DNA from: Thermoleptolyngbya sichuanensis A183
Lineage (GTDB): Bacteria; Cyanobacteriota; Cyanobacteriia; Elainellales; Elainellaceae
Length of the DNA: 64,000 nt
Assembly (NCBI RefSeq): GCF_013177315.1
Contig: NZ_CP053661.1
Coordinates: 2,914,001-2,978,000, forward strand
Reading direction: 5' to 3'
The position numbers and the translations under genes are program-made. A model generated the notes under the pieces. That model saw only the letters and a list, made by a program, of their open reading frames with translations. It made no database searches and was not told the DNA's origin. Shown here piece after piece: positions 1 through 64,000 of the stretch. The first letter of the stretch is position 1. Each line of letters starts with the position of its first letter.

Positions 1-867
1 ATCTAGCCCCGCCAGATTGTTGATGTTGACGCTGAGCCAGTCCGTCAGCGCAATGGGGTTGGGGTCTGGCCCATTTGCTTCAGGCATATGTCCGGTGCAA
101 ATGCCAAACAGATTGGTGGGCAGCATTTTGAACAGCGCCGTGTACAAATCCACCGCGCCCGCCGCCAGCGTGCCCACGCCCAGCAGCCGATCCAGCCCGA
201 TGAACATCACCGCCAGCACGCCCACCCCCAGCAGGTAGTCGCCCAGCGCCACCGAGTTGCCCGTCAGCCAGCCTGCAATGCCAAAGGCGATCGCCGCCAG
301 AGTTCCCAGCACCAGCGCCAGCACCGCGCTACCCAGCAGTCCCCAGAGGGTTCCCTTGCGGGCACTGGCGGGGCTGGTGCGGCGGGTGATGTCGAGCAAT
401 TCCTGTATCCGCTGGAGCCAGGATTTTCTGGGTTTCGAGCCTTGGGCGCTGGCGGCTCTGCCCGATTTGCCCGTTTTGGGGTCGGGCGTGATGCCCAAAA
501 TCGCCATCAGCGCGTCCATCAGCGGTTTCAGCATCGGTTCTGGCTGAAACAGGCTGAGCAAGAATCCTTCTTGGCAAAGCTGTTGACTGAGCGTGTCGAG
601 TCGGTCGAATCCGCTGGGCTGTCCGTCCCAGGCTGTTTCCCGGCCAAACTCGGCGGCGGCCGTCACCGCAGCGGCGATCGCCCCAGCGGAGGTTCCCCCC
701 ACGCTGCGAAAGCGATACTTCCCCTCGCCGGCCAGTTTGCAAATTGCGGGCGGATAGACAATGCCGCTGGTGATGCCGCCTTTCATCACCAGGTCACATT
801 CCTGCTCTGGGGTAAGATAGCGGGTTTCAGGCGCTTCGGATGCAGCCGACGGTTGGGCTTGGGACAT
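1..867 (-). CDS. Patatin-like phospholipase with inserted membrane segments (3' end outside window)
   Basis: Reading the minus strand from the ATG at 867 gives 289 codons with no stop to the window edge, so the gene is partial at its C-terminus. AAGGAG stands a few bases upstream of the ATG. The patatin signature is clear: the oxyanion-hole loop GGITSG at residues 30-35 and the nucleophile elbow GTSAG with Ser60. The catalytic Asp would lie beyond the edge. Unusually, two hydrophobic stretches (about residues 175-198 and 207-225) follow the nucleophile half, suggesting a membrane-anchored lipid acyl hydrolase. It lies 81 bp downstream of ispE on the same strand and could be co-transcribed. 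The family assignment is firm; the substrate cannot be told. Confidence 0.85.
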   Translation of the reverse strand, partial: MSQAQPSAASEAPETRYLTPEQECDLVMKGGITSGIVYPPAICKLAGEGKYRFRSVGGTSAGAIAAAVTAAAEFGRETAWDGQPSGFDRLDTLSQQLCQEGFLLSLFQPEPMLKPLMDALMAILGITPDPKTGKSGRAASAQGSKPRKSWLQRIQELLDITRRTSPASARKGTLWGLLGSAVLALVLGTLAAIAFGIAGWLTGNSVALGDYLLGVGVLAVMFIGLDRLLGVGTLAAGAVDLYTALFKMLPTNLFGICTGHMPEANGPDPNPIALTDWLSVNINNLAGLD

Positions 868-948
868 GGATCAACTCCTTAAAGGGGGCATGGAGAGCGC
901 CAGACAGCGCTGTTCCTTGCATACCCATCTAATACCCCAAATTTCGGA

Positions 949-1893
949 TTACGGTGCCAAATGGATACCTTTCGCAATCAACTGGCCCACCCAAATTTCC
1001 AAGTCTGGGTCGGGCTGCTGTTCGCGCAGGGCCGCCGTCAGCGCTTCGGCCCGCGCCTGGGAATGGGCCAGCCCAAACACCGTTGATCCCGACCCCGACA
1101 TCAGCGCCCCTGCCGCCCCCAGATCGAGCAACTGCTGCTTTAGCGCCGCCACCTTGGGATAGTCGGGAAAAACCACACGCTCGAAATCGTTGTAGAGCAG
1201 TTCGGGAATTTTGGAGCCGTCGCGCTGGGCGATCGCCCCCACCATTGGCCCGGCGTGAACCCGCTCTAGCCGCTGCTGGAGCGAGTCGGTATCGCGGGCA
1301 TAGGTTCCTTCAAACCGCTGGCGATAGGTTTTGTAGGCCCAGGCGGTGGAAATGGGCAGGCTGCGATATTTTGCCAGCACCACCCAGAGATAATCCACAC
1401 TGGGCAGCGGGTCGAGCTGTTCGCCCCGGCCCGTGGCGATCGCCGTTCCGCCGCCAATGCAAAAGGCCACATCCGACCCCAACTCGGCCGCCAGTTCTTG
1501 CAGTTCCATCCGGGTCAGACCCAGCCCCCACATCAGATCCAGCCCCACCAGCACCGCCGCCGCATTGGTCGAGCCGCCCGCCAGCCCCGCGCCCACAGGA
1601 ATCCGCTTGTGCAGCGTCATATCCACCCCGCCAAACTGGGCGTAGGCCTTGGGAAACCGCTGCGCCATTAGCACCGCCGCCTTGTGCGCCAGATTGTTCT
1701 CATCGGCGGGAATCTCCGGCGAGTCGCAACTGAGGCGAAACTGCTCGATGCCATTTGCCCGCAGATCCACCCAATCCGCCAGCGACACGCTCTGCATCAC
1801 CATCGCCAGTTCGTGATACCCATCGGGGCGATCGCCAATGATTTCCAGATAAAGATTGATTTTGGCCGGGGCAATTAGAGAATAAGAGCGCAT
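949..1893 (-). CDS. ispE: 4-diphosphocytidyl-2-C-methyl-D-erythritol kinase
   Basis: IspE phosphorylates CDP-methylerythritol in the MEP route to isoprenoids (precursors of carotenoids, chlorophyll phytyl chain and quinones). The 314-residue product starts MRSYSLIAPAKINLYLEI, typical of the family, and carries the GHMP-kinase ATP loop PVGAGLAGGSTNAA at about residues 99-112. A frame extension upstream to 1950 exists but adds a proline-rich segment unlike IspE, so the ATG at 1893 is preferred. Length matches the usual 300-320 residues. The patatin-like gene follows on the same strand. Confidence 0.95.
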   Translation of the reverse strand: MRSYSLIAPAKINLYLEIIGDRPDGYHELAMVMQSVSLADWVDLRANGIEQFRLSCDSPEIPADENNLAHKAAVLMAQRFPKAYAQFGGVDMTLHKRIPVGAGLAGGSTNAAAVLVGLDLMWGLGLTRMELQELAAELGSDVAFCIGGGTAIATGRGEQLDPLPSVDYLWVVLAKYRSLPISTAWAYKTYRQRFEGTYARDTDSLQQRLERVHAGPMVGAIAQRDGSKIPELLYNDFERVVFPDYPKVAALKQQLLDLGAAGALMSGSGSTVFGLAHSQARAEALTAALREQQPDPDLEIWVGQLIAKGIHLAP

Positions 1894-2304
1894 TCTAGGG
1901 GTTGGGGGGGGCGGGATACCCCTGCTAAAGTGAACAAATGAACTAACCACTGATCCTGGCGGTTTATCCTGGCCATTTCAATAGTCATTTCAATAGCTAT
2001 TGAAATCAATGGCTATTGAAAGTCGATGGGCAGAACCCTCCGCAGATCCAGTAGGATGTGTTAGCACCAGCGGAACGCATCAAAGCCTTGCGGGGCAGTG
2101 CGTTACGGCTACGCCTACCAGCACCCTACAAGACTCATCTTCTCATCTCTAGCGCCGGGGGAACCGGCCTGGCTTCCGGTTCCTTGGCTTCCGGTTCATC
2201 AGAGCCGCCCTCGTTTCCCCGCAGTCCCATATTTCTTCGCATATCTCCCTTCGCGTTTCTCCCTTCGCATTTCTCCGCATTTCTCTTTTCCCGCCGCTGC
2301 CACC
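1894..2304. repeat. Intergenic repeats: 20-bp perfect palindrome and a GTAGG...CCTAC element
   Basis: No gene is supported between ispE and sbcC, which are divergent. Positions 1987-2006 form a perfect 20-bp palindrome (ATTTCAATAGCTATTGAAAT). It is flanked by a further TTTCAATAG at 1976-1984 and CTATTGAAA at 2012-2020, so two alternative hairpins are possible. From about 2051 to 2129 lies an element that begins GTAGGATGTG and ends CACCCTAC, resembling an interspersed palindromic repeat common in cyanobacteria. From 2240 to 2290 there is a run of imperfect CTCCCTTCGC/TTTCTCC repeats just before sbcC. Confidence 0.7.
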
Positions 2305-5067
2305 ATGCAACTCCTCAGCCTCACCCTGACCAATTTCAAATCCCATCGCGATCGCCATGTGGTGTTTCAACCGGGGACAAACGCGATTTGCGGAGAGAAT
2401 GGGGCAGGCAAGACGAGCATTTTGGAGGCGATCGCCTGGACGCTGTTTGCCTATCAGGGGCCCTATCGCAAAGAGGATCTGATTCGCAACGGCGAAAAAA
2501 GTGCCCAGGCAAGAGTTGCCTTTGTCTCGCGGCAGGACGGGCGCACCTACGAAGTCGAGCGCTGCACCGCCAAAGGCTACGTCATTTACGACCCGCAGCT
2601 TGGGCAAAAGCTCCCCTATCGCAACCTTGAGGCAGAGGTGCTGCCCTGGCTGCGGCAACAGTTGGGCGTGGCGGGCGGCACGGATTTATCGCAACTGTTT
2701 GCCAACACCATCGGCGTGCCCCAGGGGACGTTTACCGCCGACTTTTTGAAGGCGACAGAAGACCGCAAGCGCGTCTTCGACAGCATCCTCAAAGTCGAGG
2801 AATACAAACAGGCAAACCAGAAAATGCTGTCGCTGGAAAAGTATGCCAAAAGCGAGGTCGAAGCTCTAGAGCGCGACATCGCCCGCTATGAAGAAGCGCT
2901 TCAGGATTTGGGGGCGACCCAGCAGCGCCAGCAGACTGTGACCCAGGCGATCGCCACGGCCGAGGCCACGCTGACCCAGCTAGAAGCAGACCTCGCAACC
3001 CTGCAAGCCGAGAAGGAGGCGCTAGCGGCCCTGGCGAACCAGGTGCAGCAGGCAGAACTGCGGCTGCAAACACTGACCACGCAAATCGCAGCCCAGCAGC
3101 AGACCAACCAGGTGCTAGAAACCTCGGTGCAAAAGGCGGAGGCTGCCCTGGCGCAGTGCGAGGCCCATCGAGCTAGCTATGCGGCCTATCTCCAGGCAGA
3201 GGCGACGCTGAAGCAGTTGAACGAGCAGCTTAAACAGCGATCGCCCCTGGTCAAACAGCGTGATGCTCAGCAGAAAGCCCTGGCCGCCGGCCAAGCCGCA
3301 CTCACCCGCCTGAACCTGCAACTGGAAGCCCTGGCGCAAGCACAGCAGCAGTTGCAAGCCCTCCAACCGGGAATCGCGCAGCAGGCAGAACTGGAAGCGC
3401 AGCAGGCCGCAGTTGCGGAGTCGCTGAACCAGCTTCAGGCCATGCGGGTAGAGGAGCGATCGCTCTTATCCCAACAGGGAAAGCTGCAAGAAAACCTGGC
3501 GGAACTTGCCCAAGACCTTCAGCGACTGCAAGCGTTGGCCGAGAACTTGGCGGATGTATCCAGCCTGGAGCAGCAGCGCGATCGCCTGCAAACCCAACTT
3601 AGCCGCCTCGAGGCGGCCCGCCAGTTTGAGGGCGAGTTGCAAACCCTGCTAACCGGGGCAGAGCAGCAGCGCGATCGCCATCGGGCACAAGCCGCAGCCG
3701 CCCTAGACACCTTACGCCAGATGCAGGCGGGAATGCCCCTGCTGGCAACCGATGCCGTAGATGCCGTGCTGCAAGCGCTCCAAGAGGGTATTGACCTGAA
3801 TTCGGAACTACTGAGCAACATTCGAGCCATTCTGACCGATCTGGCCGCACAGACCGACGCAGAGGCAATTCGCAAACAGATTCAGCAGACGAAAAAGGCG
3901 ATCGACGCGGCCTATCGCCAGCGGGCGGAAGTGGACAATTTACCCGCCCAGCAAGCGCAGCAGCAGCGGCTCCAGGGCGAGTTGCAGCAGGCTCAGTCGC
4001 GGCTCCAGCAGCTTCAGCAGGCCCTCCAGGCAGAAACAGCCACCAAAGAACGGCGATCGCACCTGATCCAAGCCCTCAGCGACCTGGGCGATCCACGGGG
4101 GCGCAGCCAGCTTTTGCAGCAAGACCTGGCCCAGCAGCCAACGCTCCAGGCGCAGTACGAGCGGCTGAAAAGCTCGCAGGCAGACGCAGCAGCGGCGATC
4201 GCCCAACTGGAGGCCCAGCTTGCCCAGTTTGCCGAGTTGGAAACCCAGATAGACACGCAAACCGCAATTCGCCAGCAACACCAGGCGGGCTACCAGCTTT
4301 TTCTGCAAGCCCAAGCCACGGCGGAACCATTGCCCAGCCTGCAACAGCAGCTTCAGGCGGCGATCGCCCAGGTGGCGACCCTGGAAGCCGAACGGGCCCA
4401 GGTACAAGCAGAACTGGACGCACTACAACAGCGCTATGACCCGCAGCGCTGGCATCAGGTCGAAGCCGACTATAGCGCCAAACGCAGCCAGGCAGACCAA
4501 ATCAGCGGTGGCTTGCCGCCCCAGCGACAACTGTTGGCAGAGCTAGACCGCAAGCTGGCAGAACTAGGGGCGATCGCCGCCCAGCGCGACCAAGCCCAGC
4601 ACGACCTGAAGCAGCGCAAGCAAAACCATAAGTTCGTCGTCTTTGCCCGCAAAACCTACAAAGACGCGGGCCCCCGCATCACCGCCCGCTATGTGCAGCA
4701 GGTATCTCAGGAGGGCGATCGCCTGTTTCGAGAGCTAATGAACCGCCCCAACCTGTCGCTAGAGTGGACGGCGGAATACGAGATTCTGGTGCGCGAGGGA
4801 GGCTACACCCGCCGCTTTATCAATCTTTCGGGGGGCGAGCAGATGTGCGCGGCGCTGGCGGTGCGGCTGGCCCTGCTGCGCGTGGTGGCAGATCTAGACA
4901 TGGCCTTCTTCGACGAGCCAACGACCAATATGGATCGCCCCCGCCGCGAGAGTCTGGCTGAGGCGATCGCCAATCTCAAGTCCTTCCGCCAACTCTTCGT
5001 CATCAGCCACGACGACACCTTCGAGAAAGTCACCGAAAACGTGATTCAAATTACCCGCGAGGGTTAA
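2305..5067 (+). CDS. sbcC: SbcC/Rad50-type SMC-like ATPase, no zinc-hook CxxC
   Basis: This is the ATPase subunit of an SbcCD (Mre11-Rad50-like) nuclease, acting on hairpins and double-strand ends. The start at 2305 (MQLLSLTLTNFKSH) is chosen because the 69 upstream in-frame residues lack family character. In the 920-residue product the Walker A GENGAGKT is at about residue 30, very long Gln/Ala-rich coiled coils follow, the signature LSGGEQ is near 840 and Walker B FFDEPT near 868. Only four cysteines are present and none form the CxxC hook of Rad50/SbcC. No sbcD is adjacent. Its 3' end overlaps the convergent transporter gene by 17 bp. Confidence 0.9.
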   Translation: MQLLSLTLTNFKSHRDRHVVFQPGTNAICGENGAGKTSILEAIAWTLFAYQGPYRKEDLIRNGEKSAQARVAFVSRQDGRTYEVERCTAKGYVIYDPQLGQKLPYRNLEAEVLPWLRQQLGVAGGTDLSQLFANTIGVPQGTFTADFLKATEDRKRVFDSILKVEEYKQANQKMLSLEKYAKSEVEALERDIARYEEALQDLGATQQRQQTVTQAIATAEATLTQLEADLATLQAEKEALAALANQVQQAELRLQTLTTQIAAQQQTNQVLETSVQKAEAALAQCEAHRASYAAYLQAEATLKQLNEQLKQRSPLVKQRDAQQKALAAGQAALTRLNLQLEALAQAQQQLQALQPGIAQQAELEAQQAAVAESLNQLQAMRVEERSLLSQQGKLQENLAELAQDLQRLQALAENLADVSSLEQQRDRLQTQLSRLEAARQFEGELQTLLTGAEQQRDRHRAQAAAALDTLRQMQAGMPLLATDAVDAVLQALQEGIDLNSELLSNIRAILTDLAAQTDAEAIRKQIQQTKKAIDAAYRQRAEVDNLPAQQAQQQRLQGELQQAQSRLQQLQQALQAETATKERRSHLIQALSDLGDPRGRSQLLQQDLAQQPTLQAQYERLKSSQADAAAAIAQLEAQLAQFAELETQIDTQTAIRQQHQAGYQLFLQAQATAEPLPSLQQQLQAAIAQVATLEAERAQVQAELDALQQRYDPQRWHQVEADYSAKRSQADQISGGLPPQRQLLAELDRKLAELGAIAAQRDQAQHDLKQRKQNHKFVVFARKTYKDAGPRITARYVQQVSQEGDRLFRELMNRPNLSLEWTAEYEILVREGGYTRRFINLSGGEQMCAALAVRLALLRVVADLDMAFFDEPTTNMDRPRRESLAEAIANLKSFRQLFVISHDDTFEKVTENVIQITREG

Positions 5068-6043
5068 ACAACTCCTCTTGAGAGCGGCTTCTGAACAACC
5101 GAGCAGGCACCCACCACAGATAAACCATCATGCCCGCCAGCTCGACTAGGGGCTGAATCACCACAATTGTGACGACCACCGACCAATCCTCGGACAGCGC
5201 CAGGGCAAACGGCAGCACCACAAAAGAATTGCGAGTCCCGATGCTAAATGCCAGCGTGCGGCTTGCGGTTCGCTCCAATTGCAGCCATCGCGCCAGCCCC
5301 ACGGCAAAATATCCCGCCAAGATGAGATACACCACAAAAATGAGGATGACCGGCCCCAAAGACCGAATCTCCGCCCCCTCCAGACTCCCCACTTGGGAGG
5401 CAGCAATCAGCCAGAGAACCAAGGTTAACAACGGAATGGGCAGCCAGCCCGCCAGCCTCAGCCAGCGTTGCCCAACGGCGTGCCGTTTTGCCCAGGTTTC
5501 CGTCAGCGCAGCCAGCCCCATCGGCAGCAAAATCAGTTTGATAAACGTGTCTAGGAAGTCGGCTGGATGAATCGCGCTGCGGATTAGGCTCCCGGTAAAC
5601 AAGGACAGATACACGGGCAGCAGCAGGCTTTGAAGCAGCAGCAAAACTGGCGTTGCCGCAATGGCCAAGTTAAGATTGCCTTTTCCCAAATAAGTAAACG
5701 TCAGGAACCAGTCGGTGCATGGAACTAGCAGCACCAGCAGCACACCAAACTGGAGCTTGGGATCGCTCAGCAAGAGGTGGGTGAGAAACCAGACCACCCC
5801 AGGCACAAGCACGAAATTTGCAGCAATGAGCGCCAGCATAAACCGCCGACTTCGGAAGACCTCTCGCAACTGCGTCAGCGGCACCTGACAGAAGGTGGTA
5901 TGCAGCAGAACTCCCAGAACCAGGTTAATCAGCATTTCTAGACCCTGGGCCCGCTCAGCATTCTGCCAGCCCCAGACACCTCCGCTGATTAGGGCAAGCG
6001 GGTAGAACCAGATTTGATATCGCTCCAGCGTTAATTTAGTCAT
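5051..6043 (-). CDS. Bile acid:sodium symporter / ACR3-like permease
   Basis: A 330-residue integral membrane protein with about ten hydrophobic segments. The segment VPCTDWFLTFTYLGKGN, with a conserved-looking PCT, and the later GTRNSFVVLP point to the SBF superfamily that includes the arsenite exporter ACR3 and NTCP/PanS-type symporters. The likely role is export or import of an anion across the plasma membrane. Arsenite is plausible, but no ars regulator or reductase lies nearby, so the substrate is open. It is convergent with sbcC (17-bp overlap). Upstream (6044-6075) a GTCACTTGCATTC unit is repeated. Confidence 0.8.
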   Translation of the reverse strand: MTKLTLERYQIWFYPLALISGGVWGWQNAERAQGLEMLINLVLGVLLHTTFCQVPLTQLREVFRSRRFMLALIAANFVLVPGVVWFLTHLLLSDPKLQFGVLLVLLVPCTDWFLTFTYLGKGNLNLAIAATPVLLLLQSLLLPVYLSLFTGSLIRSAIHPADFLDTFIKLILLPMGLAALTETWAKRHAVGQRWLRLAGWLPIPLLTLVLWLIAASQVGSLEGAEIRSLGPVILIFVVYLILAGYFAVGLARWLQLERTASRTLAFSIGTRNSFVVLPFALALSEDWSVVVTIVVIQPLVELAGMMVYLWWVPARLFRSRSQEELFNPRG

Positions 6044-6561
6044 TTCGTCACTTGCATTCTGTCACTTGCATTCCGCCACTTGGCAACTTTTTCTTGCTAG
6101 GCTGCGTCTAGCCAATTGGGCATTCTAGATGTCATGGGCCTTCGGCGGGCCGATGGGGTACAGTGCCACAAACGGGCGATTCCCGTGGGGATCGCTTCGC
6201 GAATCGCCCCTCACCCACCGTCGGAAATGGCTTCGTTGGGCTTTATGCGATTCTGTCGCAAGGCCACGCGAACAGCGCTATTCTGGATCTAGAAGCAGGG
6301 ACAGACTACCACACGCTTTATCAAGCGGTTTGCTCCGCACGACGGCTGGCTAAATTGGGTCACCCTCAGGCATTGCAGCGCAACCTCTGGCGCGTCGTTG
6401 GGCAACACTGCACGAGCTATCTCGCGATGGGCTTTTTTGCGGGTGCGTTCGCCCTAGGTGTGGATAACACGAGTCTCCTGGCTTCTGGGACTTTGGCTAG
6501 CGATCGCCCCACATCAGATGGAAAGCCCCTATCCATCACACATTAGGGAAGCGCTACAGCC
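6044..6561. other. Spacer with short repeats; doubtful small ORF 6163-6546
   Basis: The spacer holds repeats of about 14 bp (GTCACTTGCATTC) at 6048-6075 and one copy of the interspersed palindromic element (6174-6210). An open frame on the plus strand from 6163 to 6546 could give 127 residues with a hydrophobic patch (YLAMGFFAGAFALG). Its start lies inside the repeat region, no ribosome site stands out and I do not recognise the product. It may be a decayed gene or chance. It ends 15 bp before the CHAT gene. Confidence 0.4.
6174..6210 (-). repeat. Interspersed palindromic repeat, copy A
   Basis: One of four copies in the window of an approximately 35-bp element with consensus GGCGATTCGCGAAGC followed by GATCCCTRCGGGAATCGCC. 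The ends GGCGATTC and GAATCGCC form an 8-bp stem. This copy is in reverse orientation relative to the other three. Confidence 0.75.
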
Positions 6562-9500
6562 GTGACTCAGGAGTTTCATCTTTCCGTAACCCCTGTGGGC
6601 AATGACGAGTATCTGGTGCGAACCGAGCGGGTTGCGCCGGGTGTGCCGTTGGCGGAGGAGCAACTCCGCTGGGCAGTAGAAGAATGGCTGGCGCTGGCGC
6701 GGCAGTTGATGGATGACCCGCTGCTGGGGCTGCTGCGGGGGCACGGATTTTATCGAGTGGGTGGGTTTGAGCTGCCGCGTCGATCTGAGTATGAGAACGA
6801 GCTGCCCGTCAGCCTCACAGAACTGGGCGAAACGCTGTATCACGCGCTGTTTCAGGGAACGCTGCGGAATAGCTGGATGATTGCACGGGGCATTGCCCAA
6901 CACCAAGGCGAAATGCTGCGGCTGCGGCTGGGGCTGAAGGGGTCGCGCCTGCCCCGGCTGCCGTGGGAGGTGATGAACGGGGGCGATCGCGACAGTTTGG
7001 GCAATCTGCGCTATCCCATCGCCACGGGAACCGATGTCGTGTTCTCGCGCTTTCAAACGGGCATCCAGGTCATGGGGGGGCGATCGCTCCGTCCCCTCAG
7101 CCCCACGCAGCCCGTCCGCATCCTCATGGTGGTCGCCACGCCCACCGATCAGGAGCGGCTAGAGCTAATGCGCGAAGCCATGCATTTGCAAGAAGAACTG
7201 CGGCGACCCGCCGGGCCAGGTTTGGAAGGACTGGGCACGCATCCCCAGCTAGAACTGACTGTGCTGGAGCAGCCCGGCCGCGAAGAACTGACCCACGCCC
7301 TAGAGCAGGGACATTTCCATATCTTGCACTACGCAGGCCACAGCAATCTGGGCGCATCCGGCGGCAACCTGTACCTAGTCAACTCGCGCACAGGACTCAC
7401 AGAAACCCTCAGCGGCGACGATCTGGCCGGGCTACTGGTGAATAACGACATTCGCCTGGTGGTGTTCAACTCCTGCCGGGGCGCACACACCGCCGTTCCC
7501 GCTGCTGGATCGTCTGCCGAAGCCCAGCCTGCCCAAGACACGCGTAACCTGGCCGAAGCGCTGGTCAGCCGGGGCATTCCCGCTGTGCTGGCGATGGCCG
7601 AAAAGATTCCCGACGACGTAGCGCTGACGCTGACCCGCCTGTTTTATCGCAACCTGCGGCGGGGCTTCCCCATCGACCTCAGCCTCAGTCGGGCGCGGCA
7701 GGGACTAATCTCGTCCTACACGTCCAATCAACTGTATTGGGCGCTGCCCGTGCTGTACCTACATCCTGCGTTTGACGGATACCTGGTGTCGGGCGATTCG
7801 CGAAGCGATCCCTGCGGGAATCGCCACCATATCAATCCCGCCGATCGGTTGCAGCAGTTTCCCCCCTCCTATGACCTGCCGCTGCTGGCCGGGGAGGAGC
7901 CATCTTTGGTGCTGTCGCCGTCGAGACTGCTAGAGCCAGATTTGGAACTAGATTTGGAGACTGATGAGGATTTTGAACTCATTTCGCGGGCGGTGCTGCT
8001 CGATCACGACTGGGCCTCGCCAGGGCTGGAATTCGACAATCCGTTTCATTTCGATGCGCCCGTCGCCACCGAAAACCCGTTTGATTTTGACTTTGCCAGC
8101 AGTGGCAGCCTGGTAGAAGTGCAGCCCACCAGCAGCGAACGGGTAGACGAGGCGGCAGAGTCCAGACTCGCCCAGTGGCCGATTCATCATCCGGGTGCTG
8201 GCTTATTTACCCTCGGACGGTATGACCAAGAGCCATCTGCTCCAGCAGAGGGACTGGGTACGGCGGATCAACCAGCAGCAGCGGGGCAATTCGCGAAGCA
8301 ATCTTTAGGGGAATCGCCCGTGGAACTTCCTGGCGGCTATCTGGGTCGGCTGCTGGCACAGCACGCAAATCCGTCAGACCACAGCACCGCCCCATCCTCC
8401 CTCAGTCTGTCTTCTACCCCCGCTCCCCAGCAGACCGAAACGGCGAATGCCGCCAATGCCGCAGACCTGTTGCAGCAGCTAACCCCCCGCCCCGTTGACC
8501 TGATGAACGTGGCCACCGACGCGACTCAGGATGCCCGCCCGGTGGATGCGCCCGTGTCTCCAGCGGCGACCTATCGGTGGCTGGCTAGCCATGCGCCTGC
8601 TACCTCACCGGACTCTTCAGAAGCGGCTGCGCCACCGCAGGATTCCCAGCTAGATTCCCACCAGCAGACGGCTACACCCCAGGATTCTCACAGAGCGATT
8701 ACGCCTGTAGACACGATTCCCACGGCCGACCGCATTCCGGCGCTGCGGGACAGCCGGGCAGCCCATCCCGCCCGCAAACCTGGCCGACTGCAAAAGCAGC
8801 ACATCCTGCTGCCGCTGGCGGGTGCAGGCGCAATGGCGATCGCCCTCTCCTCGTTTCATTACACGATGGGACTGCTCCGCCGCGAGCCATCACCTGCTGA
8901 TTTGCTGCCGCCGATGGACAGCGCCTATACGCCCGGCGTGCCGCCGATGCCCGTTGGCACAACTGAAACCAGCCAGCTTGCGGGCGCGGCTATCTTGAAC
9001 CTGAAGCGCGAAAATCTGCCCGAAGCGGAAAAGGCGATCGCCCAACTGCTGGATCAAAATGCGCTGCTGGATGCCAAAGTCGCCCTCGACGCAGTGCCCT
9101 CCGAATGGCGCAATGCCAGCTATCCCGAACTGATGTTTTTGATGGGGCGACTGGGATGGCAATGGCAGCAGCAGGAGGGAAATATCTACAGCGTGGACGA
9201 CGTACAGCGGTTTTGGAAACTGGCGGCCGAAGGACGGCCCGATGCCGCCGCCTACTGGAATGCGCTGGGCTTTGCCCACTATGCCAAGGGTGAGTCTGTA
9301 GACGCGGCGCGAGTCTGGTGTCGGGCGGCGGCGCTGATGCTGGCACAGCCGATTCCCGACTCGGTGGACGCAGCAGACGACCGCGCCGCCCTCAACTGTC
9401 CGCCGCCGATTCAGTCTGTCACCAATCCCGAAGCGCTGACCGCCTACGCTGGCGTGGCGCTGGCCTTGCAACAGGCAGCCCTCGATCCCAGGTTTTCTCA

Positions 9501-9657
9501 GGGTGCAACCGAGCTACTGAAACAGTCTGCCGCATACTATCAGATGGTAATGCTGAGCAATCCAGCCAGCTTCGATCAAACGGCGCTAGCAAAGAACTGG
9601 CTATGGACTCCGGCGACGCTAAAAGACTGGGCGGCGCTGGGCAGTCGGCGACCTTAG
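6562..9657 (+). CDS. CHAT-domain (caspase-like) protein with TM segment and TPR-like C-terminus
   Basis: CHAT domains are caspase-fold proteases or regulators, often placed in stress, signalling or cell-death pathways. The 1031-residue product starts with GTG at 6562. Around residues 254-310 are HYAGHSN and FNSCRG, the expected His-Cys dyad. A long low-complexity acidic/proline-rich linker follows (about 410-745), then one transmembrane segment (about 752-772, LPLAGAGAMAIALSS) and a C-terminal helical region with TPR-like character. This suggests a membrane-anchored peptidase with an interaction domain. Two copies of an interspersed palindromic repeat sit in frame inside the linker (7791-7825 and 8283-8319). 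No obvious partner gene is adjacent. Confidence 0.85.
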   Translation: MTQEFHLSVTPVGNDEYLVRTERVAPGVPLAEEQLRWAVEEWLALARQLMDDPLLGLLRGHGFYRVGGFELPRRSEYENELPVSLTELGETLYHALFQGTLRNSWMIARGIAQHQGEMLRLRLGLKGSRLPRLPWEVMNGGDRDSLGNLRYPIATGTDVVFSRFQTGIQVMGGRSLRPLSPTQPVRILMVVATPTDQERLELMREAMHLQEELRRPAGPGLEGLGTHPQLELTVLEQPGREELTHALEQGHFHILHYAGHSNLGASGGNLYLVNSRTGLTETLSGDDLAGLLVNNDIRLVVFNSCRGAHTAVPAAGSSAEAQPAQDTRNLAEALVSRGIPAVLAMAEKIPDDVALTLTRLFYRNLRRGFPIDLSLSRARQGLISSYTSNQLYWALPVLYLHPAFDGYLVSGDSRSDPCGNRHHINPADRLQQFPPSYDLPLLAGEEPSLVLSPSRLLEPDLELDLETDEDFELISRAVLLDHDWASPGLEFDNPFHFDAPVATENPFDFDFASSGSLVEVQPTSSERVDEAAESRLAQWPIHHPGAGLFTLGRYDQEPSAPAEGLGTADQPAAAGQFAKQSLGESPVELPGGYLGRLLAQHANPSDHSTAPSSLSLSSTPAPQQTETANAANAADLLQQLTPRPVDLMNVATDATQDARPVDAPVSPAATYRWLASHAPATSPDSSEAAAPPQDSQLDSHQQTATPQDSHRAITPVDTIPTADRIPALRDSRAAHPARKPGRLQKQHILLPLAGAGAMAIALSSFHYTMGLLRREPSPADLLPPMDSAYTPGVPPMPVGTTETSQLAGAAILNLKRENLPEAEKAIAQLLDQNALLDAKVALDAVPSEWRNASYPELMFLMGRLGWQWQQQEGNIYSVDDVQRFWKLAAEGRPDAAAYWNALGFAHYAKGESVDAARVWCRAAALMLAQPIPDSVDAADDRAALNCPPPIQSVTNPEALTAYAGVALALQQAALDPRFSQGATELLKQSAAYYQMVMLSNPASFDQTALAKNWLWTPATLKDWAALGSRRP
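7791..7825 (+). repeat. Interspersed palindromic repeat, copy B (in frame in CHAT gene)
   Basis: This copy is a near-exact match to the four-copy consensus and encodes GDSRSDPCGNR in the linker just after the CHAT domain, with no break in the reading frame. Confidence 0.8.
8283..8319 (+). repeat. Interspersed palindromic repeat, copy C (in frame in CHAT gene)
   Basis: A more diverged copy (GGGGCAATTCGCGAAGC then GGGGAATCGCCC). It encodes QFAKQSLGESP in the low-complexity linker and also leaves the frame open. Confidence 0.65.
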
Positions 9658-10033
9658 CTGCGGTGAGTCTGCAATCTGTAGACCCTGCAACCTGTGAGTT
9701 TGCCACCTACGAGTCTGCAACCTATGAATCTGCATCTGTGAGTTTGCCACCTACAAGTCTGCAACCTGTGAATCTGCATCTGTGAGTTTGCCACCCACAA
9801 GTCTGCAACCTGTGAATCTGCATCTGTGAGTTTGCCATCTACGAGTTTGCCATCTGTGCGTCTGCAATCTGTAGACTCTGCGACTTAGGTAGACTCTGCA
9901 ACTTAGGAAGACTCTGCGGCTTAGATATCGAGTGCGCTACCCCATCCTGCGAAAAACATTTTCCGAATCTCGCTCCCGCGACTAATATGGATAGTTATTT
10001 CGCCCTGTTGCATAATCGTCATCCTTTGGGTTC
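9658..10033. repeat. Tandem repeat, 44-bp unit built from 11-mers
   Basis: Between the CHAT gene and minC lies a degenerate tandem array. Units starting at 9694, 9738, 9782 and 9826 (the last partial) are 44 bp apart and share GTGAGTTTGCC and TGCAACCTGTG blocks. Each 44-bp unit divides into four related 11-mers. A second simpler run (AGACTCTGCRACTTAGG type) follows at 9870-9925. No gene is supported; the minC promoter presumably lies in 9930-10033. Confidence 0.85.
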
Positions 10034-10831
10034 ATGACTTCTGACTCCTCCCCCGTGTCTACGGTGTCGGCTCTGCCCCAGCCCCCCGCCGATGCCGCCC
10101 ATCCCAATTCGCAGGTCCGCTTCAAGAGTGAAGGCGGCCGCCTGCTGCTGATGCTGCCGCCAGAAGGCGAGAGCGAGTTTGCCGTAAGCTGGGGCGACCT
10201 CTGGCAGCAGCTTAAGCAGCGTCTCAGCGCGGGCGATCGCTTTTGGCAGCCGAATACCTCCGTGCATCTCATCGCGCGCGATCGCCTCCTGGATGTGCGC
10301 CAACTCCAGTCCATCGACGAAGCCCTGGCCCAAGAGCAGCTTTGCCTAAAGCGGGTCTACACCAGCCGTCGGCAAACTGCGGTGGCAGCAGCGACGGTCG
10401 GGTTCTCGGTGGAACAACACACGCCCGTTGCCCATCTCAACGCCCCCGCCGAAGCCACCGGCCAAGCGCTGGCAGAGCCGCTCTACGTCGAAACGACGGT
10501 GCGTTCGGGTATGGAAATCCGGCACCCAGGCACCGTAGTCGTGCTAGGCGATGTCAACCCCGGCGGCTCGATCGTCGCCGATGGCGATATTGTGGTGTGG
10601 GGGACGCTACGCGGCGTGGCCCACGCGGGCGCATCGGGCAATCCCCGCTGTCTGATCATGGCGCTGCGGCTAGAGCCAACCCAACTCCGCATCGGCGAGC
10701 AGCTTGCCCGCGCCCCCGAAAAACCACCCGAACAGTTTTATCCGGAAGTGGCCTACGTGGCCTCGGAAGGGATTCGCATTACTCGCTCGGCAGATTTTTC
10801 CAAGCTGCGGCTGTTAGCGCCCGATGCCTAA
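10034..10831 (+). CDS. minC: Septum site-determining protein MinC
   Basis: MinC inhibits FtsZ ring assembly away from mid-cell and is carried to the membrane by MinD. The 265-residue product has a diverged N-terminal FtsZ-inhibiting domain and a clear C-terminal beta-helix domain from about residue 155, recognised by the run RSGMEIRHPGTVVVLGDVN, GGSIVADGDIVVWGTLRG and AHAGASGN. The N-terminal 30 residues are Ser/Pro-rich, as often seen in cyanobacterial MinC. It is the first gene of a minC-minD-minE set on one strand, 177 bp ahead of minD. Confidence 0.93.
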   Translation: MTSDSSPVSTVSALPQPPADAAHPNSQVRFKSEGGRLLLMLPPEGESEFAVSWGDLWQQLKQRLSAGDRFWQPNTSVHLIARDRLLDVRQLQSIDEALAQEQLCLKRVYTSRRQTAVAAATVGFSVEQHTPVAHLNAPAEATGQALAEPLYVETTVRSGMEIRHPGTVVVLGDVNPGGSIVADGDIVVWGTLRGVAHAGASGNPRCLIMALRLEPTQLRIGEQLARAPEKPPEQFYPEVAYVASEGIRITRSADFSKLRLLAPDA

Positions 10832-11008
10832 CAGAATCCAGGATTCAGGGTTTTGTGAAAAAGATTTCTCCTGTCAGGGCGGCTGCTAGATTACACTGCT
10901 AGATCGCACTGCTAAATTGCATCGACCAGAGTTTCGGTTTCATCTCCGCAAGGTTTCATTCGTTCAGGGTTTACTCAAACAGCTTTAGGAGCATTAGGGG
11001 CGATTTTC

Positions 11009-11815
11009 ATGACTCGGATTATTGTCGTCACATCGGGCAAGGGCGGTGTTGGCAAAACCACGACGACTGCGAACCTGGGCATGGCGCTGGCCAAGCGGGG
11101 GCGGCGGGTCGTGGTGATTGATGCAGACTTTGGACTCCGAAACTTAGACCTGCTGCTGGGGCTAGAAAATCGCATCGTCTACACGGCGATGGAGGTTATC
11201 GCGGGCGAATGTCGGCTAGATCAGGCGCTAATTAAAGACAAGCGACAGCCCAATCTGGCCCTGCTGCCCGCAGCCCAAAACCGCACCAAAGACGCGGTGA
11301 ATCCAGATCAGATGAAGCAGCTCATCGAAACGATGAAGGAGCAGTTTGACTTCATCCTGGTGGATAGCCCCGCAGGCATTGAGATGGGCTTTCAAAATGC
11401 GATCGCCGCTGCCCAGGAAGCGCTGATCGTCACCACGCCTGAAATCTCCGCCGTGCGCGATGCCGACCGAGTCGTGGGGCTGCTAGAGGCCAACGACGTG
11501 CGAAAACAGCACCTCATCGTCAACCGCCTCCGACCCTCAATGGTGCAAGATGACCTGATGATGTCGGTTAGCGATGTCCAGGAAATTCTGGCAATTCCCC
11601 TACTGGGCGTAGTTCCAGACGACGAGCGCGTGATTGTCTCGACGAATAAAGGCGAACCGCTGGTGCTATCGCAAAAGCTCTCGCTGGCGGGGTTAGCGTT
11701 TGACAATATCGCTCGCCGCCTAGAAGGTGAAAAGGTGCCTTTTCTGGACTTCACCGCCAGCCATGATGACCTGCTCTCTCGCATCCGCCGCATGTTCCGT
11801 AGCCCTTCGCGCTAG
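11009..11815 (+). CDS. minD: Septum site-determining ATPase MinD
   Basis: MinD is the membrane-bound, dimerising ATPase that recruits MinC and is released by MinE. The 268-residue product has the deviant Walker A KGGVGKTT at about residues 10-18, the switch DSPAGIE near 119-125 and a C-terminal basic amphipathic tail (DLLSRIRRMFRS) that serves as membrane anchor. Length and motifs are as expected. It sits between minC and minE, 65 bp before minE. Confidence 0.97.
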   Translation: MTRIIVVTSGKGGVGKTTTTANLGMALAKRGRRVVVIDADFGLRNLDLLLGLENRIVYTAMEVIAGECRLDQALIKDKRQPNLALLPAAQNRTKDAVNPDQMKQLIETMKEQFDFILVDSPAGIEMGFQNAIAAAQEALIVTTPEISAVRDADRVVGLLEANDVRKQHLIVNRLRPSMVQDDLMMSVSDVQEILAIPLLGVVPDDERVIVSTNKGEPLVLSQKLSLAGLAFDNIARRLEGEKVPFLDFTASHDDLLSRIRRMFRSPSR

Positions 11816-11880
11816 CCAGTGCCGACCCTCTTAGCACGGGGGTTTCTCTCCTCACCATTCTCCCCAGTTAGCCCTGCCCT

Positions 11881-12153
11881 ATGCTCAGCGAACTCCTCGA
11901 CCGTCTCTTCCCCCGCCAGCCCGAAGTGTCTAGCCGCGAAACGGTAAAGCAGCGCCTCCAACTAGTGCTGGCTCACGATCGCACGGATCTGCCGCCAGCC
12001 ACGATCGAAAAGATGCGCCAGGAAATCTTGGAAGTGGTGTCGCGCTATGTGGAGATCGATCAGGAGGGGACAGAATTTATGCTGGAAAACAACCAGCGGG
12101 CGACAGCGCTAATCGCGAACTTACCGATTCGCCGGATCAAGTCGGATGTTTGA
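11881..12153 (+). CDS. minE: Cell division topological specificity factor MinE
   Basis: MinE stimulates MinD ATPase and gives the Min system its pattern. The 90-residue product has the anti-MinCD helix region early ([18 protein letters not shown]) and the dimerisation/topological domain after it ([16 protein letters not shown]). It starts at ATG 11881 and closes the min set. A short overlapping frame after it (12146-12421) has no support. Confidence 0.95.
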
Positions 12154-12731
12154 TGATTTGTTTGATGATTTGATCGCTTGCTTGAACCGCCTGCCTGTTT
12201 CTGTGATTTCAACCCGCTATCGTTACCAAACGTTAGGAAACTGGCTCAAAGTTTACACAAAAGCGCCGCAGGTAAACTTTGATTTCATCAACTTGATTTC
12301 ATCTGTAGATCGTCTATTCTTAATCTTGAAGCTAATAGGTGATCTGACTTTTAAGAGTGCTTCATCTGCTGGCTTCCCTGGCAGATTAACAGCCAAGTTC
12401 ACACGTTTACTACAGAGGTAAAAGCGCTGTTTATTACAATCTGTCTCGTCCAACCCAACAGCACCCAACTCAAGAACTGAGATTTTCCCATCTGGCAACA
12501 CAGGGAGTGTAATCACATCGACCGAACTTGAATGAATTGATTGAGTCAATTAGTTGAACCAATTAGTTGAACCAGTCGAATAAACCGTTCAGTTTTGATG
12601 TCTGTGAGGCTCTACGAAGTGGCTGTGAAAAAGGGAAAATAAACGGTAGAGAGGCTGGGTGCTGTTGGATTTTAAAGTATTTTTCTCTAGCTTTCTAAGT
12701 AGGTGGACATTAATGAATATAAAACCCAAAG
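12154..12731. other. Spacer after minE, lower G+C, no convincing gene
   Basis: Visibly AT-richer than its surroundings. Two overlapping opposed frames (plus 12146-12421; minus 12253-12549, 98 residues with a TTG start) are open but neither resembles a known family. AATTAGTTGAACC occurs twice in tandem near 12548-12573. It could be a decayed gene; I see no better reading. Confidence 0.3.
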
Positions 12732-12782
12732 ACCCTGCGCCGCCTGCTGCGCGGGCGGCGCAGGGTTCAGGATCTGTTTTTT
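12732..12782 (+). terminator. Strong hairpin terminator between min genes and yihY
   Basis: A perfect 13-bp stem (12732-12744 with 12754-12766, ACCCTGCGCCGCC) encloses a 9-nt loop, and a run of six T follows at 12777-12782. It lies between the plus-strand min region and the convergent minus-strand YihY gene. An A-rich stretch on its other side means it may work in both directions. Confidence 0.75.
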
Positions 12783-12812
12783 AATCTGGTCTATCTACTT
12801 ATTATTTTTCTA

Positions 12813-13745
12813 TCATTCTAGCGATGGCTCTGGCTGTGGGCCTGCGTTGCGCCGACTGCCAAAAAGCTGGGCATACACATAGGTCAGCTCGCCGCCTAAA
12901 AAGAAGACCTGGCTGGTGAGATAAATCCAAAACATTAGCACCATGACCCGGCCCACGACTCCATAGGATCGAAAGCGATCGCCCAGCGACAGCACGCTGT
13001 TATGCACCAAATATTGCAGCAAGAGCAGCATTCCTGCGGTGAGCAATGCCCCCAGCCAAACATCCCCCCAAGTGACATTGGTAGAGGGCAAAATCCGAAA
13101 TAGAATCATAATGATCAGCGCCAGGATTAGAAACGAAAAGAGCGCCTGAAGCGCCCAGACAATCTCTACCGAATCAATCCCCAACGGCTCTAGAAAAGCG
13201 CTCGTGCCGCCCGTTTTTTCTAAAAGCTCCAGTCCAGTTTGGACTAATAAATCGGAAACCAGCGACACAAACAGCAGCGGCGCAGTCGCAATCACCAGCA
13301 TCACAGAAAACGCTTTTTTACGCAGCATCACCCGCAGGATTTTCCAGGGGCTTTGGCCGGGTTCAGGCTGAAACGCAACGCCCCAAATTTTATCAAACGC
13401 GCGATCGAGGGAATAGAAAAAGTTGCTGGCGGCAACCAGCAAGAACACCAGACCCAATAGCCCAATGCTGAGGCTGTCTTGTCCTGGCACCAGGATCGAA
13501 CTCTCGACAATGCGGTAGGCTTCTGGGGGCAGCGCCTCCTGCAACAGGGTTTGCAGGCTGGTGTAGAGTTCGGCATTGCGACCGAGCAGCGACCCCAACA
13601 GGCTGAGCGATAGCAACAGCAGCGGAAACAGGGAAAATAGCGCGTGGTAAGAGAGCGTCGCGCCCATATCCAGGCAGTTGTCTTTTTGCCATTTCAGGAC
13701 GGCTAGAAATAAAAGCTGAAATGCCTGAGAAAAAGGGTTTTTCAT
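12813..13745 (-). CDS. YihY/BrkB-family inner membrane protein
   Basis: A 310-residue protein with about six transmembrane segments. The N-terminal MGATLSYHALFSLFPLLLL and the later FFYSLDRAFDKIWGV are characteristic of the YihY/virulence factor BrkB family (once called RNase BN, wrongly). The function is unknown; members are thought to be plasma-membrane transport or envelope proteins. It ends about 30 bp from the hairpin at 12732-12782 and is divergent from the TIR-like gene at 14008. Confidence 0.88.
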   Translation of the reverse strand: MKNPFSQAFQLLFLAVLKWQKDNCLDMGATLSYHALFSLFPLLLLSLSLLGSLLGRNAELYTSLQTLLQEALPPEAYRIVESSILVPGQDSLSIGLLGLVFLLVAASNFFYSLDRAFDKIWGVAFQPEPGQSPWKILRVMLRKKAFSVMLVIATAPLLFVSLVSDLLVQTGLELLEKTGGTSAFLEPLGIDSVEIVWALQALFSFLILALIIMILFRILPSTNVTWGDVWLGALLTAGMLLLLQYLVHNSVLSLGDRFRSYGVVGRVMVLMFWIYLTSQVFFLGGELTYVYAQLFGSRRNAGPQPEPSLE

Positions 13746-13880
13746 GCGGAAACTCGCGGGTCTGGGTGGGAATGTCCCAAATTTTAGGGTTCAGCGGTCT
13801 ATAACCTGACGTAAGCTTAACAAGCGACTCCGTTTGTCACGTATCGGGGCAAAGAGAGCGCAACCGACACCCCGAAATAT

Positions 13881-13894
13881 AGTACAATTGTTCT
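13881..13894. promoter_or_regulatory. LexA-box-like operator
   Basis: AGTACAATTGTTCT fits the published cyanobacterial LexA consensus RGTACNNNDGTWCB at every position. It lies 114 bp upstream of the TIR-like gene start (14008) and 136 bp upstream of the divergent YihY gene start. A match to a degenerate 14-mer could be chance, but its intergenic position between divergent genes is where an operator would be expected. Confidence 0.45.
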
Positions 13895-14007
13895 ACATTA
13901 GTGGAGGAGATGCTAGGCCGCCGAAGCAAAGATATCCTCCGGTTTGACTGGGCGGCGATCGCCTGTAATCTAGACTCATTCCATCCTCGCCTGCGAGAGA
14001 CTCACCT

Positions 14008-14775
14008 ATGGCTATCATTGCTCTAAAAGCCTGGTATTTGCGAGAATACGAGCCAATTCGCGAGGTGGAAAAGCGCCCCCATGACCTCCGCCTCAGCAAG
14101 AATAGCTTGCTCAAGTCGGCGCTGCGGGCCGACTTTCTCGACGACAGTGCCGAGGTGCGGGAAACGGAGTGGTTTCAGCGCTATCTGGATGGTGACACGG
14201 TAGAGTTTTACATCGAGGGCAGCGGCGGCTATGCGATCGCCAATATTGACCTGATCAGCCACGAAATGTATTTCGTCAAACAGGATTCGCTGTCGCAGCT
14301 TGATCCGACTATTTTCCTGTGCTATCAGACGCAGTTCGATGAATCTAGCGACCTGCTGCGCGAGGAGTTGCAAACCTTTATTGAAAAGTTCAACGGGCGA
14401 TCGCGCATTTCCCTTACCCTGGAGGAGTCGCACCGCCTGACGGATGGCCCCGCCCGCCTCAGCAGCAGCCTAATGCGGAAGATTCGCAAGTCGCTGCTGT
14501 TTATTGCCGACGGCACGCCAATTCTGCATCTAGACGGCACGCCGCCACAACTGATTCCCGACCCCAAGGTTTGCGTTGAAATTGGCTATGCCCTCCAGAG
14601 CAAGCGATCGGAGCAAATCTTGCTGGCGCAGATGGAGCGCTCGGACGTGCCCGGCCAGTTTCCCTTCGACCTGCCCAGCAACAGCCGCCTGCCCTTTCGC
14701 AACAAGACCGAACTGCGAAAGCTGCTGCCCCAGGCGCTAGAGGCCCAGCTTCAGCGGTTCAACCTGACAGCTTAG
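14008..14775 (+). CDS. Conserved cyanobacterial protein with TIR-like C-terminal domain
   Basis: A 255-residue soluble protein. The N-terminal part (MAIIALKAWYLREYEPIREV and on) is not recognisable as a known domain. From about residue 158 the pattern hydrophobic strand IADGTPI, then PDPKVCVEIGYALQSK, then QILLAQME and FPFDLP resembles predicted TIR-like/nucleotide-binding domains, in which an ExGYA glutamate (Glu191 here) is the candidate catalytic residue. Such domains cleave NAD+ or bind cyclic nucleotides in immune systems, but that activity is inferred, not shown. A LexA-box-like site precedes the gene. No adjacent nuclease or sensor is seen; the gene stands alone. Confidence 0.6.
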   Translation: MAIIALKAWYLREYEPIREVEKRPHDLRLSKNSLLKSALRADFLDDSAEVRETEWFQRYLDGDTVEFYIEGSGGYAIANIDLISHEMYFVKQDSLSQLDPTIFLCYQTQFDESSDLLREELQTFIEKFNGRSRISLTLEESHRLTDGPARLSSSLMRKIRKSLLFIADGTPILHLDGTPPQLIPDPKVCVEIGYALQSKRSEQILLAQMERSDVPGQFPFDLPSNSRLPFRNKTELRKLLPQALEAQLQRFNLTA

Positions 14776-14832
14776 GCGTAATGGCTCAGGTGTAATGGTT
14801 CAGGTGTAATGGCTTAGGCCTAATGGCTTAAG
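14770..14832. repeat. Tandem 14-bp repeat across a stop codon
   Basis: About 4.5 copies of a 14-bp unit (GCTTAGGCGTAATG and close variants) begin at the last sense codon of the TIR-like gene and run into the spacer. They supply several stop codons in succession. Confidence 0.75.
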
Positions 14833-14856
14833 CGACGGTTTAAGCACAAGGATCGA

Positions 14857-15774
14857 TTATCGCTCGTAATGCACCCGCGCATTTAGCCCAAAGTCGCGGA
14901 AATAGCGATTCCATCGCTCGGCGGCGCTGCGTCCCGAAAAGGGGCCCACCAGCACATGGGGGCCGTGGGGGCGATCGCGCTCTTGCACGCGCCCCGCCAC
15001 TGGAAAGCCCTCGCTCAGCAGCCGCACTTGCTCGCTCACGCGGGACAGACTGCCAGACGTACCAGGAATCAGCACGTAGTAGCCCCGACTCCGGTCGGCA
15101 GTTCCATAGTCATAGGCTGGGGCGGGCTGTGGCTCCAGCGCTGGATACTGCCCAAAAGGAACCTCGACGGGCGGCGCGGGTGGCAGCGGGTCAAGCGAGG
15201 CTTGGGCTGCGTCGGGATAGATCGTCTGCACCGGAGCCACGCCGCCCGACACGGCTACAACCTGTGCAGTAATCCCCTGCGCGGCTAGTGCCTGCACCTG
15301 CTGCGATGCCGTCCACTCCTCTCCAAACACACCCGCCTGAATCACCTGCTGCCCCTGATAGGACTGGAGTCCAGCGCCGGGGGCAACTTGCTGCACCTGA
15401 GACAGCAGCAGCGGACTGTTGCCATTTACGATAACCACGTACTGCTGGCCTGAAAATTGGGCCGTGCTTGTCCCGCGCCCGTCTGACCCCACGGCGGCTC
15501 CCGGCTGCGGATAGAATGTTCCCACTCCAGCATCCGGCGGCGGCGGCAGCCCATCTACGACGCGCTGTACCGTGCGCTGTGCCATGCGCTGGGGCTGCGC
15601 TATGAAACTCGTAGATCCCGGCTCGGCCGGGCCTGCACTGACGGGCGCTGCAATGCCGACACTGCTACCCAGGGCGATCGCCCCCAGCACCAGACGCACC
15701 CAAGGCCCCCCCCCTGCTAAACGCCTAGCGCGCAGATTTGACCTATACCACAGAGAAAAAAACGATGCCGTCAT
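14857..15774 (-). CDS. Secreted or anchored protein with SPOR-like repeats
   Basis: About 305 residues from the ATG at 15774; an upstream in-frame start at 15828 is less likely because the Arg-rich N-region followed by VRLVLGAIALGSSVGIAAPVSA makes a good signal or anchor segment from 15774. Two copies of a motif typical of SPOR-like domains can be seen: QYVVIVNGNSPLLLSQVQQV then AGVFGEEWTASQQVQALAAQG, and YYVLIPGTSGSLSRVSEQV then VGPFSGRSAAERWNRYFRDFG. SPOR domains bind denuded peptidoglycan at the septum. A periplasmic cell-wall role is inferred; sequence support is moderate. Confidence 0.65.
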   Translation of the reverse strand: MTASFFSLWYRSNLRARRLAGGGPWVRLVLGAIALGSSVGIAAPVSAGPAEPGSTSFIAQPQRMAQRTVQRVVDGLPPPPDAGVGTFYPQPGAAVGSDGRGTSTAQFSGQQYVVIVNGNSPLLLSQVQQVAPGAGLQSYQGQQVIQAGVFGEEWTASQQVQALAAQGITAQVVAVSGGVAPVQTIYPDAAQASLDPLPPAPPVEVPFGQYPALEPQPAPAYDYGTADRSRGYYVLIPGTSGSLSRVSEQVRLLSEGFPVAGRVQERDRPHGPHVLVGPFSGRSAAERWNRYFRDFGLNARVHYER

Positions 15775-16124
15775 AAGCTTGCAGAAGTGAGGGGAAGGAT
15801 GGGCGATCGCGCTACAGATAGCGGACAAAGGGCGATCGCCTGCTAGATGTCGATTTTTGCCCGCAAGTCTAGCACGGCACTTCCCAGATGAATCAACTTT
15901 TTATCGGGTTTTTGTCGGGTTTTTGTCGGGTTGTTATCGGGGCGATCGCCCCAAATCCCCCACTAACCCAAATACCCTACTAGGCAACTGCCATACCAAA
16001 CAGCAAAACGCCCAAGAGCAAAAAGCCCCCAGGCGTGACACAACCAGTCATTACATTTGGAATATTCTGGCGGAATATTCTGGAATATTCGGACAAATTT
16101 GCCCAATACCGTTTGCTCAATACG
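15775..16124. repeat. Spacer with 4 x 11-bp tandem repeat (15898-15941)
   Basis: The block TTTTTRTCGGG is repeated four times at 15898-15941, with the last copy diverged. The rest is non-coding spacer with HIP1 sites and a TCTGGCGGAATATTCTGGAATATTC stutter at 16066-16090. No gene is supported. Confidence 0.7.
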
Positions 16125-16658
16125 TTAGTAAGCGTCTTGCAATTCAAAGAAGTCGGGCGAAATGTAGTCCTTCCGCAAAGGGAAACCGACCCAATCTTCC
16201 GGCATCAAGATCCGCTTCGGGTTAGGATGCCCTTCATAGACAATGCCATACATATCGTAGCTCTCACGCTCCTGCCAGTCGGCCCCCTTCCAGATCCAAT
16301 AGACCGAAGGCACTCGCGGGTCTTCACGCGGCACAAACACCTTCACGCGCACCTCTTCCGGGCGATCGACGTTATCGGCAATCTTGATTAGGTGATAGGT
16401 ACTCACCAAGTCTTCGCCTGGCCCCGCGTCGTAGGCCGCCTGACACTGCAAACAGTTGAACCCATAGGCGTAGAGCGCCGTTGCAAAGGGAATTAGAAAC
16501 TCCCGATCCACCTTCAGCACTTCTACACCCAGATGATCCAGCTCCAGGGCTTCATGCTCAAAGCCGTTCTCAGCGAGCCACTTAGACACCTTGCCAACTT
16601 CGACAATCGGCGCAGCTTCAGGGGTTTCCTGGGGAGTAGGGGTTGTCTCTTCAGCCAC
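16125..16658 (-). CDS. ndhJ: NAD(P)H-quinone oxidoreductase subunit J
   Basis: NdhJ is a peripheral-arm subunit of the thylakoid NDH-1 complex (respiration, cyclic electron flow, CO2 uptake). The 177-residue product carries the family stretch [20 protein letters not shown] and the following [14 protein letters not shown], homologous to the 30-kDa subunit (NuoC) signature. It overlaps the end of ndhK by 8 bp, so the two are translationally coupled in the usual cyanobacterial order ndhC-ndhK-ndhJ. Confidence 0.97.
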
Positions 16659-17385
16659 GATCCACAGCCTCCTTTTCAGCTTCTAACGCGGGCGACATAG
16701 GCATTCCAAACGCTTCGGCCAGCTCCTTCGGCGGAGCCTTGCGTGTGTCTGCCTCCAGATACTTCCCAGTCAGAATCGGCGATACTTCCTTCATGCCGTG
16801 GGAAATAGTGTAATAGCGGTGGGTTTGCGCCACTTCGCCCCGTTCTGCCAGCGCCTCGCTAGAAATTTTCTTCCGCAGCTTGATGATGGCATCGATAATT
16901 GCTTCGGGACGCGGCGGGCAGCCAGGAATGTAGACATCCACGGGAATTAGCTTGTCTACGCCGCGCACTGCCGTTGGCGAGTCCATGCTGAACATGCCGC
17001 CCGTAATTGTACAGGCCCCCATCGCGATCACATACTTCGGATCGGGCATCTGCTCATAAAGCCGCACCAGCGCTGGAGCCATCTTCATAGTGATAGTGCC
17101 AGCAGTGATGATTAGGTCGGCCTGGCGCGGACTGGATCGCGGCAGCAGACCAAAGCGGTCAAAGTCAAACCGGGAGCCAATCAGCGCCGCAAACTCAATA
17201 AAGCAGCAAGCCGTTCCATAGAGCAGCGGCCAGAGGCTCGACAGCCGCGCCCAGTTGTGCAAATCATCGACTGTGGTCAGGATCACGTTTTCCGAAAGAT
17301 CCTTCGTAACCTCTGGGCGACCGATGGGGTTCTGTAGACCTTCTAGCAAGTTCTTAGGTTCCGTTGTGCCAGGATTCATGACCAT
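16651..17385 (-). CDS. ndhK: NAD(P)H-quinone oxidoreductase subunit K
   Basis: NdhK (NuoB/PSST) holds the terminal [4Fe-4S] cluster N2 that passes electrons to plastoquinone. The four ligand cysteines are visible: TACCFIEF (two), MGACTITGG and PGCPPRP. The start chosen is the ATG at 17385, because AAGGAG lies seven bases upstream; a further in-frame extension to 17406 exists. This start lies inside the last codons of ndhC (stop at 17376), giving translational coupling. The product is 244 residues, a normal length. Confidence 0.97.
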
Positions 17386-17756
17386 TCCAGTGCTCCTTTC
17401 CGCCACGCATATACAAGACCGACAACCAGGATTGCAATGAAAATCAGTGCTTCGACAAAGGCCAGCAGCCCTAGCTGGTTAAAGGCGACCGCCCAAGGGT
17501 AGAGAAACACCGTTTCCACGTCAAAAATGACGAACACCAGCGAAAACATGTAGTAGCGGATGTTGAACTGAATCCAGGCTCCGCCGATTGGCTCCATGCC
17601 GGACTCATAGGTGGTGCGCCGCTCCACGCCAGCTCGTTTGCTGGGACGCAGCACCCAAGACAACCCTAGCGCTAAAAACGGAACGATGCCACAGACAATG
17701 AGGAATCCTAGAAGGTATTCGTAGCCACTGAGAACAAACACGAAGTCACCTGCCAC
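17376..17756 (-). CDS. ndhC: NAD(P)H-quinone oxidoreductase subunit 3
   Basis: NdhC (NuoA) is a small membrane subunit at the junction of the NDH-1 arms. The 126-residue product has three transmembrane segments and the family stretches [19 protein letters not shown] and [20 protein letters not shown] with its acidic residues. It is the first gene of ndhC-ndhK-ndhJ; the promoter should lie in 17757-17987, which it shares with the divergent gene at 17988. Confidence 0.97.
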
Positions 17757-17987
17757 TTGATTAGCTTAAGTGCAACACTAGGATGCGGCCCTGCTAGCGC
17801 AGCCCGGTGAAGCTTAGTGAAACATCAGGACTCGACAAGCCGAATCTCTGATAATGTTACTCTCTTTTTACATTGTTTTGAGAGCCTGAACTGTTTGCAA
17901 GGATTCGGTTTTGTTTGACTAGCCTTCAGAAATTTGAATGGTTTGATTCAGGATCTCGATACGGCCTCTTGATAAGGCGCATCGCTC

Positions 17988-18629
17988 ATGGTGGGTTTAG
18001 ATTTGCTGATTATTGTGGTGTATGCGCTGACGCTGGTGTATGTGGCGCGGCAGGCGCTGGGCGAGATGGAAGACTGGGCGACGGTGCAGCTTGACCGAGA
18101 TGGCTTGAAGGAAGAACTGACCCGCGCCGATTTGCAGGGCAAGGTCAATATTAATGTGGGGCTGAAGCCGCGCTATGGGTTTGAGCCAATTACCGATTTG
18201 GCACTCAGCATTAGCAATGGATCTCCAGCGCCGATTTATGTGGATTGGGATCGCAGTTCGCTGACCAATTTTCAAGGGCGATCGCGCCGGGTCATCCGAA
18301 TTACGCCCAGCATGAATCTCGATCTCTCTCGTCCGCAGGTGTTCAGCGTCATTGCACCAGGCAAATCGCTCAGCGAACGGATTGTAGCAGAAGACATGCT
18401 GAAGCGGACTCCGGAGGGCATTTTGCAGGTGGCTGCGCCGCTGGTAGACCTAGGTGCAGCGCGGGGACTGCCCGATGACGGCAAGCTAGAGTTTTCGCTG
18501 CGGCTGTTGCTGCTGCTGGTGGAGCAGGAGCGCCAGGTCGATGACGACGTAACCACCCACGCCGTTCTCTGTCGCTTCATCGTCCGCCGCATTCCGTGGA
18601 ATCACGACATTCCCTGGCTGCGCCGATAG
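17988..18629 (+). CDS. Conserved cyanobacterial hypothetical with N-terminal membrane anchor
   Basis: A 213-residue protein. The first 20 residues (MVGLDLLIIVVYALTLVYVA) form one membrane segment, and the rest looks like a soluble beta-rich domain with no motif I recognise. It is divergent from ndhC with a spacer of 231 bp. Codon use matches neighbours. Function unknown. Confidence 0.75.
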   Translation: MVGLDLLIIVVYALTLVYVARQALGEMEDWATVQLDRDGLKEELTRADLQGKVNINVGLKPRYGFEPITDLALSISNGSPAPIYVDWDRSSLTNFQGRSRRVIRITPSMNLDLSRPQVFSVIAPGKSLSERIVAEDMLKRTPEGILQVAAPLVDLGAARGLPDDGKLEFSLRLLLLLVEQERQVDDDVTTHAVLCRFIVRRIPWNHDIPWLRR

Positions 18630-19425
18630 GAGGTTTGTTGCAAGCTTGCAACGCTCTGCTGACGCTTGGGTTGACAGGGCCACTGGTAGAGGCCATAAAC
18701 CCCTAATCACCTGTCCGATAAGTAGGATGCTTTAGTCGGACGCTTTTAATAGTTCTTTAACAAGTTGCCCTGTTTCAGTATTTTCCCGGTAAAGCCTAGT
18801 AAAATCACCGGGCCACCGTGAATTCTCCGGTAAGGATGAAATGGAAAGGCTCAACGGCAGCGTCTAATGCTAAATACCTGAAAATGGCTTCGTTGGCTCT
18901 AAGAGCTAATTTATGAAGCAAATCTTAAGAAGCCTGAAACTCTTGGCATGTGTGGCTTTGAGGTCATGCTTGCCCAGGAAAAGCGGTTTCTCGGAAATCC
19001 TTGATTAACAAGGCTTTCAGGCTCCTTTACAAATTAGCTCTAAGCTATTGGCACTAGTTATGTTCCAGTTGGTTCTATCCTTCCGAGGGACACTACCTGT
19101 GAACCGGAATCTGGAAATTGCTGAACCTACGACATGGCTTTTGAAGGCTTTTAGTATGCAGAAAGCTAGTACGCAAAAGGCAGGGGTTTGTCGCCAGAAA
19201 CTTGTACTGGATGACGGTGAGATGATGGCGATCGCCCCATGTCTAATCCTTCCTAATAGATGGCAACTCTGTTTTCCAAATTCCAACTAGGGAGTTTGCT
19301 GCTCTCCAATCCGGCAAAAACTGCTAAGCGCCTCATAATCAGCTTTGCAGAGATCTGGTTATCGCCTCGAACAGTGCATCAGTTTTCGTCAATTTCATCT
19401 AGAAACTAAACTCAATCACAACGTC
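18630..19425. other. Long gene-free spacer, AT-richer
   Basis: Nearly 800 bp without a supported gene. At 18786-18813 the segment CCCGGT...ACCGGG could form a 6-bp hairpin. The nested inverted-repeat element at 18902-19041 is described separately. The plus-strand frame at 19048-19290 has no family character and no ribosome site. Confidence 0.5.
18902..19041. other. Nested inverted-repeat element, candidate structured RNA or MITE
   Basis: The outer arms AGAGCTAATTT (18902-18912) and AAATTAGCTCT (19031-19041) are perfectly complementary over 11 bp. Inside them AGCCTGAAA (18931-18939) pairs with TTTCAGGCT (19015-19023). The enclosed 75 nt hold three smaller hairpins: GCATG/CATGC (18946-18950, 18965-18969), GAAA/TTTC (18978-18981, 18987-18990) and CCTTG/CAAGG (18999-19003, 19009-19013). 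A closing stem, second stem and multi-branch core fit a small structured RNA; a decayed transposable element is the main alternative. The strand is unknown. Confidence 0.4.
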
Positions 19426-19854
19426 ATGGGAACCGCTGAAATTATTGCACTCGTTAGCTGGCTTCTGGTGATGATCCTTGGGTGGACTTCGGGCGGTAGT
19501 GGTCGTGTAGCACGTCGTCCACTGATGCCGACACCGACACCCTCGGTCACGCCAACGCCATCACCACCAACGCCATCACCACCAACGCCACCGACCCCGA
19601 CCCCCTCAGTCACACCGCCCCCGCCGCCCCCGATATCGATGCCTTCGGCCACGCCAACGCCATCGCCATCGCCGCTGAGTGAGGAGCCACCATTGCCCCC
19701 GCCAACTGGAACTCCAACTCCCACCCCAGACAACAGAATTCCTACCCCTGCTCTGTTACCAGGATTGATTGGGATGGGAGTGCAGATGATGCGTAAGCGC
19801 AGGCAAGAAGAAGCAGATGCAGAAAGTGATGCTGAAGAAGATGAAGAAATCTAG
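19426..19854 (+). CDS. PTPA-CTERM sorting-domain protein, Pro/Thr-rich
   Basis: A 142-residue protein from the ATG at 19426; a longer frame from 19345 exists but the N-terminal membrane segment (IIALVSWLLVMILGW) begins just after 19426. The middle is a low-complexity repeat of Pro, Thr and Ser. Near the C-terminus PTPALLPGLIGMG followed by RKRR matches the PTPA-CTERM type of C-terminal sorting signal found in cyanobacteria. Unlike typical members, about 15 mostly acidic residues follow the basic cluster. Probably an envelope or surface protein. Confidence 0.65.
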   Translation: MGTAEIIALVSWLLVMILGWTSGGSGRVARRPLMPTPTPSVTPTPSPPTPSPPTPPTPTPSVTPPPPPPISMPSATPTPSPSPLSEEPPLPPPTGTPTPTPDNRIPTPALLPGLIGMGVQMMRKRRQEEADAESDAEEDEEI

Positions 19855-19897
19855 TTGAGTTGGCTAATTTATTTGTCTTGTTTGCCAGTTTCGGTAT

Positions 19898-19931
19898 GAG
19901 GCTGGACGGACGCAATACACCGCCCAGCCTC
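19898..19931. terminator. Hairpin between convergent genes
   Basis: GAGGCTGG (19898-19905) and CCAGCCTC (19924-19931) form an 8-bp stem between the convergent genes at 19426 and 19966. The following T-run (TGTTCTTT) is weak, so termination is likely but not certain. Confidence 0.5.
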
Positions 19932-19965
19932 CTGTTCTTTAAAGACGACCCTTGAGATTTTGCGA

Positions 19966-20211
19966 TTACTTTTCGGGGCTGAGCTTTTTGGAAACCCAGC
20001 CTGTGATGCCGCTGAGGATTGCGCCTGCCATCAAAATGCCAATGGCTGGCGTAAAGACGGGTTCCCAGAGCGAGTACCACAGATCGAAGCCCAGGGGGAG
20101 GTTCAGGGATTTGCCGAGGAGGGCGATCGCAAACCATGCAAAGGCAAATAGCACAAAAAACAGGTTTGCCATCAGCGCCAGGTTTAACCACTCCAGAAAC
20201 TTTTCTTTCAT
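19966..20211 (-). CDS. Small conserved membrane protein
   Basis: An 81-residue protein with two hydrophobic segments (LALMANLFFVLFAFAWFAIALL and PAIGILMAGAILSGITGW), starting at ATG 20211 and ending in a charged tail (KKLSPEK). It looks like a conserved cyanobacterial small membrane protein, function unknown. It is divergent from the AAA+ gene. At 20313-20356 a 22-bp unit (TTTTCCCGACGTTGTGCCAC and two more bases) is repeated twice in tandem upstream. Confidence 0.7.
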   Translation of the reverse strand: MKEKFLEWLNLALMANLFFVLFAFAWFAIALLGKSLNLPLGFDLWYSLWEPVFTPAIGILMAGAILSGITGWVSKKLSPEK

Positions 20212-20396
20212 CGCTAAATGCGTTTACAAATGCGTTTACAGCCGATTTTTTGCCCATCCTAGCAGGTTTGCAGCCGCCGCTATTCGCAGCAAACGATTAA
20301 GATATCTACAGCTTTTCCCGACGTTGTGCCACCGTTTTCCCGACGTTGTGCCACCGGTGTTCTAAGACAATTTCTCTAGCGGCCTAGGAGGATTCT

Positions 20397-21938
20397 GTGG
20401 ATTTTCGGCAAATTGTTGGCTTTCGGCAAGTGCGACAAGACGTAACCGACCTGCACAAATCCCTTGCGCCGCTGCTTAAATATGACCCGCGCCTCGCAGA
20501 AGTTGCGCTGACGGATTTTGCCAAAGTGGTGCAGATCTGCGGGCGTAGCAACAACGAAATCGGGTCGGCGGAACTGCTGGCCTACCTGATGATGGACGCG
20601 CTAATCCGCGATGACAAAGACACCCTCAGCGTCGCCAACAGCAAATGGGAGTTTTCCAGCGACGATCGCCTCAAATATCAAAAAATCACGCTACAAACCA
20701 TTCTGGAGCGCGTGAAAGCATCGGCTCAGCCCGACCAACTCAGCCTGCCCTCGTTAGTGAAAAAACTGGACGAAGAACGGGGAACGGATTTTCTTGGCGA
20801 GGCTGTAAACGTCATCTACAAATTCGCGCAGGTGGTCGCCAAGGCAGATGACGTGATTTCCATGCAGGAAATGGAAGCGCTGTCGAAAATTTGGCAAGGG
20901 CTACACAGTATCGCCCCTCTAGAGAGCTACGAACAGGGACTTGCCAACGCCCTTCCCAAGCCCCTGCCCCAAACCACGGGCGGCGCTGCCCCGTCTCCTG
21001 CCGACCCCAGTCTCCCAGACGAAGCAGCAGTGCCAGAAAAAACACCAGAGGAACTAGACCAGATCTTGCAAAAAGCGCTGGCGGAACTGGATAACCTCGT
21101 CGGCATGGACAATATCAAAGAAGAGGTGAAAACCCTGACCAATTTCCTAAAGGTGCAGAAAATCCGGCAGGAGCGCGGGCTGGCGCAAACCCAGGTGTCG
21201 CTGCACTCTGTGTTTTGCGGGCCGCCGGGAACCGGGAAAACGACCGTTGCCCGCATTATGAGCCGGATTTTTCAGGGGCTAGGCTTTTTGAAAAAGGGGC
21301 ACCTGATCGAAACCGATCGCGCGGGGCTGGTGGCGGGCTATGTGGGGCAAACGGCGAAAAAGGTGGATGAAGTGGTGACCTCAGCGCTGGATGGGGTGCT
21401 GTTTATCGACGAGGCCTATGCGCTGGTGCCGCCAGAAACGGGCAAGGACTTTGGGCAGGAGGCGATTGACACGCTGCTGAAGCGAATGGAAGACTATCGC
21501 GATCGCCTCGTGGTAATCGTTGCGGGCTACACCGATGAGATGTCGGTGTTTATCGAATCAAATCCGGGGCTGAAGTCGCGCTTTAACCGCTACTTCTATT
21601 TCGACCACTTCAAGCCAGAAGAACTGCTGGCGATTTTTGAAAGCATGGGCAAGAAGAACCACTTCACGCTCACGCCCGAAGCCCGCGATACGCTCCTCAA
21701 GAGATTTGAGGCGCTGTATGTGAAGCGCGATCGCACGTTTGGCAACGGGCGCACCGTCCGCAACCTGTTTGAAAAAACCATCGAAAAGCAGGCCAACCGC
21801 CTCGCAGTTCTCTCCAACCTCACCGACGAAGTGCTGACCACGCTGCTGCCCGAAGATATTCCTACCGAACAAGCCAGTATCCACGCGGGCAAGGTGGACT
21901 GGCAAGAACTGGCATCTCGCGAGAGCGGTGGGAGTTAG
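20397..21938 (+). CDS. AAA+ ATPase of the CbbX/SpoVK family
   Basis: A 513-residue protein with a GTG start at 20397, backed by AGGAGG six bases upstream. The N-terminal ~190 residues form a helical domain resembling TerB-like tellurite-resistance folds. The C-terminal AAA+ module has Walker A GPPGTGKT at about 275-282, Walker B VLFIDEAYAL at about 334-343 and an arginine-finger region GLKSRFNRYF. This arrangement matches CbbX/SpoVK-type ATPases, which remodel protein complexes. CbbX itself activates red-type Rubisco, but this lineage uses Rca (present at 51237), so another client is likely. Confidence 0.85.
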   Translation: MDFRQIVGFRQVRQDVTDLHKSLAPLLKYDPRLAEVALTDFAKVVQICGRSNNEIGSAELLAYLMMDALIRDDKDTLSVANSKWEFSSDDRLKYQKITLQTILERVKASAQPDQLSLPSLVKKLDEERGTDFLGEAVNVIYKFAQVVAKADDVISMQEMEALSKIWQGLHSIAPLESYEQGLANALPKPLPQTTGGAAPSPADPSLPDEAAVPEKTPEELDQILQKALAELDNLVGMDNIKEEVKTLTNFLKVQKIRQERGLAQTQVSLHSVFCGPPGTGKTTVARIMSRIFQGLGFLKKGHLIETDRAGLVAGYVGQTAKKVDEVVTSALDGVLFIDEAYALVPPETGKDFGQEAIDTLLKRMEDYRDRLVVIVAGYTDEMSVFIESNPGLKSRFNRYFYFDHFKPEELLAIFESMGKKNHFTLTPEARDTLLKRFEALYVKRDRTFGNGRTVRNLFEKTIEKQANRLAVLSNLTDEVLTTLLPEDIPTEQASIHAGKVDWQELASRESGGS

Positions 21939-21978
21939 GGTTGAGGCACACAACTTCTAACCTTGAACCCTATGCTCT

Positions 21979-22299
21979 TTAACTCTTCTCTAGCTCTGCC
22001 TTCATGCGCTCTAGCGTCGCGTGCATCTGGTCAAACATTTGCTGGGGCGTGATGCCAAATTGACCGAGGTGGGTTTTGAGTTGTTCAACGGTCATTTGTG
22101 CGGTGAAATCTTCTGACAGTTCAAAGCGCTTCATGAAGATGCGGTAGCGCTCCATCATCGATTCCATCTGGTCGATGTAAATCTTTTTTCCTTCGCGGTC
22201 AAACTTGCCATAGCTCGACCCCAGTTGCATCAGCGATTGGTAGTCTTCAAATAGCTGACGTGCTTCTTGTTGAACGATTTCAGAATCGAAAAATCCCAT
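21979..22299 (-). CDS. DUF1825 family protein
   Basis: A 106-residue, highly charged helical protein starting MGFFDSEIVQQEARQLFEDYQ at 22299; an in-frame extension to 22338 is ignored because family members start at this motif. The segments REGKKIYIDQMESMMERYRI and MTVEQLKTHLGQFGITPQQM are typical of DUF1825, a family almost confined to cyanobacteria and of unknown function. It is convergent with the AAA+ gene, with 40 bp between them. Confidence 0.92.
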   Translation of the reverse strand: MGFFDSEIVQQEARQLFEDYQSLMQLGSSYGKFDREGKKIYIDQMESMMERYRIFMKRFELSEDFTAQMTVEQLKTHLGQFGITPQQMFDQMHATLERMKAELEKS

Positions 22300-22648
22300 T
22301 TTCAGCCCCACCTTCCGAAAACTGAACCAAACTGCCAAGCGATATTAACTTCAACGCAGGTTTCTGAGTGCAAAAATCAGGCGCAAACGTTTAGCGCAAA
22401 ACGGCTGCCTTTCAAACTGCACCTTCAACCGTTGATTTACATTACATATTAGGGCAGAAGCTAGGGGCGGCTGAAGTGCGGAAAACGCTACTTTCGCTAC
22501 TTTAGAGACGCAGACCGCTGGGAATTGGGCTGCGTTTTGAATAGCGTGTTTCAGGGGTTCCTATCAGCTTCACCGCTGCCGATCGCTCGCTTTTGAATTG
22601 CAGGATTTCGGGATGCCCGACTCAAGGTTTGGATGGGAGGAAGACTCA
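22300..22648. other. Divergent promoter spacer
   Basis: About 350 bp between DUF1825 (minus) and the acetyltransferase (plus). It is AT-richer around 22370-22450 (…ACATTACATATTAGG), which suits promoter DNA. I see no gene or strong repeat in it. Confidence 0.4.
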
Positions 22649-23332
22649 ATGGCAGAAAAAGGGCAAGATTCTGCTGAGTTGAGCAACCCGACACCGATTG
22701 GGCCAGCGGCAGAACGGAGGCTAGCGGCAGAAGGGAGCGTCCCGGAACCTGGGCTGGATGCGCCACCCCTAGTTGATTTGCGGCAATATGACCCACGCGG
22801 CTTTGTGCGGGGGCGGCCGGGCTGGGTGGTGATGCTGTGGTGGCTGGTGCAGGCGATCGCCTTTCCGCTGACGCTGCATAGCCACCATGCACCGCGCCGC
22901 GCCCTGCTGCGATTGTTTGGGGCAAAGATTGGGCGGGGTGTGGTGATTCGCCCTACGGCTCGATTCACCTATCCCTGGAAAGTCGAGATTGGCGACCATA
23001 GCTGGGTGGGGGACAACGTGGTGTTCTACAGCCTTGCCCCGATTCGCGTGGGGACGCACTGCGTCATTTCTCAAAAGACCTACCTGTGTACTGGCAGCCA
23101 TGACGTGACCGATCCTGCCTTTGGGCTGATCACTGGGGCGATCGCCATCGGCAACGGAGCCTGGATCGCCGCTGACTGCTTTATCGCGCCAGGGGTCAAA
23201 ATTGGGGCAAATACCGTGATTGGGGCCCGCAGCGCTGTGTTTCACTCCATGCCCGCGCAGACCGTATGCTGGGGGTCGCCCTGCCAAGTGAGGGGCGATC
23301 GCCAAATTTTGCCCAAGCCCAAATTACACTAA
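22649..23332 (+). CDS. WcaF-like hexapeptide-repeat acetyltransferase
   Basis: A 227-residue O-acetyltransferase of the left-handed beta-helix (hexapeptide) class, probably acting on exopolysaccharide sugars or glycolipids. The ATG at 22649 is chosen over an upstream TTG because GGGAGGA precedes it by about nine bases. The N-terminal DLRQYDPRGFVRGRPGWVVMLWW and the helix repeats IGRGVVIRPTARFTYPWKVEIGDH match the WcaF/NodL-like group. The likely catalytic His is in CTGSHDVTDPAF. No other polysaccharide genes are adjacent. Confidence 0.85.
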   Translation: MAEKGQDSAELSNPTPIGPAAERRLAAEGSVPEPGLDAPPLVDLRQYDPRGFVRGRPGWVVMLWWLVQAIAFPLTLHSHHAPRRALLRLFGAKIGRGVVIRPTARFTYPWKVEIGDHSWVGDNVVFYSLAPIRVGTHCVISQKTYLCTGSHDVTDPAFGLITGAIAIGNGAWIAADCFIAPGVKIGANTVIGARSAVFHSMPAQTVCWGSPCQVRGDRQILPKPKLH

Positions 23333-23513
23333 GCCAAGTGTCCGAAAAATTCCCTGCTTTCCCGCGTCCCAAAAAACACGTCCCCCATCCTCCATTCCCC
23401 TTGCGCCAAACCGTCACCTGAAGAGACACTTAAAGGCTGAGCTTCCATGCAGTCATTCCCTTATCTCCGCTCCGGTTTATTGCTTGCCACTCATCCATAC
23501 AGGGAGAACAGCC

Positions 23514-24851
23514 TTGGAAAACACACCCGCAATTCTTGCTCTGGGCCTGTTTTGCACGGTTATTTTTTTGGTCATGACGGAGTGGATACACTTTACCATC
23601 GCCGCTTTTCTGGGGGCGCTGCTGCTGGTGTTTACCAACGTCATGACGCTCAACGAAGCGATTGGCTACATTGGCGCAGGCTATTCCACGATCGCCCTAT
23701 TTTTTGGCGTAATGGTGCTGGTGCGCTCGTTTGAGCCAACCAAGATTTTCGACTATCTGGCGACCCAAATGGTCATTCTGGCCAAGGGCAAGGGCAGCCG
23801 ACTGCTGCTGGCGATCACGGGCATCACCTCCCTAGTCTGCGCCTTTTTGCCCAATGCCACGACGGTCATGCTGCTGGCTCCGCTGTTGCCCCCTTTGGCG
23901 GCCGACGTGGGCGTAGACTTTGTGCCGCTGCTGATCTTGATGGTGCTGGTGTCCAATAGTGCAGGACTGCTAACGCTGGTGGGCGATCCGGCAACGTTTA
24001 TCGTGGGCGATGCCATCAACATCAGCTTTGTCGAGTATCTCAGCCGCTTGAGCCTGGGAGGGGCGATCGCCCTGCTCACCATCCTGCTCATGACCCCTGT
24101 CCTATTTCGCAAAATCTGGCGGACCGAGCTAACCAACCTCGACCAGTTGCCTCACCCAGAAATCAATCATCCCCGCGTCCTGTCTGTCGGCGCGATTATC
24201 GTTGCGCTGGTGCTGATATTTTTCGTCATTGGCGAGTCGCTGCCCGTCCCCGTCTCCCCAGCAGGCGTGGCGCTGATGGGCGCAGCGCTGGCCCTCCTGC
24301 TGGCACACCACAGCAAGATTGATACGCTCAACAACATCCTGCGCGACGTGGACTGGAGTACGCTGATTTTCTTTATGTCGATTTTTGTGCTGATTGGCGG
24401 CTTGCAAAAGACTGGCGTGATCGGCGGCATCTCTGGCATCCTGGCAACAATTTTGGGACAAAACATTTTCCTGGGTTCCATCCTGCTGCTGTTTTTGGTG
24501 GGGCTATTGTCTAGTGTCGTGCCCAACATTCCGCTGGTGGTGGCAATGGTGCCCCTGCTGAAGCAATATCTGGTCAATGTGGGCATGGCAGGCCAGGAAG
24601 TGCTGGAACCGAGCTATGGGGGTCAGTTTCCGCCAGAGGTGCTGCCGCTGTTTTATGCCATGATGTTTGGCGCAACGCTGGGCGGCAACGGCACGCTGGC
24701 CGGCGCGTCGGCCAATATCGTCGCCGCTGGCATTTCCGAGCAGCACGGCCGCCGCATCTCCTTCAAGCGGTTCTTTCACTACGGCTTTCCGGTGATGGTG
24801 GCGCAACTGATTACCAGCGCCCTGTTTGTCACCGTGCGCTTTTTGCTCTGA
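23514..24851 (+). CDS. ArsB/NhaD-type ion transporter
   Basis: A 445-residue permease with about eleven transmembrane segments of the ion-transporter superfamily that includes ArsB, NhaD and SLC13-type carriers. Motifs include FLPNATTVMLLAPLLPPLA, NSAGLLTLVGDPATFIVG and the repeat-half motif TLGGNGTLAGASANIVAAG. The TTG at 23514 is preferred as start because AGGGAGA lies seven bases upstream; a TTG at 23484 is the alternative. The substrate could be Na+/H+, arsenite or a dicarboxylate; nothing adjacent decides this. Confidence 0.8.
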   Translation: MENTPAILALGLFCTVIFLVMTEWIHFTIAAFLGALLLVFTNVMTLNEAIGYIGAGYSTIALFFGVMVLVRSFEPTKIFDYLATQMVILAKGKGSRLLLAITGITSLVCAFLPNATTVMLLAPLLPPLAADVGVDFVPLLILMVLVSNSAGLLTLVGDPATFIVGDAINISFVEYLSRLSLGGAIALLTILLMTPVLFRKIWRTELTNLDQLPHPEINHPRVLSVGAIIVALVLIFFVIGESLPVPVSPAGVALMGAALALLLAHHSKIDTLNNILRDVDWSTLIFFMSIFVLIGGLQKTGVIGGISGILATILGQNIFLGSILLLFLVGLLSSVVPNIPLVVAMVPLLKQYLVNVGMAGQEVLEPSYGGQFPPEVLPLFYAMMFGATLGGNGTLAGASANIVAAGISEQHGRRISFKRFFHYGFPVMVAQLITSALFVTVRFLL

Positions 24852-24867
24852 GGTTTCTGCGACCCGC

Positions 24868-25024
24868 TCAGCCCGACAGGTCAACACCGTCGTCATAAAG
24901 CGATTCGAGCTTCATCAAAATCTTGGGCTTCAGATCTTCCAGCGCCAGCTTGAGCTGGGTTTTCGTGGTATTGAACTGGTTAAGTCCGGGGGTCATCTGG
25001 CCCATCGTCAGCCATTGCTTAAGC
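24868..25024 (-). pseudogene. Severed 3' end of the Ser/Thr kinase gene
   Basis: This segment is the original C-terminus of the kinase gene at 26526-27914. Removing the IS and one copy of its 6-bp target duplication joins ...AQCERL to KQWLTMGQMTPGLNQF and on to GVDLSG and a TGA at 24868. The joined frame is exactly 508 codons. As it stands, the segment has no start and is presumably not translated. Confidence 0.85.
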
Positions 25025-26541
25025 CTTTAGTTTGGACTAATGGTGAAGAGGAAGGCAGTCAATGAGAAGCACCGACTGCCGTAAGGTCAATGAAGTACAA
25101 CCAACATTGACCCCATGATTTTCAACGAACTTCAGCAATTTCGCCAAACGTTGTATGCCAGCTTGGGAAACGCCAGAGATGCCCTGTTTGATCTGATGGA
25201 TGCCGTGTTAGTGAGTGCGTGCATCGTGTCGTTTGTGAGGCTATCGCAGAGTCCTGTCTTTCGTCGCCAGTGGTCGAGCACCTATGAAGCGTTGCGCGAT
25301 AGCCGCCTACCCCGATCAAAGGTGCTGAAGCTGTTGGTGCAGCAGATACCGACTCAGCAGCAACCGTTGTTGGCAGGTGATGCGAGTCGGTGGAACCGTC
25401 CTGCTGCCAGGCGTTTGAAAGACCGCACCTTATCAGGCAGAACAGGACATGCCCCGATAGCCGGACAAAACTACAGTACCTTAGCCTGGATTGCTGAAGA
25501 CAGGGGCAGTTGGGCATTACCATTGCGGCATGAGCGCATCACCAGCTTTGAAACACCCGCCAGTAAAGCGGCATTCCAACTCAAACAAGTGACTCGGCAG
25601 TTAGCGGTGCGTCCGTTGGCGATCTACGACCGAGGGTACGGCAATGCCAGTTTTGTCAACCAAACGGCAGGGATTGAGGCAGACTTGCTGCTGCGGGTTA
25701 CATCCAATCGATGTGTCTATGGCGCGCCCCCAGCGTATCGAGGGCGAGGCGCACCTGCCAAGCATGGACATAAGATGAAACTCAATGACCCTGACACTTG
25801 GAGTGTCCCGGTCGAAACCGTTGAAGTCGATGATCCCAACTGGGGACGAGTGCGGGTCAGTCGTTGGAGTGCATACCATTTCCGCAAATCCCCCAAACGG
25901 GCAATGGAAGTGTTGCGCGTGGAGGTGCTGGAGACACAGAGCAGCACGCGACGCTTGGCTCCTTTGTGGTTAGTTTGGCTGGGTGAGCAGATGCCTCCGT
26001 TAGAAACCCTGTGGTTGCACTACCTCCGTCGCTTTGCCATTGAACACTGGTATCGCTTTGCCAAGCAGAGGCTATATTGGACACATCCCCAGTTCAGTTC
26101 TGTATCGGCAACCGAACAGTGGAGCAGCCTGATGCCGTTGCTCAGTTGGCAGTTGTGGTTAGCGCGAAAGGACTGTACTGACCACCCCTTGCCCTGGCAG
26201 GCACCGCAAGAAACGTTGACTCCGGGTCGGGTCGCACAAGCGTTTGCAGGCATTTTGGCAGCGATTGGCACCCCTGCTCCTGCGCCTAAACCTCGTGGTA
26301 AATCGCCAGGACGAGGCAAGGGGCACAAGCCAACTCCTCGTCCCTGCTATCCGATGGTCAAAAAACGAGCCTCGAAACGCAAGACATCCGAACAATCCCT
26401 GAACAGTCCGGTTGCAACAGCAGCTTAACTGCGAGCAGGATTGTATCCAATTCCTTAAGTTCAACTGTTATGAACGGTTGAGCAGATTCTTTATGGCATC
26501 CTGTTGAGCATTATTGTGATGCCAGTTAGTCCAAACTAAAG
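25025..26541 (+). mobile_element. Insertion sequence, copy 1 (1517 bp)
   Basis: The ends are perfect 16-bp inverted repeats (CTTTAGTTTGGACTAA). The element is flanked by a 6-bp target duplication TTAAGC (25019-25024 and 26542-26547). It holds one transposase gene. The same 1517-bp element with the same ends occurs at 47207-48723, and the encoded proteins are identical. It interrupts the Ser/Thr kinase gene. Confidence 0.97.
25115..26428 (+). CDS. DDE transposase (IS copy 1)
   Basis: A 437-residue transposase. Candidate catalytic acids are Asp89 (LLAGDASRW), Asp172 (AIYDRGYG) and Glu309 (FAIEHWYRF), the last in the C-terminal helix context seen in IS4/IS701-like DDE enzymes. The C-terminus is a basic Pro/Lys/Arg-rich tail. 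Nothing suggests inactivation, so the element is likely competent. The IS family name is uncertain: the 6-bp duplication and 16-bp ends do not settle it. Confidence 0.9.
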   Translation: MIFNELQQFRQTLYASLGNARDALFDLMDAVLVSACIVSFVRLSQSPVFRRQWSSTYEALRDSRLPRSKVLKLLVQQIPTQQQPLLAGDASRWNRPAARRLKDRTLSGRTGHAPIAGQNYSTLAWIAEDRGSWALPLRHERITSFETPASKAAFQLKQVTRQLAVRPLAIYDRGYGNASFVNQTAGIEADLLLRVTSNRCVYGAPPAYRGRGAPAKHGHKMKLNDPDTWSVPVETVEVDDPNWGRVRVSRWSAYHFRKSPKRAMEVLRVEVLETQSSTRRLAPLWLVWLGEQMPPLETLWLHYLRRFAIEHWYRFAKQRLYWTHPQFSSVSATEQWSSLMPLLSWQLWLARKDCTDHPLPWQAPQETLTPGRVAQAFAGILAAIGTPAPAPKPRGKSPGRGKGHKPTPRPCYPMVKKRASKRKTSEQSLNSPVATAA

Positions 26542-27914
26542 TTAAGCCGTTCACATTGGGCTAGGGCAATGGTCGAGGTCATCACGTTGGCACAGCGCTG
26601 CGGCTCCTCTTTGGCAAAAAACAGCAGCCGATATTGCCCCGACTCGCTCAGAAGTCGCGTCATTTGCTGTCCCTGGGGCGTTTTCAAGTCCAGATAGCAA
26701 GACAGCCAGCGTGCGCCCGCTTTGCGCGTGTATAGCACCGTCAGCCAGAGGAGCGACGGATGCGGCGCAGGAGCAAAGAGAAACTGATTGTAGCGGGTGC
26801 AGGCTTGGCGAGAAAAGATTTCCTGTTCTGAGAGCATCACCCAGATGCTAGGCAGCATTCCCTGATCGGTACGGATGGGATTGGGAAACGAGATGTCGCC
26901 GATGGGCTTGTTGGCAGGCCAGGAATAGGCTCGGCCAATCGTGTCGGAAGTCAGCGGCGGTTTGGTCTTGGTAACGGGCACTTTGTTGAGCGTGTCTCCG
27001 ATGGCCGTTGCCACGTTGAGTCCCGGAATGTAGCGCTCCTCAAATGGCTTGAGCTGCTTAATCACCTCGTTGGCGCTTTGGGGGCGATCGCCCGGCGACT
27101 TGGCCAGGCAGCTCATGATCAGTGTTTCCAGCGCCTTGGGCACCCGCAGGCTGGAATTGGCCTCGGCCAGCGAACGCGGCGGCTGCTGATGGTGGGCACG
27201 ATACCAGCCGCCAAAACTATGGGTATCGGCATTCAGCGGCATCTTGCCCGTGAGCATTTGAAACATCATCACGCCCAAGCTGTAGATGTCAGAGCGAGCA
27301 TCTAGCTCGTGCCCCTCCATCTGCTCTGGTGAAGAGTAAGCCAGCGTGCCCATGAAACAGTTGGTCTGGTTGCTGTCGGCTTGGAGCGTTTTGGCAATTC
27401 CAAAGTCCAGGATTTTCGCCACCTCGCCCATACTTAGGTCACGAGTAACCAGGATGTTGCTAGGCTTGATGTCGCGATGCACAATGGGGCAAATCTCGCC
27501 ATCGACGGGAATACCCTCATGGGCACACTGCAAGCCCAGGCAAATTTGGCGCGTCAGGTTCAAAAAGCGGGGCAGGGGCAGCGGCTGGCGCATGATGATT
27601 TCGCTCAGGCTATCCCCCTTGAGGTATTCCATCACGTAGTAGGGAATTTCGTCTTCGTCTACGCCGTAGTCCGTCACGTTGACGATGTGCATACTCCGCT
27701 GGCCCAGCAGGGCGCAGGTTGTGGCTTCGCGCATGAAGCGATCGCGCATCTTTTGATTCAGCAGGGTTTGCGACAAAAACTTGACCGCCACTGGCACCCC
27801 ACCCAGCAGGTTATTCCTCGCCTCGTAGACCTTGCCCATCGCCCCCTGCCCCAGCAGGCCGACAAGCTGATAGCGATTTTGGAGTATGCGACCAATATTC
27901 GGGTCTGACGGCAT
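26526..27914 (-). pseudogene. Ser/Thr protein kinase gene, 3' end replaced by the IS
   Basis: A Hanks-type kinase starting MPSDPNIGRILQNRYQL at 27914; the frame is open further upstream to 28049 without kinase features. The glycine loop GQGAMGKVYEA, VAVKF lysine, catalytic HRDIKPSN, DFG (ILDFGIAK) and SPEQ are all intact. After the kinase domain a further ~170 residues follow, without a transmembrane helix that I can see. The IS replaces the last ~50 residues with eight encoded by the IS end (stop at 26526), leaving 462 of 507 residues. The kinase domain may still be made and active, so loss of function is not certain. Confidence 0.85.
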
Positions 27915-28528
27915 CCGACTCAAGGCTCCGATGAATTCGACCTGGCAAGGAGTAAGGGAGGAATGAGAAGAGGGGCGATCGCCCTGACCATGCGTCCGGT
28001 TTTCAAAACTTACGGTTTTCAAACCGCTGGCTACTGAGGTCACCTGCAAGAGGGACTGGCTTTAGGACGCTACAGTCAACCGCAACTTGCTGACCCAAAA
28101 AGCTAAAGCATCCGCCCAGCAAAGCAATGAACTCCGATCCAGATCCGCAAAACTTTGCAGAATACCCAGGACGACACAGGGCGGAAGCCGCACCAGAGAA
28201 CACTGCCGAATCCTGCAAGAGGAACAGCCGTGTAGCGACGACCTGAACGCAGGATGAACAAAGGCCAGGCGCTGTAGTCTGCGAAGTTCACCAGATATGG
28301 CGATAACTGTCATTCTAGCCAGTTGGTAGCGCTTCGGCGACCCTGCATCAAAATTTCGAGCAGACGACCCGCAACAGCAGCTTGCCCATGACCGGCGCTC
28401 AAAATTGGGGAAACCTATCGCTAAAATTCCCACCAATCTTGGCACCGCAACAGTTGATGCAACTCATGCAACCAACTCATGCAACCGTTTAAGGGTTAGC
28501 GTAAAGCCTTTTTCGTCTAGAAAACATG
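27915..28528. other. Spacer without a convincing gene
   Basis: More than 600 bp. A minus-strand frame (28062-28445, 127 residues) is open but Cys/Arg/Ser-rich and resembles nothing known. GCAACTCATGCAACC stutters at 28457-28486. I see no clear RNA gene. It may hold the kinase promoter. Confidence 0.3.
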
Positions 28529-29011
28529 CTAAGGCTTGAGCCAACGGGTCAGCAATGAATGTACAGAGCGCTTGAGGCGATGGCGGTGCTGCCACCTGCG
28601 AAAGGCATCTTCATAGCGATCGCCCGTCAGTCCATAGGTATTCCAGCCGTCCAGCGCCAAAAACATGCCCCAAAACAGCGCAATGTAGGGTACTCCCATA
28701 ATACTCGCGCCGCCACTCGCCAGCAGCGCACAGCCTGCCAAAAATCCGTTGACAATCAAGTAGCGCGTGACTCGCCGCTGAAACCGCCCCTTCCGCGCTT
28801 GGTCAAACGCCTGCCGCTCCTGCATCTCGCCGCTTTGGGCCCGCCACTCAATTTCGGCCTCGTGGAGTTCGCCGGGAGAAATGCCCAGTTCCTCTGCAAT
28901 TTCCAGCAGTTGAGCGCGGGTCAGATGCTCCACCGTGCCAGAAGACTGGGCCTGGCGGGCGATCGCCACCTGAAGGATATGCTGCACTTCGTCCTGGCTA
29001 TAAAACTCCAT
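28529..29011 (-). CDS. 2TM-domain protein
   Basis: From the ATG at 29011 the product has 160 residues: an N-terminal helical segment with a SHOCT-like or helix-turn-helix look (LTRAQLLEIAEELGISPGEL) and then two transmembrane segments (YLIVNGFLAGCALLASGG and YIALFWGMFLALDGWNTYG), as in the 2TM domain family. The frame is open upstream to 29188, with another ATG at 29113, but that region has low-complexity character. The function is unknown; related domains occur fused to sensor kinases. Confidence 0.75.
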   Translation of the reverse strand: MEFYSQDEVQHILQVAIARQAQSSGTVEHLTRAQLLEIAEELGISPGELHEAEIEWRAQSGEMQERQAFDQARKGRFQRRVTRYLIVNGFLAGCALLASGGASIMGVPYIALFWGMFLALDGWNTYGLTGDRYEDAFRRWQHRHRLKRSVHSLLTRWLKP

Positions 29012-29736
29012 CCTGCTGCCCTCGCCAAATCTCTTATCCGTTGTGCTCGCGTCAACCATGACCTGGGGCGAATCAAACGGCGAGCCTAGAGGAGATACTG
29101 TGCGCGGTTTCATGGAGCCATAACCTGGAGAGGAGTTGCCTTCTCTGTTATACGCAAAATACGCGCAGAATTGCAGCGGGGCATCCAACAGCGGCAGGTG
29201 TGGATTTCCGTGCCACTTGGCGTTTAGACCACTTGGCGTTTAGACCACTTGGCGTTTAGATTTTAGTTCAGGCGTTCTACCAAATGACAAGTTTTTCTTT
29301 GTTAAGGTATTTCAAAAAGTTATTAAATTATTACTATGATTTTGATAGGAGACACTGAAGTTAAGCTAGAGCCGCAAGCCCGTATAATATGGCTAGCCGG
29401 CGCTAAGCGTAGCAGGCGCTACTTGTTTAGTTTCGCCTGCCAACCCTGCTCTTATGCGATGTGCCCTGAGCAAACTGTGCCAACGCATTCAGCTTTGACA
29501 CTTGGCCTAGAGGCTTTTGCTTGAGAGTTTGCACTTCGAGACACAGTGGGGGAGGTTCGGTTTTATGGATTTACTAGCGGCAGTTTCGCTTCTAGGGGAC
29601 TGACGTTTTAGGGAACCATTGTGTTGGTGGACGGACTCTAGTGAAGGGCTTTTAAGGCGTTTAGCGATATCTGAAAGACTCTGAGAAGTATTTAATCATC
29701 GTCGTTTTATGTCGTTTTATAAGGAGTGCCTATCAG
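29012..29736. repeat. AT-rich spacer with 3 x 16-bp tandem repeat
   Basis: CCACTTGGCGTTTAGA is repeated three times exactly at 29213-29260. The rest up to 29736 is AT-rich and shows no supported gene. A GGCGCTA direct repeat (29398-29424 region) resembles a short cyanobacterial repeat. A promoter for the gene at 29737 is expected here. Confidence 0.7.
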
Positions 29737-30270
29737 ATGGAAGGTGCTGAGGTCGGTCAAAGCAATGGGCGCGGTGTGGCAAGTGCCCCAAAGGAGGAAT
29801 CTGTGAGTGACGTGGCAAATACTGTGAAACCCGAAGAGACAACCCCTGCTGAGAATACGAGCGATGTAACGGCGCTTTCGGTGCAGCCGCGAAAGAAGGC
29901 AGGTGAACTATCGGGATATGTGGGCGATCGCCCTGTGGGCCCTGCCCAGATGGAAGTCTACGAAAATTTCTCGGTGGCTGGTCTACGCCCGATTGCCGCA
30001 GGCAAGCTAGAGGTCTATGGCACGATTTTGAACAACCGCCCTATTGAAGCCAGCAATCTGCAAGTGCTGGACGACGTACTGCCGGGACAGCGGCCGGTGT
30101 TTGCGACTGATCTGTTGGTACGCGACGACCTGACCTTGCCCGGCGGTCGCCCCATCGTCGCCAGCGATCCGCGCTTGCTCGAAGCTTCGCTGCTGCCCGG
30201 CGGTCGCCCCATCGCCTCCAATGATGTTGCCAACGAAACGGGTGACGTGCTGATGGGCTTCATCGACTAG
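29737..30270 (+). CDS. Repeat protein with six GRPI-type repeats
   Basis: A 177-residue hydrophilic protein I cannot assign to a named family. The first ~60 residues are acidic and probably disordered. The rest is six imperfect repeats of 17-20 residues that each begin with RPI or RPV: DRPVGPAQMEVY, LRPIAAGKLEVY, NRPIEASNLQVL, QRPVFATDLLVR, GRPIVASDPRLL and GRPIASNDVANE. The regular spacing suggests a small beta-solenoid or a linear array of binding motifs. There is no signal peptide, so it is likely cytoplasmic. Confidence 0.7.
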   Translation: MEGAEVGQSNGRGVASAPKEESVSDVANTVKPEETTPAENTSDVTALSVQPRKKAGELSGYVGDRPVGPAQMEVYENFSVAGLRPIAAGKLEVYGTILNNRPIEASNLQVLDDVLPGQRPVFATDLLVRDDLTLPGGRPIVASDPRLLEASLLPGGRPIASNDVANETGDVLMGFID

Positions 30271-30424
30271 CTCTGCGCCACACATAGGTTCAGGGATAGA
30301 GACCTAGTTTTAGTGAATACCAGACAGCGTGTAGACAAGTGCTGCACGCTGTTTTGCTTCGCGATGTTTCCTTCTCTTAGGCATAGCAACTGCTGAAATT
30401 GCTAGAATCCCTACAAACGATGGA

Positions 30425-30463
30425 CTAGCAATCCAAAACCACAAATCCAAAATCCAACATCAA
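30425..30463. repeat. ATCCAAAATCC-type dispersed repeat
   Basis: A run of AATCCAAAACC/AATCCAAAATCC units, also found at 41635-41668 and, as an inverted pair, at 61998-62112. All copies sit just behind gene ends. Confidence 0.6.
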
Positions 30464-30474
30464 CACAATCGCGA

Positions 30475-31533
30475 CTAAGGGGCCCAATCTCCCAGACTAA
30501 GGCCGTGGTTGCGCTGCGCCTGCTCGATTGCCTGCTGAGTAGCCAGATCCATCACGCCATCCAGCGGACCCTGATACAGCCCCCGCTCCGATAGCTGCTT
30601 TTGCAACTCTAATACGCCTGCGCTGGGCGGCGGCAGTACAGGATTTGGTGAGACTGGCGGGGCTGTGGCAATGGGGGGTGCGGTAGGGGCGATCGGCGGC
30701 ACAGAGACGACCGGGCTGGCTGGGTCAACGACTCCGGGCGGTTGGGTCGTCACTAGGCCGGGCTGTTCGACAGGGGCGGACTGGACGGGCGGCGGCGCAG
30801 CGGTAATCGGCTGCGGGGAAACAGGCTGGGCAGAACCTTGAGGATTGGCTGAAGGTGTGGCGGGGGGGCTGGTTTGGGCGATCGCCTGGGGAGCATTTGC
30901 CAGCGCCGCCAAGGTCGCCGGCCCCGCGATGCCGTCTACCGTTAGCCCCCGTGCTTGTTGAAAGGCCAGCACCGCCGCTTCCGTCTGTGAACCGAAGATG
31001 CTGTCTACGGGGCCTTGGTAATAACCTGCTGTAGTTAGCCGCTGTTGCAGGGCCGTCACCGCTGGCCCTGTATCTCCCACTTGCAGGAGAGAATCGGACG
31101 ACGAAACCGCTCCCGACGCAGGACTCCCTGCACGAGCCAAAGCCGATGCCGTTGCCGGTCCCACAATGCCATCAGCCGTCAGACCTTGCGCCTCCTGAAA
31201 TTTGATAACGGCTTCCTGCGTCAGCGGCCCAAAGGTTCCCGAAATTGGCCCGCTGTAGTAGCCCAATTGCGTCAGTCGGGTTTGCAGTTGGGCAACGGCA
31301 TCGCTGCTGTCGTTGAGTTGGAGTGTGTCGTCGAGGGCGGCCTGACTGAGCCGAATCGGCTGCCCCTGCGCGGGTGATCCGGCCGCAGACGATCCGACGG
31401 ATTGCGCTAGGGAGGGGGACACCGTTGCAAACAGGCTGGCGATCGCCACCCCCAGCCAAAGCGCCAGGGAGCGAGTCGAGCCGATTGGGCCGCAGGCTGC
31501 AACGCCGGACTGTAGAAAAAGACGTAAGGACAT
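30475..31533 (-). CDS. Secreted protein with three peptidoglycan-binding domains
   Basis: A 352-residue protein with a signal segment (SLALWLGVAIASLFATVSPSLAQ). Two clear PG_binding_1 domains follow at about residues 72-125 and 148-205, each with the motif LQxRLxxxGYYxGPxxxxFGxxTxxAVxxFQxAxGLxxDGIxGPxT. A Pro/Val-rich linker of about 90 residues leads to a third, shorter one at the C-terminus (ELQKQLSERGLYQGPLDGVMD). No catalytic domain is present, so it is probably a cell-wall-binding periplasmic protein. Confidence 0.88.
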   Translation of the reverse strand: MSLRLFLQSGVAACGPIGSTRSLALWLGVAIASLFATVSPSLAQSVGSSAAGSPAQGQPIRLSQAALDDTLQLNDSSDAVAQLQTRLTQLGYYSGPISGTFGPLTQEAVIKFQEAQGLTADGIVGPATASALARAGSPASGAVSSSDSLLQVGDTGPAVTALQQRLTTAGYYQGPVDSIFGSQTEAAVLAFQQARGLTVDGIAGPATLAALANAPQAIAQTSPPATPSANPQGSAQPVSPQPITAAPPPVQSAPVEQPGLVTTQPPGVVDPASPVVSVPPIAPTAPPIATAPPVSPNPVLPPPSAGVLELQKQLSERGLYQGPLDGVMDLATQQAIEQAQRNHGLSLGDWAP

Positions 31534-31933
31534 GGCGAATGGCTAAAAAGCGCGTTAGAGGATGAGGAGAATCGCCGCCATTCTATGTCAACTTTGGGGA
31601 GTCGGAGCAGAAAATTTGGGTAGAAAACTTCAGTAGGGGACGGCAGCTCAGCAAGTAACCTAGCCAGAAATCCAGTCAGGAATCGGCTAGGAATTTGCCA
31701 GGAATCTGCCAGGAATTAGCCAGAAAATTTATAAAGCCTATTGAATAGTCCGGTGAGTATAAGTTCCGTTAATAAGCAGGTTTACTTATTGAAAGTTTAC
31801 AAAACTCTCAGGAACAGGGTGATAATAGAGACAGGTTGCTTAACGAATTTTCGCAATCGACTTCTATCAATCAGCTTTTGCATCTGGCTATTTCTGGCAG
31901 AACTTTTGTTTATCACCAGGAGGTTCTAGGTAT
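31534..31933. repeat. Spacer with 4 x 11-bp tandem repeat (31679-31722)
   Basis: GGAATNNGCCA-type 11-mers are repeated four times at 31679-31722, with related CCAGAAA pieces before and after. The region downstream (31740-31930) is AT-rich and ends in AGGAGG (31918-31923) serving flv3. Confidence 0.7.
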
Positions 31934-33661
31934 ATGGTGGCTCTAGTAGACCGCGCCCAAAAGCGACTCACCCTCCAAACTGCGCCCCTCGCAGCAGACA
32001 CGACCGCGATTCGCTCACTCGACTGGGATCGCGATCGCTTTGACATCGAGTTTGCCCTAGAAAACGGCACCACCTACAACTCCTTCCTGATCCGCGGTGA
32101 CAAGGTAGCGCTGATCGACACCTCCCACGAAAAGTTTCGCCAGCTTTATCTAGACTGCCTCACCGGGCTGATTGATCCAGTCGAGATCGACTATCTCATC
32201 ATCAGCCATACAGAACCCGACCACAGCGGTCTGGTGAAAGACGTGCTGCAACTGAACCCAAAAATCACCGTCGTCGGCGCAAAGGTGGCGATCCAGTTCC
32301 TCGAAGACCTGGTGCATCAGCCCTTCGAGCGCAAGCTGGTGAAAAGCGGCGATCGCCTCGATTTGGGTCAGGGTCACGAACTGGAATTCGTCTCTGCGCC
32401 CAACTTGCACTGGCCCGACACCATCTTTACCTATGACCACAAGACGCAGATCCTCTACACCTGCGATGCCTTCGGGATGCACTTCTGCGACGAGCGCACC
32501 TACGACGAAGACCTTGCACCGCTGGAGTCCGACTATAAGCTGTATTACGACTGCCTGATGGGCCCCAACGCCCGCTCGGTGCTGGCGGCGCTGAAGCGGA
32601 TTGGCGAACTGCCGGATATTCAAACCATCGCCACGGGGCATGGGCCGCTGCTGCGCCACCACGTTCCCGAAATGATGGGCCTCTACCGCGACTGGAGCCA
32701 GGCCCAGGCCAAAGCAGCCACCACGGTCGCCGTGTTTTACACCGCTGACTATGCCCACAGCGAACGACTGGCCCAGGCGATCGCCCACGGCATTAGCAAG
32801 ACCGACGTGGCCGTGGAACTAGTGGACTTGAAGGTGGCAGAACCCCACGAAATCAGCGTGCTGGTGAGCATTGCCGCAGGGCTGGTGATTGGGATGCCGC
32901 CACAGTCTGGCCCCGACGCAGTTTCTACCAAAGCCGCCCTCAGCACGATCCTGGCCGCAGCCCACGCCAAGCAGGCGGTTGGTCTGTTTGAAAGTGGTGG
33001 TGGTGATGACGAATCGGTCTACCCGCTGCGGAATCGTTTTCAGGAAATTGGGCTGACGGAAGCCTTCGCGCCGATTTTGATCAAGGAAACGCCGACCGAC
33101 GCGACGCTGCAACTTTGCCACGAAGCCGGAACCGACCTGGGGCAATGGCTGACGCGCGATCGCTCGATCAAACAAATGAAGTCGCTGGACAACGACTTGG
33201 ACAAAGCCTTGGGTCGCCTCAGCGGCGGACTCTACATTATCACTGCTCAAAAGAACGATGCCGCCAGCGCCATGCTAGCGTCTTGGGTGGCCCAGGCCAG
33301 CCTGGAACCGCTGGGTATTTCCATTGCGGTGGCCAAGGATCGGGCAATTGAGTCCTTCATGCATGTGGGCGATCGCTTTGTGCTGAACGTGCTGGAAGAA
33401 GGCAACTATCAGCCGCTCATGAAGCACTTCCTAAAGCGCTTCCCGCCGGGTGCCGATCGCTTTGCAGGCATCAAAACCTATCCCGCCGCCAACGGCTCGC
33501 CCATTTTGGCCGATGCCCTTGCTTACCTGGAGTGCGAAGTCGTCAGCCGGATGGAGTGCAGCGACCACTGGATCGTCTATAGCCGCGTAGACACGGGTCG
33601 CGTCTCCAAGCCCGACTCGCTGACAGCGGTTCACCACCGCAAAGTGGGTAATCATTATTAG
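31934..33661 (+). CDS. flv3: Flavodiiron protein with canonical diiron ligands (Flv3-type)
   Basis: Class-C flavodiiron proteins reduce O2 to water with photosystem I electrons, protecting PSI under fluctuating light. The 575-residue product has the expected order: metallo-beta-lactamase domain, flavodoxin domain (from about 262) and flavin-reductase domain (from about 410). The diiron site is canonical: HTEPDHSG near residue 92, with a later HWPDT and ATGHGPLLRH. This and the N-terminal RSLDWDRDRFDIEF fit Flv3 (Flv4 is the alternative). The neighbour flv1 is 1.6 kb downstream on the same strand. Confidence 0.88.
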   Translation: MVALVDRAQKRLTLQTAPLAADTTAIRSLDWDRDRFDIEFALENGTTYNSFLIRGDKVALIDTSHEKFRQLYLDCLTGLIDPVEIDYLIISHTEPDHSGLVKDVLQLNPKITVVGAKVAIQFLEDLVHQPFERKLVKSGDRLDLGQGHELEFVSAPNLHWPDTIFTYDHKTQILYTCDAFGMHFCDERTYDEDLAPLESDYKLYYDCLMGPNARSVLAALKRIGELPDIQTIATGHGPLLRHHVPEMMGLYRDWSQAQAKAATTVAVFYTADYAHSERLAQAIAHGISKTDVAVELVDLKVAEPHEISVLVSIAAGLVIGMPPQSGPDAVSTKAALSTILAAAHAKQAVGLFESGGGDDESVYPLRNRFQEIGLTEAFAPILIKETPTDATLQLCHEAGTDLGQWLTRDRSIKQMKSLDNDLDKALGRLSGGLYIITAQKNDAASAMLASWVAQASLEPLGISIAVAKDRAIESFMHVGDRFVLNVLEEGNYQPLMKHFLKRFPPGADRFAGIKTYPAANGSPILADALAYLECEVVSRMECSDHWIVYSRVDTGRVSKPDSLTAVHHRKVGNHY

Positions 33662-33720
33662 AGACGCAATATTGCAATATTAGAGCCGCAATGTGCAACT
33701 TTGCCGCTCCCCCTTACCCT

Positions 33721-33812
33721 AAATCCCTCTCCCGCTCTGGGAGAGGGACTTCAAGCCTCTCTTGCTCCCCTTCTCCCGCCCTGGGAGAATGGGTTGGGGG
33801 ATGAGGGCAGAC
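33721..33812. repeat. Dispersed repeat, CCCTTCTCCC...GGGAGAAGGG type, copy 1
   Basis: Two hairpin-forming units: CCCTCTCCCGCTCTGGGAGAGGG (given here as an arm pair) at about 33725-33747, then a CTTGCTCCCCTTCTCCC unit ending GGGGGATGAGGGCAG at 33761-33810. The second unit recurs at 44664-44715. Confidence 0.7.
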
Positions 33813-33864
33813 TGAAAGTTGCAAATTGCATTACTAGAGACAACCCCTCTCACCCGAATCGTAA

Positions 33865-34446
33865 ATGAACCTCACTCTCCACCTGGGAACGGCGATCGCA
33901 CTGACCGACGAGCAGTTCGAGCGGTTGGCGCGGGCAAATCGAGATGTGCGAATCGAGCGATCTGCAACAGGAGAACTGATTCTGTTGCCACCCACAGGCG
34001 GAGAGACCGGAAACCGAAATCTTGATATCTCAGGGCAGCTTTGGCTATGGAATCGTACAGCAAGGCTGGGCGTTGCCTTCGACTCATCTACTGGCTTTCG
34101 GTTGCCCAATGGCGCAATTCGATCGCCCGATGCGGCCTGGGTTCGGCAAGAGCGCTGGAATGCCCTAGCGCCTGAAGATCGCAAACGGTTTCCACCGCTC
34201 TGTCCGGATTTTGTCATCGAGCTTTGTTCCGAGTCGGACGACTGGCCGGTGCTGCAAGCCAAGATGCGGAAATACATCGAAAACGGTTTGGTGTTGGGCT
34301 GGCTAATCGACCCCAGGACGCGGCAGTTCGAGGTGTATCGGCGCGATCGCCCGCCAGAACGCCTGGAAAACCCTGCATCGCTGCCGGAGGAAGGCTTTCT
34401 TCCCGGTTTTGTCCTGGATTTATCGGGAATCTGGCTGTCCGAGTGA
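33865..34446 (+). CDS. Uma2-family (DUF820) putative endonuclease
   Basis: A 193-residue protein with a restriction-endonuclease-like fold, as in the large cyanobacterial Uma2/DUF820 family. Recognisable parts are RIERSATGELILLPPTGGETGNRN, SPDAAWVR, PDFVIELCSESD and the K residue of the LQAKMRKYIENG helix. These supply the D-(x)n-ExK-like active-site residues. The function of the family is not settled; members are very numerous, mobile and often near repeats. It lies between flv3 and the PsiE-like gene. Confidence 0.85.
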   Translation: MNLTLHLGTAIALTDEQFERLARANRDVRIERSATGELILLPPTGGETGNRNLDISGQLWLWNRTARLGVAFDSSTGFRLPNGAIRSPDAAWVRQERWNALAPEDRKRFPPLCPDFVIELCSESDDWPVLQAKMRKYIENGLVLGWLIDPRTRQFEVYRRDRPPERLENPASLPEEGFLPGFVLDLSGIWLSE

Positions 34447-34552
34447 CTGAAATTTTGAATTCTACGTATAACTTAATTGAATGCAAAAACTCTTTACCTA
34501 TAAACCAGGCTGAACTAAGGTGGAAAAAACCACCCAAGGCTGGAGGATTTCC

Positions 34553-35095
34553 ATGCAAACGCCGCTTAAGTCTGATTCGGGCGATCGCCTCTCCTGGCTC
34601 ACCCGCGATCATCTAGTTCACGCCCTCGAAACCATTCAAGACTGGATTGTGATTTCGCTCTGCGTGGGTTTGTTTAGCTTCATGGTGCTGCAAATTCGCC
34701 AGATGTTTTTGTCGCTGCTGCCACCGCTCAATTTTCAAGAAGTCACCGCCGACATTCTGTTTCTGCTGATCTTGGTGGAGCTATTTCGGCTATTGATTAT
34801 TTACCTGCAAGAACAGCGCGTGTCCATTGGCGTGGCAGTTGAGGTTTCGATTGTGTCGGTGCTGCGCGAAGTGATTGTGCGCGGCGTGCTGGAAACGTCT
34901 TCTACGCAGATTCTCTCGGCCTGCGCCTTTTTGGTGGTGATGGCGCTGCTTCTAGTGGTAAGGGTGTGGCTGCCACCCACGTTTGAGGGCATCGACCCTG
35001 AAAAGTTTGTGTCTCGTCGTCGCCGCGCTGCCTGGGGCGAGTTTCCTACTCGGACTGACGATCGGGCCACCCAGATGAGAGATACTGGCCCTTAG
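34553..35095 (+). CDS. PsiE-like phosphate-starvation-inducible membrane protein
   Basis: A 180-residue protein with four hydrophobic segments. The ATG at 34553 is preferred because GGAGG stands seven bases before it; a GTG at 34520 is possible. The pattern ILFLLILVELFRLLIIYLQEQRVS followed by VEVSIVSVLREVIVRG is typical of the PsiE family. No Pho-box-like repeat was seen upstream, so phosphate control is not shown here. Confidence 0.8.
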   Translation: MQTPLKSDSGDRLSWLTRDHLVHALETIQDWIVISLCVGLFSFMVLQIRQMFLSLLPPLNFQEVTADILFLLILVELFRLLIIYLQEQRVSIGVAVEVSIVSVLREVIVRGVLETSSTQILSACAFLVVMALLLVVRVWLPPTFEGIDPEKFVSRRRRAAWGEFPTRTDDRATQMRDTGP

Positions 35096-35282
35096 GCTCT
35101 TTCCTCGCGAGGCGCTTATCACGTTTCTGAAGTTAGTCAGGTACGCGGGCGATTATAGGCTATTTGCTCTTTTGGGGCAGCGCGTACCTTTCTCCGCAGA
35201 GGAGTGCTGTAGCCCCAGCGCAATCTTCTTCTTTTAACCCTTTTTCACTTGTCCCTAACCCTTGCCACACTAAGGATTTCCT

Positions 35283-37016
35283 ATGGCTGAGCTAAGACCC
35301 AAAGACGTGCAAGTGGCGGAAGTCGGTGCAAATACTCTAGTGCTGCGATCGCGCACCTTTGACCGACTCAAGTTTGAGGTGGAATACGCCCGCCAAAAGG
35401 GAACCACTGCCAACGCCTACCTGATCCAGGCAGACCAGATTGCCCTCATCGACCCGCCCGGAGCCTCCTTCAGCGGGCTGTTTATCGAAGAGCTGGCGCA
35501 CCATGTCTACCTCCAGCGGATCAACTATGTCATTCTCAGCCACGTCAACCCCAATCGGCTGTCTACGCTGAAGGACTTGCTCAACCCCGAAGTAGCAGCA
35601 CAGATTACCTTTGTCTGCACCCGCGCCGCAGAGGTGGTGCTGCGGGAGTCGTTTCCAGAGCAGGCGCTGCGGATTTTGGTGGCAAACGCCGAAGATACGA
35701 TTGATCTGGGACAGGGGCACTGCCTGCACTTTATCCCCACGCCCACGCCGCGCCACCCCGATGCGCTCTGCACCTACGACCCTGCGACCCGAATCCTGTA
35801 TACCGACAAGCTGTTTGGGGCGCATGTGTGCGATGACGCGCTGTACGACGAACACTGGCGATCGCTCACCGATGACCGCCGCTATTATTTTGACTGCATC
35901 CACGCGGCCCAGTCTAAGCAGGTCGAAGCCGCCCTCGATCGCCTGGCCGAAGTCACTCAGTCGGCGCTGATTCTGGCTCCGGGGCACGGGCCGTTGGTGC
36001 GCTACAGCGCCAGCCGTCTGGTGTTTGACTATCGCTATTGGTGCGAGCAGCAGGATCAGCAGGACTTCAGTGTGGCGCTGCTGTATGCCTCCGCCTATGG
36101 CAACACGGCCACAATGGCAGCAGCGATCGCCCGTGGGCTGACCCAGGCCGGCGTGACGGTGGCTTCGATCAACTGCGAATTTGCCGACCCAGACGAGGTC
36201 ACAGCGGCGATCGCCAAAACCGACGGCTTCATCATCGGTTCCCCCACGCTGGCGGGCCATCCCCCCAGCCAGATTCAGACCGCCTTGGGCATTGTTCTGT
36301 CTACTGCGCCAAAGACCCAACTGGCGGGCGTGTTTGGCTCCTTTGGCTGGAGCGGAGAAGCGGTAGACTTGCTGGAGAGCAAGCTGCAAGATGCGGGCTA
36401 TACGCTGGGCTTTGAGACGCTGCGGGTGAAGTTTTCGCCCACCGAGGAGGTCTTGCAGCAATGCGAAGCCGCCGGGGCCGAATTTGCCCAAATCCTCAAA
36501 AAGACGCGAAAAACTCGCACCCTGCGCCAGCCTGCGGTGGATGCCCGCAGCGATCGCACGGAACAAGCTGTCGGCCGCGTCACAGGTTCCCTCTGCGTCC
36601 TCACTGCAAAGCAGGGCAGCGCCGATATCGGGGTTCTCACCTCCTGGGTGTCGCAGGCGACCTTCAATCCGCCGGGTCTGACCATTGCGCTTGCCAAAGA
36701 CCAGGCCGAGGCGCTGCTGCCCGAAACGGGCGACGGCTTCGTGCTGAATATCCTCAAAGAAGGCCGTAACCTGCGCCGCCATTTCCAAAAGCCAATGCAG
36801 CCCGGAGAAGACCGCTTTGCGGCCGTGGCTCATCACCCCGCCAGCAACGGCTGTTTGGTGCTGGACGAGGCGATCGCCTTTTTGGAATGCCAGGTGCAAA
36901 ACCGGATGGAGTGCGGCGATCACTGGCTGATCTACGCCAGCGTAGACAATGGCAAAGTGCTAGAAACCGTGGGAGTGACCGCTGTCCAGCACCGCAAATC
37001 TGGAACCTATTATTAA
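35283..37016 (+). CDS. flv1: Flavodiiron protein with non-canonical diiron site (Flv1-type)
   Basis: A 577-residue class-C flavodiiron protein with the same three domains as flv3. In place of HxExDH it has SHVNPNRL (near residues 87-94), so the carboxylate ligands are replaced by Asn and the last His by Arg. That substitution marks the Flv1/Flv2 group. Flv1 works as a hetero-oligomer with Flv3 in O2 photoreduction; the presence of both genes within 5 kb supports that pairing. The flavodoxin part starts at about 260 (LLYASAYGNTATMAA) and the flavin-reductase part at about 420 (RVTGSLCVLTAKQG). Confidence 0.88.
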   Translation: MAELRPKDVQVAEVGANTLVLRSRTFDRLKFEVEYARQKGTTANAYLIQADQIALIDPPGASFSGLFIEELAHHVYLQRINYVILSHVNPNRLSTLKDLLNPEVAAQITFVCTRAAEVVLRESFPEQALRILVANAEDTIDLGQGHCLHFIPTPTPRHPDALCTYDPATRILYTDKLFGAHVCDDALYDEHWRSLTDDRRYYFDCIHAAQSKQVEAALDRLAEVTQSALILAPGHGPLVRYSASRLVFDYRYWCEQQDQQDFSVALLYASAYGNTATMAAAIARGLTQAGVTVASINCEFADPDEVTAAIAKTDGFIIGSPTLAGHPPSQIQTALGIVLSTAPKTQLAGVFGSFGWSGEAVDLLESKLQDAGYTLGFETLRVKFSPTEEVLQQCEAAGAEFAQILKKTRKTRTLRQPAVDARSDRTEQAVGRVTGSLCVLTAKQGSADIGVLTSWVSQATFNPPGLTIALAKDQAEALLPETGDGFVLNILKEGRNLRRHFQKPMQPGEDRFAAVAHHPASNGCLVLDEAIAFLECQVQNRMECGDHWLIYASVDNGKVLETVGVTAVQHRKSGTYY

Positions 37017-37221
37017 GCCGCGCTTTATTAATCCACGCTCATCCCTCCAACACCCGCCGCTCGTCACCCCCCCCCCAAAAAACGCACTCCCGACATGATT
37101 TGCCGCAAGCGCAGTGCGTATCCATTTCGCAGCAGGTATTGCGCTGAAACAGGCTAGAAAACAACCAAAAGCGATCGCCCTTGCTGCTGGAGCGATCGCT
37201 CAGGGCAAGCCTGTCTAGAAG

Positions 37222-38241
37222 CTAAATGACTCGGCTTAGAGGCAGATAGAGAACGTGATTATTTCTCTTACCTAGAGGTTCCTGCTGTCCCAGTTTGCGC
37301 CTTTGTCCCTCTAGCCAAATGATGACGTTACTGTTCTCCGGATAATATTGCTGAACAAATTTAATAAAGTCATCAGGCGTACAAGGTTTACCCGTTCCAC
37401 TCATGAACTCTCGGTGAAATCTAGTGTGAACCTCTTCGGAGATCGTAATTATATTATCCAAACTATCTGCCAAGTGAGGATACGCACTGGAAGAATAGAG
37501 GTGATGGGCTGCCAAATTAAATCGGTGGTACCGATCCGGTTTTTGACCTGTGACAAGACAAGTCTTTTTATCCCGCCTTTTGGCTTCTTCCTTGCACTTG
37601 GAAATCCGCTTCTCACGAGACTCAATCAACTTAATAATGTCTGAGACTTGAGGACTGATTTCTTCACCGACATCCCGACATTCGTCCCGACGATTTTTAA
37701 GCGTAAGTTCAGTTGAGAATGCTAGAGAAAGTCGATAAATGCCTTCCAGAGAGTAGAAAATTCCGCCCTCGTCAATAAATTCCTGGTAGTGCTGTCCTTT
37801 GATTAGCGGGCGATCGCTCTTTTGGGTACATTCAGCCATCCGGCGAAGCGTCTGGATATTTGTCCCGAAAATTGCTACTGCATCTGCTTGGCTCACCCAA
37901 TACTGATCGCTCCGCCGCATCAGCGAAGCACAGTTATCCAAAATTTTCTTACGGACGAAGCTCTTACGAATCTTTTCTCTGGTGTGCAAAAACCACTCTT
38001 TGAGAGAATCCCAAAAACTCAGTTTCTTCGTAGCCTCAAGGTATCGAGCTAGAGTGTACGCTCCCGACTGAGTATATTCTCTGGCTCCGTTGCTTGAAAC
38101 CACTCGATAATCTTTCCCTTCTTCCAATTCCCACTCATCATCAGGAATGGCATCAAAGAACTTCTCAATTTCGATTAGCTCCTGGGAAGAGATTTTGAGA
38201 AGCTTTAGCAAGTCTTCTGCTCTGATGTAGGTTTTTGCCAT
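37222..38241 (-). CDS. HNH endonuclease-like protein, second gene of J-domain/HNH unit
   Basis: A 339-residue protein. The C-terminal third is HNH-like: CLVTGQ, then LAAHHLYSSSAYPHLADSLDNIITI and VHTRFH, giving the His-Asn-His triad; only one Cys is near, so there is no second zinc CxxC. The N-terminal two thirds seem to contain two related modules, each with a helix-turn-helix-like stretch and a GxxY...YTxSGxYxLARY-type end (GKDYRVVSSNGAREYTQSGAYTLARYLE at about 62-88; a similar FYSLEGIYRLSLAF at about 167-180). It starts 2 bp after the stop of the J-domain gene, so the two are coupled. Base composition is markedly AT-richer than the flanks, indicating transfer. Confidence 0.75.
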   Translation of the reverse strand: MAKTYIRAEDLLKLLKISSQELIEIEKFFDAIPDDEWELEEGKDYRVVSSNGAREYTQSGAYTLARYLEATKKLSFWDSLKEWFLHTREKIRKSFVRKKILDNCASLMRRSDQYWVSQADAVAIFGTNIQTLRRMAECTQKSDRPLIKGQHYQEFIDEGGIFYSLEGIYRLSLAFSTELTLKNRRDECRDVGEEISPQVSDIIKLIESREKRISKCKEEAKRRDKKTCLVTGQKPDRYHRFNLAAHHLYSSSAYPHLADSLDNIITISEEVHTRFHREFMSGTGKPCTPDDFIKFVQQYYPENSNVIIWLEGQRRKLGQQEPLGKRNNHVLYLPLSRVI

Positions 38242-38243
38242 AT

Positions 38244-38816
38244 TTAGAACTTCTCGGTCAAACTCTTGTAGAACACGGTCAATCGGTCAAAAATTTCTGC
38301 ATTTCCTGTTTCGGAATTGTCTGGGTGGTAGATCTTGCTGAGATCCCGATAGGCGGCTTTGACATCCTCAGTAGAGTTGACTTTAGGATCAAGCCCAAAT
38401 GCTTTCCACGGCATATCGTATTTGAAAATGTTGATGCCATTGACGCAGCCATAGCCCGATTCGTTTTCTTCACCGGGCAAAATACCAATTAGCTTCCGAT
38501 AAAGCTGCTCCCAGTCATCCTTCTTGCTAAGGCTGATGTTGCCCATGCTGCTAGTTGCAAGCTGAAATGCACCAGACTTTTTGAGTTCCTTGGTGTCTTT
38601 TACGCCGAAATGATCGTAGATTGCTTGCTTGACTTGTGTAACGGTTAGCTTCTTGACTTTGGGCGGCTTCGGCTTTGCAGCAGACTTTGATTTTGCAGAC
38701 TCTTTTGTAAGCACAAAGAGCGCGAATTCTCGCAGAATTGAATCGCTGTAGCCATGCTCGGAAGATAACCGCTGAATCTCGGACTCGATCCGGGCTGTAA
38801 TTTTGTTACTGCTCAT
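38244..38816 (-). CDS. J-domain protein, first gene of J-domain/HNH unit
   Basis: A 190-residue protein. The last ~60 residues form a J domain: WKAFGLDPKVNSTEDVKAAY, then RDLSKIYHPDNSE with the HPD motif that stimulates Hsp70 (DnaK) ATPase. The N-terminal part is Lys/Ser/Ala-rich in the middle (SAKSKSAAKPKPPKVKKL) and preceded by a helical segment; I do not recognise it. No DnaJ zinc finger or client-binding domain is present. The HNH gene follows after 2 bp. The pair shares low G+C content. Upstream 38817-39112 looks non-coding with an AT-rich promoter-like stretch. Confidence 0.75.
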   Translation of the reverse strand: MSSNKITARIESEIQRLSSEHGYSDSILREFALFVLTKESAKSKSAAKPKPPKVKKLTVTQVKQAIYDHFGVKDTKELKKSGAFQLATSSMGNISLSKKDDWEQLYRKLIGILPGEENESGYGCVNGINIFKYDMPWKAFGLDPKVNSTEDVKAAYRDLSKIYHPDNSETGNAEIFDRLTVFYKSLTEKF

Positions 38817-39112
38817 ACGAGCTTCCTCTTCTAGATGCGCGATCGCCGTTATGAAGCGCTATATCTTTATATTTCCCCATCAAACATGAAGCCTAACAGG
38901 AGAAATTTGTATTTTTTCTGTGATTTTGGCGATTAAATTGGCAAGTGTTTTTCAAAAACTGGGGCATAGTCCTCAATCGCCTGCGTACAAATACCGAAAG
39001 CGGGCTGTTTGGGGTTGTTGATAAAACACCACCCCTCAGCCCGCGATCGCCCGCCGTTCAGTTGTTCCCCGTCGTTCAGTTGTTCTACGGTTCCTGAACC
39101 CTTACCGAAATC

Positions 39113-40384
39113 CTAATAATCCCGTCCCTTCACCTGCGCCAGCGCATCGGTCGTCAACACACCGTTTTCGGAATAGTAGCCCGATGCTTTTTTGGCTTCG
39201 ATTTCTACCTGCGCGTCGGCAGGAATCAGGTCTGGCGGGATTGGGATTCGCTGCACGACCTCGATGCCCGCGTGAGTAATCGCGTTGTATTTCATATTGC
39301 TCATCGACACCAGCCGATCGATCTTGCTCACGCCCAGCCAGTGCAGCACGTCGGGCATGAGTTCCTGAAAGCGCATATCCTGCACCCCCGCCACGCACTC
39401 CGTCCGCAGGAAATAGGCATCAGCGCGATCGCCTCCCTCCTGGCGCTTGCGAGCATTGTAGACCAGGAACTTGGTCACTTCGCCCAGGGCCCGACCTTCC
39501 TTGCGGCAATAAACAATAATGCCTGCTCCGCCCTCCTGCGCTGTCTGGATGCAAACCTCGATGCCATGCACCAGATAGGGGCGACAGGTGCAAATATCAG
39601 AGCCAAACACATCGGAGCCGTTGCATTCGTCATGCACCCGCACGGCCAGCGGCTTGGCTGGGTCGCCAATAGTCGTTTCGTCGCCAACGATATAAACTGT
39701 CGTGCCGCCGATGGGTGGCAAAAACACCTGCAAATCGGGGCGCGTCACCAGTTCGGGAAACATGCCACCCGTCTGCTGAAACAAAATGCGGCGCAGTTCC
39801 CATTCTTCCACGTCTAGCCGTTTGGCAATCCCCGGCAGATACCAAACCGGGTCGATGGCGGCCTTCGTCACCACCAAATTGCCGTCTTCTTTGAGGATCT
39901 TGCCGTCTACCCGCAGGCGGCCGCTGGCGATTTCGTCGCGCAGTTCGGGAATGAAGATGTGTGCCTTGGTGATGGCGATGGTGGGACGAATGTCGTAGTC
40001 GCTGGGGAAATGGGGCGCAAAAATCTCGCTGGCGATCGCCCCCCACGGATCAAGTGAGACAATCTTTTCGGGATCTTTCCAACTGGCGTAGGGGCCAATC
40101 GCCGAAACCGGAGCGGTATTGGTCAAATCTGCCCGATGCTCTGGGTCAAGCACCCCACTGGCCACGGCCAGCGCCCGATAGACGCTATAGGAGCCGCCGT
40201 GCGTCCCAATCACATTGCGCTGGGCCGTGCTGCGAACCGAGCCGATGATGGGGCCGCGCTCGACCGGGTTGGCTGCGCCCCAGAGAATCGGCGTAGTCTT
40301 GGCTCCCAGGCGATTGCGATGAGACGTGAGAATAATATGTTTGGGCTTGGCTTTGGATTGTGCGTCTGATTGTGCGTCTGTCAT
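39113..40384 (-). CDS. GTP cyclohydrolase II-like protein (URC1-like)
   Basis: A 423-residue protein whose C-terminal half is a GTP cyclohydrolase II domain. The zinc site C-x10-C-x-C is present in HDECNGSDVFGSDICTCRP, followed by YCRKEGRALGE and the NMKYNAI motif. The N-terminal ~190 residues are not RibB, so this is not the usual RibBA of riboflavin synthesis. Proteins of this plan are related to URC1 of the fungal and bacterial uracil catabolism route. It is divergent from the uracil phosphoribosyltransferase gene, which supports a link with pyrimidine metabolism, but the reaction is inferred. Confidence 0.85.
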   Translation of the reverse strand: MTDAQSDAQSKAKPKHIILTSHRNRLGAKTTPILWGAANPVERGPIIGSVRSTAQRNVIGTHGGSYSVYRALAVASGVLDPEHRADLTNTAPVSAIGPYASWKDPEKIVSLDPWGAIASEIFAPHFPSDYDIRPTIAITKAHIFIPELRDEIASGRLRVDGKILKEDGNLVVTKAAIDPVWYLPGIAKRLDVEEWELRRILFQQTGGMFPELVTRPDLQVFLPPIGGTTVYIVGDETTIGDPAKPLAVRVHDECNGSDVFGSDICTCRPYLVHGIEVCIQTAQEGGAGIIVYCRKEGRALGEVTKFLVYNARKRQEGGDRADAYFLRTECVAGVQDMRFQELMPDVLHWLGVSKIDRLVSMSNMKYNAITHAGIEVVQRIPIPPDLIPADAQVEIEAKKASGYYSENGVLTTDALAQVKGRDY

Positions 40385-40784
40385 AGCGAAAAGACACCCT
40401 GAGAATGATTCACAAACTTTAGCAAGTTCTTTAGCCCGTTTTCAGATCGACAACGTTGAGGCTGGCTAATAGGACTGGCGAAGACTGGCTGATAAGACTC
40501 GCCTACAAGACTTGCCCACAAGACTCACCAATAAAACTTGCCAATAAGACTTGCCGAATTACTTGCCGAATTGTGTAACCAAATTGTGTAAAGCGAGATT
40601 GTAGCATTTGATCTCTCAGCCGTTAATGCCCTAGCAAAAGAACCCGACTGGAGAATTGCAAATTTAAGGCAAGACAGGAGCAAGAAGGGCGATCGCCCAT
40701 CGATGAGATGCACTAAAATCGGGCCATGAGAAATTCAGGCTGCACTACAAAAACGAGCATCTGGTAAAAGGTCTGGTAAAAACC
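40385..40784. repeat. Divergent spacer with degenerate ~15-bp tandem repeats
   Basis: Between the GCHII-like gene and upp. A run of AAGACTTGCC/AAGACTNGCC variants spaced about 15 bp occupies 40470-40560. A GGTCTGGTAAAA stutter lies just before upp (40758-40782). No gene is supported. Confidence 0.6.
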
Positions 40785-41459
40785 GTGTCCGAGCAACCCC
40801 CATCTAAATCCTCATCGATTGTCTTTCCGGCCGAAGTTAACGTCATCAAGCACCCGCTGGTGCAACACAAGCTGACCCTGATGCGTCAGGCAGAAACCCA
40901 CACGCAAGACTTTCGGCGACTGCTTAAGGAAATTTCCATGCTGCTGGCCTACGAAGTCACCCGCGACCTGCCTGTGAAGTATGAAAAAATCCGCACCCCC
41001 CTGGCCGAGATGGATGCGCCCGTGCTGGCCGCCGACAAAAATATGGTAATTGTCTCGATCATGCGGGCGGGGCAGGGCTTGCTAGACGGCATGTTGGAGC
41101 TAATTCCCACCGCAAAGGTCGGGCATATTGGGCTATATCGGGAGCCGACCACGCTGACGGTGGTGGAATATTACCTGAAGCTGCCCAACGACACCGAACA
41201 CCGCGACATGCTCGTTGTAGACCCGATGCTGGCTACGGGCAACTCGGCCGTCGCCGCCGTCGATCGCCTCAAGGAAGCCAATCCGCTGTCGATCAAGTTT
41301 GTCTGTCTGCTGGCGGCTCCAGAAGGCATCCAGTGTTTTCATGAGCAGCATCCAGACGTGCCCATTTACACGGCTGCAGTGGATGAGCGACTGGACGAGC
41401 ATGGCTACATTGTTCCTGGCGTGGGCGATGCGGGCGATCGCCTCTATGGCACGAAGTAA
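40785..41459 (+). CDS. upp: Uracil phosphoribosyltransferase
   Basis: UPRT converts uracil and PRPP to UMP in pyrimidine salvage. The 224-residue product starts with GTG at 40785. The PRPP-binding loop [12 protein letters not shown] and the uracil-binding C-terminal stretch [25 protein letters not shown] are both present, as are [11 protein letters not shown] and PEGIQCF. The length is normal. It is divergent from the GCHII/URC1-like gene. Confidence 0.96.
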
Positions 41460-41634
41460 GGGAACACGGATTCCGAAGCCAAAGATAAGGCTCGAAAAGG
41501 TATTCCAGCGAAAAGGTATTCCAGCGAAGCTAACCGACCTTCTTGCTGGCCTAACTTACCGTTCTGGATATCAATCCGCACCAACAGCGAAACTGGTGAA
41601 ATCGCTGAAAGCCTCATAGACACTCGGGCCAGCA

Positions 41635-41668
41635 ATCTAAAACCGCCAATCCAAAATCTAAATCGATT
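41635..41668. repeat. ATCCAAAATC-type dispersed repeat
   Basis: A second instance of the family noted at 30425-30463. It is followed by an ATGCCGATTA direct repeat (41692-41710). Confidence 0.5.
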
Positions 41669-41710
41669 CCCCTTATCAAGACCCCATTGAATGCCGATTA
41701 ATGCCGATTA

Positions 41711-42511
41711 ATGTCAATTTCTGATTCGCAAACTGCTGGTGTATTGGGCGATTCTTCGACGCAGACCAAGGGCGATCGCCCCGCCCAGGCGGCCTGGGTT
41801 TCGCCCCTGGTTTGGCTGGTGTGGCTGGCCTACGTCGGCTATGTGCTGCTGAGCGACCTGCCGCCGGGGCCGTCGCTGCTGCACACGTCGCCCGCCACCC
41901 TGCAAGAGGCGATCGCCCTCAGTTTGAATTTTGGGCTAGTGCTGCCTGCGCTCTTTCCCGCCGTAGCCCCAGTGCTACATCCTGGGCTAGAGGCGCTGTT
42001 TAACCTGACGGTGGGCTGGGGGCTGCTGCTGTGGGGCTTTGCCATCGATGGGCGGGGGCAGCGGCTGCCGATTTTACCCTTTCTCCTGGGCACAGCATTT
42101 TTAACGAACGTATTTTATCTGCCCTGGCTGGCGCTGCGACGACCGAATCCGGAGCCGCCGACCCCGCCGCTGAGCCGCCTAGAGCAAATAACCGAAAACC
42201 GAGCCTGTCCGCTGGTGCTGGGGGCGATCGCCCTTGCGTCGGTTGTCTGGGCAGTGGCGGGCCGCCCTGAGTTTGGCGACGGGCCAACCCGCTGGGCCAG
42301 TCTGATGGAGATTTTGCAGGGCGATCGCCTCGCCTATTCTTTCCTGATCGACCTGCTCGTATTTTGGTTATTTCAAGGATGGCTAGTGTCCGATGACATG
42401 GCTCGTCGCCAGTGGGTCAACCCAGCAATTAGCTGGATCGCCCGTCTGGTACCGTTTGTAGGGCTGGTGGTGTATATGGTGCGTCGCCCGTCTTTTGAGC
42501 AGGCCGCTTAG
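41711..42511 (+). CDS. Conserved cyanobacterial multi-spanning membrane protein
   Basis: A 266-residue protein with about six hydrophobic segments, among them SPLVWLVWLAYVGYVLLSD, GWGLLLWGFAI, FLLGTAFLTNVFYLPWLAL and LIDLLVFWLFQGWLV. The tail ends LVVYMVRRPSFEQAA. It looks like a conserved cyanobacterial protein of unknown function. It starts at ATG 41711. Confidence 0.75.
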   Translation: MSISDSQTAGVLGDSSTQTKGDRPAQAAWVSPLVWLVWLAYVGYVLLSDLPPGPSLLHTSPATLQEAIALSLNFGLVLPALFPAVAPVLHPGLEALFNLTVGWGLLLWGFAIDGRGQRLPILPFLLGTAFLTNVFYLPWLALRRPNPEPPTPPLSRLEQITENRACPLVLGAIALASVVWAVAGRPEFGDGPTRWASLMEILQGDRLAYSFLIDLLVFWLFQGWLVSDDMARRQWVNPAISWIARLVPFVGLVVYMVRRPSFEQAA

Positions 42512-42539
42512 TCTGATAGGGTTGTCAAAAGTCTGGTGA

Positions 42540-42600
42540 AAAAAGCTGGTAAAAGAGTCTGGTAAAAGAATCTGGTAAAAGAATCTGGCAAAGTGAAAAT
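42540..42600. repeat. Tandem ~13-bp repeat (TCTGGTAAAAGAA)
   Basis: Four imperfect copies of TCTGGTAAAAGAA follow the stop of the previous gene. A similar GGTCTGGTAAAA stutter lies upstream of upp. Confidence 0.7.
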
Positions 42601-42650
42601 CCTTTGCGCCAGCGTCATCAAAGCGTCATCAAAGCATTACATTAAGCGGC

Positions 42651-42667
42651 GTTTGCATTATGCAAAC
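42651..42667. promoter_or_regulatory. 17-bp palindrome, candidate operator
   Basis: GTTTGCAT-T-ATGCAAAC is a perfect palindrome around one central base, 126 bp ahead of the Roadblock-like gene. It could bind a dimeric regulator; no family is suggested. Confidence 0.35.
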
Positions 42668-42792
42668 ATTGCATAGGTTCATGGTGCAACAGGCAATTCT
42701 ACGGTCGTTCCCCGGTGATTCCGTTTCTAGATTGGGAATGATGAGAGTGTGATGCTTTCTGGATGTGGTCTTTTCGCTTGAGGTGAGTCGGT

Positions 42793-43263
42793 GTGAACAA
42801 CCCTGTTGCCAATCCGCCTGTTGCACAGCCGTTTGTACATCCTGTCGTGCATCTCCAAGCCCCGTCGATGCTGGTCAGCAGCTCCCTCATGGAAGAGACC
42901 CAACGCCAAGCCTCCAGTAGTCAATACACCGATGACTTGATCGGGGCTGCTATTTTTGATCTGAGCGGATTGCCAAAGGAATACTTCACCACGGCCGAAA
43001 GCAGCGATGTCAGTTGGGTGCAAACAATCTTTCAGGCGCTGGGGTTGCAGTCTCTACTGATGTCTTCGCTGAAGCTAGATGGGTTTCGTCATGCGGTGAT
43101 TCATAGTGCAGACTATCGGGCAGTGGTGGTGCGGCAAAAAAATCGCTACACCGCCCTGCTGACTCGACAAACTTCTGAAGCCCTGCCGGAGTCATTTATC
43201 CAGTGGGCGCAAGAGTTTGAACCCACAATGTTGCGATCGCACCCCCGGTTCAGCGCCATGTAG
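42793..43263 (+). CDS. Roadblock/LC7-like small protein
   Basis: A 156-residue protein starting with GTG at 42793. After about 50 disordered residues comes a stretch IGAAIFDLSGLPKEYFTT, IFQALGLQSLLMSSLKLDG, HAVIHSADYRAVVVRQKNRY and TALLTRQ. Strand-helix-strand order and the opening GAAIFDLSGLP resemble Roadblock/LC7 domains, which assist small GTPases in bacterial polarity and motility. The assignment is by pattern only. The next gene starts 23 bp after its stop. Confidence 0.65.
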   Translation: MNNPVANPPVAQPFVHPVVHLQAPSMLVSSSLMEETQRQASSSQYTDDLIGAAIFDLSGLPKEYFTTAESSDVSWVQTIFQALGLQSLLMSSLKLDGFRHAVIHSADYRAVVVRQKNRYTALLTRQTSEALPESFIQWAQEFEPTMLRSHPRFSAM

Positions 43264-43285
43264 TGCCCCCTGTTTTTCCCCCAAC

Positions 43286-43897
43286 ATGGTTGATACAACC
43301 GCCCGCTTTTTCATTGCCCTGGTTCCCCCCCCTGCCATTCAAAACTATGCCAATGGCGTAATTCAGGAATTGGGCGATCGCTTTCAGACCCACACGGCCA
43401 AAGCCCCGCCCCACGTCACGCTTCAGCCACCGTTTGAGTGGTCGCCGGCCCGCGCCGATCGCCTCACCGAAGAACTCGCCGCCTTTGCCCAGCGACAGAG
43501 CAGCGTACCTGTACATCTGCTAGGGTTTGGCCAGTTTTCGCCCCGCGTGCTGTATATCCACGTCGAAAGGTCTCCGGCGCTGCTGGCGCTTCAGGCGACC
43601 CTGGCGGAGCATTTAGAGCAAACCCTCGGCATCGTCGATCCCAAGGCAAAGCGGCGGCGGTTTACGCCCCACGTCACGGTCGCCTCGCGCAACATCACCC
43701 CCTACACGTTTCAGCAAGCCTGGGCCCTGCTGAAGGAACGCCCGCTGGATCTGAGATTTTCGGGCGATTGCCTCACGCTCTTGAAACACGACGGACATGA
43801 ATGGCAGATTTACCAAGAGTTTGCGTTGCTGACTCCTGCCCGCCCGTCCACAGAACCGGGCGGAGTGATCGGCGTGGGCGATCGCCCAATCGGGTGA
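43286..43897 (+). CDS. 2'-5' RNA ligase / cyclic phosphodiesterase family (2H)
   Basis: A 203-residue member of the 2H phosphoesterase superfamily. The two catalytic HxT motifs are PPHVTLQPPF and TPHVTVASRN. The ATG at 43286 is preferred to an upstream in-frame start at 43217, which lies in the preceding gene. Activity on 2'-5' linkages or cyclic phosphates is known in the family (ThpR/LigT), but the physiological substrate here is unknown. Confidence 0.88.
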   Translation: MVDTTARFFIALVPPPAIQNYANGVIQELGDRFQTHTAKAPPHVTLQPPFEWSPARADRLTEELAAFAQRQSSVPVHLLGFGQFSPRVLYIHVERSPALLALQATLAEHLEQTLGIVDPKAKRRRFTPHVTVASRNITPYTFQQAWALLKERPLDLRFSGDCLTLLKHDGHEWQIYQEFALLTPARPSTEPGGVIGVGDRPIG

Positions 43898-43934
43898 TTT
43901 CTAGAAAACTCCGCCCAAATCAAGCCAGGAACCC

Positions 43935-43963
43935 TTGACAGATAAATTCAAAATAGTAACAAT
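43935..43963 (+). promoter_or_regulatory. Candidate sigma70-type promoter for the DUF4278 gene
   Basis: A consensus TTGACA at 43935-43940 is followed after 17 bp by AACAAT (43958-43963), a fair -10. It lies 150 bp ahead of the gene at 44115. Not proven by sequence alone. Confidence 0.35.
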
Positions 43964-44114
43964 AGATACAGAAAATAAATCGTTCATCTCTCCCCGCTGT
44001 CAGCTTCAATCAGCCTAATCGCTCGAAGCCTGATCGCTCAAAAGAGACGGAAGTAGGGAGCAATCCCGAAGGAACGCGCCTCACCCTTACCCTTCAAAAA
44101 GAGAGGCGAATCCT

Positions 44115-44525
44115 ATGAAACTCACCTATCGTGGCGTAACCTACAACTACGATCCCCAACCCCTCAACCTGAACAACAGCCACCCAACCACTACTGAACT
44201 GAAGTTCCGGGGCAACGAATATCAGACCAATCAACCCGTTGCAACTGACGCAGTGGCAACTGACGCAGCCGCGACCATTCCTGCTGCGGCCCCTGCACCC
44301 GTAGCCCAGCCCGCAGCCTCCGTTTCCATCGAAGAGAGAGCGCGGGAGCTGATGATGAATCACCACAAACTGGTGAAGCGCCGCCAGCAAGCGATGCTGA
44401 CCCGTTTGGCGGCCAACGTCGGGCTAGATGCCGGAACCACCAGCCAATACTGGGGACACATTCAAGGCAAGGTGCAGCCCGGCTTCTGGGACAGCTACGA
44501 CCGCAGCCACGCCAGCATCAGCTAG
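44115..44525 (+). CDS. DUF4278 protein
   Basis: A 136-residue protein. The N-terminal MKLTYRGVTYNYDPQ and later ELKFRGNEYQ mark DUF4278, a small domain common in cyanobacteria. A Pro/Ala-rich linker leads to a basic helical C-terminus (MMNHHKLVKRRQQAMLTRLA). The function is unknown. A promoter candidate (43935) and a strong terminator (44605) make this a single-gene unit. Confidence 0.85.
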   Translation: MKLTYRGVTYNYDPQPLNLNNSHPTTTELKFRGNEYQTNQPVATDAVATDAAATIPAAAPAPVAQPAASVSIEERARELMMNHHKLVKRRQQAMLTRLAANVGLDAGTTSQYWGHIQGKVQPGFWDSYDRSHASIS

Positions 44526-44604
44526 GGTCATAGCGGGTTCTCATCTGCTTCCCATCTCCGCTCCACCAGTTTCCCGAACATTTCCTAAAAGTTAGCTGGT
44601 TGCA

Positions 44605-44632
44605 GGCACTCCCATCGGGGGTGCCTTTTCTT
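44605..44632 (+). terminator. Rho-independent terminator after the DUF4278 gene
   Basis: GGCACTCCC-ATC-GGGGGTGCC forms a 9-bp stem with a short loop, followed directly by TTTTCTT. Confidence 0.85.
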
Positions 44633-44663
44633 ATTGCAACATGGAGCAACAGGATATGCCACG

Positions 44664-44715
44664 CTTGCTCCCCTTCTCCCTACTTGGGAGAAGGGGTTGG
44701 GGGATGAGGGCAGAC
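44664..44715. repeat. Dispersed repeat, CCCTTCTCCC...GGGAGAAGGG type, copy 2
   Basis: Nearly identical to the unit at 33761-33810, with the same GGGGGATGAGGGCAGAC tail. Confidence 0.75.
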
Positions 44716-47206
44716 GTAGAATAGATCGATCGAGACAGCCTGTTCAGGTCGTCAGCCTTCCCGTGATGCGATCGGGCGAGGGAGGTTCTACCCCGCTTCA
44801 CGAGAGAATTTCCTAAAGTTTTTTCCCTGAATCTGGAAAAAGGGTGTTGAAATAGACACTAAGATGCAGCAAGGTGTGCATCTGTATTGGCAGCATCGAT
44901 TCTCAAGCGAAACCCATCCATGCCCTCTTTGCAGTCGCCCCTCCTCAGCTTCCTTGCCGCTCTGGTTTTGTCTACTGCCACAGAAGCCCCAGCAGTTGCC
45001 CAATCCCTTACCCAGTCCCTTACCCAGTCCCGCACCAGCTCCGCGCCGCCCGAAGCCACCGCCGAACCCGCCCATCCCATCGCCGAACTCTGGCAACAGC
45101 ACTAGGTGTCGATCAGCATCGGCACGCTGCTTTTGCTGAGCTATTTGGGCGTGCTGGGGTTCCGACCGCTGCTCTTGCTCAGGCTACCCTCCAGCGATCT
45201 GTCCATCCCCTACACAAGCTGGAAAATTCCGCTGGGCATCGTGCGGTTTCTGAAATATCGCAACCGGGTTCTGGATGCCTAGGTGAACCAGCACTGGCAA
45301 ACGGCTCAAAAGTCCTTCCTAGACCTGCCAACCGTCAGCCAGCGGGCGATCCACATTCCCCTGCCCGTTTATCTCAACAACCAGCCCATTGATGAAAAGC
45401 TGATCGGAGAAGCGCTCAAACCCACCTTTTCCAAAAACACAGCGATCTTGCTGATTACCGAAGAAGGCGGCGCAGGCAAAACCAGCCTCGCCTGCCAGAT
45501 CGCTCTTTGGGGATTGAATAAACAACTGTGCCAGCATCGCCTGCTGCCCGTGCTGGTGGAAACCGAGCTAGACGACAAACAGACACTCTTTGAAGTCATC
45601 CGCGGCCAGATCAACACCCTCACCGATCAGCCCAATCCCATTGCGCCAGAGCTTTTGGAAAAGCTGTTGCAGCGGCGGCGGGTGCTGGTCATCGTGGATC
45701 ACCTTTCTGAAATGGGCGAGGAGACTCGCAAACAAATCACGCCATATCTAGCCGATTTTCCGGCTAGGGCGCTGGTCGTCACCTCTCGCCTGCCGGAACC
45801 GCTCGGCAACCTGCCCAAAACCATTCTGAAGCCCCTGCGAATCGAGGGCAGCAGTCTGTCTCGCTTTATGGATGCCTATCTAGAAGCCCGCAACAAGCGA
45901 GGATTGTTTGAAGACGAAGACTATTTCAACGGCTGCCGTCGCCTGTCGCAGATGGTGGGTCAGCGCAATATCACCGTGCTGCTGGCCCGGCTCTATGCCG
46001 ATCAGATGATCGAGCAGCAAGAAGGTGTGGGGGGCATTTTGCCGTCCTCTGTGCCCGAACTGATGCTGAGCTATCTCAACCAGCTCAATCGCAGCATCGA
46101 AGAAGCCAACCGCCGAGACAACCTGGCCGTGCAGCAAGATGCCCAGCACATTGCCTGGGAATGCCTAAAACAGACCTATCGCCCCACCACTGCGGCTAAG
46201 TCAGATATTGAAAAAGCCCTGACCAAAAACGGCGCAGACGACATCCCAGCGCGGCTGGTCTATTTGGAAACCCGGCTGCGGCTAGTGCAAACGCTAGAGC
46301 CGGGAGACAAGCTCCGCATTGTGCTAGACCCGCTGGCAGAATATTTGGCAGCGCTGCACTGGGTCGATCAGTGTCGAAAAAATCCAGCAGAATCCTGGAC
46401 AGAGTTTTTAGACTCGATTGACCTCGTGCTAGAACAGGGCAACGACTCTCCCACCGCGATTCAAGGCTTTTTGCTGGCAGTACGCGACTGCTGCCAGGTG
46501 AAAAAAAAGGAAGCCCAGGTTCCAGAAGACATCCCAGATTTGCTGGCCCGCAAAGCCGGCCTCGACCCCGCCGAGTTGCAAAAAATTGAGGAAAAACGCC
46601 GCATCAGCCTTCTAATTTCTGACCTCTCCGACCCAGACGAAGAATATCGCATCCGCGCAGCAAAAGACCTTGGCAAGCGTGGACTTGCCGCCGCCAAAGC
46701 CGTGCCTAATCTGTTGGGCATGGCCAAAAACCCCAACCAAACCCTGGAAGCCCGCCAGGAAGCGCTGAAATCGCTGGGCAGTTTGGGAGCCTGTAGCGAC
46801 AGCCTAAAAGCCGACCTCGCTCCCCAGCTGATCGCTCTTTTGCAAGCCGACCATGACCCCAAGCAGCCCGACGAACTGGCCGTGCGGCGGGGCGCAGCCG
46901 AAGCGCTGGGCGCAATGAAAGCCGGGCAAGCCGAACTCCAAGCAATTCTAAGCAACGAAACGCAGCCGCTGACCCTGCGCCAGGGAGCCGCCCGCGCCCT
47001 GGGGCTAATCGGCGCACCCAGCGGACAGCCCGTGTCCATGCTGATGGTGCAACTGCAAGACGGGCAGATCAGCACGCAGGTCAAGCCCATTCCGGTCTAT
47101 CAAGAAACCCTGCCGATGGAGCAGATTCTCAACTTGGTGAAAGTCCCTGGCGGAGAGTTTCTGATGGGGTCGCCGCCAGAGGAAGAAGGGCGCGATTACT
47201 ATCAAT

Positions 47207-48723
47207 CTTTAGTTTGGACTAATGGTGAAGAGGAAGGCAGTCAATGAGAAGCACCGACTGCCGTAAGGTCAATGAAGTACAACCAACATTGACCCCATGA
47301 TTTTCAACGAACTTCAGCAATTTCGCCAAACGTTGTATGCCAGCTTGGGAAACGCCAGAGATGCCCTGTTTGATCTGATGGATGCCGTGTTAGTGAGTGC
47401 GTGCATCGTGTCGTTTGTGAGGCTATCGCAGAGTCCTGTCTTTCGTCGCCAGTGGTCGAGCACCTATGAAGCGTTGCGCGATAGCCGCCTACCCCGATCA
47501 AAGGTGCTGAAGCTGTTGGTGCAGCAGATACCGACTCAGCAGCAACCGTTGTTGGCAGGTGATGCGAGTCGGTGGAACCGTCCTGCTGCCAGGCGTTTGA
47601 AAGACCGCACCTTATCAGGCAGAACAGGACATGCCCCGATAGCCGGACAAAACTACAGTACCTTAGCCTGGATTGCTGAAGACAGGGGCAGTTGGGCATT
47701 ACCATTGCGGCATGAGCGCATCACCAGCTTTGAAACACCCGCCAGTAAAGCGGCATTCCAACTCAAACAAGTGACTCGGCAGTTAGCGGTGCGTCCGTTG
47801 GCGATCTACGACCGAGGGTACGGCAATGCCAGTTTTGTCAACCAAACGGCAGGGATTGAGGCAGACTTGCTGCTGCGGGTTACATCCAATCGATGTGTCT
47901 ATGGCGCGCCCCCAGCGTATCGAGGGCGAGGCGCACCTGCCAAGCATGGACATAAGATGAAACTCAATGACCCTGACACTTGGAGTGTCCCGGTCGAAAC
48001 CGTTGAAGTCGATGATCCCAACTGGGGACGAGTGCGGGTCAGTCGTTGGAGTGCATACCATTTCCGCAAATCCCCCAAACGGGCAATGGAAGTGTTGCGC
48101 GTGGAGGTGCTGGAGACACAGAGCAGCACGCGACGCTTGGCTCCTTTGTGGTTAGTTTGGCTGGGTGAGCAGATGCCTCCGTTAGAAACCCTGTGGTTGC
48201 ACTACCTCCGTCGCTTTGCCATTGAACACTGGTATCGCTTTGCCAAGCAGAGGCTATATTGGACACATCCCCAGTTCAGTTCTGTATCGGCAACCGAACA
48301 GTGGAGCAGCCTGATGCCGTTGCTCAGTTGGCAGTTGTGGTTAGCGCGAAAGGACTGTACTGACCACCCCTTGCCCTGGCAGGCACCGCAAGAAACGTTG
48401 ACTCCGGGTCGGGTCGCACAAGCGTTTGCAGGCATTTTGGCAGCGATTGGCACCCCTGCTCCTGCGCCTAAACCTCGTGGTAAATCGCCAGGACGAGGCA
48501 AGGGGCACAAGCCAACTCCTCGTCCCTGCTATCCGATGGTCAAAAAACGAGCCTCGAAACGCAAGACATCCGAACAATCCCTGAACAGTCCGGTTGCAAC
48601 AGCAGCTTAACTGCGAGCAGGATTGTATCCAATTCCTTAAGTTCAACTGTTATGAACGGTTGAGCAGATTCTTTATGGCATCCTGTTGAGCATTATTGTG
48701 ATGCCAGTTAGTCCAAACTAAAG
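47207..48723 (+). mobile_element. Insertion sequence, copy 2 (1517 bp)
   Basis: Same length and same 16-bp terminal inverted repeats as the element at 25025-26541, in the same orientation. It is flanked by a different 6-bp duplication, ATCAAT (47201-47206 and 48724-48729), so this was a separate insertion. It splits the FGE-sulfatase domain of the NACHT gene; the original reading was RDYYQYNLPET. Confidence 0.97.
47297..48610 (+). CDS. DDE transposase (IS copy 2)
   Basis: The 437-residue product is identical to that of copy 1 (25115-26428), with the same candidate acids Asp89, Asp172 and Glu309. Identity of the two proteins implies recent movement within this genome. Confidence 0.9.
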   Translation: MIFNELQQFRQTLYASLGNARDALFDLMDAVLVSACIVSFVRLSQSPVFRRQWSSTYEALRDSRLPRSKVLKLLVQQIPTQQQPLLAGDASRWNRPAARRLKDRTLSGRTGHAPIAGQNYSTLAWIAEDRGSWALPLRHERITSFETPASKAAFQLKQVTRQLAVRPLAIYDRGYGNASFVNQTAGIEADLLLRVTSNRCVYGAPPAYRGRGAPAKHGHKMKLNDPDTWSVPVETVEVDDPNWGRVRVSRWSAYHFRKSPKRAMEVLRVEVLETQSSTRRLAPLWLVWLGEQMPPLETLWLHYLRRFAIEHWYRFAKQRLYWTHPQFSSVSATEQWSSLMPLLSWQLWLARKDCTDHPLPWQAPQETLTPGRVAQAFAGILAAIGTPAPAPKPRGKSPGRGKGHKPTPRPCYPMVKKRASKRKTSEQSLNSPVATAA

Positions 48724-49500
48724 ATCAATACAACCTTCCAGAAACAGCAGGGCTGGACGTAGAGCAGCAGCATCGGGTCACGGTGCCGCCTTTTTCTATG
48801 AGCCAGTTTCCCATCACCCAGGCGCAGTGGCGAGCCGTGGCTACAGCACTGCCCCCGGTGAATCGAGAGCTTGATCCAGACCTAGCCAGCTTCAAAGGCG
48901 GCGATCGCCCCGTCGAAAGTATCTCCTGGTATGACGCGATCGAGTTTTGCGATCGCCTCTCTCAGCACACCAGCAAGACCTACCGCCTGCCCAGCGAAGC
49001 CGAATGGGAATATGCCTGCCGCGCCGGAACCACCGATCCGTTCCACCTGGGCGACACCCTGCGCTCCGACCTTGCCAACTACAGGGGCACCGAAATATAT
49101 GGCAACGGCACCGCCGGAATCTATCGCCAAGCAACCAGCAAAGTCGGCAGCTTTGGGGTCAATGCCTTTGGCTTGGGCGATATGCACGGCAATGTTTACG
49201 AATGGTGTCTCGATCACTGGCACTCCACCTACGAGCGATCGCCCACCGATGGCAGCGCTTGGATCACCGAAGGCAACGATCGCTACAGGCTGGTGCGGGG
49301 CGGTTCCTGGGGCGACCTTCCTGCCTTTTGCCGCTCTGCCTATCGCAACCGTAGCACGCCGCGCCGCCGCAACTTTAGCATCGGGTTTCGGGTGGTCTGT
49401 GTTTTCCCCTGGACTCAGTAGCCCTTTATACTTTGGCTCTTTTGCCCTCTTCCCTGTTTTCTTTTCCCTTTTTCTTTTCTTCTGCGCGAAGCGCACTCCG

Positions 49501-49642
49501 GAAGTCCCCCTTGCCAAGGGCGATTGAGGGGGATCAGTTCGCACGCAAAGACTCTGAGATCCCCCCTAGACCCGCTTCAGAAAGGGGGGAACCGAGCCGC
49601 TGTCCAGAAGTCCCCCTTGCCAAGGGGGATTTAGGGGGATCA
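49501..49642. repeat. GTCCCCCTTGCCAAGGGGGA-type dispersed repeat, two copies
   Basis: Copies at 49501-49535 and 49608-49642 share GAAGTCCCCCTTGCCAAGGG and a GGGGGATC end. Between them lies an opposed GATCCCCCC...GGGGGG piece. Hairpin-forming and gene-free. No gene is supported from 49422 to 49709. Confidence 0.75.
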
Positions 49643-49709
49643 AACCTGCCGCTAACAATCCAGAAATTTAGCCTAACTTCATGACACGCCACAATCACGC
49701 GATTCATCG

Positions 49710-50273
49710 TCATGCTTGGAGCCAGCCAAAAATTTCCCCGACCGTCAGCCGCACCGCCCCAGCAAATCCAGGCACGGGCAGCACGCTATCCGGCTCGTCA
49801 AATAGCTGCACCGACTGATTTGCGCCATAGACAAAGATGCACGTCTCTTCCGGGTCGAGCAGCCAGCCCATCTCCGCGCCGTGGCTGAGGCAGTGCAGAA
49901 TGTTGCGAATTACCCTGGACTGGCTCTGTCCGGGCGAGAGGATTTCTATCGTCCAGTCGGGCGGCAGGTTAAACGTATTTGCCACTTCGCCGCTGCCGTC
50001 TCTGGGAATGCGGTCGGCGCGGAAAACGGCGATATCGGGCACGATAGAGCGTCCCCCAAACGTGCAGCGCAATTCTGGAAACGCTTGCCCTGCGCCATCA
50101 GCACGAAATGCAGCCGTAATAGCAAAGGTTAGTTCACGCTGCAAAACGCTGTGTTTTCCTTGGGGCATGGGCTTTTGAAGGATAATGCCGTCGATAAATT
50201 CGCTGGCGGGCTTGGTTTCGGGCAGCGCCAGAAATTCCTCCAGGGTCAGCGGCTTTGTGGGAACTTGCACCAT
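49710..50273 (-). CDS. Uma2-family putative endonuclease, tandem copy 1
   Basis: A 187-residue Uma2/DUF820 protein. Visible family parts are LTLEEFLALPETKPASEFIDG, FGGRSIVPDIAVFR, WTIEILSPGQSQSRV and the C-terminal EIFGWLQ. It follows its sister gene (50286-50849) after 12 bp, both on the minus strand, so they form an operon. Most of the sequence is identical between the two, but two blocks differ sharply (about residues 43-65 and 140-165). Confidence 0.88.
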   Translation of the reverse strand: MVQVPTKPLTLEEFLALPETKPASEFIDGIILQKPMPQGKHSVLQRELTFAITAAFRADGAGQAFPELRCTFGGRSIVPDIAVFRADRIPRDGSGEVANTFNLPPDWTIEILSPGQSQSRVIRNILHCLSHGAEMGWLLDPEETCIFVYGANQSVQLFDEPDSVLPVPGFAGAVRLTVGEIFGWLQA

Positions 50274-50285
50274 GAGACACCCCCT

Positions 50286-50849
50286 CTACGCTTGCAGCCA
50301 GCCAAAAATTTCCCCGACCGTCAGCCGCACCGCCCCAGCAAAGGCGGGCACAGGCAGCACGCTATCCGGCTGATCAAAGAGCTGCATTAAGTGATCTGCG
50401 CTGTAGACGAAGATGCACCCCTCTTCCGGGTCGAGCAGCCAGCCCATCTCCGCGCCGTGGCTGAGGCAGTGCAGAATGTTGCGAATTACCCTGGACTGGC
50501 TCTGTCCGGGCGAGAGGATTTCTATCGTCCAGTCGGGCGGCAGGTTAAACGTATTTGCCACTTCGCCGCTGCCGTCTCTGGGAATGCGGTCGGCGCGGAA
50601 AACGGCGATATCGGGCACGATAGAGCGTCCCCCAAACGTGCAGCGCAATTCTGGATAAGCACGTCCTATTTTTGACGGCTTGAGTGCTGCGTTAATCGCA
50701 CTTGTCAAGTCTCCCTGGAGGGCGCTGTGTTTTCCTTGGGGCATGGGTTTTTGAAGGATAATGCCGTCGATGAATTCGCTGGCGGGCTTGGTTTCGGGCA
50801 GCGCCAGAAATTCTTCCAGGGTCAGCGGCTTTGTGGGAACTTGCACCAT
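50286..50849 (-). CDS. Uma2-family putative endonuclease, tandem copy 2
   Basis: Also 187 residues, starting MVQVPTKPLT at 50849 exactly like its sister; an upstream extension to 50960 is ignored for that reason. It differs from copy 1 mainly in HSALQGDLTSAINAALKPSK (versus HSVLQRELTFAITAAFRADG) and in YSADHLMQLFDQP. It is the promoter-proximal gene of the pair. The family's true role is unsettled. Confidence 0.88.
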   Translation of the reverse strand: MVQVPTKPLTLEEFLALPETKPASEFIDGIILQKPMPQGKHSALQGDLTSAINAALKPSKIGRAYPELRCTFGGRSIVPDIAVFRADRIPRDGSGEVANTFNLPPDWTIEILSPGQSQSRVIRNILHCLSHGAEMGWLLDPEEGCIFVYSADHLMQLFDQPDSVLPVPAFAGAVRLTVGEIFGWLQA

Positions 50850-50981
50850 GAGACAGGCTCCAGGGGCGAAGGGCGAATTGAAGAGGCGACGGGCTGTAGG
50901 GCTGAGTCTTATTCTAGGCGATTCCCCTGTAATGCTCCCTGAGCCGCCGCGCTCTGGCAAAGGTTTACTGAATCAACACTA

Positions 50982-51058
50982 GACCTCTTGCGTGAATCGT
51001 TGGACGGCGGTGCTGCCCAACGATTCACGCTCTCAGAAAAGCATTTATGCAAGAGGTC
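50982..51058. mobile_element. 77-bp MITE-like element
   Basis: The ends GACCTCTTGC and GCAAGAGGTC are perfect inverted repeats, extending with two mismatches over about 16 bp. They are flanked by TA on each side, as expected for a TA-duplicating (IS630/Tc1-like) transposase. Inside, GTGAATCGTTGG (50992-51003) pairs with CCAACGATTCAC (51017-51028), so the whole element can fold into a long stem. It has no coding capacity. The flanking spacer (50850-51236) has no gene. Confidence 0.7.
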
Positions 51059-51236
51059 TACTGGATAAACATGAATACGCACCAAATAAACACTGAATAA
51101 ATGCGTGATAGATGCGTGAGGTCTAAACACTCTGGATGCGAGGCGATGATGAGATGATGGACAGGGTGATGAATATCAAGCAGCAAGTTTCAAGCCGCAA
51201 ATCCAGAGTCTATCCCTCGTCCCGTCTTGTCTCAAC

Positions 51237-52541
51237 ATGTCTTACTACATTCCGCCCAAATTTCTGGATCGCCTCTCGGTGCATATCACCAAGAACTTTC
51301 TGGCGCTGCCCAACGTCAAGGTGCCGCTGATTTTGGGGATTCATGGGCGCAAAGGCGAGGGCAAAACCTTCATGTGCGAGCTGGTGTTTAAGCGCATGGG
51401 GCTGGGGGCGGTGTATATGTCGGCAGGCGAGTTGGAAAGTCCTGATGCGGGCGATCCGGCGCGGCTGATTCGGCTGCGCTATCGGGAGGCGGGCGAGTGG
51501 AGCCGCACCCACGGGCGCATGGCAGTGCTGATGATCAACGACGTAGATGCAGGCATTGGGCGGGTGGATGCCAGCACGCAATATACCGTGAACACGCAGT
51601 TGGTCAACGCCACGCTGATGAACATTGCCGACAACCCGACTAATGTGCAGCTTCCGGGCAGCTATGACGCAGAGCCGACCCAGCGAATTCCGATTATTGT
51701 GACGGGCAATGACTTTGCAACGCTGTATGCGCCGCTGATCCGCGATGGACGGATGGAGAAATTCTTTTGGGACCCGACGCGGGACGATCGGCTGGGCATT
51801 GTGGCGGGCATTTTTGAGGCGGATGGCGTTCCCCGATCGGACGTGGAAGCGCTGGTGGATCACTTTGCTGAACAGGCAACGGACTTTTTTGGCGCACTGC
51901 GATCGCGCCTGTATGATGAACAGGTTCGCACGCTCATTCACCAGGTCGGCATCGACAAGATTTCGCAGGAGGTGGTTCACAGCGATGGCAAGCCGACGGA
52001 ATTTCAAAAACCCAACTTTAGCCTGCAACATTTAATTGAGATTGGCACAGAGATGGTGCAGGAGCAAGAACGCATTCGTGAACTGCGGCTGGTATCTGAA
52101 TATAACGAGGTGCTGAAGGGCGATCGCCCCCGCTCAGCGAACCGCGCAAGCCATTCGATCAGCAAATCCGATAAATCCTTTATGTATTATGGCGATCGCC
52201 CTGGGTCGGCCGAACCTCCACCCGCCAAGTCCGCCAACGGGAACGGGATGGCATCGTTGAAAACTTCCCCCACTGGAACGCGGCCTGCTATTGCGGCAGA
52301 GGTCGCTGAGGAAATTCGCAGCATCCTGGCAGGAGGGCTGCGACTCGGTATTGAGTATGTGGATGAGCGACGCTATCGCATGGGGTCGTGGCAGTGTTTT
52401 GGAACCTACGACGGCAACCCAGAGGAGGCGATCGCCGCGCTGGAACGCTGCATTGCAGAACATCCGAAGGATTACATTCGCCTCATCACCATCGACAAAC
52501 ACCGCAACCGCATGGGCGATCGCCTCCTCCAGCGCCCGTAG
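51237..52541 (+). CDS. rca: Rubisco activase with C-terminal small-subunit-like domain
   Basis: Rca is an AAA+ ATPase that frees inhibited green-type Rubisco of sugar phosphates. The 434-residue product starts MSYYIPPKFLDRLSVHITKN, with Walker A GRKGEGKTF near residues 37-45 and Walker B VLMINDVDAG near 95-104. After a Ser/Gly/Pro-rich linker (about 285-345) a small-subunit-like (SSUL) domain closes the protein: LGIEYVDERRYRMGSWQCFG, EAIAALERCIAEHP and IRLITIDKHRNRM. In cyanobacteria the SSUL domain ties Rca to Rubisco in carboxysomes. No Rubisco gene is in the window. Confidence 0.95.
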   Translation: MSYYIPPKFLDRLSVHITKNFLALPNVKVPLILGIHGRKGEGKTFMCELVFKRMGLGAVYMSAGELESPDAGDPARLIRLRYREAGEWSRTHGRMAVLMINDVDAGIGRVDASTQYTVNTQLVNATLMNIADNPTNVQLPGSYDAEPTQRIPIIVTGNDFATLYAPLIRDGRMEKFFWDPTRDDRLGIVAGIFEADGVPRSDVEALVDHFAEQATDFFGALRSRLYDEQVRTLIHQVGIDKISQEVVHSDGKPTEFQKPNFSLQHLIEIGTEMVQEQERIRELRLVSEYNEVLKGDRPRSANRASHSISKSDKSFMYYGDRPGSAEPPPAKSANGNGMASLKTSPTGTRPAIAAEVAEEIRSILAGGLRLGIEYVDERRYRMGSWQCFGTYDGNPEEAIAALERCIAEHPKDYIRLITIDKHRNRMGDRLLQRP

Positions 52542-52568
52542 CAGCTAGACCGGGTAGAAAACCAGAAA

Positions 52569-52601
52569 GTGAACCGAGAGTGAACCGAGAGTGAGCCGAG
52601 A
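52569..52601. repeat. 3 x 11-bp tandem repeat
   Basis: GTGAACCGAGA is present three times (third copy GTGAGCCGAGA) between rca and the next gene. The last copy may supply the GAG-type ribosome site for the gene at 52611. Confidence 0.75.
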
Positions 52602-52610
52602 GTAAACACA

Positions 52611-54251
52611 ATGGGCGATGAACGACGTGAGGGGCCAGAGCCTCGCACAAAACGCAAGTTTGACTGGGGCTGGCGGACAGTGCTGATCGCGGCGGCCCTC
52701 TTTTGGGTGCTGTGCAGCATTTTTGCGCTGCAACGGTTCTATAACTTTTTCCCGACGTTTGTGTCGTTCGACCAGGGCATCTTCAACCAGGTGTTTTGGA
52801 ATAGCCTGCACGGGCGCTGGTTTGAAGGCTCCCTCTCTTCCAGCGAATCGAGCGCCGTGCAGCTAGACAACCAACTGCCCGAGGTGTTTTATCGCCGCCT
52901 CGCCCAGCATTTCACCCCCGCGCTGCTGCTTTGGCTGCCGATTTATGCTTTGTTTCAGTCCCCTGCGGGGCTGTCGCTGCTGCAAGTGACGCTGATGACA
53001 GCGGGCGGACTGGTGCTGTACGCGCTGGCCCGTCACTATCACCCGCCCCATGTGTCGGCGCTGATTGCCGTCAGCTACTTTTGCGCGAATGCGGTCATCG
53101 CGCCGACGCTGGCCAATTTCCACGATTTCTCCCAAATTCCGCTGTTTGTCTTTGGCCTGCTATGGGCGATGGAAAAGCGGCGCTGGTGGCTGTTTTGGCT
53201 GCTGCTAGGGCTGACGCTGGTGGTGCGCGAAGATGCCGGGGTGATTACCTTTGGCGTGGGTTTCTACATGGCAGCATCGCGGCGTTTTTTGCGGGCTGGG
53301 GTGGCGGTGTGCATCCTCAGCCTGGGCTATATGCTGCTGCTGACGAATTGGGTGATGCCGCTGTTTGCGCCGGACATTTCGCGGCGGTTTATGGTGGAGC
53401 AGTTTGGACGGTTCACTAACGGGCAGGAGGCTTCGACACTGGAGGTGCTGTGGGCGATGATCCGCAACCCCGACCAGGTTCTGGCAGAAGTAGTCAACCC
53501 ACCGGGACGCACCCTCAGCTATGTCTTGGCGCAATGGCTGCCGCTGGCGTTTGTGCCCGTGATTTCGCTGGATGCGTGGCTGTTGACCGGGTTTCCGCTG
53601 CTCAAGCTGCTGCTGCAAGAAGACCCTACCGCCCTGTCGATGCACCTGCGCTATGCCGTGTCGCTGGTTCCAGGATTGTTCTACGGCGCAATCCTCTGGT
53701 GGCACAAGCATCCCCACTGGTTTCGCCCCCGCTTGCGGCAGTTTTGGCTATTTTGCCTGGGGCTGGCGCTGCTGTTCACAGTTGCGTCAAATCCCAATCG
53801 GGCGCTGTCGGTGTTCATTCCCGACTCGATCCAGCCGTGGGTCTACACGTCGCCCGCCCGCCAGTGGGAACACGCCCAGGCCGTGCGATCGCTCTTGCGG
53901 CAAATCCCCAGCGATGCCAGCGTCACCGCTACGGGAAACATCGTGGCGCATCTCTCCAGCCGCCGCGAAGTCTTGCGCTATCCGGGCACGCGCCTGATCA
54001 ACGACGACCGCAAGCAGATTGGCGTGGAATATGCCGTGCTGGATTTTTGGTATCCACTGCGCTTTTCGGCGGCCTTTCCTGACGAAGGCAGAAGCTTTTT
54101 TGGCATGACCAACCGCGTCCTCGGCTGGCTCCGAGACGGCAGCTTTGGGCTGATGGATTTTCAGGATGGGGTTGCCTTGCTGCGGCGCGGTGTGCCCTCC
54201 AGCCCCGAAGCCGCCGCCGCCTGGAACCAGTTTCACCAGCCGCTGGATTAA
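52611..54251 (+). CDS. DUF2079 polytopic membrane protein
   Basis: A 546-residue protein with about ten transmembrane segments. The opening FDWGWRTVLIAAALFWVLCS followed by FDQGIFNQVFWNSLHGRWFEGS and QHFTPALLLWLPIYALF is typical of DUF2079, a family related by plan to membrane mannosyl/glycosyl-transferases (GT-C-like). VREDAGVITFGVGFY with its acidic pair may be part of an active site. The role is unknown, perhaps in envelope glycosylation. It starts at ATG 52611. Confidence 0.85.
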   Translation: MGDERREGPEPRTKRKFDWGWRTVLIAAALFWVLCSIFALQRFYNFFPTFVSFDQGIFNQVFWNSLHGRWFEGSLSSSESSAVQLDNQLPEVFYRRLAQHFTPALLLWLPIYALFQSPAGLSLLQVTLMTAGGLVLYALARHYHPPHVSALIAVSYFCANAVIAPTLANFHDFSQIPLFVFGLLWAMEKRRWWLFWLLLGLTLVVREDAGVITFGVGFYMAASRRFLRAGVAVCILSLGYMLLLTNWVMPLFAPDISRRFMVEQFGRFTNGQEASTLEVLWAMIRNPDQVLAEVVNPPGRTLSYVLAQWLPLAFVPVISLDAWLLTGFPLLKLLLQEDPTALSMHLRYAVSLVPGLFYGAILWWHKHPHWFRPRLRQFWLFCLGLALLFTVASNPNRALSVFIPDSIQPWVYTSPARQWEHAQAVRSLLRQIPSDASVTATGNIVAHLSSRREVLRYPGTRLINDDRKQIGVEYAVLDFWYPLRFSAAFPDEGRSFFGMTNRVLGWLRDGSFGLMDFQDGVALLRRGVPSSPEAAAAWNQFHQPLD

Positions 54252-54318
54252 GCCATCCGACGGAACCCGAATCGCCTTGCATAGAATGTTCTTTTGGAGT
54301 TTCTTTTCCCCTGCTGCC

Positions 54319-55131
54319 ATGAATGCCTTTGAACCGCCTGCTGCCGAAAATCCTGCCGCCGAAAACCCTGTTGCCGAAAATCCTGCCGCTGAAAACCTTG
54401 AAAACCTTGCTGCCCAAAAACTATACGAGGGCAAGGCCAAAATCCTCTACGCCACCGACGATCCAGAAGTCTTGCTGACCTACTTCAAAGATGATGCAAC
54501 CGCGTTTAATGCCCAAAAGCGCGGCACGATTTCCGGCAAAGGCGAGGTGAATTGCGCCATGTCGCAGCACTTGTTTCGCCTGCTAGAGGCGCAGGGCGTG
54601 CCGACCCACCTGATCGACTGCCCCACATCCAACACCATGCGGGTGCGGCGGGTATCGATTGTGCCCCTGGAGGTGGTGGTCAGGAACATTGCGGCGGGGA
54701 GTCTCTGTCAACAGACTGGGTTGGAATTGGGAACCCCGCTCAGTCCGCCGCTGGTAGAGTTTTACCTGAAAAACGATGCCCTCGGCGATCCGCTGCTGAC
54801 GGAAGATCGGCTGCGCGTGATGGAGCTGGCTACGCCCGATCAGGTGCAACAACTCCGGGAGATGGCGCTGCGGGTCAACCAAGTGCTGTCTGAGTTCTTT
54901 AATCAGTGTGGGATTACACTGGTGGACTTCAAACTGGAGTTTGGGGTCGATGGGGCAGGCAAGCTGCTGCTGGCGGATGAGATTAGTCCCGATACGTGCC
55001 GTCTGTGGAATCAGGCGGAGTCTGACCCTAACCGCAGGGTGATGGATAAAGACCGATTTCGACGCGATTTGGGCGATGTGGAGGCTGCGTACCAGCAGGT
55101 GCTACAGCGAGTTCTGGCACAAAGCGTCTAG
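54319..55131 (+). CDS. purC: SAICAR synthetase (purine synthesis)
   Basis: PurC joins CAIR and aspartate to make SAICAR in de novo purine synthesis. From ATG 54319 the product has 270 residues. The core starts at KLYEGKAKILYATDDP and contains GTISGKGEVNCAMS, VPLEVVVRNIAAGS, LVDFKLEFG and LADEISPDTCRLW, all diagnostic. The N-terminus is unusual: a (PAAEN)4 repeat encoded by four 15-bp units (54337-54396). An upstream frame to 54166 overlaps the previous gene and is not used. Confidence 0.95.
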   Translation: MNAFEPPAAENPAAENPVAENPAAENLENLAAQKLYEGKAKILYATDDPEVLLTYFKDDATAFNAQKRGTISGKGEVNCAMSQHLFRLLEAQGVPTHLIDCPTSNTMRVRRVSIVPLEVVVRNIAAGSLCQQTGLELGTPLSPPLVEFYLKNDALGDPLLTEDRLRVMELATPDQVQQLREMALRVNQVLSEFFNQCGITLVDFKLEFGVDGAGKLLLADEISPDTCRLWNQAESDPNRRVMDKDRFRRDLGDVEAAYQQVLQRVLAQSV

Positions 55132-55176
55132 AAGGGCGTTGCCAATGCTGTAAAATTGCTCCGTTTGCTCGGAATT

Positions 55177-55208
55177 GCGATTCGCGAAGCGATCCCTACG
55201 GGAATCGC
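55177..55208 (+). repeat. Interspersed palindromic repeat, copy D
   Basis: GCGATTCGCGAAGCGATCCC...GGGAATCGC in the spacer between purC and the omp85 gene; close to consensus of the family whose other copies lie at 6174, 7791 and 8283. The rest of the 224-bp spacer shows a CTCGACTAGGCTAT/CTCGACTGGGCTAT near-direct repeat. Confidence 0.8.
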
Positions 55209-55355
55209 ACTCGGCTCGTCAATTCCGATCTGCGTCTCGACTAGGCTATCTCGACTGGGCTATGCCGTCGCGCTGATCCGAATCGTTCCTGGCTGACCTA
55301 GCCGATTGTTTTGCTCAGTTCTTCCTGTCTGTGGTGTGTGGACGTGTTAAAACCT

Positions 55356-57671
55356 ATGCGTTTTTCTCCTGTCGTATTGGCGGCGATCGCCATTTCTTCC
55401 GTTTCAGGTCTTGCGGCTCAGGCGGCGCGCGCTCAAACTGCCCCCCTCTCTGAGCAGTTGTCCCAAAGTCAGGTTCAGCAGTCGCCCCATGAGCCAGTTG
55501 ACGCATCCGCTGCGGCTGTGGGAGATGGAGCCGTTCCGCCGAGCCTAGTCAAGCCAGATCTGCTGCCAGGGGCGATCGCCCGCGCTGAGGTGGATGCCGC
55601 ATCGGGCACTCCAGAAGGGGCGATCGCAGCGGCTCCGACCCATTCGGTGAACGGAGATGCAACTGTGCTGGCCAACCTGCTTTCCTCCAAGCCCGCTGAG
55701 CAACCGCTGGAAGGAGTATCCCCTTTGGCAGCCCAGTCGCCGGGAACAGAGGCAGCAGAACCTGCAACTCCCTCCGCTCTGTCTAAACTGGCTGTGCCCC
55801 AGACAGGAACCTCCCGCCTGGGCAACCCCATTGAGCTAGCCCAATTTATCCCCCAGCCCCAGCCCGCCGACGGACAGCCCGCCCCTGCTGAGGCTGCCCC
55901 GCCCCAGGAAGAACCGCGGGTGCTGGTGTCTGAGTTGGTCGTCAGCGGGGCCCCCAGCCCGGAGCTAGAGGACGCAGTATTTAACGCCATCAGAACTCGC
56001 GCTGGCGCAACCACTACGCGCACCCAGCTTCAGCAGGATATTAACGCGGTGTTTGCCACAGGATTTTTCGCGGACGTGCGGGCGGTTCCCGAAGATACGC
56101 CGCTGGGCGTGCGGGTCACCTTCGTGGTGCAGCCCAACCCGGTGCTAACGGCAGTGCGAATCCAGGGCAACGAGGTGCTGCCCCAGCAGGTGGTTGACCA
56201 GACCTTTGGAACGCAATACGGCCGCGTGTTGAACCTGAACCAGCTCCAGACGGGTATCCGCAACATCAACCGCTGGTATCAGGACAACGGCTATGTGCTG
56301 GCGCAGGTGATCGACGCACCCCGCATCAGCCAAGATGGCGTGGTCACGCTCTCGGTGGCAGAGGGCGTGATCGAGGATATCAACGTCGCCTTTCAAACCG
56401 AAGACGGCGAAACCGAGGACGATGACGGCAACCCGATTCGAGGCCGCACCCGCGCTTTCATCATCACGCGGGAATTTGAAACTAAGCCTGGGGACGTGTT
56501 CAACCAGAACCAGATTCAGCAAGACCTCCAGCGAGCCTTTCGGCTGGGGCTGTTCGACGACTTGCAGGTGACGCTGAATCCGGGTGACGACCCCCGCAAG
56601 GTGGACGTGACCATCAACGCCGTGGAACGGAGCAGCGGCTCGATCTCCGCTGGGGTGGGCGTGAGTTCAGCTAGCGGTCTGTTTGGCACGGTTAGCTATC
56701 AGGAGCAAAACCTGGGCGGCAACAACCAGCGACTCGGCGCAGAAGTGCAGTTTGGTCAGCGGGATTTGTTGTTTGATATTAGCTTTACGGACCCGTGGAT
56801 TGCGGGTGATCCAAACCGCACCTCCTATACGGTCAACGCCTTTAGCCGTCGGTCGATTCCGCTGGTGTTTCAGGGCGGCGAGACGGAGGTGACACTGGAA
56901 AATGGCGATCGCCCTCGCGTGCGGCGGATTGGCGGCGGCGTGACCTTTGGCCGCCCCCTGGGCGACGGCTGGCGAGCCACGGCCGGGCTGCAATATCAGA
57001 ACATCCGCCTGCAAGATGCCGATGGCGATCTGGCTCCAGTGGACGAATTGGGCAACCAGCTCAGCTTCAGCGAGTCGGGCACGGATGATATTTTGCTCGT
57101 GCAGCTCAGCGCCAGTCAGGATCGCCGCGATAGCGCCGTTGCCCCCACACGGGGTTATAACCTCCGGATTGCAACGGATCAGTCGATTCCTGTAGGTCAG
57201 GGGAATATCTTTTTCAACCGACTGCGAGGCAGCTATAGCCGCTATTTCCCCGTAGACATCACCGACTTCACAGAAGGGCCCGAAACGCTAGCCTTCAACG
57301 TGCAGGGCGGCGTGGTGTTTGGCGATCTGCCGCCCTACGAGGCCTTCTCGCTGGGCGGCACAGACTCGGTGCGCGGCTATGAAGCGGGCGATGTGGGCAG
57401 CGGTCGCGCCTTTGTGCTGGGTACGGTAGAATACCGCTTCCCCATCTTTTCAATTGTCGGCGGCGTGCTGTTTGTAGACGTGGGCAGCGACCTGGGAACG
57501 GGCAGCGACGTGCCAGGACAGCCCGCTGTGGTGCGCGACAAGCCAGGAACCGGGATTGGCTTTGGGCTGGGAATTCGGGTGCAGTCGCCGATTGGCGCAA
57601 TCCGGGTAGACTTGGGCTTTAATGATGAAGGCGACAGTCGGATTCACTTTGGCATTGGGGAACGCTTCTAG
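55356..57671 (+). CDS. Omp85/BamA-family outer membrane assembly protein
   Basis: A 771-residue protein of the BamA/Toc75 family that inserts beta-barrel proteins into the outer membrane. It starts at ATG 55356 with a signal peptide (VVLAAIAISSVSGLAAQAARAQ). A Pro/Ala-rich stretch of about 180 residues leads to three POTRA domains (VLVSELVVSGAPSPELEDAV; VRIQGNEVLPQQVVDQTF; ITREFETKPGDVFNQNQIQQ). The 16-strand barrel follows from about residue 430; near its end VRGYEAGDVGSGRAF is the conserved VRGY/F motif of barrel loop 6. It heads the lpxC-fabZ-lpxA-lpxB cluster. Confidence 0.93.
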   Translation: MRFSPVVLAAIAISSVSGLAAQAARAQTAPLSEQLSQSQVQQSPHEPVDASAAAVGDGAVPPSLVKPDLLPGAIARAEVDAASGTPEGAIAAAPTHSVNGDATVLANLLSSKPAEQPLEGVSPLAAQSPGTEAAEPATPSALSKLAVPQTGTSRLGNPIELAQFIPQPQPADGQPAPAEAAPPQEEPRVLVSELVVSGAPSPELEDAVFNAIRTRAGATTTRTQLQQDINAVFATGFFADVRAVPEDTPLGVRVTFVVQPNPVLTAVRIQGNEVLPQQVVDQTFGTQYGRVLNLNQLQTGIRNINRWYQDNGYVLAQVIDAPRISQDGVVTLSVAEGVIEDINVAFQTEDGETEDDDGNPIRGRTRAFIITREFETKPGDVFNQNQIQQDLQRAFRLGLFDDLQVTLNPGDDPRKVDVTINAVERSSGSISAGVGVSSASGLFGTVSYQEQNLGGNNQRLGAEVQFGQRDLLFDISFTDPWIAGDPNRTSYTVNAFSRRSIPLVFQGGETEVTLENGDRPRVRRIGGGVTFGRPLGDGWRATAGLQYQNIRLQDADGDLAPVDELGNQLSFSESGTDDILLVQLSASQDRRDSAVAPTRGYNLRIATDQSIPVGQGNIFFNRLRGSYSRYFPVDITDFTEGPETLAFNVQGGVVFGDLPPYEAFSLGGTDSVRGYEAGDVGSGRAFVLGTVEYRFPIFSIVGGVLFVDVGSDLGTGSDVPGQPAVVRDKPGTGIGFGLGIRVQSPIGAIRVDLGFNDEGDSRIHFGIGERF

Positions 57672-57726
57672 CAGTAGCCTTAGTTAAGACCCGTCAGGTT
57701 TTGATACCGCCATCTGGGCGATCGCA

Positions 57727-58647
57727 ATGGAACAAGTCCTCTCTTTCTCTAGCATCCCATCCGCCAACCGTCGCGAAGCCTCGGCTCCCGGTCTGCTGAG
57801 GGATCAGCAGCATACCCTTGGCAGCCCCTTAGCACAGTCGGGGGTGGGGCTGCACCTGGGCGAACCCACCCAGGTCAGGATTTTGCCTGCTCAACCGGGA
57901 GATGGGCGCTACTTTGTGCGGGTAGATCTGCCGGGGCAGCCCGTCATTCCGGCTCACATTGACCAGGTGCGCGAGACGCGGCTTTCGACCGAACTGGCAG
58001 TGGAAACCGCTGAGGGGACTGCCAACGCCCGCACAGTGGAACACCTGCTGGCGGCGCTGGTGGGCATGGGCATTGACAACGCTCGCATCGAAATCGACGG
58101 GCCCGAAGTGCCCTTGCTAGATGGTTCCGCCCAGGACTGGGCCAGGGCGATCGCCGCCGCCGGGATCATGCCCCAGTCCGCCTCCTGCGCTCTGGTTCCC
58201 CTGCCAGAACCCGTCTGGGTGCGCCACGAGGATGCGTTTGTAGCCGCGATCCCCGCCTCAGAACTGCGCTTTAGCTACGGCATCGACTTTGACCTGCCCG
58301 CCATTGGCAACCAGTGGGTCAGTTGGTCGCCCAGCGCAGAACCCTTTGAAAGGGCGATCGCTCCCGCCCGCACCTTTGGTCTGGCCCATCAGATCGACCA
58401 ACTGCGATCGCTCGGCCTGATTCGCGGCGGTAGCCTGGACAATGCTCTGGTGTGCGGCCCCGACGGATGGCTAAACCCACCCCTGAGATTTTCAAATGAA
58501 CCAGTGCGTCATAAACTTTTAGACTTAGTAGGAGACATCAGTCTGCTCGGCTGGATGCCCCTGGCGCACCTGGTCGCCTACAAAGCGAGCCACCAACTGC
58601 ATACGGAACTGGCTCGCCGCCTCCGACTGTCCCCGTTTGCGCCCTAG
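57727..58647 (+). CDS. lpxC: UDP-3-O-acyl-N-acetylglucosamine deacetylase
   Basis: LpxC is the zinc enzyme of the committed step of lipid A synthesis. The 306-residue product shows the first zinc ligand in [19 protein letters not shown] and the second pair in [15 protein letters not shown], plus [28 protein letters not shown]. The first ~35 residues are longer than in E. coli. It begins 55 bp after the omp85 gene. Confidence 0.96.
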
Positions 58648-58795
58648 CGCGATTCTCAGCGCCGCTGCTGCCCAATCTTCCCACACCCGGCTTCCGTAGC
58701 CCTATTGCCGCTCTTGTCTGACTCTGCTGTCCATCTCCAGCCACCTTTCAAACCCTCGATTCCATTATTCCCCTCTTATTCCCCTCTGTCAGCCC

Positions 58796-59323
58796 ATGAC
58801 CATTTTGACCGACCTCCATACCACCGTTTCCCCCGTTTCTCCCATTCAGGCTGAGCCAGAAGCCGCTCCTGAAACGCCCTCTGCACCGCCGACTGTGCTT
58901 TCGGTGGAGGAAATTCACAAGCTGCTGCCGCATCGGTATCCGTTCTCTCTGGTCGATCGAATCATCGAATTCGTTCCCGAAAAGCGGGCCGTGGGCATCA
59001 AAAATGTTACGTTCAATGAACCCCACTTTCAGGGTCATTTTCCGGGTCGCCCTATTATGCCGGGGGTATTGATTGTGGAGGCCATGGCCCAGGTGGGCGG
59101 CGTGGTGCTGACGCAGATGGCCGACGTGCAAGACGGTCTGTTTATGTTTGCAGGCATCGACAAAGTGCGGTTTCGCCGTCCGGTTGTGCCCGGTGACCAA
59201 ATCATCATGGCCGTTGAATTGCTCTGGGTCAAAAAACGCCGCTTTGGCAAGATGTATGGACGCGCAGAGGTAGACGGGCAACTGGCTGCCGAAGGCGAAT
59301 TGATGTTTTCACTGGTGGACTGA
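58796..59323 (+). CDS. fabZ: 3-hydroxyacyl-ACP dehydratase
   Basis: FabZ dehydrates hydroxyacyl-ACP in fatty-acid elongation and balances acyl supply for lipid A. The 175-residue product has the catalytic His and Glu in [24 protein letters not shown] (a 24-residue block given here as its parts PHFQGHFPG and [10 protein letters not shown]), after [14 protein letters not shown]. The first ~35 residues are Pro/Ala-rich and absent from most FabZ proteins. It lies 149 bp after lpxC and 3 bp before lpxA. Confidence 0.96.
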
Positions 59324-59326
59324 TCC

Positions 59327-60151
59327 TTGACTACCCTGATTCATCCTACGGCTGTTATCCACCCCGACGCTGAACTGCATCCGACGGTTCAGGTTGGGGC
59401 CTATGCAGTCATTGGCAATCGGGTGAAGGTGGGGCCAGGGACGGTCGTGGGGGCCCATGTGGTGCTGGATGGCTGGACCGAAATCGGAGCCCGCAACCAG
59501 ATCTTTCCGGGTGCTGCCATCGGCTTGCCCCCGCAGGACTTGAAATACGACGGTGCGATCACCCAGGTCAAGATCGGCGACGACAACCTGATCCGAGAGT
59601 ACGTAACCATCAACCGTGCCACCTACACAGGCGAGGCGACGGTGATTGGCAATGGCAACCTGCTGATGGCCTACGTGCATGTCGGGCACAACTGCGTCAT
59701 CGAAGACCGCGTGGTCATTGCTAACAGCACCGCGCTGGCTGGGCATGTGCATATCGAGGCGCGGGCGACGATTAGCGGCGTGCTGGGCATCCATCAGTTT
59801 GTGCGGGTGGGGCGACTGGCGATGGTCGGCGGCATGAGCCGAATCAACCGCGACGTGCCGCCCTATATGCTGGTGGAGGGCAACCCGGCCAGAGTGCGAT
59901 CGCTCAATCTGGTGGGTCTGCGCCGCTCTGGGCTGATGGATGCCGACCAGGGACGCACCTATCAAGCGCTCAAAAAAGCCTTTCGCACCCTCTATCGCTC
60001 TGGGCTGCCGCTGAATCAGGCAATCGAGCAGATCGACCTGCTGCCCGACTGCGAACCCTTGCAGCATCTACGGCAATTTTTGCAACTGTCGCAATTGCCA
60101 AGCCGTCGGGGGCTGATTCCGGGGAGTGGTCGCAACCGAGGCGCAGATTGA
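59327..60151 (+). CDS. lpxA: UDP-N-acetylglucosamine acyltransferase
   Basis: LpxA adds the first 3-hydroxyacyl chain to UDP-GlcNAc. It has 274 residues and a TTG start at 59327, 3 bp after the fabZ stop. Hexapeptide repeats run through the N-terminal two thirds (IHPTAVIHPDAELHPTVQVG and on), with the catalytic His region AYVHVGHNC, the FPGAAIGLPPQDLKY loop and a C-terminal helical domain. Its stop overlaps the lpxB start (TGATG). Confidence 0.95.
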   Translation: MTTLIHPTAVIHPDAELHPTVQVGAYAVIGNRVKVGPGTVVGAHVVLDGWTEIGARNQIFPGAAIGLPPQDLKYDGAITQVKIGDDNLIREYVTINRATYTGEATVIGNGNLLMAYVHVGHNCVIEDRVVIANSTALAGHVHIEARATISGVLGIHQFVRVGRLAMVGGMSRINRDVPPYMLVEGNPARVRSLNLVGLRRSGLMDADQGRTYQALKKAFRTLYRSGLPLNQAIEQIDLLPDCEPLQHLRQFLQLSQLPSRRGLIPGSGRNRGAD

Positions 60152-61377
60152 TGGACACGGTTGAGCCAGTCCACCCGCCTGCGGCCCGGTCGGCTCGGAT
60201 TTTGATCAGCACGGGCGAGGTGTCAGGCGACTTGCAGGGGGCGCTGCTGGTGGAGGCGCTGTGGCGGCAGGCCGAGAAACGCGGACTGGCGCTGGAGATT
60301 TTGGCCCTGGGGGGCGATCGCATGGCGGCGGCCGGGGCGACTCTCTTGGGCGACACAACTGCCATTGGTTCCGTCGGCATTGTGGAAGCACTGCCCTTTG
60401 TGCTGCCGACGCTGATGCTCCAGCGGCGAGTGCAGCAGCAATTGCAGCAGCATCCGCCCGATCTGGTCGTGATGATCGACTACTTTGGACCAAACTCGCG
60501 CATCGGCACCTATATGCGTCGCCACTTTTCCCAAGTGCCGCTGATTTACTACATCGCGCCGCAGGAGTGGGTGTGGTCGCTCAGTCCGGCCAAAACGCAA
60601 CAGGTGATTAGCCTGAGCGATCGCCTCCTGGCCATTTTTCCTGAAGAAGCCCGCTATTACGAAAAATGGGGCGCAAACGCGACCTACGTTGGGCATCCCT
60701 TGGTGGATCGCGTCGCCACCTTCCCCAGCCGCGCCGCAGCCCGTCAGCAGTTGGGCATTGCCGAAGATGAAGTGGCGATCGCCCTCTTGCCCGCCTCTCG
60801 CCGCCAGGAAGTCAAACACCTGCTGCCTGTGCTGTGTCAGGCAGCACAGCAAATTCAAGCCGCCCTGCCCCAGGCGCATCTCTGGATTCCTCTCTCGCTG
60901 TCGCAGTTTCAGACCTCTGTTGAGCAGGCGATCCGGCGCTACGGGCTGCGGGCAACGATCGTGACCGAGCAGACCCAGACCGTGATCTCCGCTGCCGACC
61001 TAGCGCTGACCAAATCTGGCACGGCCAACCTGGAAATTGCGCTGGCAGGTGTGCCCCAGGTGGTCATCTACCGCGTCAGCCGCGTGACCGCATGGATCGC
61101 CCGCCGCTTCCTGAAGTTTTCGATTCCCTTCATGTCGCCGCCCAACCTGGTGATGATGGAGCCGATTGTGCCGGAACTATTGCAGGAAGCCGCAACCCCA
61201 GAGCATATCGCCCGCGAGGGGCTGGCGCTGCTGCTCGACCCAGATCGCCGCCACCAAATCCAGCAAGACTATGCCCGATTGCGCCAGGTGCTAGGAGATG
61301 GCGGCGTGTGCGATCGCGCTGCGGGGGAGGTGCTAGATCTGTTGGAGCAGCGAGAGATGGGACGGGTGATGGCGTAG
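60151..61377 (+). CDS. lpxB: Lipid-A-disaccharide synthase
   Basis: LpxB condenses UDP-2,3-diacylglucosamine with lipid X. The 408-residue product starts at ATG 60151, whose A overlaps the lpxA stop; a TTG at 60148 is an alternative. Diagnostic parts are ISTGEVSGDLQGALL, DYFGPNSRIG, YYIAPQEWVWS, YVGHPLVDRV, LLPASRRQEVKHLLPVL and TKSGTANLEIALAGVPQVV. It is the last gene of the cluster. lpxD is not present in the window. Confidence 0.96.
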   Translation: MDTVEPVHPPAARSARILISTGEVSGDLQGALLVEALWRQAEKRGLALEILALGGDRMAAAGATLLGDTTAIGSVGIVEALPFVLPTLMLQRRVQQQLQQHPPDLVVMIDYFGPNSRIGTYMRRHFSQVPLIYYIAPQEWVWSLSPAKTQQVISLSDRLLAIFPEEARYYEKWGANATYVGHPLVDRVATFPSRAAARQQLGIAEDEVAIALLPASRRQEVKHLLPVLCQAAQQIQAALPQAHLWIPLSLSQFQTSVEQAIRRYGLRATIVTEQTQTVISAADLALTKSGTANLEIALAGVPQVVIYRVSRVTAWIARRFLKFSIPFMSPPNLVMMEPIVPELLQEAATPEHIAREGLALLLDPDRRHQIQQDYARLRQVLGDGGVCDRAAGEVLDLLEQREMGRVMA

Positions 61378-61467
61378 AAAGGGGCGAGCGGCTGGAATAA
61401 GCGGCTGGAATAAACTGATCCCGCTTCCCTGCTATATGATCCTGGGGAAACCGAGTTGGAGGCCGCC

Positions 61468-61995
61468 ATGACCAACCCCCTCACCCTTCCCCCGGATCTG
61501 TCTTTTGAACAGGCGATCGCCCTGACGCAAGACCTGATGGCACAGATGGCGGCAGGCACGCTGTCGGATGAAGCAGAGGAGCAGGCGATCGCCGCCCTGG
61601 TGTCTAGCGAAAACGGGGCGCGGGGCTTTTTCGTCACCTATCTCACCAGCGACAGCGCCTTGGCAGATGCGCCATCAGAAGCCGTGGTAAAAGCGCTGCA
61701 ATCTTCCCCCGGAACCGTCGCGGAACTGCTGGTGAAAAACGTGGCCATGTCTTCCGCAATGGCGATCGCCCATCGCCGCAACCAAGCCGAAGACATGGCC
61801 CAGGGTTCCGAGCGGGTCAGCCGCCGCACACTCGATCTGATCCGCAGGGTCGGCCTGCCCCAGGTGACTGAAAAAGCGCAGCAACTCCGCAACAGCGCCA
61901 AAACCGGCGACGGCCCCTACGCTGAATTTCTGAACCGCTGGCGCTATGACGACGAGCAGCGGGCGGTGATTCAGGCGGCGCTGGCGGGCATTTAG
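61468..61995 (+). CDS. Conserved cyanobacterial hypothetical, helical
   Basis: A 175-residue acidic, mostly helical protein starting MTNPLTLPPDLSFEQA at 61468, with GGAGG eight bases upstream; a TTG at 61456 is the alternative. It looks like a conserved cyanobacterial family, function unknown. It follows lpxB by 90 bp on the same strand and is convergent with the GH57 gene. Confidence 0.75.
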   Translation: MTNPLTLPPDLSFEQAIALTQDLMAQMAAGTLSDEAEEQAIAALVSSENGARGFFVTYLTSDSALADAPSEAVVKALQSSPGTVAELLVKNVAMSSAMAIAHRRNQAEDMAQGSERVSRRTLDLIRRVGLPQVTEKAQQLRNSAKTGDGPYAEFLNRWRYDDEQRAVIQAALAGI

Positions 61996-61997
61996 GG

Positions 61998-62112
61998 GAT
62001 TTTGGATTCTGGATTTTAGATTTTGGATGTTAGGGGGCGATCGCTCTCATTCCTGCCCCCAAACCTGCCCAAAATCGGCAATCCCAAATCCAAAGCCAAA
62101 TCCAAAATCCTC
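61998..62112. repeat. Inverted pair of ATCCAAAATCC repeats between convergent genes
   Basis: GGATTTTGGATTCTGGATTTT at the left and AAATCCAAAGCC/AAATCCAAAATCC at the right are inverted copies of the dispersed family seen at 30425 and 41635. They can fold into a long imperfect hairpin and may serve as a two-way terminator. (Left arm about 61998-62027, right arm about 62082-62112.). Confidence 0.65.
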
Positions 62113-63601
62113 ATCCACCCAACACGCCCTGCCCCCGCCGAAAAATCTCCCGCGCATGATCCGTCCAGGTGCCCTGGCCCCAATAGCGAAAGCAGCTCGT
62201 TTGCAGCAGCAGGTTATAAAGCAGCGCTTGCTGATAGTCGGGCTGGCGCGTGATGCCGGGGTCTTGCTGCACCAGCGGGTCATACTTCTGGTGAAAGGCG
62301 GCGCTGAGTTGGTTCATCGGCTCCAGCACGTTTTCATAGCCCGCCACCCAGCTCAGGTCGTTTGTCCAAGAGGCTCCGTCCATGTGGAATTGGGGATCGG
62401 TGGCCTGGATTTGGGCGATCGCCTCCTGCACCTTCTCCGGCATTGCGTCCTGCGGATCGACCTGCTGCCAAATCTTGTGCTGCTGCACCGCCTGAATCTC
62501 AGGATAGTCCGCCGGGTTCACGCCCGCCGCCTCGATTAGCTCAAGGTATTCCGTGCCATTCAGCCCGACCGTACCGCTGCTATGTCCATCTCGAATTTGA
62601 TACCAAACGGGATGAAAATCGCGTGGAAACTCATTCATCATCACGCCACCATTTTCCCCATCGGCAATCTGCGTCACGCAGCAGGGTACCGACACGCCGC
62701 CAATTTCCTGCCGCCTGCGCCCCTTCGCCTCGTGATAGGGCTGCATCTGCGCCACCAGTTTCGTGTCCGACCCCTGAGTTTTGATTAGCACCGTCATCCG
62801 CACCGTCTCGCCGTGAGAATTTCGCGCCACCAGCGTATTGGGAATATACTTCTGGTCTTGCATCAGGCTCGACCCATCTAGCCGCTCCACCGAATGCTCC
62901 TGCACCAGCAGCCAGCGATAGCCGCACTCCTTCAGTGCCTTCAGGTATTCATACAGCGTGTCGGGATGGTTGGGCAGGTGCATCTCCGGCGGTGAAAAGC
63001 CCTTTACTCGGCGCAGCGCCTCATAGCCAAATAGCGCCGCGAAATACTGCTGCCATGCCTGGATATGCAGCTTCAGGTCGGGAATCGGCGTAGAGGGAAC
63101 CACCGCATGGCTCCACATCGTCCCCAGCCATTCCACGTAGGGGTGATAGTGCGGGTCGCAGGTGATGCGCCGCAGGTTGCCCAGCACGTCTTCCCGCCCC
63201 ATCTGCACCAGCCCCCAGAGCAGGTTGCCGGAATAATCCAGCATGATGCGCGGCTGACAGCCGTTGCCTACTAGTTCGGGGATAAACTCGCCCATGCGCC
63301 CATAGCACCAGGCAAACACGCCCGCATTGTGGTTATCCCCTTCGCCCGGATGCTCGAACATATACTGCAAATTGCTGATCAGCGCCCCGTCCCAGCCTGC
63401 AGGAATAGTGGGCTGGTGCATATGCAGGGCGCAGGCAAATCCGCTGGTGATGTGTTCCAGCCGCAGGGCAGTGTAGGGCAACCAGATGGGGTCGCTGTGA
63501 TTCACCACGGTGCTGATTTCCGCCTCCCAGCCGCAGATGTTGGGCAAGCCGTAGTGGGTGGTGGGAGGCAGGGCGGGCAGGTTGGCAACGGCGATCGTCA
63601 T
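62111..63601 (-). CDS. Glycoside hydrolase family 57 protein
   Basis: A 496-residue cytoplasmic protein of the GH57 type (alpha-glucan amylase/branching group). The N-terminal half holds CALHMHQPTIPAGWDG, LDYSGNLLWGL and FSPPEMHLPNHPDTLYEYLK, in which the Glu is in the place of the GH57 nucleophile. It then has WLLVQEHSVERL. The catalytic Asp is less clear; D in MLDYSGN or the later DGENGG region are possible. It may act on glycogen. Start at ATG 63601. Confidence 0.85.
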   Translation of the reverse strand: MTIAVANLPALPPTTHYGLPNICGWEAEISTVVNHSDPIWLPYTALRLEHITSGFACALHMHQPTIPAGWDGALISNLQYMFEHPGEGDNHNAGVFAWCYGRMGEFIPELVGNGCQPRIMLDYSGNLLWGLVQMGREDVLGNLRRITCDPHYHPYVEWLGTMWSHAVVPSTPIPDLKLHIQAWQQYFAALFGYEALRRVKGFSPPEMHLPNHPDTLYEYLKALKECGYRWLLVQEHSVERLDGSSLMQDQKYIPNTLVARNSHGETVRMTVLIKTQGSDTKLVAQMQPYHEAKGRRRQEIGGVSVPCCVTQIADGENGGVMMNEFPRDFHPVWYQIRDGHSSGTVGLNGTEYLELIEAAGVNPADYPEIQAVQQHKIWQQVDPQDAMPEKVQEAIAQIQATDPQFHMDGASWTNDLSWVAGYENVLEPMNQLSAAFHQKYDPLVQQDPGITRQPDYQQALLYNLLLQTSCFRYWGQGTWTDHAREIFRRGQGVLGG

Positions 63602-63707
63602 GGCGCAGTTCCTTGGGTGAGACTGCTCCTACGATAGTTCCAGCCGCCGGGGTTTGCGGAGTCTGTCGGCTTGTTTAAAGAATCCAGGTTGCTAAAGCCC
63701 CAGGTGC

Positions 63708-64000
63708 TTACAGGTCTTCTGGGTTGATGCCCATCTCACGCAGTTTGGCGGCCAGGCGATCAGCCCGCTGCCGTTCTTGTTCCGCCCGTTGTCGTTCTTG
63801 TTCCGCCCGTTGTCGTTCTTGTTCTGCCCGGTGTCGCTCTTGTTCTGCCCGGTGTCGCTCTTGTTCTGCCCGCTCGTCGCCGTTCAGCAGCAAGTTGCCC
63901 TCACAATCCCACCAGCGCAGCCAGGGCAAATCTTGATTCAGGTATTGTCCCTGCCAGATGCCAAGTTCCACGCCGATGGGGTCAATCGGGAAATGCCCGC
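63708..64000 (-). CDS. Uma2-family protein with coiled-coil tail (5' end outside window)
   Basis: The frame is open to the window edge, so the N-terminus is missing; a GTG at 63971 is not the true start because family-like sequence (GHFPIDPIGVELGIWQG) continues upstream. QYLNQDLPWLRWWDCEGNLLL is typical of the C-terminal part of long Uma2/DUF820 proteins. The tail is a heptad coiled coil of AEQERQR/AEQERHR repeated about five times (21-bp DNA repeats, 63770-63880), ending LAAKLREMGINPEDL. Confidence 0.8.
   Translation of the reverse strand, partial: GHFPIDPIGVELGIWQGQYLNQDLPWLRWWDCEGNLLLNGDERAEQERHRAEQERHRAEQERQRAEQERQRAEQERQRADRLAAKLREMGINPEDL

Follow-up and report, generated by a model that had tools for sequence, protein, structure and literature searches.

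Cyanobacterial genomes carry a mobile two-gene unit in which an HNH nuclease is encoded directly behind its own J-domain protein. We favour, with a probability of roughly 0.4, the reading that this unit specifies a DNA-targeting nuclease that is held or licensed by a dedicated co-chaperone of DnaK, the most likely benefit being defence against foreign DNA or phage. In mechanistic terms, the HNH protein would probably act as a DNA endonuclease whose two winged-helix modules recognise the target, with module 1 being swapped between alleles in the fashion of a specificity domain. The J protein, as the nuclease's own co-chaperone, would bind it and recruit the host's DnaK, thereby keeping the nuclease inactive or licensing it only when needed. 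Diversion of the chaperone system, e.g. by phage infection, would then release the nuclease. The unit was recognised in a window of 64,000 nucleotides, that is the whole stretch of DNA analysed here, from Thermoleptolyngbya sichuanensis A183 (contig NZ_CP053661.1, positions 2,914,001 to 2,978,000).

Organisation of the J-HNH unit in strain A183

Both genes of the unit lie on the minus strand, a detail that the initial annotation had not given. The first gene (38244–38816) encodes the J protein of 190 residues, and its stop codon is separated by 2 bp from the ATG of the second gene (37222–38241), which encodes the HNH protein of 339 residues; the coupled arrangement proposed in the initial annotation is thus confirmed. 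Each gene is present in one copy in the 5.5-Mb host genome. The G+C content of the unit is 0.43–0.46 as compared to 0.56–0.63 in most flanking segments, and relatives within the host's family, in which synteny extends over the ribA-upp side, lack the unit at this position. Composition and absence beside ribA in relatives both support the earlier proposal that the unit has been imported. An empty site with both flanks preserved was not obtained in this family, in which synteny is confined to the ribA-upp side.

The Pfam DnaJ model matches residues 140–188 of the J protein above its cut-off (E 7e-7), and a fold model (pLDDT 92) delimits a C-terminal J domain at residues 132–188 (38253–38423, minus strand), with the HPD motif at residues 164–166 (codons 38319–38327), as had been noted before. 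The fold model matches J domains including the DnaK-bound J domain of DnaJ (5nro; Z 7.4, rmsd 2.0 over 57 residues). Pfam match, HPD motif and modelled J fold together assign the protein to the J-domain (DnaJ/Hsp40) proteins. Among the 48 members of the J family, 13 residues are invariant and these include HPD, which is found in 48 of 48 sequences. The helical region preceding the J domain carries a strongly conserved segment, GYGCINGINIFKYFxPW. Known J domains contact DnaK through the HPD motif and the helix that precedes it. As these contact positions are kept, the J protein is probably competent for interaction with DnaK, by analogy with the known domains. At one locus (L010, 703–1464), the J protein has 253 residues and a duplicated middle module, and a further locus (L198) resembles it in this respect.

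For the HNH protein, matches to single models are weak (phrog_119, E 5e-5; HNH_2, E 0.06). Its fold model (pLDDT 91.6) shows a pair of similar modules at the N-terminus and the HNH domain at the C-terminus. The latter spans residues 208–320 (37282–37620, minus strand) and contains C228, H246, H247, N263, H272, H276 and C287, of which C228, H246, H247, N263 and H276 do not vary among the 45 homologues. Fold model and invariant residues together establish an HNH nuclease domain, which substantiates the HNH-like triad that had been read from the sequence, and the invariant H and N residues along with the structural match over residues 208–325 place the protein in the HNH nuclease superfamily. Since the catalytic residues are invariant in all 45 sequences, catalysis is probably retained. 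The nearest solved structures of the HNH domain are McrA (6ghc, Z 6.9), VcaM4I (6yex, Z 6.5) and CBASS Cap5 (8fmh), all with Z 6–7, and such modest scores indicate the fold and not the function. When the HNH profile was searched against PDB sequences, nothing significant was returned, and a viral structure library yielded weak matches only, to HNH, NinG, KilA-N and antirepressor proteins. The HNH domain is also shared by a separate cyanobacterial family of ~684 residues, which has no J partner (L248, L254, L256, L259, L268, L269).

Module 1 (residues 3–75; 38017–38235, minus strand) and module 2 (residues 106–180; 37702–37926, minus strand) have their predicted secondary-structure elements in the same order, and their alignment by HHalign (probability 79%, E 1.5e-5) bears out the earlier suggestion of two N-terminal repeats. 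Module 1 is predicted to be a winged helix of the MerR/RacA/Bro-N-like type, its structural matches being RacA (5i44, Z 7.0), the MerR-family protein HiNmlR (5d90, Z 6.7) and the N-terminal domain of granulovirus Orf22 (4ye7, Z 6.2); in one family member a Bro-N match is found at E 0.002. We propose that it acts as a specificity module.

The nuclease is found only with its J protein

To assess the pairing, profiles of both families were run against 380 genomes of the class. The J gene was directly upstream and on the same strand for 68 of 69 full-length HNH homologues, and the lone exception starts 58 bp from a contig end. The full pair occurs in 62 of the 380 genomes, that is in about one of six; six genomes hold two full-length pairs, and in these each HNH gene has a separate J gene. 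Likewise, 30 of the 386 genomes that made up an initial set from the phylum contained the HNH family, nearly always adjoining the J gene. A second collection was searched via the J alignment, the HNH columns being too variable. Here, ~56 of 62 J-family loci have an HNH gene behind the J gene, with a gap that is most often exactly 2 bp. Most of the remaining loci have a truncated J gene, in some cases with HNH fragments behind it, or lie at contig ends. While this second search is blind to HNH genes that lack a J gene, the class-wide search with the HNH profile could reveal such genes, and no intact HNH gene of the family without J was found in the 380 class genomes. All 62 loci of the second collection are cyanobacterial, and the unit is restricted to cyanobacteria as far as tested. 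Furthermore, distances between J proteins and between HNH proteins correlate (r 0.79, as compared to a permutation maximum of 0.23), so the two genes travel together. The pairing of J and HNH far exceeds chance. The initial annotation had suggested examining whether homologues are co-located in unrelated genomes, and had named a lack of co-location as evidence against the unit; the pairing persists in both collections.

Two genomes contain an intact J gene with no HNH gene behind it (G019, locus L048, 1486–2034; G119, locus L049, 1486–2037). Such orphan J genes, and the lack of any intact nuclease found alone, are expected if J restrains the nuclease, and thus mildly favour restraint; the same pattern is also compatible with a J protein that is needed for folding or activity of the nuclease.

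The architecture extends beyond the main family. In genome G078 (locus L031), the gene for a divergent J protein of 222 residues (129–797) lies 10 bp ahead of that for a likewise divergent HNH protein of 348 residues (808–1854), which repeats the J-HNH arrangement far from the main family. This HNH protein, used as query, returned numerous hits; in 30 inspected loci, the short HNH proteins (~320–370 residues) all had an HPD protein upstream, whereas the family of ~684 residues at other cyanobacterial loci had none.

Mobility of the unit and exchange of module 1

Both genes are under purifying selection, with dN/dS below 0.5 (0.06–0.48 for HNH, 0.09–0.27 for J). The genes flanking the unit differ between genera and are common only to close relatives. 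In Microcystis, the homologous stretch comprises the two genes and a short flank. Six Microcystis genomes have the unit between ddl and metH, the latter identified by its sequence, and two have it elsewhere, whereas one genome has a stop-ridden remnant. The ddl site is empty in four genomes, two of which carry the unit elsewhere, and in strains without the unit the left flank of this site is rearranged, so that no empty site with both flanks intact was obtained in Microcystis either. With three different sites in this genus, the unit is mobile, that is it moves or is lost within Microcystis. Linkage of insertion to tRNA genes was considered and rejected, as tRNAs occur in only 5 of 82 loci. 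In one Microcystis strain, the unit is immediately preceded by a dispersed repeat of ~130–150 bp (L157, ~9710–9860), of which Microcystis genomes contain tens of copies each. At two other loci (L170, L173), related hosts share the gene neighbourhood and have the unit at different positions within it; this points to repeated insertion or to local rearrangement.

Two alleles of the nuclease can be distinguished in Microcystis. Of 32 allele-fixed differences, 23 are located in residues 1–80, i.e. in module 1 (p 1.5e-8, a value that treats positions as independent, while one recombination event could have moved all of them together). The metH-ddl site can hold either allele, and each is also found at another site. 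In contrast, the J protein is nearly identical between alleles (dN 0.004 for G233 versus G095). As module 1 varies while J hardly changes, it looks like an exchangeable target-recognition domain that needs no matching change in J.

Genomic context and a phage-borne J protein

The initial annotation had predicted that homologues would be enriched in defence islands. This was not seen when 128 immediate neighbours were set against 137 genes taken at arbitrary positions in these genomes: PADLOC matches were similarly rare in both sets, with tallies that count families rather than genes, so that a small enrichment could escape. According to Pfam, the neighbours are mostly housekeeping genes. Of the two proteins themselves, HNH matched only REase_II in PADLOC-DB 2.0.0, at noise level (E 0.024), and J matched nothing. 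A cognate methyltransferase is not a regular partner, models for methyltransferases and restriction endonucleases matching one or two of the 128 neighbours. The conserved unit consists of J and HNH only, and classification as a Type II restriction-modification system was therefore rejected.

In collections of plasmids and phages, neither protein has a homologue at E 1e-5, and no viral contig carrying the HNH protein was found. However, a T7-like cyanophage contig of 38.5 kb (L061) carries the gene for a full-length homologue of J (199 bits) and has no HNH gene. The J homologue (9602–10414) is adjoined by a gene (10588–11733) for a second protein with an HPD-containing J domain. An antidote would be expected to take just this form, a copy of the control subunit on a phage. 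Alternatively, the gene may belong with those phage J proteins to which a role in folding and assembly is ascribed (PMC7824862). Only one phage with a J gene of the family was found, which counts, like the missing defence-island enrichment and the lack of a PADLOC match above noise, against the preferred reading of a chaperone-controlled defence nuclease. On the other hand, the patchy and mobile spread of the unit, its exchangeable recognition module and the phage-borne J gene stand against the null result for defence islands.

Alternative explanations

The pairing as such does not distinguish a J protein that restrains the nuclease from one that serves it, since an indispensable co-factor would be paired just as strictly. 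DnaK and J could mature an unstable HNH protein, which would then act as a constitutive, possibly modification-dependent restriction nuclease. The modelled proximity of the HNH domain to the modification-dependent enzymes McrA and VcaM4I and the lack, as a rule, of a methyltransferase gene in the unit are in line with such a role. However, an intact J gene survives without nuclease in G019 and G119, and a phage carries J alone, both of which are unexpected for a pure activator; we consider this explanation unlikely, though it ranks first among the alternatives. The orphan pattern is also what an addiction module of the toxin-antitoxin type would leave behind, in which J neutralises a nuclease toxin and loss of the unit kills the cell without any benefit for defence. 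A control gene that comes first with 2-bp coupling, a J gene for every nuclease in multi-copy genomes and the solitary location outside of defence islands would fit here as well. Yet, no copy was found in the plasmid collection, and two winged-helix modules together with exchange of module 1 without change in J point to recognition of a target more than to a generic toxin. We rate addiction as unlikely, slightly below the co-factor role.

The mobility of the unit raises the further question whether it is a free-standing element of the homing type, whose HNH enzyme cuts empty intergenic sites into which the unit then copies itself. Indeed, the unit is compact (1.6–1.8 kb), sits at varied intergenic sites, is present or absent within one genus, and has an HNH fold that is common to homing enzymes. 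However, the combinations of allele and site, with different module-1 alleles at one site and one allele at different sites, argue against homing, flanking genes are not common to different genera, and the obligate J partner is left unexplained. We regard homing as the least probable of the readings considered. Hardly better placed is a housekeeping role for the host, e.g. in DNA repair or in stress-induced DNA processing under chaperone control: purifying selection and a chromosomal location among housekeeping genes would agree with it, but the patchy occurrence of the full pair, mobility within a genus, a composition unlike that of the host and pseudogenised remnants speak against it.

The preferred reading of a nuclease under control of its own co-chaperone can be extended to a doubtful but more specific proposal, namely a hitherto undescribed class of Hsp70-gated immune nucleases. 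J and DnaK would hold an HNH enzyme with exchangeable modules, infection would divert the chaperones and thereby trigger release, and some cyanophages would carry J as an antidote.

Comparison with known systems

Models covering the J-HNH pair are absent from Pfam, PHROGs, NCBIfam and PADLOC, and we found no paper describing it in the open-access literature, while papers outside that scope could do so. Within these sources, the statement of the initial annotation that no system with exactly this pair has been described holds.

The closest parallel in gene order is provided by E. coli CbpA and CbpM. CbpM, a protein of MerR fold, binds the J domain of CbpA over the DnaK site (PMC4063869). In both cases, a J gene is directly followed by a gene whose product has a MerR-like N-terminal fold, and module 1 resembles the CbpM structure 3ucs in fold (Z 5.2). 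However, CbpM has no nuclease domain, and the variation of module 1 in Microcystis while J stays the same argues against module 1 as the J-binding surface. CbpM was also rejected as a sequence relative of module 1, with an HHalign probability of 3.6% and nothing at E 1e-3 for PF13591 (CbpM / MerR_2) in the host genome, a model that does match in E. coli. A functional parallel is the defence protein bNACHT25, which requires DnaJ to sense phage (PMC12169576) and thus likewise relies on a J protein. In that system, a NACHT effector works with DnaJ of the host itself, whereas the present unit co-encodes a dedicated J protein with an HNH nuclease. In light of both precedents, chaperone gating of the nuclease appears plausible.

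As for the HNH domain, its best matches among solved structures are McrA, VcaM4I and CBASS Cap5, but with Z below 8 this may reflect just the common HNH fold. These proteins have other N-terminal parts, CBASS partners are lacking here, and the present nuclease always comes with J. Nuclease and chaperone-controlled toxin-antitoxin modules are coupled two-gene units with the control gene in first position and a patchy distribution. The J-HNH unit shares these traits, including an own partner for each copy. It differs in its effector, which has two putative recognition modules, and in its control partner, which belongs to the Hsp70 co-chaperones and retains an intact HPD motif. Thus, the new feature relative to known two-gene nuclease modules is the Hsp70 co-chaperone as obligate partner.

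A nuclease that is found only with its own Hsp70 co-chaperone would offer a small and clean system in which to study how chaperones control an effector that cuts DNA, and the unit is widespread in cyanobacteria, bloom-forming Microcystis among them. Thanks to the exchangeability of module 1 and the J gene on a phage, the ideas on specificity and counter-defence are directly testable. If confirmed, the unit would link two recent themes, the sensing of phage via host chaperones as exemplified by bNACHT25 and the two-gene nuclease modules.
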